The notes under the pieces were generated by a model that saw only the letters and a program-made list of their open reading frames with translations, had not been told where the DNA came from and ran no database searches. Below are positions 1 to 26,090 of a stretch of DNA of 26,090 nucleotides, piece after piece. The DNA is from a virus: the IMG/VR virus record IMGVR_UViG_3300025759_000606, positions 1 through 26,090 of that record. One strand, given 5' to 3'. Position 1 is the first letter of the stretch. Every line of letters starts with the position of its first letter. The translations under genes were made by a program, and so were the position numbers.

Positions 1-863
1 CGTTTAAAGTTATGTTTCGAATGCTTGACGCAGGGTTAGACAGTACTAACATAGATACTGCGTTCACCTATAACCCAGCTACTAATAGAATATCCGGAAC
101 CACAGAAACCGAACTGTTTTTGTATGGTGGTTCTCAATGGACCAATAAGACATATTCAAATGAAAGAGAACCGATTCATGTTAAAGAATATGTCACATTT
201 AAAGGTAGCACAACTGGATTGGACAGCGTTGCTACTATTGAATCATTTTTCATTGAAAACGGAACCGTTACTGCAGCTGCATTTGCCGGTGATGGTACAC
301 TGATAGAAAATGTAAATGCCGCTACTGCACTTACAGCTACTAATGTTAACGTTATTGCAACAAGTGATCCCAGTACTCACTACTTACATTTTGGTAGTGT
401 TTCTGGATCTGCGGCCGATGGTGTCAACGCAAATGCTAATTTAAGACTAAACCCTTCAACGTTAAAAATAAACACTGTTAGTGATACTGGTTCTATGTAT
501 TTTGGTGCTGATAGTGATGTTGGTATATCATTATCTGGAGTGCAATATGCATTTCAAGTGGTAAACAACGGATCATCATTTTATACTTTCACAGACACAA
601 ATAGTGTATGGTTTCCCAGTGGAGAAGATAATCCTACATTATATCTTCGAAGAGGCGATACGTATCGATTTGATATAACTACTACAAACCATCCTTTTGA
701 AATACGATTGTCTAATGGTGGGGCTGCGTATACTACTGGTGTTGTTAATAACGGCGTGGCCGTTGGTTATACGTACTTTAGTGTACCCATGAGTGCGCCT
801 TCATCACTTTATTATCAATGTACAATTCACTCAGGAATGGGTGGAGTGATCAACGTAGTATAA
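1..863 (+). CDS. virion structural protein with C-terminal cupredoxin-like domain (5' end missing)
   Basis: The frame is open from base 3, before the first in-frame ATG at 12, so the gene very probably begins upstream and only its 3' part (at least 283 codons) is present. The visible part is rich in Thr, Ser, Gly, Asn and beta-branched residues, like phage tail or fibre proteins, with no signal peptide or membrane segment. The last 75 or so residues resemble a cupredoxin: a NHPF motif (His codon 690-692), then YYQCTIHSGMGG with Cys at 819-821, His at 828-830 and Met at 837-839. That His...Cys-x2-His-x2-Met spacing is the type-1 copper ligand set of plastocyanin and pseudoazurin. I recall similar YYYCxxHSGMGG endings in marine phage structural proteins, where metal binding is not established to my knowledge. 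The next gene starts 3 bases after the stop. Structural role is inferred from composition and context. Confidence 0.75.
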   Translation, partial: FKVMFRMLDAGLDSTNIDTAFTYNPATNRISGTTETELFLYGGSQWTNKTYSNEREPIHVKEYVTFKGSTTGLDSVATIESFFIENGTVTAAAFAGDGTLIENVNAATALTATNVNVIATSDPSTHYLHFGSVSGSAADGVNANANLRLNPSTLKINTVSDTGSMYFGADSDVGISLSGVQYAFQVVNNGSSFYTFTDTNSVWFPSGEDNPTLYLRRGDTYRFDITTTNHPFEIRLSNGGAAYTTGVVNNGVAVGYTYFSVPMSAPSSLYYQCTIHSGMGGVINVV

Positions 864-866
864 AAT

Positions 867-3800
867 ATGCACAACAGGACTGTCGATAAAAAACGCAGAA
901 ATATAAATCTGCGAGAGATGCAAGTGGAAAATGTTCTGCCCGAACATTTTGCAACTTACTATCCAAAATTTATCTCACTGTTGAAACGTTATTATGAGTT
1001 CCAAGACCAGAACAATTCAACTGAATTGTTGAATCATCTTTTTGCTACTAGGGATGTCAACGAAACCGACATTACTTTGTTGAATTATATTGAAGATGAA
1101 TTACTTTTGGGGGAAACATATTTTGAAGGGTTTGGTGATAAAGAAAACAATCCGGAAGAATTACGAGCTGCAGCCAATTTTTCAAGCATCATGTTTCGTT
1201 CTAAGGGAACCAAGTTTGCCATAGAATGGTTTTTTCGATCCTTTTATGGTGAAGACGTTGAGGTTTTGTATCCCAAAGAAAACATTTTTAAAGTCGGCGA
1301 AGTCGACTCTCAGATAGGATCTGATTCTTTAAAATATATCACAGACGATAAACTCTACCAGACATTTGCACTATTGGTTCGAACCGGAATTTCTATAACT
1401 AAATGGAAGGATGTTTTTAAACTATTTGCACACCCAGCTGGAATGTATTTAAGTGGAGAAGTAATAATTTCTGACGTTGTTAGTTCTCCGGTCACACTTA
1501 CAAACGATTCTATCATTACATATGAAAATATTGCTTATAATTTTTCCGCAACAACAACAGTGAGTGAAGGCGTGCAGTATTCTTTTACAGTTAACACAAC
1601 CGACACTAGGACATATAACACATATGATGCTGTATATTGGTATGGTGTGCATGGCACAACTGAAGATGCAGACTTTGGAGTTAACTTTAAAAACGGAGAC
1701 ACCGGGCTTCCATCTTTAGAAACTGCACAATATGTTGAAATAGAAAATGGAGTTGGTTCCTTTACAATAAACACTGTAATAGATCCTATAGATAATCCTC
1801 CAGAATCACAAGAACAGTTTACAGTTGTAGTTATAGACCGTAGCGGCCGAACAATCGCAACAATACCTTGTAATCTAAATGATGTTGTTCCGAACTGGAC
1901 AGTCAACACAACTCCATCGATTATTGCACCTGAAGGAACCACCTTTGTGTTTACGATTGGTGGAACAAATTTACCATATGGAGGAGAAACTACTCTTAGG
2001 TGGTATTTGGATGGTTCTAGTCAAGCGACTGATGCGGATTTCGAAGGAACAATCCCAACAACATCCGGTGAAGCAGAAGAAATCATAATTACCGGCGGGA
2101 CAGGTTCCTTTAGTATTAAATCGTTAGTTGATGGTTCCGCTGATAGTGGTGATGAAACAGCGGTATTTAATATTATCAACGAAAATAATGTAGTGGTTGC
2201 ATCAGAGACCATAACATTACAAGATGTTGTTCCTTCAATAGTTGTTACGGTCGATGATGTTGTGGAAGGAACATCAATTCAGGCCAACGTGGTTATTGGT
2301 ACTTATGCTGAGGGAGACACTTTAAGTTGGACTATAACGGGTGATGCTTCATCAGACAGTAGAGTTTCAAACAACAGTGGAACAGCAACATACGCACATA
2401 ACAGTGGTTCTGGTATAACAATAACTGTGCCAACTTCTGCACTTTCAACATTCCAAGGTATAACTGCTGGGAATTTTGAGGTTGTTGATAACAGTATGAT
2501 ATCTTCTCCAACTGGTACTGACTCATTTAATATTGTAGATGAGGATCCTGTATACACGTTGTCAGCATCACCAGCTGGAGCAGGATCTAACGATACCGTA
2601 ACATTTACAATTGGTGGAACCAATATTGACCCTGCACAAGATTACTATTTTTATGTAACTTTAGGTGACGGTAATGCAACCGATTTTGTCGATTCCCCAT
2701 TACCAGAATCTGGCACGAGAAGATTAATAAGTGCTCCAGGCACATCTACCACATTAACTTACGCAACTTTGCCTGCAGATAGGTTTTATGAAGCCTTAAT
2801 TAGTGAAACTATTAACGGAGCTCCAGTAGCAGACATATACATGGAAGCTTTATTGACTACGACATCGGTAACTCCAAGTGCTACAAATATTAATGAAGGT
2901 GATACCATCACGTTCACAATCTCAAATGCACCTGACGGTGATTGTAAATACTGGTTTACTGGTGATGTTAGTGCAAACGATTTTACCAGTATTACGACGA
3001 ATTTGGGTAACACTGGAGGGTTTGCGGATATCAATTCACCCGCAAACGTTACTGTAGTTGGAGGCGCAGCAACTATTACTGCGGTATTGAATAATGATAT
3101 TGTTAGAGAAGGGGTTGAAACATTCACTTTAGTCGTGGGTTCTCCCGCTGTAACTCCAACATTCCAAACATCTGCGATTGCAGAAACAACAACAATTACC
3201 GTTAATGATACTTCTGTAGCTACATATAGTGTGGCAAATTACACTGATGATGTGTCCGAAGTTGTTGCAACAAGTGTAAACGAAGGTGACAATTTGTATA
3301 TCGGAGTTACGATTAGTAACCAACAGCCGGTCGAAAACTTGTTCATTGAACTGACTGGGCCCGGAGCTGCTTATTATACTAATTCAACTGAAGTTGATAC
3401 GAGTGTGCCGGGAGGAACATCTTATGCTGTTATTGGTGCATTGGCGGATAACAGTGTTCTTGACGGGCCTAGAGATGTTAACATTGGTGTCTATGTAAAT
3501 GGTTATAGTGGATCTGGTGGAACTTTAGTAGCATCAACAACTGTAACGCTGAATGATAATTCCGTTACCACATCACTAACTGCGGTCAATCCAACGCCAG
3601 ACCCAATTGAAAATGGTAGTACCATAACATTTGATGTTGATGTGACTAACATGGTATTACCCAATACTGTCGAAATTCGTTTGGCAGATTTCGAAACGGT
3701 TCAATGCGATCTAACGGTAGGCAATTCGATTATTTCGGCTTATGAAGACCCAATTAGTGCAGGAATTGAAATAGGTCAAGCCGCTTGGGCAGATCAGTCT

Positions 3801-4601
3801 GGTAAAATTAAAATCGGTGTTGTCGAATCAATTAGTCCTACGCCAACATCTGGTAAATACAATATACAACTGAACAATCTTGGAATTGTTACGACAGAAA
3901 CGACAACTGTTTACTTTATTCCAGAAGAATCTGGTGCACAATCATTCGATTTACCATGGCAAGATGTTGAACTAACTACTCTCAAAACAACTTTCACAGT
4001 TGATGTTTTGGATCCGAACGAACTATCCGGTACTAGAGATTATACGTTTGCAGTTTATGAAAACGTTACTGATGCCGGATCCGCTTCAACAGCAACAGAA
4101 ACAATAACTGTCCAACATTCAATTGTAGATTTAGGGGAATCACCTTATGTTATAATTTCTCCAGATGTTAGCGATTTTAATACAGCGCCATCAGCTTCTA
4201 TTACTATAGGAAATAATGGTCGAATAAGTTGGAGCGGTGCGGTTGCATCTCGAAACAGCATCCCTTGGCCGTCTGGAACATCATATCCATGGATAGACAA
4301 TTTGGTTCACAACACTTCTGACTATGCAGTTAGGTATTTAGATGAGGGTGGTCAACAACAACAATTCCAAACAAGTGATTTAAGTTTATTTTCAGATGAC
4401 ACTTCTTTGGCAGATACACCAACAGGGACATCTATAAATGGGTACTATACATTAAGCAGTTCTAGAACTTGGAGCGTAACAGACACAAGTTCAAACGGCG
4501 TTGAAGTTCAAGCTCGAGGAGTACTACAAATTGCAGATGTTGCTACATATACAGTACTTGCAGAAGTTAGACTTATATTAACAGCAAATTATGAGAGATA
4601 A
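867..4601 (+). CDS. large virion structural protein, baseplate-type N-terminus plus Ig/Calx-beta-like repeats
   Basis: 1244 residues. Residues 1 to about 200 (motifs YYPKFISLLKRYYEFQDQ, FRSKGTKFAIEWFFRSFYGE, VLYPKENIFKVG) match a domain I know from structural proteins of cyanophages and other marine myoviruses, usually called baseplate or virion structural protein. Residues about 225-1086 form roughly seven beta-rich repeats of 100-180 residues, beginning near 225, 340, 453, 556, 667, 785 and 902. Several show the Calx-beta pattern: an early (N/S)EGxxxxFT strand, then an acidic stretch and a closing (L/V)xD(V/N/T) turn. Residues about 1089-1244 form a separate C-terminal module. The likely role is a baseplate-anchored spike or fibre whose repeats extend outward and touch the host surface. 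This is inferred from domain types and from its place next to the terminase genes. No enzymatic motif was recognised. Confidence 0.75.
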   Translation: MHNRTVDKKRRNINLREMQVENVLPEHFATYYPKFISLLKRYYEFQDQNNSTELLNHLFATRDVNETDITLLNYIEDELLLGETYFEGFGDKENNPEELRAAANFSSIMFRSKGTKFAIEWFFRSFYGEDVEVLYPKENIFKVGEVDSQIGSDSLKYITDDKLYQTFALLVRTGISITKWKDVFKLFAHPAGMYLSGEVIISDVVSSPVTLTNDSIITYENIAYNFSATTTVSEGVQYSFTVNTTDTRTYNTYDAVYWYGVHGTTEDADFGVNFKNGDTGLPSLETAQYVEIENGVGSFTINTVIDPIDNPPESQEQFTVVVIDRSGRTIATIPCNLNDVVPNWTVNTTPSIIAPEGTTFVFTIGGTNLPYGGETTLRWYLDGSSQATDADFEGTIPTTSGEAEEIIITGGTGSFSIKSLVDGSADSGDETAVFNIINENNVVVASETITLQDVVPSIVVTVDDVVEGTSIQANVVIGTYAEGDTLSWTITGDASSDSRVSNNSGTATYAHNSGSGITITVPTSALSTFQGITAGNFEVVDNSMISSPTGTDSFNIVDEDPVYTLSASPAGAGSNDTVTFTIGGTNIDPAQDYYFYVTLGDGNATDFVDSPLPESGTRRLISAPGTSTTLTYATLPADRFYEALISETINGAPVADIYMEALLTTTSVTPSATNINEGDTITFTISNAPDGDCKYWFTGDVSANDFTSITTNLGNTGGFADINSPANVTVVGGAATITAVLNNDIVREGVETFTLVVGSPAVTPTFQTSAIAETTTITVNDTSVATYSVANYTDDVSEVVATSVNEGDNLYIGVTISNQQPVENLFIELTGPGAAYYTNSTEVDTSVPGGTSYAVIGALADNSVLDGPRDVNIGVYVNGYSGSGGTLVASTTVTLNDNSVTTSLTAVNPTPDPIENGSTITFDVDVTNMVLPNTVEIRLADFETVQCDLTVGNSIISAYEDPISAGIEIGQAAWADQSGKIKIGVVESISPTPTSGKYNIQLNNLGIVTTETTTVYFIPEESGAQSFDLPWQDVELTTLKTTFTVDVLDPNELSGTRDYTFAVYENVTDAGSASTATETITVQHSIVDLGESPYVIISPDVSDFNTAPSASITIGNNGRISWSGAVASRNSIPWPSGTSYPWIDNLVHNTSDYAVRYLDEGGQQQQFQTSDLSLFSDDTSLADTPTGTSINGYYTLSSSRTWSVTDTSSNGVEVQARGVLQIADVATYTVLAEVRLILTANYER

Positions 4602-4606
4602 AAATT

Positions 4607-4960
4607 ATGAACGATAAAGACCCGATAAAATATGATTATGATTATTCTCGAGCTACCTATTATGAACTAATTGAAAAAGGTAAAGAGTCTCTTGATCTCA
4701 TGATTGAAGTTGCACGAGAATCAGAACATCCTCGTGCGTTTGAAGTTTTATCAGGCCTGATAAAAAATCTTTCCGACACAAACGACAAACTTATGGATCT
4801 TAATAAGAAACATAAAGATATTAATATGCCCGATAAAAACGAAGCGAAACAAATTACAAATAATAATGTGTTCTTAGGGAGTACAACAGACCTACAACGA
4901 CTATTACGTAATGAAGAAAAGGTGATTGCAGATGACTCAAGCCATACGAATGTCAAATGA
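4607..4960 (+). CDS. 16: terminase small subunit, gp16-like
   Basis: 117 residues, shorter than T4 gp16 (164). The protein is mostly helical and highly charged: the N-terminal part has EKGKESLDLMIEVARESEHP and RAFEVLSGLIKNLSDTNDKL, followed by a DLNKKHKDI helix that can form the central coiled coil of T4-type small terminases. A disordered tail follows, including NNNVFLGSTTDLQRLL. This fits the ring-forming regulator that recognises or licenses the concatemeric DNA and stimulates the gp17 motor. Identity rests on these helices, on its size and mainly on its place directly upstream of and overlapping gp17, the T4 arrangement. The start at 4607 follows the previous stop by 5 bases, so translation is probably coupled. 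Confidence 0.85.
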   Translation: MNDKDPIKYDYDYSRATYYELIEKGKESLDLMIEVARESEHPRAFEVLSGLIKNLSDTNDKLMDLNKKHKDINMPDKNEAKQITNNNVFLGSTTDLQRLLRNEEKVIADDSSHTNVK

Positions 4961-6551
4961 TACTTATCAATACAATCATCTAGTAAAGAAAGACGGTGTT
5001 GTTCAAGAATGGACACAAGAAGAGGTTATTGAGTATGCAAAGTGTATGGGAAATCCCGCATATTTTGCGGAAACATATGTTAAAATTATTTCATTGGATA
5101 GGGGTCTTGTTCCTTTTTCTCTTTACCCCTATCAAGAAAAAATGTTCAAACATTTTAACGATAATCGTTTTAACATTGTACTTGCTTGTCGACAATCTGG
5201 CAAATCAATTTCATCAGTCGCCTATCTTCTCTGGTATGCAATTTTCAATCCCGAAAAAACCATTGCTGTACTGGCTAACAAAGGTTCCACTTCGCGAGAA
5301 ATGCTTGGACGTATTACACTTATGCTCGAGAATTTGCCTTTCTTTTTACAACCTGGTTGCAAAACTCTTAATAAGGGTTCTATCGATTTTTCTAATAACT
5401 CTAGGATTGTTGCTGCTTCCACTAGCGGCTCTTCTATTCGGGGTATGTCTGTTAATTTGCTCTATCTCGATGAGTTTGCTTTTGTCGAGCGAGCAGCTGA
5501 GTTTTACACTTCCACCTATCCTGTTGTCTCTGCCGGTAAAGATACAAAGGTTATTATCACATCTACGGCAAACGGTATCGGAAATATATTCCACAAAATA
5601 TGGGAAGGCGCGAACCAAGGGGTAAACGAATTTATCCCATTCCGTGTGGATTGGTGGGATGTGCCCGGAAGAGATGAAGAGTGGAAGTTGCAAACTATTA
5701 ATAACACTTCACTTTTACAGTTCGATCAAGAATTTGGGAACACTTTTTTTGGTACTGGCGATACTTTAATAAACGCCAATACTCTTATGGAATTGCGAGC
5801 CAAAAATCCTATCACACATTTAGAGGGTGGTGATCTTCTTGTATATGAAGAAACACAACCCGAGCACGATTACATCATGTGTGTTGATGTAAGTAAGGGA
5901 AGAGGACAGGACTATTCTACATTTAATATCATCGACATTAGCTCGAGACCTTTTAAACAGGTGGCTGTGTATCGCTGTAACACTATCTCGCCCCTGCTCT
6001 TTCCTAATATTATCTATAAGTATGCGAAAGTCTACAATGAAGCTTACGTTGTAGTAGAATCTAATGATCAGGGTACAGTAGTTTGTAATGGATTATATTT
6101 AGATTTTGAGTATGAAAACATGCATGTGGAGTCTGTAACAAAAAACAAATTAGGAATTGAAATGAACAGAAAAACCAAACGTCTTGGTTGTTCAGGTATC
6201 AAAGATTTGTTAGAAGAACATAAATTAGAAATTGTAGATGAAAATACTATTTTAGAAATATCTACATTTATTGCAAAGGGTCAGTCTTATGAGGCTAGTG
6301 ATGGCAATCATGATGACTTAATGATGAATCTTGTGATGTTTGGATTTTTCTCTACAGGAACATATTTTTCAGACTTAACGGATATTAACATGAAAGATAT
6401 GTTGTTCAATCAAAGAATGCAACAGATCGAAAATGATCTTGTTCCCTTTGGTTTTCATGACGATGGTACTGATATAATCGAAGAAATTGAAGCTGAAGAA
6501 AAAATGAAACATCATGGATGGCAAATACCATTCGAACCAGATGTATGGTAG
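4932..6551 (+). CDS. 17: terminase large subunit (packaging ATPase/nuclease), gp17-like
   Basis: 539 residues from ATG 4932. This start is preferred over an in-frame TTG at 4926 because AAAAGG ends 9 bases upstream; ATG 4950 is another option. Walker A is CRQSGKS at residues 86-92, Walker B LLYLDE at 176-181, and the coupling motif TSTANG follows. The C-terminal RNase H-like nuclease has candidate acidic residues D319 (CVDVSKGRGQD), E376/D379 (VESNDQG) and D461/D462 (GNHDDLMMN), the same order as the catalytic D-E-D triad of T4 gp17. It powers DNA translocation into the prohead through the portal and cuts the concatemer for headful packaging. The gene overlaps gp16 by 29 bases. All key residues appear present, so it should be functional. 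Confidence 0.97.
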   Translation: MTQAIRMSNDTYQYNHLVKKDGVVQEWTQEEVIEYAKCMGNPAYFAETYVKIISLDRGLVPFSLYPYQEKMFKHFNDNRFNIVLACRQSGKSISSVAYLLWYAIFNPEKTIAVLANKGSTSREMLGRITLMLENLPFFLQPGCKTLNKGSIDFSNNSRIVAASTSGSSIRGMSVNLLYLDEFAFVERAAEFYTSTYPVVSAGKDTKVIITSTANGIGNIFHKIWEGANQGVNEFIPFRVDWWDVPGRDEEWKLQTINNTSLLQFDQEFGNTFFGTGDTLINANTLMELRAKNPITHLEGGDLLVYEETQPEHDYIMCVDVSKGRGQDYSTFNIIDISSRPFKQVAVYRCNTISPLLFPNIIYKYAKVYNEAYVVVESNDQGTVVCNGLYLDFEYENMHVESVTKNKLGIEMNRKTKRLGCSGIKDLLEEHKLEIVDENTILEISTFIAKGQSYEASDGNHDDLMMNLVMFGFFSTGTYFSDLTDINMKDMLFNQRMQQIENDLVPFGFHDDGTDIIEEIEAEEKMKHHGWQIPFEPDVW

Positions 6552-6583
6552 TGTCTAATTAAATATGTTAGAATTTCATAGTA

Positions 6584-6591
6584 TATAAATA
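6584..6591 (+). promoter_or_regulatory. T4-type late promoter, upstream of gp18
   Basis: Perfect TATAAATA octamer in the 103-base gap between gp17 and gp18. T4 late promoters consist of this -10-like box recognised by the gp55 sigma-like factor, with no -35 element. Transcription would begin about 5-7 bases after the box, giving a leader of about 58 bases before the sheath ATG at 6655. Confidence 0.8.
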
Positions 6592-6654
6592 AATACATTG
6601 AGTTTAATCCGTATTATGTAATCTTATTTATGTTAACGAAAAAAGGACACGATT

Positions 6655-8403
6655 ATGGCATTTTCACCATCAGAGTCTCCAGCAGTCACAGTCAGAGAAG
6701 TTGATCTATCAGGTATTGTGCCTGCTGTTACTTCATCTACTGGTGCAATTGTTGGGGATTTTAACTGGGGACCAACCAATCAACCGACGCTTGTGGGAAC
6801 TGAAGCAGAATTGGTTAGTAGATTTGGTTCTCCATCACTTGTAGTTGACAGTGACAACACAGATTTCTTGTCAGCTACAGCATTCTTAAAATATTCTGGA
6901 TCATTGTATGTTACTAGAGGATTAGATGCTACAGCTAAAAACGCTGTCGACTCTGATACTCCATCTGCAGTACCAGTTGTTGAAAATTTAGCTGACTGGG
7001 ACACTAAGAAATCTAGTTTTGTCAATGACATCAATAGAATTATTGCAAAGTATCCAGGCAAGGCCGGTAACTCTTTAGCAGTTTCTATTTGCCCTTGGTC
7101 TACTAGTGATACAGCGTTTTCGGCTTGGACTTATGCTCCTCAGTTTGATGCTGCTCCGTCTACATCTTCATATGTAGAAACCCGAAGCGAAGATGGTGCG
7201 ACTGCACACGATGAAATTCATGTTGCAATCATCGATGAAGGTGGTAAGTTTAGTGGACAACCAGGCACTGTCTTGGAAACATGGCCGTTTTTATCACTCG
7301 CTACTGACGCTAAGACTCCTGATGGATCTAGTAATTTTGTATTAGATGTGTTGAACAACAAATCTGCATATGTTTGGGCTTCAGCAATTGATGCAGGAAG
7401 ACCTACGAATGTATCAGCTGCAAATTTTGCCTCAGATACTGTAACCGACAACACTGTTAGAACACAATCATTCAACGGAGGTAATCAAACTTCTGGTGCT
7501 TTAAGTGAAGATGAATATTTGACAGGATTTGATCAGTATGAAGATGTCGATACTATTCAAGTAGATTTTCTTATCGCTCCAAGTATGGGGTCCAGAGTAT
7601 CTCAAAAAAATGTTATAGTAGATTTAGAATCTACAGCTAGGGGTCTTAGAAAAGACTGTGTAGTCGTTTCTTCGCCCGCTAGGGTTGATGTTGTAGGTAT
7701 TCCCGATACAACTACATTAACTGATGGTTTGAAAGCTTTCTCTGAAACTTTACCTTCATCATCATACTTGATATTAGACAACAACTTTATTAAAGTTTAC
7801 GATAAGTATTCTGATGAATATGTTTTTATTCCTGCAGCAAGTTCAACGGCTGGATTGATGGCAGCTTCTGATACTTCAGCAGCGGCTTGGTTTTCTCCCG
7901 CTGGACAACGAAGAGGTCAGTACTTTGGAGTTTCATCTTTGGCATGGAACGCTACTAAATCGCAACGTGACACATTGTATAAAGTAGGTATTAATCCTGT
8001 AGTTAATTTGCCTGGCCAAGGAGTATTGCTCTACGGTGATAAGACTAAACTAGCACGTCCTTCCGCATTTGATCGCATTAACGTCCGAAGACTATTCTTA
8101 GTTATGGAACGTGCTATTAAATCGGCGGCTCAAAACGTAATGTTTGAATTCAATGATGAATTTACTAGAGCCGAATTCGTTAACATCGTCGAACCTTTCT
8201 TGAGAGAGATTAAGGGTAGACGCGGTATCACTGACTTCAAAGTTATTTGTGACGAAACAAATAACACCAGTCAAGTGATTGACACTAACCAATTTGTCGC
8301 TGACATCTATGTTAAACCAGCACGTTCTATTAACTACGTAACATTAAGTTTTGTAGCGGTTCGTACAGGTGTTGACTTTGATGAAGTGGTAGGTTTGGCT
8401 TAA
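6655..8403 (+). CDS. 18: tail sheath protein, gp18-like
   Basis: 582 residues (T4 gp18 is 659). The N-terminus (MAFSPSESPAVTVREVDLSG, then VGDFNWGP and AELVSRFGSP) is the typical start of myovirus sheath subunits, which carry the strand that links to neighbours. The C-terminal part (RRLFLVMERAIKSAAQ, FNDEFTRAEF, EPFLREIKGRRGI, YVKPARSINYVTLSF) is the conserved sheath core. Subunits form the contractile helical sheath around the tube. The start has AAAAAAGGA upstream and follows a late promoter at 6584, consistent with a highly expressed late gene. The tube gene follows after 22 bases, as in T4. The variable middle region probably forms the surface-exposed domains. Confidence 0.96.
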   Translation: MAFSPSESPAVTVREVDLSGIVPAVTSSTGAIVGDFNWGPTNQPTLVGTEAELVSRFGSPSLVVDSDNTDFLSATAFLKYSGSLYVTRGLDATAKNAVDSDTPSAVPVVENLADWDTKKSSFVNDINRIIAKYPGKAGNSLAVSICPWSTSDTAFSAWTYAPQFDAAPSTSSYVETRSEDGATAHDEIHVAIIDEGGKFSGQPGTVLETWPFLSLATDAKTPDGSSNFVLDVLNNKSAYVWASAIDAGRPTNVSAANFASDTVTDNTVRTQSFNGGNQTSGALSEDEYLTGFDQYEDVDTIQVDFLIAPSMGSRVSQKNVIVDLESTARGLRKDCVVVSSPARVDVVGIPDTTTLTDGLKAFSETLPSSSYLILDNNFIKVYDKYSDEYVFIPAASSTAGLMAASDTSAAAWFSPAGQRRGQYFGVSSLAWNATKSQRDTLYKVGINPVVNLPGQGVLLYGDKTKLARPSAFDRINVRRLFLVMERAIKSAAQNVMFEFNDEFTRAEFVNIVEPFLREIKGRRGITDFKVICDETNNTSQVIDTNQFVADIYVKPARSINYVTLSFVAVRTGVDFDEVVGLA

Positions 8404-8425
8404 AGCGCACAAGGAGAAATAAACA

Positions 8426-8953
8426 ATGGCAATTTTAGGAGTCGATGACTTTAAATCAAAACTGCGAGGTGGTGGTGCGCGACCGAATTTATTCAAAGCG
8501 ACCATTAACTTTCCTACCTATGCTGGTGGTAATGTGGAATTAACATCATTCATGTGTAGAGCCGCGCAGTTGCCTCAATCAACGGTTGAGGCACTATCAG
8601 TACCATTCAGAGGAAGAATTCTGAACGTTGCTGGAGACAGAACTTTTGAACCTTGGACAGTGACCATTCTTAATGACACTGGGTTCGAAGTACGTGACGC
8701 TATGGAAAGATGGATGAATGGCATTAACGGTCATTCTGCCAACACTGGTATCACAAATCCTGTTGACTATCAAACAGATCTTATTATCGATCAGTTAGAT
8801 CGTGATGAGTCTGTTATTAAGCGATACAACATCCGTGGTGCATTTCCAACCAGTGTAGGGGAAATTGCACTGTCCTATGACACTGGCGGTGAAGTTGAAA
8901 CCTTTGATGTGTCTTTCACATATCAGTATTGGGAGTCAAATACCACCAGTTAG
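8426..8953 (+). CDS. 19: tail tube protein, gp19-like
   Basis: 175 residues (T4 gp19 is 163). The sequence has the tube pattern: GGGARPNLFKATINFP, then CRAAQLPQSTVEALSVPFRG, GDRTFEPWTVTILND, RDAMERWMNGIN and a C-terminal VSFTYQYWE strand. Hexameric rings of this protein stack into the inner tail tube through which DNA is delivered; gp18 assembles around it. A strong ribosome site (AAGGAG, near 8410) lies upstream of the ATG. The gene shares the gp18 late transcript and is followed by a hairpin terminator at 8971-9002. Confidence 0.95.
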   Translation: MAILGVDDFKSKLRGGGARPNLFKATINFPTYAGGNVELTSFMCRAAQLPQSTVEALSVPFRGRILNVAGDRTFEPWTVTILNDTGFEVRDAMERWMNGINGHSANTGITNPVDYQTDLIIDQLDRDESVIKRYNIRGAFPTSVGEIALSYDTGGEVETFDVSFTYQYWESNTTS

Positions 8954-8970
8954 TAGTGGTCTAAATAACA

Positions 8971-9002
8971 GGGTGTCTAAGGGCACCCTTGTTATTATTA
9001 TT
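8971..9002 (+). terminator. rho-independent terminator between gp19 and gp20
   Basis: GGGTGTC (8971-8977) pairs with GGCACCC (8982-8988), with one G-U pair and a TAAG loop. The stem can be extended on the outside by AACA/TTGTT pairing with a bulge. A U-rich but interrupted tail (TTGTTATTATTATT) follows. It may attenuate the sheath/tube transcript ahead of the portal, which is needed at far lower copy number. The weak tail suggests partial readthrough. Confidence 0.6.
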
Positions 9003-9012
9003 AGGAAAATGT

Positions 9013-10740
9013 ATGGCAGACAACGATAACACATTATTCAAATTATTTGGATTTGAATTAAAAAGGAATACCAAAAAAACGGAAAGCAAAATGCTTCCGT
9101 CTATTGTTCCTCCTACGGATAACGACGCCGCTGGATACGTTAGTACTGGCGCTGGAGCATATGGCCAATATATTAATTTAGATGGTGATCAATCTAAAGA
9201 TAATGCGCAGCTCATAATGAGATACCGTGGTGTTTCTATGAACCCTGAAGTTGATATGGCAATTGATGAAATTGTCAACGAAACTATTGTGTCATCAGAA
9301 TTAACGTCTTCCGTCGATCTTAAAGTAGATGAAATCGATGCGCCTAAAAAAATTAAAGATCAGATATTAGAAGAGTTTGAAAATGTAGTTAGTCTTCTTA
9401 AATTTAATGATATTGGCCATGATATTTTTAAATCATGGTACGTCGATGGTCGCATAGTTCATCATTTGTTAGTAAACGAATCTAATGTCAAAGCCGGTAT
9501 ACAGGAAATCCGTCATATCGATGCTGCTAAAATTAGAAAAGTTCGCGAAGTTAAATATAAAAAAGATCCAAAAACAGGTGTTAAAATTGTAGATACCGTA
9601 GAAGAATATTATATTTACGAAGAGAAACCTGGCAGTAATACAGTCCAAGGTGTTAAAATTTCAACAGATGCGATTAGTTATGTGACATCGGGTTTGTTAG
9701 ACGAGTCAAAGAAAAAAGTTGTTTCACATTTACACAAAGCTTTAAAACCTATCAATCAGTTGCGTATGATGGAAGATTCTTTAGTCATCTATCGTCTTGC
9801 TCGGGCTCCAGAACGCCGAATTTTTTATATTGATGTCGGTAATTTACCGCGAGGTAAGGCGGATCAGTATATGAAAGATATCATGACTAAGTACCGTAAC
9901 AAATTAGTTTATGATGCCAATACTGGTCAACTTAAAGATGATCGTAAACACATGTCTATGCTTGAAGACTTTTGGTTACCAAGAAGAGAGAATGGCCGAG
10001 GCACAGAAATTAGCACTTTGCCGGGCGGAGAAAATTTAGGTCAAATTGAAGACATTATATATTTTCAAAAAAGATTGTATCGAAGTTTGAATGTACCAGT
10101 CAACAGATTGGAACAAGAAAACCAGTTTAGTTTGGGCAGATCCTCAGAAATTACTCGCGACGAAGTTAAATTTCAAAAGTTTATTGATCGTCTTCGTAGA
10201 AGATTTGGCACCATGTTTTTGGGCATTCTTAAAAAACAGTTAATACTTAAAGGTATTATTACTGCACAAGACTGGGAAGAATGGAAAGATAATATATATG
10301 TTGATTACATCAAAGATAACCATTTTGCAGAATTAAAAGACGCTGAAATTTTACAGAATCGCATTGGATTAATGAACGAAATTACTCAGTATGTTGGCGA
10401 ATATTACAGCAAAGAATGGGTTCAAAAGAATGTCATGATGTTAGACGATGAAGAAATTGTTCAGATGAAAAAACAGATCGAAAAAGAAATGGCCGAAGGA
10501 GAAATACCTGATCCTGAAGAAGAAGAAGAAAAAGAAAAAGAAAAAATTGCAATGGCAAATCGACCTCCGGCACCTACCCCTGTAACAGTTGTAGAACCTA
10601 AATCTGAAATTGAAAGACAAAAAGAAGCTGAAAAGAAAAAAAACGATAAAGAGAAAAAAGAAACCTACATTCCTACTAATAGTGACGAATTGACAGAAGA
10701 ATTGACTAGGTATATGGCGCGACTTAATGAACAAGGTTGA
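9013..10740 (+). CDS. 20: portal vertex protein, gp20-like
   Basis: 575 residues from ATG 9013, chosen because AGGA lies 6 bases upstream; an upstream TTG at 8989 falls in the terminator and is not credible. Typical gp20 motifs are MRYRGVSMNPEVDMAIDEIV, RAPERRIFYIDVGNLPRGKA, MLEDFWLPRRENGRGTEIST, LPGGENLGQIEDIIYFQKRL and YRSLNVPVNRL. The dodecameric portal nucleates prohead assembly, is the channel for gp17-driven packaging, and later joins the neck and tail. From about residue 497 the C-terminus becomes a low-complexity Glu/Lys stretch with a short Pro-rich segment (NRPPAPTPVTVVEP), longer than I would expect for the T4 protein (524 residues). It overlaps the collagen-like gene by 14 bases. 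Confidence 0.96.
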   Translation: MADNDNTLFKLFGFELKRNTKKTESKMLPSIVPPTDNDAAGYVSTGAGAYGQYINLDGDQSKDNAQLIMRYRGVSMNPEVDMAIDEIVNETIVSSELTSSVDLKVDEIDAPKKIKDQILEEFENVVSLLKFNDIGHDIFKSWYVDGRIVHHLLVNESNVKAGIQEIRHIDAAKIRKVREVKYKKDPKTGVKIVDTVEEYYIYEEKPGSNTVQGVKISTDAISYVTSGLLDESKKKVVSHLHKALKPINQLRMMEDSLVIYRLARAPERRIFYIDVGNLPRGKADQYMKDIMTKYRNKLVYDANTGQLKDDRKHMSMLEDFWLPRRENGRGTEISTLPGGENLGQIEDIIYFQKRLYRSLNVPVNRLEQENQFSLGRSSEITRDEVKFQKFIDRLRRRFGTMFLGILKKQLILKGIITAQDWEEWKDNIYVDYIKDNHFAELKDAEILQNRIGLMNEITQYVGEYYSKEWVQKNVMMLDDEEIVQMKKQIEKEMAEGEIPDPEEEEEKEKEKIAMANRPPAPTPVTVVEPKSEIERQKEAEKKKNDKEKKETYIPTNSDELTEELTRYMARLNEQG

Positions 10741-11830
10741 TACTATTTCTACTGCGTTTGCAGTTGTACATACGCAGAAAGAAATAGAAAAATTAGAATC
10801 TAAAATCTTTAATGTACTTGAAGAAGTTCAACTCATAGAGGGCCCGGCCGGACGTGTTGGGAAACAGGGCCCAAAAGGAGACAAAGGTGTCAAAGGTGAT
10901 AAAGGGGATAAAGGAGAACGTGGCGAACGTGGTGCCGATGGCAATGATGGAGCACCAGGACCTGTTGGCGAGAAAGGAGATACTGGCGGCCGCGGCGAAC
11001 AAGGCGAACAAGGACTTCAAGGTATTGCTGGAATTGCTGGCAAGGATGGAGAACGAGGAGAACGTGGCGAACAAGGACCACAAGGATTAAAGGGCGATAA
11101 AGGTGATAAGGGAGATAGAGGACCCCAAGGAAATGTGGGGGCGACTGGTAAAACAGGCAAGCAAGGTAAAACAGGTGCTGTTGGAGCCAAAGGAGACGTG
11201 GGCCCACAAGGCCCTAAGGGTGTCAAAGGAGACAAGGGAGATACTGGACTTCGTGGCGAAAAGGGCGAACGGGGAGATCGTGGCGAACAAGGACCACAAG
11301 GAATACAAGGTGAGGCAGGACCTGACTACAAAGAACGATTTGAAGAAGCCTTAGAAGCATTCAATAAGCAGTTAACAGAAAACAAAAACACTGTTACTGC
11401 CAATCTTGAAAAACAAATTCAACAGATTAATCGTTCTCTCAGTACACTTGGTGGCGGTGGTTCATATAAGATCGTAGATAACGCAGACGTAGACAAGTCT
11501 GCAATCAAAAGTCTAGTAGACGATGCGGTTCTTATATACGATCCAACCAAAAAGAAATTCGTTGCTCAGTCTTTTCTGAGTATTCTTGATAGACTAAAGG
11601 CAGATTTAGAAGTGCAATACGATAAACTGGTAGATGAAGATCCTGATAATGGATTTACTTATGTGGGTGAAGCGGTGCCTGGCACTACAAAGAGTCAGTC
11701 TATTTGGAGAATTAAAAGAATATATGAGTTTGGTGCAGACGGTGACCTAGACATTCTCTGGGCAAACGGTACAGCAGACTTTGATAAAACTTGGAATGAT
11801 CGTGCAACATATACTTATTCTGCGGATTAA
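10727..11830 (+). CDS. collagen-like virion fibre protein
   Basis: 367 residues in three parts. Residues 1-38 include an amphipathic helix (QKEIEKLESKIFNVLEEVQL) that could form a trimeric coiled coil. Residues 39-200 are 54 uninterrupted Gly-X-Y triplets, many of them GDK, GER, GPQ or GEQ. Residues 201-367 form a globular C-terminal part with a helix (KERFEEALEAFNKQL) and an ending, SIWRIKRIYEFGADGD...WNDRATYTYS, seen in marine phage structural proteins. Phage collagen repeats form stable trimeric rods in tail or capsid fibres, so I infer a fibre or decoration. The start overlaps the portal end by 14 bases and has no clear ribosome site, which suggests translational coupling. The protein would be stable without proline hydroxylation through its many charged pairs; this is family knowledge, not seen directly. 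Confidence 0.85.
   Translation: MNKVDTISTAFAVVHTQKEIEKLESKIFNVLEEVQLIEGPAGRVGKQGPKGDKGVKGDKGDKGERGERGADGNDGAPGPVGEKGDTGGRGEQGEQGLQGIAGIAGKDGERGERGEQGPQGLKGDKGDKGDRGPQGNVGATGKTGKQGKTGAVGAKGDVGPQGPKGVKGDKGDTGLRGEKGERGDRGEQGPQGIQGEAGPDYKERFEEALEAFNKQLTENKNTVTANLEKQIQQINRSLSTLGGGGSYKIVDNADVDKSAIKSLVDDAVLIYDPTKKKFVAQSFLSILDRLKADLEVQYDKLVDEDPDNGFTYVGEAVPGTTKSQSIWRIKRIYEFGADGDLDILWANGTADFDKTWNDRATYTYSAD
10841..11326 (+). repeat. collagen Gly-X-Y coding repeat, 54 triplets
   Basis: A nine-base periodic tract encoding 54 consecutive Gly-X-Y triplets without interruption. It contains a 24-base exact direct repeat at 11063-11086 and 11279-11302 (encoding R-GEQ-GPQ-G). Such a tract is prone to length change by slippage or recombination, so its length probably varies between relatives. 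Confidence 0.9.
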
Positions 11831-11834
11831 TTCT

Positions 11835-11842
11835 TATAAATA
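11835..11842 (+). promoter_or_regulatory. T4-type late promoter, upstream of the 903-residue virion protein
   Basis: Perfect TATAAATA octamer just after the collagen-like gene. The predicted start about 5-7 bases downstream gives a leader of about 50 bases carrying CGGAG before the ATG at 11900. Confidence 0.8.
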
Positions 11843-11899
11843 AACATAACCATTTGTCATGTTAAATTGAATATATTAAAAAAAACGGAGAATATTTAA

Positions 11900-14611
11900 A
11901 TGGCAAAAATAACAAGCGCAGGAAGGTTGTATCGTACAGAAGTAGATATCGATACCACCAACCGAGATATTGGTTTAACCAAAACAACGACGGGTAATAC
12001 TTTGTCTGACGATGGTGTATCGTTACAGGCACTTTACTCTTATCTTAAGAACGTTTGGCGTTTAACAGATTTTACATCTACAATCGCAAGCAGCTCAGGA
12101 ACAACAGTTACCTTTGACGATGTTTCTATTGATGTAGATGCTTCGGGATTGGTCACAGGTACAAAATATCAAATTAAAGTTGCTGGAGATGCTAACTGGA
12201 CAGATATTGGTTCTCCAGACTCAACGGTAGGCACTGTGTTCACCTACAACGGTGCTGCAATCACAGGCACCACAGGTGAAGCGTCTACTAGAGGTAACTC
12301 ATTAAACATATTGCCTGGCATGAAAGTTTCAATCTCTGCTGGTTCTGGTACCCTTGCTGGAGGTTTCGCAACGGTTGTATCGGTCGCGGCAGATGGTAGC
12401 AGCATGACACTCGACCAAACACCAAGTCCTGTTATGGATAACACCACAGAACTTCTGGTTGTCAATCACCTGATCGAATACCCCTTTCCACTTGTTGCAA
12501 TTACTCCTGAACAGTTTGAATTTGGTTTTGACTGGACAATGGAAACGAACACCGACAGAAAATTGTTGAGAGATGCTGGTTGGCAAGAACTGTCAGTCGG
12601 TGAAGTTGATGGTCCAAAGTATGTTGGTATTGTTTCTCTGGGTACAATCGATACAGTAACTATCGGAGCTGGGGTTGATTCGACCGCAGATACAACATTA
12701 GCGGTAGACACTATTACTGGCATTACAGTTGGTATGGAAGTACGAGTACTATCCGGAACCGGCACAATTCCTGCAAACACTAAAGTAGTAAGCATTGACG
12801 GCGCGAACCAAATTACCTTGAGTGCCGCACACGGCGGCAACTTTGACGGTGCTGAAGTGTTACTCATGGGTGATCGTGTTTACTACGCATTCTACGACAC
12901 TTCTACTGAAACTTGGACATCTCCTGTGGATTTTGATTTCCTTGGACCAGTCAACGAAGCGATTCAAATTGACAATGCAGTTGACGATGCTGGTGATTTT
13001 ACTAATCAAGTTCTTTCTCTTTTCATTAGAACAGAAGGAAAGACTTACGGTAAATCTTCCACTCCAGACATTGGTATTCCAGATGCTGGTGGTACTGGTA
13101 CTGGTAACATTAACTTCCAAGTATATCGTTTCCCATTGAGTGAAGCGACTGACCTTGATTATTTGGCTGCAGATGGTGTTACTCCTACAGTTACAGACGT
13201 ACAGATTGAAGCTGCCAATGGTGCTGGTCAAAAGTATGATGCAGTTACTGTTGATACGACAATTACTGGTGTAAACAGCGGAACAACTTTGAATGTTGCC
13301 GACACCACAGGTATTGTTGTGGGTTCATATGTATACAGTGAACAAATTGGAGGTAATGAAATTTTTGCTGGTGGTACAAGAGTAGACTCTGTAGATGACG
13401 CGACGACAATCACATTAAATAAAGCAATCCAAGTAACAACTGCTGGCGCTGAAGACGTTAAGTTTATTAACGGACCTCACATCATATTCCATAACTTGGA
13501 TCAAGTATCAGGACAGTACTTTACTACTGACTTGAATAATGCAAACTCATCATTCGGTGTTACAATTAATGCACGAGATGGTTCTTCTGCAAATGGTCAA
13601 TTGACTCTGAAAGAATTATACTCTTGGGTACAATATCAATTACGTCAGAGTGGTTCTATTGATTTTGATTCAGATATTGAAGCTGGTAACACTGGAACCC
13701 AGAATGGTAAGACTTCTGATGCCATGTTGAAGTTTGTTGGTGCTGTTCTTGAATCAGTAAACCTTCTAACGCCAAATTCTGCGCAATGGGGTGTCGGTAA
13801 CTTAGATAGAGCAACAGTCACAGATGGTACTGGTGTACTATTCTACAACTGGCCAAGTGGTGTAATTGGTAATGTTAAACTCCGTGACAATGATGGCGAC
13901 CTTGAAGCGTTTCCGAAAATTGCAACTGGATTCATTTCCTTTGGTGATCTTGCAACAAGTAACTTACTGGCAGATGCAGCTGCATCCTTCACCATGTTCT
14001 TTACTTACACTCAACAACACGAAGAAGCGGCTTCAACAGGGTTGACTTATGCGGGTAACGCAGCGGGTGTTGGTACTATTACTCGTGATGCAGGAAACTT
14101 CACATACGACATCGACACTGATTCATATATGAAGTTTACCGGATTCACTAATGCTGGACTAGACGGCGTATTTAAAGTAACTAGCGGTGTTTCTGCTGGT
14201 GGTGGTGATGTGATAAGTGTATCATATATTGACGATTTGTCTAATCAGGGTGGTTATGCAACAAGTCAGACAGCAACTGGATTCTTACGGTTCAACCCTG
14301 TCGATTCGCCTGATGCGGTCATTGTTTTGGATTCTACGAACAATGAAATTCAAGGAACTCTTGCGAGTGGAGTTGGTACTCCGGCTTTGAACGCTGATAG
14401 TAAGTATGAGTGGTCGTTTGCATACACTGCTAATACCCAACCCAACCAAGGTGCAGAAGAAGACAGAATTACTGAAACTGAGGTACCTGTCACAATTCGT
14501 GCGGTAGGAACGGATAAAGCACAATGGATATCATCAAACTTTACAATTGCTGATGCGTCTGGTCAAGACTTCTCGGTCATTGCCCCGCTCGAAAGAAACT
14601 ACGCGCCTTAA
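11900..14611 (+). CDS. large beta-rich virion structural protein with internal repeats
   Basis: 903 residues, start supported by CGGAG 9 bases upstream and a late promoter at 11835. The N-terminus (MAKITSAGRLYRTEVDID) and the first ~60 residues look like an attachment region. Three copies of a beta module are visible near residues 131-188, 249-325 and 444-524. Each has G(M/S)xV, then an I/L-xx(G/N)T-xV-x-S(V/I) strand, then (M/I)TL. Another module (residues about 83-130, GTKYQIKVAGDANWTDIG ... VGTVFTYNGA) is a common phage fibre repeat and appears to sit inside the first copy. The C-terminus (EVPVTIRAVGTDKAQW ... APLERNYAP) is distinct. The likely role is a fibre or other virion decoration; no enzymatic motif was recognised. 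A strong terminator follows 15 bases after the stop. Confidence 0.7.
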   Translation: MAKITSAGRLYRTEVDIDTTNRDIGLTKTTTGNTLSDDGVSLQALYSYLKNVWRLTDFTSTIASSSGTTVTFDDVSIDVDASGLVTGTKYQIKVAGDANWTDIGSPDSTVGTVFTYNGAAITGTTGEASTRGNSLNILPGMKVSISAGSGTLAGGFATVVSVAADGSSMTLDQTPSPVMDNTTELLVVNHLIEYPFPLVAITPEQFEFGFDWTMETNTDRKLLRDAGWQELSVGEVDGPKYVGIVSLGTIDTVTIGAGVDSTADTTLAVDTITGITVGMEVRVLSGTGTIPANTKVVSIDGANQITLSAAHGGNFDGAEVLLMGDRVYYAFYDTSTETWTSPVDFDFLGPVNEAIQIDNAVDDAGDFTNQVLSLFIRTEGKTYGKSSTPDIGIPDAGGTGTGNINFQVYRFPLSEATDLDYLAADGVTPTVTDVQIEAANGAGQKYDAVTVDTTITGVNSGTTLNVADTTGIVVGSYVYSEQIGGNEIFAGGTRVDSVDDATTITLNKAIQVTTAGAEDVKFINGPHIIFHNLDQVSGQYFTTDLNNANSSFGVTINARDGSSANGQLTLKELYSWVQYQLRQSGSIDFDSDIEAGNTGTQNGKTSDAMLKFVGAVLESVNLLTPNSAQWGVGNLDRATVTDGTGVLFYNWPSGVIGNVKLRDNDGDLEAFPKIATGFISFGDLATSNLLADAAASFTMFFTYTQQHEEAASTGLTYAGNAAGVGTITRDAGNFTYDIDTDSYMKFTGFTNAGLDGVFKVTSGVSAGGGDVISVSYIDDLSNQGGYATSQTATGFLRFNPVDSPDAVIVLDSTNNEIQGTLASGVGTPALNADSKYEWSFAYTANTQPNQGAEEDRITETEVPVTIRAVGTDKAQWISSNFTIADASGQDFSVIAPLERNYAP

Positions 14612-14626
14612 TAAATAAACGTGAAC

Positions 14627-14653
14627 GGGGGGAGTTTCTCCCCCCACTTTTTT
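14627..14653 (+). terminator. rho-independent terminator after the 903-residue protein gene
   Basis: A perfect 8-base stem GGGGGGAG (14627-14634) and CTCCCCCC (14638-14645) with a TTT loop, then AC and six T (14648-14653). This is the strongest GC stem in the window. It would end the 11835 transcript and separate it from the genes at 14669 and 14960. Confidence 0.85.
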
Positions 14654-14668
14654 ACTAAAGGATAAATT

Positions 14669-14959
14669 ATGAGAATATCAATTTCTAATGCTGCTGAGAT
14701 TTTGTCTTTAACCGAAGACGAGCTTCTAATGAAATCACAATCCTGTGATAATCTAACAGCACACTACGTTACTCCTACCGATATGATATACAATGATGAC
14801 GGTACTGTCCAGTTTGTGGACGGCAACCCCGATTCTTCGTGGGAATTTGAAATCGAAGAAGTTCTTGCTTACAAAAAAGAAATGGAAGAGAAACGTCAAG
14901 CAGAAGGTGCAGAGAAACTGTCACAAGCAGTTAAGACTGCATTGGATTTAGAGGACTAA
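14669..14959 (+). CDS. small protein of unknown function
   Basis: 96 residues; the start has AAAGGAT about 6 bases upstream, just after a terminator. I do not recognise the family. The N-terminal segment (SNAAEILSLTEDELLM) and a later WEFEIEEVLAYKKEMEE loosely resemble the two ends of an excisionase/MerR-like winged-helix fold (xAAExLxVsExxV ... WxFxxEDLxAY). The middle does not obviously fit and the resemblance is weak. The C-terminus is a charged helix (KKEMEEKRQAEGAEKLSQAV). The stop abuts the ATG of the next gene (TAA|ATG), so the two are translationally linked. It could be a regulator, an assembly helper for the adjacent virion protein, or a minor structural component. Confidence 0.75.
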   Translation: MRISISNAAEILSLTEDELLMKSQSCDNLTAHYVTPTDMIYNDDGTVQFVDGNPDSSWEFEIEEVLAYKKEMEEKRQAEGAEKLSQAVKTALDLED

Positions 14960-16885
14960 ATGGCTGTCGATAACCGAACACAAATCAATAACTGCGAAGG
15001 ACCTACAGCTGAATTCGATGGTTCTGATGTGGGCGCTGTCGATACAGAAATCTTCTATGAAGGCACTTCTAGTATTTCTGCTCAGTTTTCAAATGCTCAA
15101 GAATTTTTGATTGCACATCAAAATTCAGCGGGAACAAACCTTAACTTAGATTTGTCCGATGCCACTGTTTGGGTTATTATTAAAGACAACCTAGTTCAAA
15201 CTGAAGCACTTAATGGAATGCAAGTTGTTTTGGGAAATGGTGACGCTAACAATGATCCAAACCAAGGGTATGTTATCGGTGGTAACGATAACCCCGGACT
15301 GGTATTAGGAAAGCAGTTCTACTGTTTGAGATTAGATGTCTCAAACCGAACAGGTCTCACCGTAATTCAACATCGAGGTAATGGTGCACCAACATTTACT
15401 GCGATAGGTTCGGTGGGTTATGGTTCAATTCACGCTATTGCCGCTCGTGGTAATGTTGATAACTTATTCCTTGATAGAATGACCTTCATCAACAACGGGT
15501 CTTATGCGTTTACAATTAATGCAGGAACATCTGGTACACCCATAACTTTAGCCGCATTACAAACACAGGATGATAACCCTTCAACGGGTGGATGGGGGTT
15601 ATTCGGTAGAGGTGTTGGTTCATCATTCACACTTTATGCGTCTATGGAATGGGGTGATGCAGGAACATCGGATTCATACTTTGAACAAAGTGACTCTCAG
15701 ATTTATTTCGATGGTCAACAGTTAGGAACGGGTCATTTTATTTTTAGAACGATAGGCAATACAACAGGCACCAACTCTTTTGTCTTAAACAACTGCGTAC
15801 TTGTATCTTCGGGTGAACCTGCTATCTGGGATTATACTGATAATAACATGGACATCATGAACATTCAAGACACACAGTATATTGACATGGGAACAATCTC
15901 GTGGCCAGTTACAGGTGGAACAACTCGACAAGTACTTGGCAGCACATTTATTAACTGTGGGCAAATAGATTTCTCAACAATTACTGCTACAAATTGTTCA
16001 ATTAATGGTAGTCGTAATGCCAATGGTGCAATCTTACTTGATGCTTCTGGCAACTCAACTAATCAGACAAATTTGACATTTACCAGTGATGGTACTGGTC
16101 ATGGTGTTGAGATTACTGCGGCGGGTACATATACATTTACCGATTGGAATTTTTCTGGTTACTCAACTGCAAATCCAGGCACAAACAATACACCAGCAAG
16201 CGGTAGCACCGATGCGATGGTATTCAACAACTCTGGTGGAGCAGTAACAATTAACGTTGTCGGTGGCACTAACGTTACGGTACGTAATGCCGCTTCATCG
16301 ACTACAACAGTAGTCTTTGCGGTGACTGCAACAGTCTCTGGTCTTCTAGGCAACACAGAAGTTTCAGTTCTACAAAACCCATCACCCTATTCATCTGCGG
16401 TAGCAGCACCCACCACTTTGTTTGATGAAGACGTTCTTTCAGCAGTCACAGGAACAGACATCGAGTTAGACACTGGTGGCGGTGCAAATATAACACAAAT
16501 ACTTAGAACAGGTACGACAGATTTCACGACGATGAATCTGGTAGATGGTGACCAAGTTCGAGTAACCCAAAGAAATGATCTTAGGATTTTTGATACCTAT
16601 ACGGTAGTGGGCACACCCACGGCATCGGCAATCAACGTTACTGACGTTGCATCTTCGACTAGTAAATTACCCGATATAATAGACTCTCCAGGCGAAACAG
16701 TCACAGTAGAAAAAGTAGATGCTTCATATACCTTTGAGGTTTCAACGGGCACAGTAGTAGACATCTTAGCATTCAGAGTGGGTAGTCTACCCATTTACCA
16801 ATTGAATCAAACAATCTCATCAACAAACAATTCGTTTCCATTGTCACAAGTTGTTGACAGAAACTTCGATGCGTTTGAAGTATAA
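14960..16885 (+). CDS. beta-rich virion structural protein, possible beta-helix
   Basis: 641 residues. The composition is Gly/Thr/Ser/Asn-rich with short alternating strands. Residues about 120-450 show the irregular strand-turn pattern of a right-handed beta-helix (NCVLVSSGEPAIWDYTDNN, STFINCGQIDFSTI, ATNCSINGS, then MVFNNSGGAVTINVVGGTNV). That last stretch resembles segments I recall from marine phage virion proteins. The C-terminal 150 residues form a different beta domain ending PLSQVVDRNFDAFEV. A tail fibre, spike or surface decoration is likely. No lyase or hydrolase catalytic residues could be assigned. The gene abuts the 96-residue gene upstream and its stop codon lies inside the next late promoter. 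Confidence 0.65.
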   Translation: MAVDNRTQINNCEGPTAEFDGSDVGAVDTEIFYEGTSSISAQFSNAQEFLIAHQNSAGTNLNLDLSDATVWVIIKDNLVQTEALNGMQVVLGNGDANNDPNQGYVIGGNDNPGLVLGKQFYCLRLDVSNRTGLTVIQHRGNGAPTFTAIGSVGYGSIHAIAARGNVDNLFLDRMTFINNGSYAFTINAGTSGTPITLAALQTQDDNPSTGGWGLFGRGVGSSFTLYASMEWGDAGTSDSYFEQSDSQIYFDGQQLGTGHFIFRTIGNTTGTNSFVLNNCVLVSSGEPAIWDYTDNNMDIMNIQDTQYIDMGTISWPVTGGTTRQVLGSTFINCGQIDFSTITATNCSINGSRNANGAILLDASGNSTNQTNLTFTSDGTGHGVEITAAGTYTFTDWNFSGYSTANPGTNNTPASGSTDAMVFNNSGGAVTINVVGGTNVTVRNAASSTTTVVFAVTATVSGLLGNTEVSVLQNPSPYSSAVAAPTTLFDEDVLSAVTGTDIELDTGGGANITQILRTGTTDFTTMNLVDGDQVRVTQRNDLRIFDTYTVVGTPTASAINVTDVASSTSKLPDIIDSPGETVTVEKVDASYTFEVSTGTVVDILAFRVGSLPIYQLNQTISSTNNSFPLSQVVDRNFDAFEV

Positions 16886-16888
16886 ATA
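16881..16888 (+). promoter_or_regulatory. T4-type late promoter overlapping the stop codon of the upstream gene
   Basis: Perfect TATAAATA; the TAA within it is the stop codon (16883-16885) of the 641-residue protein. The expected leader of about 30 bases contains AGGATC before the ATG at 16923. Confidence 0.8.
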
Positions 16889-16922
16889 GAAAGATAACAA
16901 CCGAATTTAACAGGATCTAAAA

Positions 16923-19007
16923 ATGGCACTCGGAGATAAAAGATACACTAGAATCCCACCGGAGAGTACTGGCGACCGTGTGTACATGATACACACTGCC
17001 GAAATTGAGTACAAAACATTCAACTCTGTAGCTGGTGGATCGACCGATCATAATTGGCAAATAGGCCAGATGTATATGATTGCTGGCTTCGGTGGTACTG
17101 GAATGATGCACGTGCATGGCGTTTACGATAAAGGTGATGGCACTGGTATTCTTGCTGTTCACTACAATAAGGCTGCAAAGTATGAAAATCTTGAGCCAAC
17201 CGTTAACGCTAACATCTCTTACAATGGCACTCCAGTTGCTCAAGTAGCCGCATTCTACGATGTCTATATACCAGCACAGAACATTATGGGTTATGACAAT
17301 CCAGAATACGGAATGGATGTTGACATCACAGGTTCAGCGAATATTAGATTCGCAGAAGGTCTTCCTCAGTTAGACGCATGGGGTAAATTACGTACATCAG
17401 GCGCTACTCACATTGGTGATTATGTATTCGGTCAGAAAGAAATTCTCGACAATAACTTCTCTCCCACACAATTGAACGGCGGTTCTGTTACTTATGATAA
17501 CGACAGAAACTCAGTCACAATAAAAGTGCCGGGAGCTACTGATCCTGAACATGTAACGAACGAAGGATTTGCTTCTTGTTCGAGTAATCTATATCACCAC
17601 TATGTTGCTGGTAGTTCACACCTTTACATGGCCACTGCACGACTGAATAACACGGGTGGTCCGTCAGGTTGTGTGAGAAACTGGGGTATGTTTGATGCAA
17701 ACAACGGTTTCATGTTTAGACTTGACCAAAACAATGATCTAAGTGTTGTTATTAGAAGTTCTACTACAGGCAGTAGAGTAGATAATGTAATTGCACGATC
17801 TACTTGGAACGGTGATAAAGTCGATGGATCTGGTGATTCACAGGCAACATTAGACTTATCAAAAGATAACATCTACTGGATTGACGTTCAATGGCATGGT
17901 GCGGGTCGAGTACGATTTGGTACCTACATCAACGGCGCTCGTGTTGTAATGCATTCGTACTATCATGGTAACAACTATGAAGTTTCTATGTCGCAAACTG
18001 CTTCGTTGCCTACATGTTGGAGCATAAAAGCAGTCACAGGCCCAACAGATGATACTGCTATTGAAACATGGTCTGCGTCAGTATGGACTGAGACAACATT
18101 AGATCTTAATGAGAAAGGCACACCAGCAACCTATGCAACGCAACACGCAACTATCACTGCAAATATTTCAGACAATTGGCAATACCTCTTTTCTATTTCT
18201 CCAAAAGTAGAACTACCAAACGGAGAAGTAAACCATACGTTATATATGCCGACATCGGTTACCGCATACGCATTTGATGCTGGATTCGACGGCGGTATTG
18301 CCACAACGGGCAAAGGTCTTAGTTTAGACGCAGTACTCGATCTCAAAGCAGAGATTAACTCTGTCGCCACAGGATTTGATTTTTCAGCGGTTCCTGGCAC
18401 TTCAGTAGAGGTAGACTCTTCGGCTACATCTTACGAAAACGGCAAAGTTCTTCTTCAAGAAATGTTCGCTGGGCGTTACGAAACAGAAACAACCGATACG
18501 TTCAATAACTGGCAATACGGCGCTGTTAAAAACTTTGCAGATGATGGCGGTACAGTAGTTAATAATATTCAAACTGTGACAAATGCTTCTCCTGCTGTGA
18601 TTACAGTTGCATCGGGTGAAAGAGTCGAAGTACGTGACCCGATTGCGGCAGGTGCTGCAGAATTTCCGTTTAACATTGCAGAGTATGCATCAGACGTAGA
18701 CAAAAACCAACAATACGAAGTCTATGACGCACCAGCAGGTTGGGAATCATTTGGTGGTGTTTACTACTATGTGAAGCCAATTGCAGCAAATCAGTTTGAA
18801 GTCTACAATGACTATGACAGAACTACCGATACATTCTCAAATCCAGTTGATACTTCAGGTCTTCCAGCATGGCCGGGCGGTAGCTCATACATCAAAGGAT
18901 TTAGAGGTTCAAGAATTATCTGGTCATTCTATGCTAAGACAAGAACAGCTTTACACAATAACGTTAAACTGATGGTTACTGTAAACTGGAAAGAGATTAT
19001 TCAGTAA
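16923..19007 (+). CDS. virion structural protein of the DAFGRLR-motif type
   Basis: 694 residues, start supported by AGGATC upstream and a late promoter at 16881. Around residues 147-160 the motif LPQLDAWGKLRTSG matches the DAFGRLRVS signature that I recognise from a widespread but poorly characterised phage structural family; there it precedes a beta-sandwich. Here about 250 residues of sandwich-like sequence follow (FRLDQNNDLSVVIRSS, VRFGTYINGARVVMHSYYHG). The C-terminal third has its own beta-rich domain ending with WSFYAKTRTALHNNVKLMVT and VNWKEIIQ. The likely role is a virion surface or tail-associated protein. The next gene's ATG overlaps its stop (TAATG), so the two are co-translated. 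Confidence 0.7.
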   Translation: MALGDKRYTRIPPESTGDRVYMIHTAEIEYKTFNSVAGGSTDHNWQIGQMYMIAGFGGTGMMHVHGVYDKGDGTGILAVHYNKAAKYENLEPTVNANISYNGTPVAQVAAFYDVYIPAQNIMGYDNPEYGMDVDITGSANIRFAEGLPQLDAWGKLRTSGATHIGDYVFGQKEILDNNFSPTQLNGGSVTYDNDRNSVTIKVPGATDPEHVTNEGFASCSSNLYHHYVAGSSHLYMATARLNNTGGPSGCVRNWGMFDANNGFMFRLDQNNDLSVVIRSSTTGSRVDNVIARSTWNGDKVDGSGDSQATLDLSKDNIYWIDVQWHGAGRVRFGTYINGARVVMHSYYHGNNYEVSMSQTASLPTCWSIKAVTGPTDDTAIETWSASVWTETTLDLNEKGTPATYATQHATITANISDNWQYLFSISPKVELPNGEVNHTLYMPTSVTAYAFDAGFDGGIATTGKGLSLDAVLDLKAEINSVATGFDFSAVPGTSVEVDSSATSYENGKVLLQEMFAGRYETETTDTFNNWQYGAVKNFADDGGTVVNNIQTVTNASPAVITVASGERVEVRDPIAAGAAEFPFNIAEYASDVDKNQQYEVYDAPAGWESFGGVYYYVKPIAANQFEVYNDYDRTTDTFSNPVDTSGLPAWPGGSSYIKGFRGSRIIWSFYAKTRTALHNNVKLMVTVNWKEIIQ

Positions 19008-19618
19008 TGCCTTCTATTCACCAGTTTTATGGGACTCGATGGAATTGGCTTCCTGCTGATGAGGGTGGATATCCGAATCAAAAGGTTGCATTCGATGGAC
19101 CAACAAGAACAATATTTGTTAATGAAGGTGTTACAGTACTTGACGTAAAAGAAGATCTATACAGTGCGTGGAAGGAATGGAATGTTGCTGCACAAGAGGC
19201 ACCCCAACCTAGAGTTTGGGCTAAAGCATTTACTGCTGTTGGTGGTGACCCTATTACTGATACTCAAGATTTGGGTACTACATACTTCCTTGAAAACAAA
19301 TGGAGAATACAACCTTTTGCGTCAAAATCATCGTATACATTGACGATTGAAGGAAACCTATATACACGAGAAGCAGGAGAAACACCGTTCTTTTTTGCTG
19401 AAGGTGTGTCGGTGTCATTGGTAAGATCAAACATCGTCGACTTAATTACAATTGAAGCAGCTTCGGTTGCGATCACACCTGATGATGTTGCTGCAATAGC
19501 AAATGCAGCTGCGGATCAGGTTTGGGATGAGTTACTTTCAGAACACAACATAGCAGGTTCTACTGGTAAAAAACTAAAAGATAACTTGAAGAAAACATCT
19601 TACATAGCGAGGATATAA
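19007..19618 (+). CDS. putative minor virion protein
   Basis: 203 residues. The N-terminal ~130 residues are beta-rich (IHQFYGTRWNWLPADEGG, GPTRTIFVNEGVTVLDV, DLYSAWKEWN). The C-terminal part holds a helix (DDVAAIANAAADQVWDELL) followed by EHNIAGSTGKKLKD. This VWDxxLxxHxxxGSxGxxL pattern is found at the ends of many phage tail and fibre proteins. The TAATG overlap with the 694-residue gene suggests the two products are made in step and may interact. The exact role is unknown. Confidence 0.65.
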   Translation: MPSIHQFYGTRWNWLPADEGGYPNQKVAFDGPTRTIFVNEGVTVLDVKEDLYSAWKEWNVAAQEAPQPRVWAKAFTAVGGDPITDTQDLGTTYFLENKWRIQPFASKSSYTLTIEGNLYTREAGETPFFFAEGVSVSLVRSNIVDLITIEAASVAITPDDVAAIANAAADQVWDELLSEHNIAGSTGKKLKDNLKKTSYIARI

Positions 19619-19619
19619 A

Positions 19620-19895
19620 ATGAGTGAAGTAGATACAGAAACATTTGATGAGATAGATTTAGGACCAGATGGTGTTATTGGTGAGGTTACCCCTAATGAT
19701 ATCGATTTAGAAAAAAACAATATTAATGATTTTATAAATGCAATTCAAAACAAAGAGTTTACAAAGGCTAATACACAGTTCGATGATATGGTCAGTGATA
19801 GGTTGCAAGATGCGTTAGACCAAGCTAAATTAAGAATTGCCGGTCAAATTTATAACAATGAACCTGAAGAAAGTGAAGAACCCGTTGAAGATTAA
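19620..19895 (+). CDS. putative prohead core protein, gp67-like
   Basis: 91 residues, very acidic at both ends (MSEVDTETFDEIDLG; EPEESEEPVED), with a central helix: DFINAIQNKEFTKANTQFDD then RLQDALDQAKLRIAGQIY. The pattern of a helix F-x-x-A-x-x-x-x-x-F followed by a D/E-x-A-L-x-x-x-(K/R)-x-x-(I/V)-A helix is shared with small T4-like scaffold components, and the position just upstream of gp21 is where T4 has genes 67 and 68. I infer an internal core protein that co-assembles with gp22 and is digested by gp21. Similarity to gp67 is by pattern and position only. It starts one base after the previous stop. Confidence 0.6.
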   Translation: MSEVDTETFDEIDLGPDGVIGEVTPNDIDLEKNNINDFINAIQNKEFTKANTQFDDMVSDRLQDALDQAKLRIAGQIYNNEPEESEEPVED

Positions 19896-19900
19896 GATTG

Positions 19901-19908
19901 TATAAATA
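19901..19908 (+). promoter_or_regulatory. T4-type late promoter for the head gene cluster
   Basis: Perfect TATAAATA. The predicted transcription start, 5-7 bases downstream, falls at or next to the ATG at 19915. The transcript would carry the genes from 19915 through gp21, gp22 and gp23 to the terminator at 23277. Confidence 0.75.
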
Positions 19909-19914
19909 ATAGTT

Positions 19915-20115
19915 ATGAAATCTTTTAAGAACATACGAGAAAAAAAGATGCCTGATGGAGAACATGTTTTCCAGAAAAAGGTTAACAAACATACTGTTAT
20001 GATTCATAAAGATAAGAAAGGGTTCTCTGTTTACATTGACGGAGATAAATTGGATACCTATCGTAACCAAAAAGAAGCTGAAAAGATGGGTGTTACTTTT
20101 GCTAAGGAAATGTAA
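19915..20115 (+). CDS. small basic protein of unknown function upstream of gp21
   Basis: 66 residues, Lys-rich (KKVNKHTVMIHKDKKGF), with a predicted small beta sheet (VFQKKVNKHTVMI, FSVYIDGDKLDTY) and a C-terminal helix (NQKEAEKMGVTFAKEM). It occupies the place of T4 gene 68 but is less than half its length (141), and I see no sequence reason to equate them. The start is uncertain: ATG 19915 has no ribosome site and lies at the predicted transcript 5' end, while in-frame ATG 19948 has GAGA about 7 bases upstream and would give 55 residues. Its stop abuts the gp21 ATG (TAA|ATG). Confidence 0.7.
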   Translation: MKSFKNIREKKMPDGEHVFQKKVNKHTVMIHKDKKGFSVYIDGDKLDTYRNQKEAEKMGVTFAKEM

Positions 20116-20778
20116 ATGAAATTAATGGCAGAATACATTGATCAGTCAATTGAGACTGTTATCACTGAAGGTAAAGATGGCAAACCTAAATCGTTTGCTA
20201 TCGAAGGTGTATTTGCACAAGCAGAACAAAAGAATAGAAATGGTCGTATTTATCCTCGTCCTATTATGGAAAAGGCTGTAGATAAGTATGTTACCGAACA
20301 AGTGTCACAAAAAAGGTCTGTCGGTGAGTTAAATCATCCTGAAGGACCTACAGTGAATCTTGATAAAGTTTCTCATCTCATTACCGCCCTTGAATGGAAA
20401 GGTAATGATGTTGTTGGAAAGGCACAAATTTTGGATACTCCTATGGGACAGATTGTAAAAGGTCTTCTTGAAGGTGGCGTTCAACTAGGAGTGTCAACTC
20501 GTGGTATGGGTAGTCTTGAGAGTAAAAATGGTGTCAATTATGTACGTGACGATTTTATGTTAAATACAATCGATATCGTACAAGATCCATCCGCGCCGGC
20601 CGCATTTGTCAATGGCATAATGGAAGGCGTAGAGTGGGTATGGAATAATGGCATTATTCAACCTCAAGTAATTGAAGAAATGGAGACAGAAATTAAAGTC
20701 GCTCCGAAAAAGCATCTTTATGAGACGCAGGTTCGTGAGTTTAAAAATTTCCTCTCGTTGCTCAAGTCTAAAAAATAG
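20116..20778 (+). CDS. 21: prohead core protease, gp21-like
   Basis: 220 residues (T4 gp21 is 212). It has the hallmarks of the T4-type prohead protease: IEGVFAQAEQKNRNGRIYPR near the N-terminus, GELNHPEG with candidate catalytic His74, QLGVSTRGMGS with candidate catalytic Ser127, and IDIVQDPSAPAAFV. It is packaged as a zymogen in the prohead, digests the scaffold and core proteins, and trims gp23 (known T4 specificity: after Glu in (L/I)-x-E), making room for DNA. The start abuts the upstream stop with no strong ribosome site, so translation is probably coupled; M4 is a second possible start. All key residues are present. Confidence 0.94.
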   Translation: MKLMAEYIDQSIETVITEGKDGKPKSFAIEGVFAQAEQKNRNGRIYPRPIMEKAVDKYVTEQVSQKRSVGELNHPEGPTVNLDKVSHLITALEWKGNDVVGKAQILDTPMGQIVKGLLEGGVQLGVSTRGMGSLESKNGVNYVRDDFMLNTIDIVQDPSAPAAFVNGIMEGVEWVWNNGIIQPQVIEEMETEIKVAPKKHLYETQVREFKNFLSLLKSKK

Positions 20779-20787
20779 GAGTCATGT

Positions 20788-21828
20788 ATGTCTGATCAAG
20801 ACAATGTTGAACTTCACGACGAGGACAATCAAGTCGAGGAAGCTCACGATATGAAAAACGCCGAAGCACAAAGTGTGGCTTCAGTAGCAGCAACTGCTTC
20901 TACTAAGAAAGCACCCAAGCGCAAAGGTGATAAAGATGGAAAAGATGAACCGGCACCGCAAGGTAATGGATCTAAATCCAAAGCAGCAATGGTTAACGCT
21001 GGTTACAAAGCAATGGCATCAATGAAGAAAGAAGATCTCGAAGCTCTTCTTAATGCATTAGAAGTCGAAGAAATTACAGAAGAAGATGAAGAAGTTTTTG
21101 AAACATCTTATGATTTTTCTGATGACCTTAATGCTTTAGTAGAAAGTGAAGCCACATTATCAGATGAGTTTAAAGTGAAAACTGCTGTAATTTTCGAAAC
21201 TGCTATCAAATCGAAAATCTCAGAAGAGGTACTTCGGTTAGAAGATGAATATGAAACTCGCCTCGAAGAAGAACTTGAATCTACTCGTTCTGATCTCGTG
21301 GAAAAGGTTGATTCATACCTCAACTACGTAGTTGAACAGTGGATGGAAGAAAACAAACTTGCTGTGGAGACTGGTCTTCGCACTGAGATCGCTGAAGGTT
21401 TTATGAACTCGTTGAAAGACCTGTTTGTTGAATCTTACATCGATGTTCCTGAAACTAAGGTTGACCTAGTTGATGAACTTGCAGAAACTGTTAAAGAGCT
21501 TGAAGAAAAACTTAATGCTCAAACTGGTTCTGTAATTGAAATGTCTTCACAATTGGAAGCATATCAACGTGAAATAATCGTTCGCGAAAGTGCTCGTGAT
21601 ATGGCCGAAACTGAAGTTGAAAAATTAAAGTCATTAGTTGAATCATTAGACTTCGAAGATGAAGAATCTTTCGCCAATAAAGTTAAGACTGTTAAAGAGT
21701 CTTATTTTAAGAAAGAAATCACTGAAGAAGTTTCTGAAGAAACAGGTGACGATTGGTCTGATGATACTGTTGAAGTCTCTTCTGCAATGTCACAGTACCT
21801 TTCCGCAATCAAGAAATCAAATAAATAA
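20788..21828 (+). CDS. 22: prohead scaffold/core protein, gp22-like
   Basis: 346 residues (T4 gp22 is 269). The N-terminal 100 residues are low-complexity and charged (KKAPKRKGDKDGKDEPAPQG). The rest is almost entirely acidic helix/coiled coil (EEVLRLEDEYETRLEEELES, DELAETVKELEEKLNAQTGS, QREIIVRESARDMAETEVE). It ends in SAMSQYLSAIKKSNK, close to the usual C-terminal helix of T4-type scaffolds that contacts the capsid. It is the major scaffold around which gp23 assembles, and is degraded by gp21; there are many possible (L/I/V)-x-E sites. AGGAG lies 6 bases before the ATG. The order protease, scaffold, capsid is the T4 order. Confidence 0.92.
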   Translation: MSDQDNVELHDEDNQVEEAHDMKNAEAQSVASVAATASTKKAPKRKGDKDGKDEPAPQGNGSKSKAAMVNAGYKAMASMKKEDLEALLNALEVEEITEEDEEVFETSYDFSDDLNALVESEATLSDEFKVKTAVIFETAIKSKISEEVLRLEDEYETRLEEELESTRSDLVEKVDSYLNYVVEQWMEENKLAVETGLRTEIAEGFMNSLKDLFVESYIDVPETKVDLVDELAETVKELEEKLNAQTGSVIEMSSQLEAYQREIIVRESARDMAETEVEKLKSLVESLDFEDEESFANKVKTVKESYFKKEITEEVSEETGDDWSDDTVEVSSAMSQYLSAIKKSNK

Positions 21829-21839
21829 GGAGTATCTCT

Positions 21840-23246
21840 ATGGAATCGTATGATCGATTAGTAGAAAAATGGTCTCCAGTACTTAACGAAGAGTCTGCTG
21901 GTAAAATTGTTGACTCACATCGTCGTAGTGTAACAGCTGCAGTACTTGAGAACCAAGAAAAAGCCCTCATCGAACAGGGTGTAATTAATGAAGTTGCGGG
22001 TAACGCAGCTGGTGCTGGTTCAGTTGCAACTGGTGGTGCAGCTGATAACTGGAACCCTGTACTCATCGCCCTTGTTCGTCGTGCTATGCCTAATTTGATG
22101 GCATATGACGTATGTGGCGTACAACCTATGACTGGTCCTACTGGTCTTATCTTTGCAATGCGTTCACAATACCAGACTCCAAGTGCTGGTGCTGGTGCAG
22201 CTGGTACAGAAGCATTGTTCAACGAAGCTCAAACTGCTTACTCAGGTGACTCAACTGTAGATGGACACAATGCTCGTGGTCCTTCTGGTTTGGTCGGTGC
22301 TTCTGATCCTGGCCTAGGAGCTGGTGATAAAGCTGATTCATCTATTGTTGACTCAGGCGATCTTTACGTACCTACGGTTGGTGGAGCAATGTCAACGACT
22401 GTTGCTGAAAACTTAGGCACTGGTGCACTTGACGCGGCGGGGGATCCTGGTCGCACTTTCCATGAAATGGGTTTCACCATTGACAAGACTAGCGTTGTTG
22501 CTAAGTCTCGTGCATTGAAAGCAGAGTACACCTTAGAACTTGCTCAAGATCTTAAGGCAATCCACGGTCTTGACGCTGAAACTGAATTGGCAAACATTTT
22601 GTCAACTGAGATTCTTGCTGAAATTAATCGTGAAGTTATCCGAACTATCAACAGCCAAGCGAAGATTGGTTCACGACAGCCTGGTATCCAGACTGCTGGT
22701 ATCTTTGACCTCGCTACTGACGCTGATGGTCGTTGGTCAGTTGAGAAGTTCAAGGGACTTTTGGTTCAATTGGAGCGTGAGTGTAACGTAATCGCTAAAG
22801 AAACTCGTCGTGGTAAGGGTAACTTCATCATCTGTTCTTCAGATGTTGCTACTGCCTTGACTGCAGCTGGTATGCTTGATTACGCACCTGCTCTATCTAC
22901 TTCTTTGAACGTAGATGACACTGGTAACACCTTCGCTGGTGTTCTCAACGGTCGCACTAAAGTTTACATCGACCCATATGCGGTTGCTGACTATGTAACT
23001 GTTGGTTACAAAGGCACCAATCCTTATGACGCTGGTGTATTCTACTGCCCTTACGTACCTCTCCAAATGGTACGTGCTGTTGGCGAGAATGACTTCCAAC
23101 CACGTATCGGGTTCAAGACTCGTTATGGTATGGTATCTAACCCTTACTCTGAAGGTGCTTCTGGCGCTGCTAATGGAGTAGGTTTAGGATCAGCTCGTTC
23201 TAACCAGTACTACAGAATCTTCCGCGTAGACAATATTCTCGCTTAA
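21840..23246 (+). CDS. 23: major capsid protein precursor, gp23-like
   Basis: 468 residues (T4 gp23 is 521). Conserved gp23 features: WSPVLNE near the start, LIALVRRAMPNLMAYDVCGV, QPMTGPTGLIFAMRSQY, and late segments such as DPYAVADYVTVGYKG, FYCPYVPLQMVRAV, FQPRIGFKTRYGMVSNPYS. The N-terminal propeptide probably ends after Glu51 (G-V-I-N-E | V-A-G-N), which fits gp21 specificity and leaves a 417-residue HK97-fold subunit. A strong AAGGAG lies 8 bases before the ATG. Codons here are more enriched in C-ending forms than in neighbouring genes, consistent with very high expression. A UUCG-hairpin terminator follows. No gp24 vertex paralogue is in the window. Confidence 0.97.
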   Translation: MESYDRLVEKWSPVLNEESAGKIVDSHRRSVTAAVLENQEKALIEQGVINEVAGNAAGAGSVATGGAADNWNPVLIALVRRAMPNLMAYDVCGVQPMTGPTGLIFAMRSQYQTPSAGAGAAGTEALFNEAQTAYSGDSTVDGHNARGPSGLVGASDPGLGAGDKADSSIVDSGDLYVPTVGGAMSTTVAENLGTGALDAAGDPGRTFHEMGFTIDKTSVVAKSRALKAEYTLELAQDLKAIHGLDAETELANILSTEILAEINREVIRTINSQAKIGSRQPGIQTAGIFDLATDADGRWSVEKFKGLLVQLERECNVIAKETRRGKGNFIICSSDVATALTAAGMLDYAPALSTSLNVDDTGNTFAGVLNGRTKVYIDPYAVADYVTVGYKGTNPYDAGVFYCPYVPLQMVRAVGENDFQPRIGFKTRYGMVSNPYSEGASGAANGVGLGSARSNQYYRIFRVDNILA

Positions 23247-23276
23247 GATATCTAATAAAAACAATAATATGTTTTA

Positions 23277-23300
23277 GGGCGCTTCGGCGCCCTTTTTTTT
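23277..23300 (+). terminator. rho-independent terminator after gp23
   Basis: A six-base GC stem GGGCGC / GCGCCC with a TTCG tetraloop (23283-23286), an especially stable RNA hairpin, followed by eight T (23293-23300). It should terminate the capsid transcript efficiently and may also protect its 3' end. Confidence 0.93.
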
Positions 23301-23303
23301 ACG

Positions 23304-23311
23304 TATAAATA
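23304..23311 (+). promoter_or_regulatory. T4-type late promoter for gp3-uvsY-uvsW
   Basis: Perfect TATAAATA, starting four bases after the gp23 terminator T-run. The expected leader of about 20 bases includes AAAGG ahead of the ATG at 23339. Confidence 0.8.
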
Positions 23312-23338
23312 ATTTTAGTTATTCACTAAAGGTGTTGT

Positions 23339-23845
23339 ATGCAAGACTATTGTCAAACAAATTTCTTACAACCTACAGGGTTCAAGGTTGTTGTGTCGAA
23401 AAATAGGTTACCATATTTGTCTTTTATGTCTCAGTCTATTACTCACCCAAGTATGGAGTTAGAAGCTACTGAAATTGGAAGACCTAGAATAGGTTCTGTG
23501 CCTTTTATTGGTGATGCAATTCAATTTGGATCTGTAACTTTAGATGTTATCCTTGACGAACAGATGAATGTTTACGGAGAAATATATAATTGGATGGAAC
23601 AGATAGTAGAAACTAAACACAATTTAAATTCTGGAGTTCTCTATAAAAAAAATGATACGTCTTTATCAGATTATTGTGACATTAGAGTACAAATATTAAC
23701 TAGTTCAAATAATTCTAACCGGCAATTCCAGTACGTTAACGCATTCCCTATTAGTTTAGGTGATGTGCAATTAGCATCGACCAACGAAGACACATATATA
23801 ACTGCCCCAATGACATTCAGATTTGATTATTTTGAATTTTTATGA
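23339..23845 (+). CDS. 3: tail completion and sheath stabiliser, gp3-like
   Basis: 168 residues (T4 gp3 is 176). The alignable pattern with T4 gp3 is an N-terminal FKVVVSKNRLPYLSFMSQSI strand pair, then FGSVTLDVILDEQMNVYGEI with YNWMEQI, corresponding to the IVDEELKSWxGMYEWM stretch in T4 gp3, and a C-terminal beta hairpin ending FRFDYFEFL. gp3 forms the hexameric ring that caps the tube and holds the end of the contracted-ready sheath. AAAGG lies 6 bases upstream of the ATG, right after a late promoter. The location after gp23 and before uvsY is like that in cyanophages. Identity rests on remembered pattern similarity, not a search. Confidence 0.8.
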   Translation: MQDYCQTNFLQPTGFKVVVSKNRLPYLSFMSQSITHPSMELEATEIGRPRIGSVPFIGDAIQFGSVTLDVILDEQMNVYGEIYNWMEQIVETKHNLNSGVLYKKNDTSLSDYCDIRVQILTSSNNSNRQFQYVNAFPISLGDVQLASTNEDTYITAPMTFRFDYFEFL

Positions 23846-23879
23846 TATAATTAAATATATTTTACTATGAGATTGCTTA

Positions 23880-24323
23880 ATGAATTTAGAACAAGTGTTA
23901 GAACAATGGTCAAAAGATTGTCGTATTGACTTGTCATCTATCGATGAATCATCTAGAATTACTCCCGAACTACATGCAAAATATCTTGGACTTTTGAGTC
24001 AAGTAAAGTTGCGTCTTAAAGATGCTGAATTTAAACAGAAAGAACTCATGAAAAAAAAGTGGTTATGGTATCAAGGTAAAATGGCACATGAAGAAGTTCT
24101 TGAATTGGGATGGGATCCAGACCCGTTTGACGGACTGAAGATTCTAAAAGGTGAGATGGAACATTATGTTGAAGCAGATCCTGAACTTGTAGCAAGTGAA
24201 GCTAAAATACAATACTTAAAAACTTTCATAGATACTCTAAAAGAGATTGTTGAAAATCTTAAATGGCGTCATCAAACAATCGGTAATATTATAAAATGGA
24301 AACAATTTGAGGCTGGGTTCTAG
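23880..24323 (+). CDS. uvsY: recombination mediator UvsY
   Basis: 147 residues (T4 UvsY is 137), helical and charged. Matching features are an N-terminal (M)xLEQVLEQWSKDCRIDLSSI, the central basic helix QKELMKKKWLWYQGKM, and a C-terminal helix TIGNIIKWKQFEAGF that parallels the IxxMRxFEAGK end of T4 UvsY. The hexamer helps load the UvsX recombinase onto gp32-coated single-stranded DNA in recombination-dependent replication. UvsX and gp32 are not in this window. Only a weak GAG precedes the ATG. The stop is directly followed by the uvsW start codon. In this layout uvsY lies downstream of a late promoter together with gp3 and uvsW, though earlier promoters upstream of the window cannot be excluded. 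Confidence 0.9.
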   Translation: MNLEQVLEQWSKDCRIDLSSIDESSRITPELHAKYLGLLSQVKLRLKDAEFKQKELMKKKWLWYQGKMAHEEVLELGWDPDPFDGLKILKGEMEHYVEADPELVASEAKIQYLKTFIDTLKEIVENLKWRHQTIGNIIKWKQFEAGF

Positions 24324-25796
24324 TTGCAAACTATAACTTTTAGATTAAAAGATCATGCGATGTTGCAGTTGACAGACTGTGATCAATCCGTTGCGTCTGA
24401 GTTATCTGAATATTTTACATTCGAAGTTCCAGGTGCTAAGTTTATGCCTGCGGTAAAAGCAAGGCGCTGGGACGGTAAGATTAGAATGTTGAACCGGACC
24501 AACGGTGAAATTAATGCTGGTCTTTATTGGTCAATTAAAAAATTTTGTATGCAACGTGGTTATGGTATTAAGGTTCTAGATGGTCCTTATGGTCTTCCTT
24601 ATGATACCAATAAAGTCAATCATATAGAAACAATGAAATGGATATCTACTCTTAATCTGCCATTTGCTCCACGTGACTATCAATATGATGCTGTTTGTCA
24701 TGCAATTAAATTCAAAAGATCTATTTTAATATCACCCACAGGTTCAGGCAAATCACTTATTATTTATTTGTTGATGCGTTGGTATTTACAAAATCATGAT
24801 AAGAAAGTTTTAGTTATTGTTCCTACAACATCTTTGGTAGAACAAATGTTGAAAGACTTCACTGACTATGGTTGTGACCCAGATTTGTTTCATATAATAT
24901 ACAGTGGTAAACTTAAAGAAACAAATAAACGAATAATCATTACTACATGGCAGTCTATCTATAAACTCGGGCCTAAATGGTTTGAAGATTTTGGTTGCAT
25001 ATTTGGGGATGAAGTTCACGGCTTTAAATCTAAATCATTATCATCTATTATGAACAAATCATACAACGCTGATTATAGATTTGGTACAACAGGCACATTA
25101 GATGGAACACAGGTACATAAGTTAGTTTTAGAAGGCCTGTTTGGTCCAGTGCACAGAGTGACCACTACATCCACCTTACAAGAGAAGAACCAACTAGCTA
25201 GTTTAGATATAGATATTATTCTTTTGGAACATTTGAAAGAAGATGCGGATAGATTATACGGGTGCACGTATCAGGAAGAAATTGATTTCTTAGTGGGAAA
25301 TAAAAAACGCAACAACTTTATTAGAAATCTTGCTTTGTCTCTTGATGGCAATACACTTGTACTTTTTAATTTAGTAGATAAACACGGTAAAGTTTTAAGA
25401 GATTTAGTTGAGGATAAAATAGATGAAGCAAGAAAACTGTTCTATGTGTCAGGAGAAACAAAAACCAATGACAGAGAAGCAATTCGTAATATCGTTGAAA
25501 CTCAGAACAATTCAATTGTTATTGCTAGTCTTGGTACCTTTTCTACTGGTATCAATATTAAAAACATTCACAATATTGTTTTCGCATCTCCCAGTAAATC
25601 ACAAATCAGAGTGTTACAGTCCATTGGTAGAGGTCTACGATTGTCAGATGATGGAAGAACAACGAAGCTTTACGACTTGGCAGATGATTTAAGGTCAAAG
25701 GGCAAACCTAATTTTACTTTGCGGCATAGTGCAGAAAGAATTAAGATATATAATAGTGAAAAGTTTAAACATAAGTTAACTAGGTTAAAACTATAA
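24324..25796 (+). CDS. uvsW: ATP-dependent DNA/RNA helicase UvsW
   Basis: 490 residues from a TTG start placed directly after the uvsY stop (TAG|TTG). The next ATG (24360) would remove residues (ITFRLKDHAMLQL) that line up with the T4 UvsW N-terminus, so TTG is preferred. An N-terminal substrate-binding domain has RRWDGKIRMLN, as in T4. The helicase core follows: SPTGSGKS with K143 (motif I), GDEVH with D229/E230 (motif II), FGTTGTLD (motif III) and QSIGRGLR at 432-439 (motif VI), which makes it SF2. In T4, UvsW unwinds R-loops and remodels branched DNA, which switches initiation from origin- to recombination-dependent replication. All catalytic motifs are intact. Confidence 0.95.
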   Translation: MQTITFRLKDHAMLQLTDCDQSVASELSEYFTFEVPGAKFMPAVKARRWDGKIRMLNRTNGEINAGLYWSIKKFCMQRGYGIKVLDGPYGLPYDTNKVNHIETMKWISTLNLPFAPRDYQYDAVCHAIKFKRSILISPTGSGKSLIIYLLMRWYLQNHDKKVLVIVPTTSLVEQMLKDFTDYGCDPDLFHIIYSGKLKETNKRIIITTWQSIYKLGPKWFEDFGCIFGDEVHGFKSKSLSSIMNKSYNADYRFGTTGTLDGTQVHKLVLEGLFGPVHRVTTTSTLQEKNQLASLDIDIILLEHLKEDADRLYGCTYQEEIDFLVGNKKRNNFIRNLALSLDGNTLVLFNLVDKHGKVLRDLVEDKIDEARKLFYVSGETKTNDREAIRNIVETQNNSIVIASLGTFSTGINIKNIHNIVFASPSKSQIRVLQSIGRGLRLSDDGRTTKLYDLADDLRSKGKPNFTLRHSAERIKIYNSEKFKHKLTRLKL

Positions 25797-26090
25797 TGGA
25801 TAATCAAAAAGACTTAGCACAGTTTAAATTAACCAACGGTAGCGAGATTGTCTGTGAGGTTATGGAGTGGCCTGATGAAGGCTCCAATCAATTGATTATT
25901 CGTAATGCTATGACTATTGTTAATTATGAATATGATGGTGGTGATCGAGCATATGCATTTAGAGCATGGATCCATTTCTTAGAAGATGATAAAGATTATG
26001 TGATGATGAACAGTGATCATATTATAACAATGAATCGGCCTACTGAATATCTAGTTGATCAATATAATATTGCATTAAAAGAATCTGCTA
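25796..26090 (+). CDS. small protein with Sm-like features (3' end missing)
   Basis: At least 98 codons, open to the window end. The ATG at 25796 overlaps the uvsW stop (TAATG), implying coupled translation. The N-terminal segment AQFKLTNGSEIVCEVMEW followed by NQLIIRNAMTIVNYEY has the strand pattern of Sm/LSm-like folds (F-x-L-x-x-G-x-x-(I/V)-x-x-x-V, then I-x-N-x). A second part (FRAWIHFLEDDKDYVMMNSD, then YLVDQYNIAL) ends in a helix. I recall small proteins of this kind after uvsW in marine T4-like phages, where the function is unknown. An RNA- or protein-binding role is only an inference. Confidence 0.8.
   Translation, partial: MDNQKDLAQFKLTNGSEIVCEVMEWPDEGSNQLIIRNAMTIVNYEYDGGDRAYAFRAWIHFLEDDKDYVMMNSDHIITMNRPTEYLVDQYNIALKESA

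Follow-up and report, generated by a model that had tools for sequence, protein, structure and literature searches.

Amicyanin, plastocyanin, pseudoazurin, and rusticyanin are blue-copper proteins with a characteristic fold and a His...Cys-x2-His...Met ligand set. The domain described here, at the C-terminus of a phage tail protein, has this fold and carries the same ligands in register. The blue-copper proteins are exported in free form, whereas the phage domain is the last domain of a 535-amino-acid (aa) tail protein. The C-x2-H-x2-M loop of amicyanin has its counterpart in the phage domain as CTIHSGM. However, amicyanin is a free periplasmic electron carrier of methylamine dehydrogenase, while the phage protein is part of a tail module. 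The phage domain also differs from the amicyanin group in having a Pro after the first His, in lacking a redox partner, and in showing sequence similarity at the profile level only. The domain is amicyanin-like in its site only and is not an amicyanin.

Among phages, the same C-terminal domain with its four ligands is found in cyanophage proteins labeled "gp9 baseplate wedge tail fiber connector" (phrog_677; P-SSM4, S-SSM5, Syn9, and others). The genes for these proteins lie directly before a baseplate wedge gene, as in the DNA examined here, but the proteins have no match to the N-terminal half of our protein. Among bacteria, small lipoproteins of SAR86 each contain a single cupredoxin domain whose ligand motif is the same (identity, 45% for L087 and L088 and 33% for L090). 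Unlike the phage protein, they are cellular, with a lipobox-like N-terminus and a chromosomal context.

The long tail fiber protein gp37 of phage T4 is a trimeric needle whose fold is unrelated to that of cupredoxins. It binds iron through HxH motifs, and metal-guided attachment via tail-fiber iron has been proposed for marine phages as the Trojan Horse hypothesis (PMC11705849). The phage cupredoxin site proposed below would resemble gp37 in placing a His-bound metal in a tail structure, but gp37 differs in its metal (iron) and in its motifs (HxH).

A cupredoxin domain at the end of a tail protein

The DNA examined was a 26-kb virus record, analyzed as one stretch of 26,090 nucleotides (nt) that we refer to as the window. 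It contains a T4-like structural module (i.e., tail protein, baseplate wedge, small and large terminase, and sheath), and further along are genes that were named portal, prohead, capsid, and helicase on the basis of their translations. The capsid protein is most similar to that of phage C48C1 (63%), followed by those of Methylophilales phage Melnitz and Pelagibacter phage Mosig (58%). The tail protein gene carrying the domain occupies positions 3..863 of the plus strand, with its 5' end outside the window; complete copies in L002-L006 encode 535 aa and start with MADIKVSQLT. The next gene (867..4601, plus strand) is baseplate-wedge-like (PF23786 Baseplate_wedge; E = 6.8e-11), and the domain-bearing protein was therefore assigned to the tail/baseplate module. 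Consistent with a location in a tail/baseplate gene cluster, a tail sheath stabilizer gene precedes the complete copy in L002. A gene annotated as encoding a baseplate wedge subunit likewise directly follows the domain-bearing gene in P-SSM4 and S-SSM5. The product of 867-4601 in the window is 1,244 aa long and appears to contain many beta-sandwich repeats beyond its N-terminal part. Directly after the portal gene, positions 10727-11830 encode a collagen-like G-x-y repeat protein that matches collagen-like tail fiber families. A Pfam match of the window to VWA (E = 0.0055) was below the cut-off and was taken as chance.

The protein encoded at 3..863 matches phrog_677 (E = 5.7e-31), largely because of its C-terminal domain. 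The match covers only residues 286-535 of the full form, and a SAR86 lipoprotein matches phrog_677 too, so the gp9 name is weak for this protein. Whole-protein identity with T4 gp9 was rejected, given that the phrog_677 match is partial and that the A5 profile found no T4 gp9 structure. Queried as a single sequence, the N-terminal half of the protein matched 12 loci.

The C-terminal domain comprises 105 residues (about positions 546..860, plus strand). A sequence-only reading of this DNA had suspected a cupredoxin-like copper site at this end of the protein, and it was right about the C-terminal location; however, it placed the start at position 600, whereas the domain begins near nt 546. An AlphaFold model of the domain, built with 26 homologs, has eight strands with a pLDDT of 94.4 and a pTM of 0.86. 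In a Foldseek comparison with the PDB, cupredoxin-fold proteins filled the top list with a probability of about 1. These included rusticyanin (E = 5.2e-5), nitrite reductase, AcoP, CuA subunits of cytochrome oxidase, a Nitrosopumilus cupredoxin, amicyanin, and plastocyanin. Among predicted viral proteins, the model matched tail proteins of P-SSM2, P-SSM5, S-RIM14, and others. It also matched two "Beta-sandwich proteins" of Pithovirus and Marseillevirus relatives (BFVD A0A481Z6J5 and A0A481YWX9). The full-length AlphaFold model (pLDDT, 32) was uninformative, so the placement of the domain within the assembled tail is inferred.

Sequence homology was assessed with A3, an alignment and profile of 35 diverse members of the domain family (30 to 61% identity to the window domain). 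Against the PDB, the A3 profile listed 60 chains, all of them blue-copper proteins or copper nitrite reductases; plastocyanin was the best (E = 7.6e-5), and amicyanin and rusticyanin were also present. In the alignments shown, the ligands of the domain and of the blue-copper chains are in register. Some family members matched NCBIfam models of plastocyanin (1.3e-4), rusticyanin (4.1e-4), and amicyanin (5.2e-4) or the Pfam families Cupredoxin_1 (2.6e-4) and Copper-bind (4e-4). The window sequence alone gave no significant match for the domain in Pfam or the PDB; the family profile was needed. Pfam PF25489 (At5g54830-like domain), which may be a eukaryotic relative of the cupredoxin domain, matched 20 of 26 members (best E = 3.7e-5). 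Because the fold comparison (a beta-sandwich in the model) and the sequence profile agree, we conclude that the domain is a cupredoxin by fold and by homology to blue-copper proteins.

The four predicted ligands are the first His (domain residue 49, in NHPF; codon CAT, 690..692), Cys (residue 92; TGT, 819..821), the second His (residue 95; CAC, 828..830), and the axial Met (residue 98; ATG, 837..839), all on the plus strand in the frame of ORF 3..863. These are the codons that had been singled out from the sequence, and the GDTYRFD and YYQC strands named with them are both present. The two His, one Cys, and Met follow the canonical order of a type-1 copper site and align with the ligands of amicyanin. 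The type-1 spacing that had been proposed is borne out as that of amicyanin in particular (C-x2-H-x2-M), since plastocyanin has two extra residues before the Met in the alignments. The register and the predicted fold make it likely that the four residues lie within bonding distance in three dimensions. The pattern H-x30-60-CxxHxxM occurs in 26 of 6,684 ORFs outside the family set. This chance rate is not negligible, and the motif alone is thus not decisive; it is conservation and fold that lift it above chance.

Conservation and joint loss of the site

Among 182 distinct domains, the first His is present in 181; of the 180 that reach the remaining columns, all have the Cys and the second His, and 179 have the Met. 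Given that several scan patterns contain the ligands, we repeated the count on 73 domains containing none of those patterns. The result was similar (first His, 72/73; Cys, 71/71; second His, 71/71; Met, 70/71), and the residues between the ligands vary. In A3, the only invariant columns are H49, Y90, C92, H95, and M98. The residue after the first His is Pro in nearly every member but usually Asn or Ser in small blue-copper proteins, so the properties of the phage site may differ.

As a further control for this search bias, the counts were checked on annotated phages found by tblastn. A larger set of 257 distinct domains combined the distinct domains, the annotated phages, and one deliberately chosen ligand-less relative. 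All four ligands are present in 202 of these. In a ligand-less subfamily (n = 48), Phe, Ala/Ser, Thr/Val/Ile, and Met stand in the places of His, Cys, His, and Met. The rest are a second ligand-less lineage (n = 2) and a few fragments and divergent copies. No complete domain in the 257-domain set has lost just one of His, Cys, and His. The Met is kept in the ligand-less subfamily and is therefore, by itself, no sign of copper. Members of this subfamily (L267-L342 and L344, e.g., L286 and L341, and RN05-S L258:2489-2785) are abundant among phage tail proteins and represent a natural metal-less version of the domain.

In a tree calculated without the ligand columns, joint loss occurred once in the 48-member group and once in two baseplate-wedge domains, and both lineages are nested among ligand-bearing relatives. 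Many forks are poorly resolved, and two events are few. If the residues had only unrelated structural roles, they should change one by one, and we therefore take the joint conservation and joint loss to indicate residues that hold a metal. The homologs do not freely replace the four ligands, and the predicted fold is that of a cupredoxin; the cupredoxin reading obtained from the sequence alone is strongly supported on both counts and by the sequence profile. On this pattern of conservation, His49, Cys92, His95, and Met98 very probably form a functional metal site.

That reading had offered reuse of the fold without metal as an alternative. On this view, the four residues would be relics of structure, and the domain would act simply as a beta-sandwich adhesin or spacer. 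Phage fibers often carry interchangeable beta-sandwiches, and the ligand-less subfamily, recognizably the same domain in phage tail proteins, shows that metal-free reuse fits some relatives. It does not fit the window protein. In the ligand-bearing family, the ligands rank with the best-conserved positions whereas their neighbors vary, and relics would decay singly, which is not what the complete domains display. We consider metal-free reuse unlikely for the window domain.

Distribution and virion presence

No fewer than 339 annotated phage records contain the domain. Cyanophages account for almost all of them, and the protein is usually annotated as a baseplate wedge tail fiber connector or gp9. 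The podovirus P-GSP1 also carries it, and a weaker relative is found in a lake phage assigned to an actinobacterium. Its placement varies from protein ends to the interior of long proteins and to a position within a subtilase-like protein. The last case is an ORF of 803 aa in L082 (from position 4581), and cyanophage S8 peptidase proteins are among the viral fold matches of the domain model. The neighboring baseplate-wedge protein of cyanophages can itself have cupredoxin-like domains, the second one ligand-less (L255:6247-10578 and the L080 ORF from 3318).

Virion presence rests on the homolog in S-SZBM1 (locus SSZBM1_206; S-SZBM1_206) rather than on the window protein: mass spectrometry of CsCl-purified particles detected this protein with 9 peptides (24.9% coverage) (PMC9146016). 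In the open-access literature, we found no published description of a cupredoxin or blue-copper domain in phages.

In SAR86 chromosomes, the same domain occurs as a single copy in small lipoproteins with ordinary chromosomal surroundings. This form suggests that cells, too, use the domain outside the cytoplasm. The lipoproteins L087, L088, L090, and L092 possibly constitute an unnamed bacterial cupredoxin lipoprotein family. Their presence on SAR86 bacteria would suit a scenario in which tail copper engages a metal-uptake or copper-binding surface protein of the host, as has been proposed for the iron on the HxH motifs of the T4 long tail fiber (PMC11705849). We regard this scenario as quite unlikely, because no host receptor has been identified and SAR86 is not known as a host of the window phage.

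Metal, role, and significance

The best overall explanation, with a probability of about 0.7, is that the domain is a true cupredoxin with a selected type-1-style site, on a tail/baseplate-associated virion protein, which forms a copper-stabilized outer or host-contact module. It draws on the fold and blue-copper homology, on the way in which the ligands are conserved and lost together, on the tail-gene context, and on the detection of one homolog in virions. The tail protein would fold without metal in the host cytoplasm and would take up copper from outside after lysis. The bound copper may then lock the sandwich and the exposed end of the domain, so that the tail gains a stable outer or host-contact module. 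For the domain itself, a structural or adhesive role has roughly even odds, while electron transfer or redox sensing is unlikely. The redox- or metal-sensing adhesive tip suggested from the sequence alone is a guess.

We lean toward copper as the native metal of the predicted site. Other soft metals can bind a His/Cys/His/Met ligand set in vitro, and the tail protein is made in a copper-poor cytoplasm, so a site that holds zinc, iron, or nickel and purely stabilizes the domain might be envisaged. However, two His with a single Cys and a single Met, set in a cupredoxin fold, make up the copper arrangement, and the nearest solved relatives are copper proteins; another metal is therefore improbable. 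A redox switch, in which Cu(II), once reduced at the host surface, alters tail conformation or triggers infection, would accord with the type-1 ligand set and the likeness to electron carriers but is very unlikely, given that neither a partner protein nor a redox gene was identified among the window genes and that the sequence gives no sign of coupling to tail movement.

The cupredoxin assignment would give a domain name to much tail protein sequence that is now "hypothetical." Since the site is conserved as a unit in hundreds of cyanophage records and many uncultured marine phages, the question of copper attachment is directly testable, with the isolates Syn9, P-SSM4, and S-SSM5 at hand and the ligand-less subfamily as a ready natural control. 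Tail-fiber iron has already prompted the hypothesis that metal guides attachment in an ocean poor in iron, and copper poses a parallel question. Tentatively, and at somewhat less than even odds, the domains may represent a large, mostly unrecognized viral blue-copper family. In that case, marine phages of many genera would carry copper-loaded tail cupredoxins that affect stability or host attachment, and their virions would be among the copper-binding ligands of the ocean.
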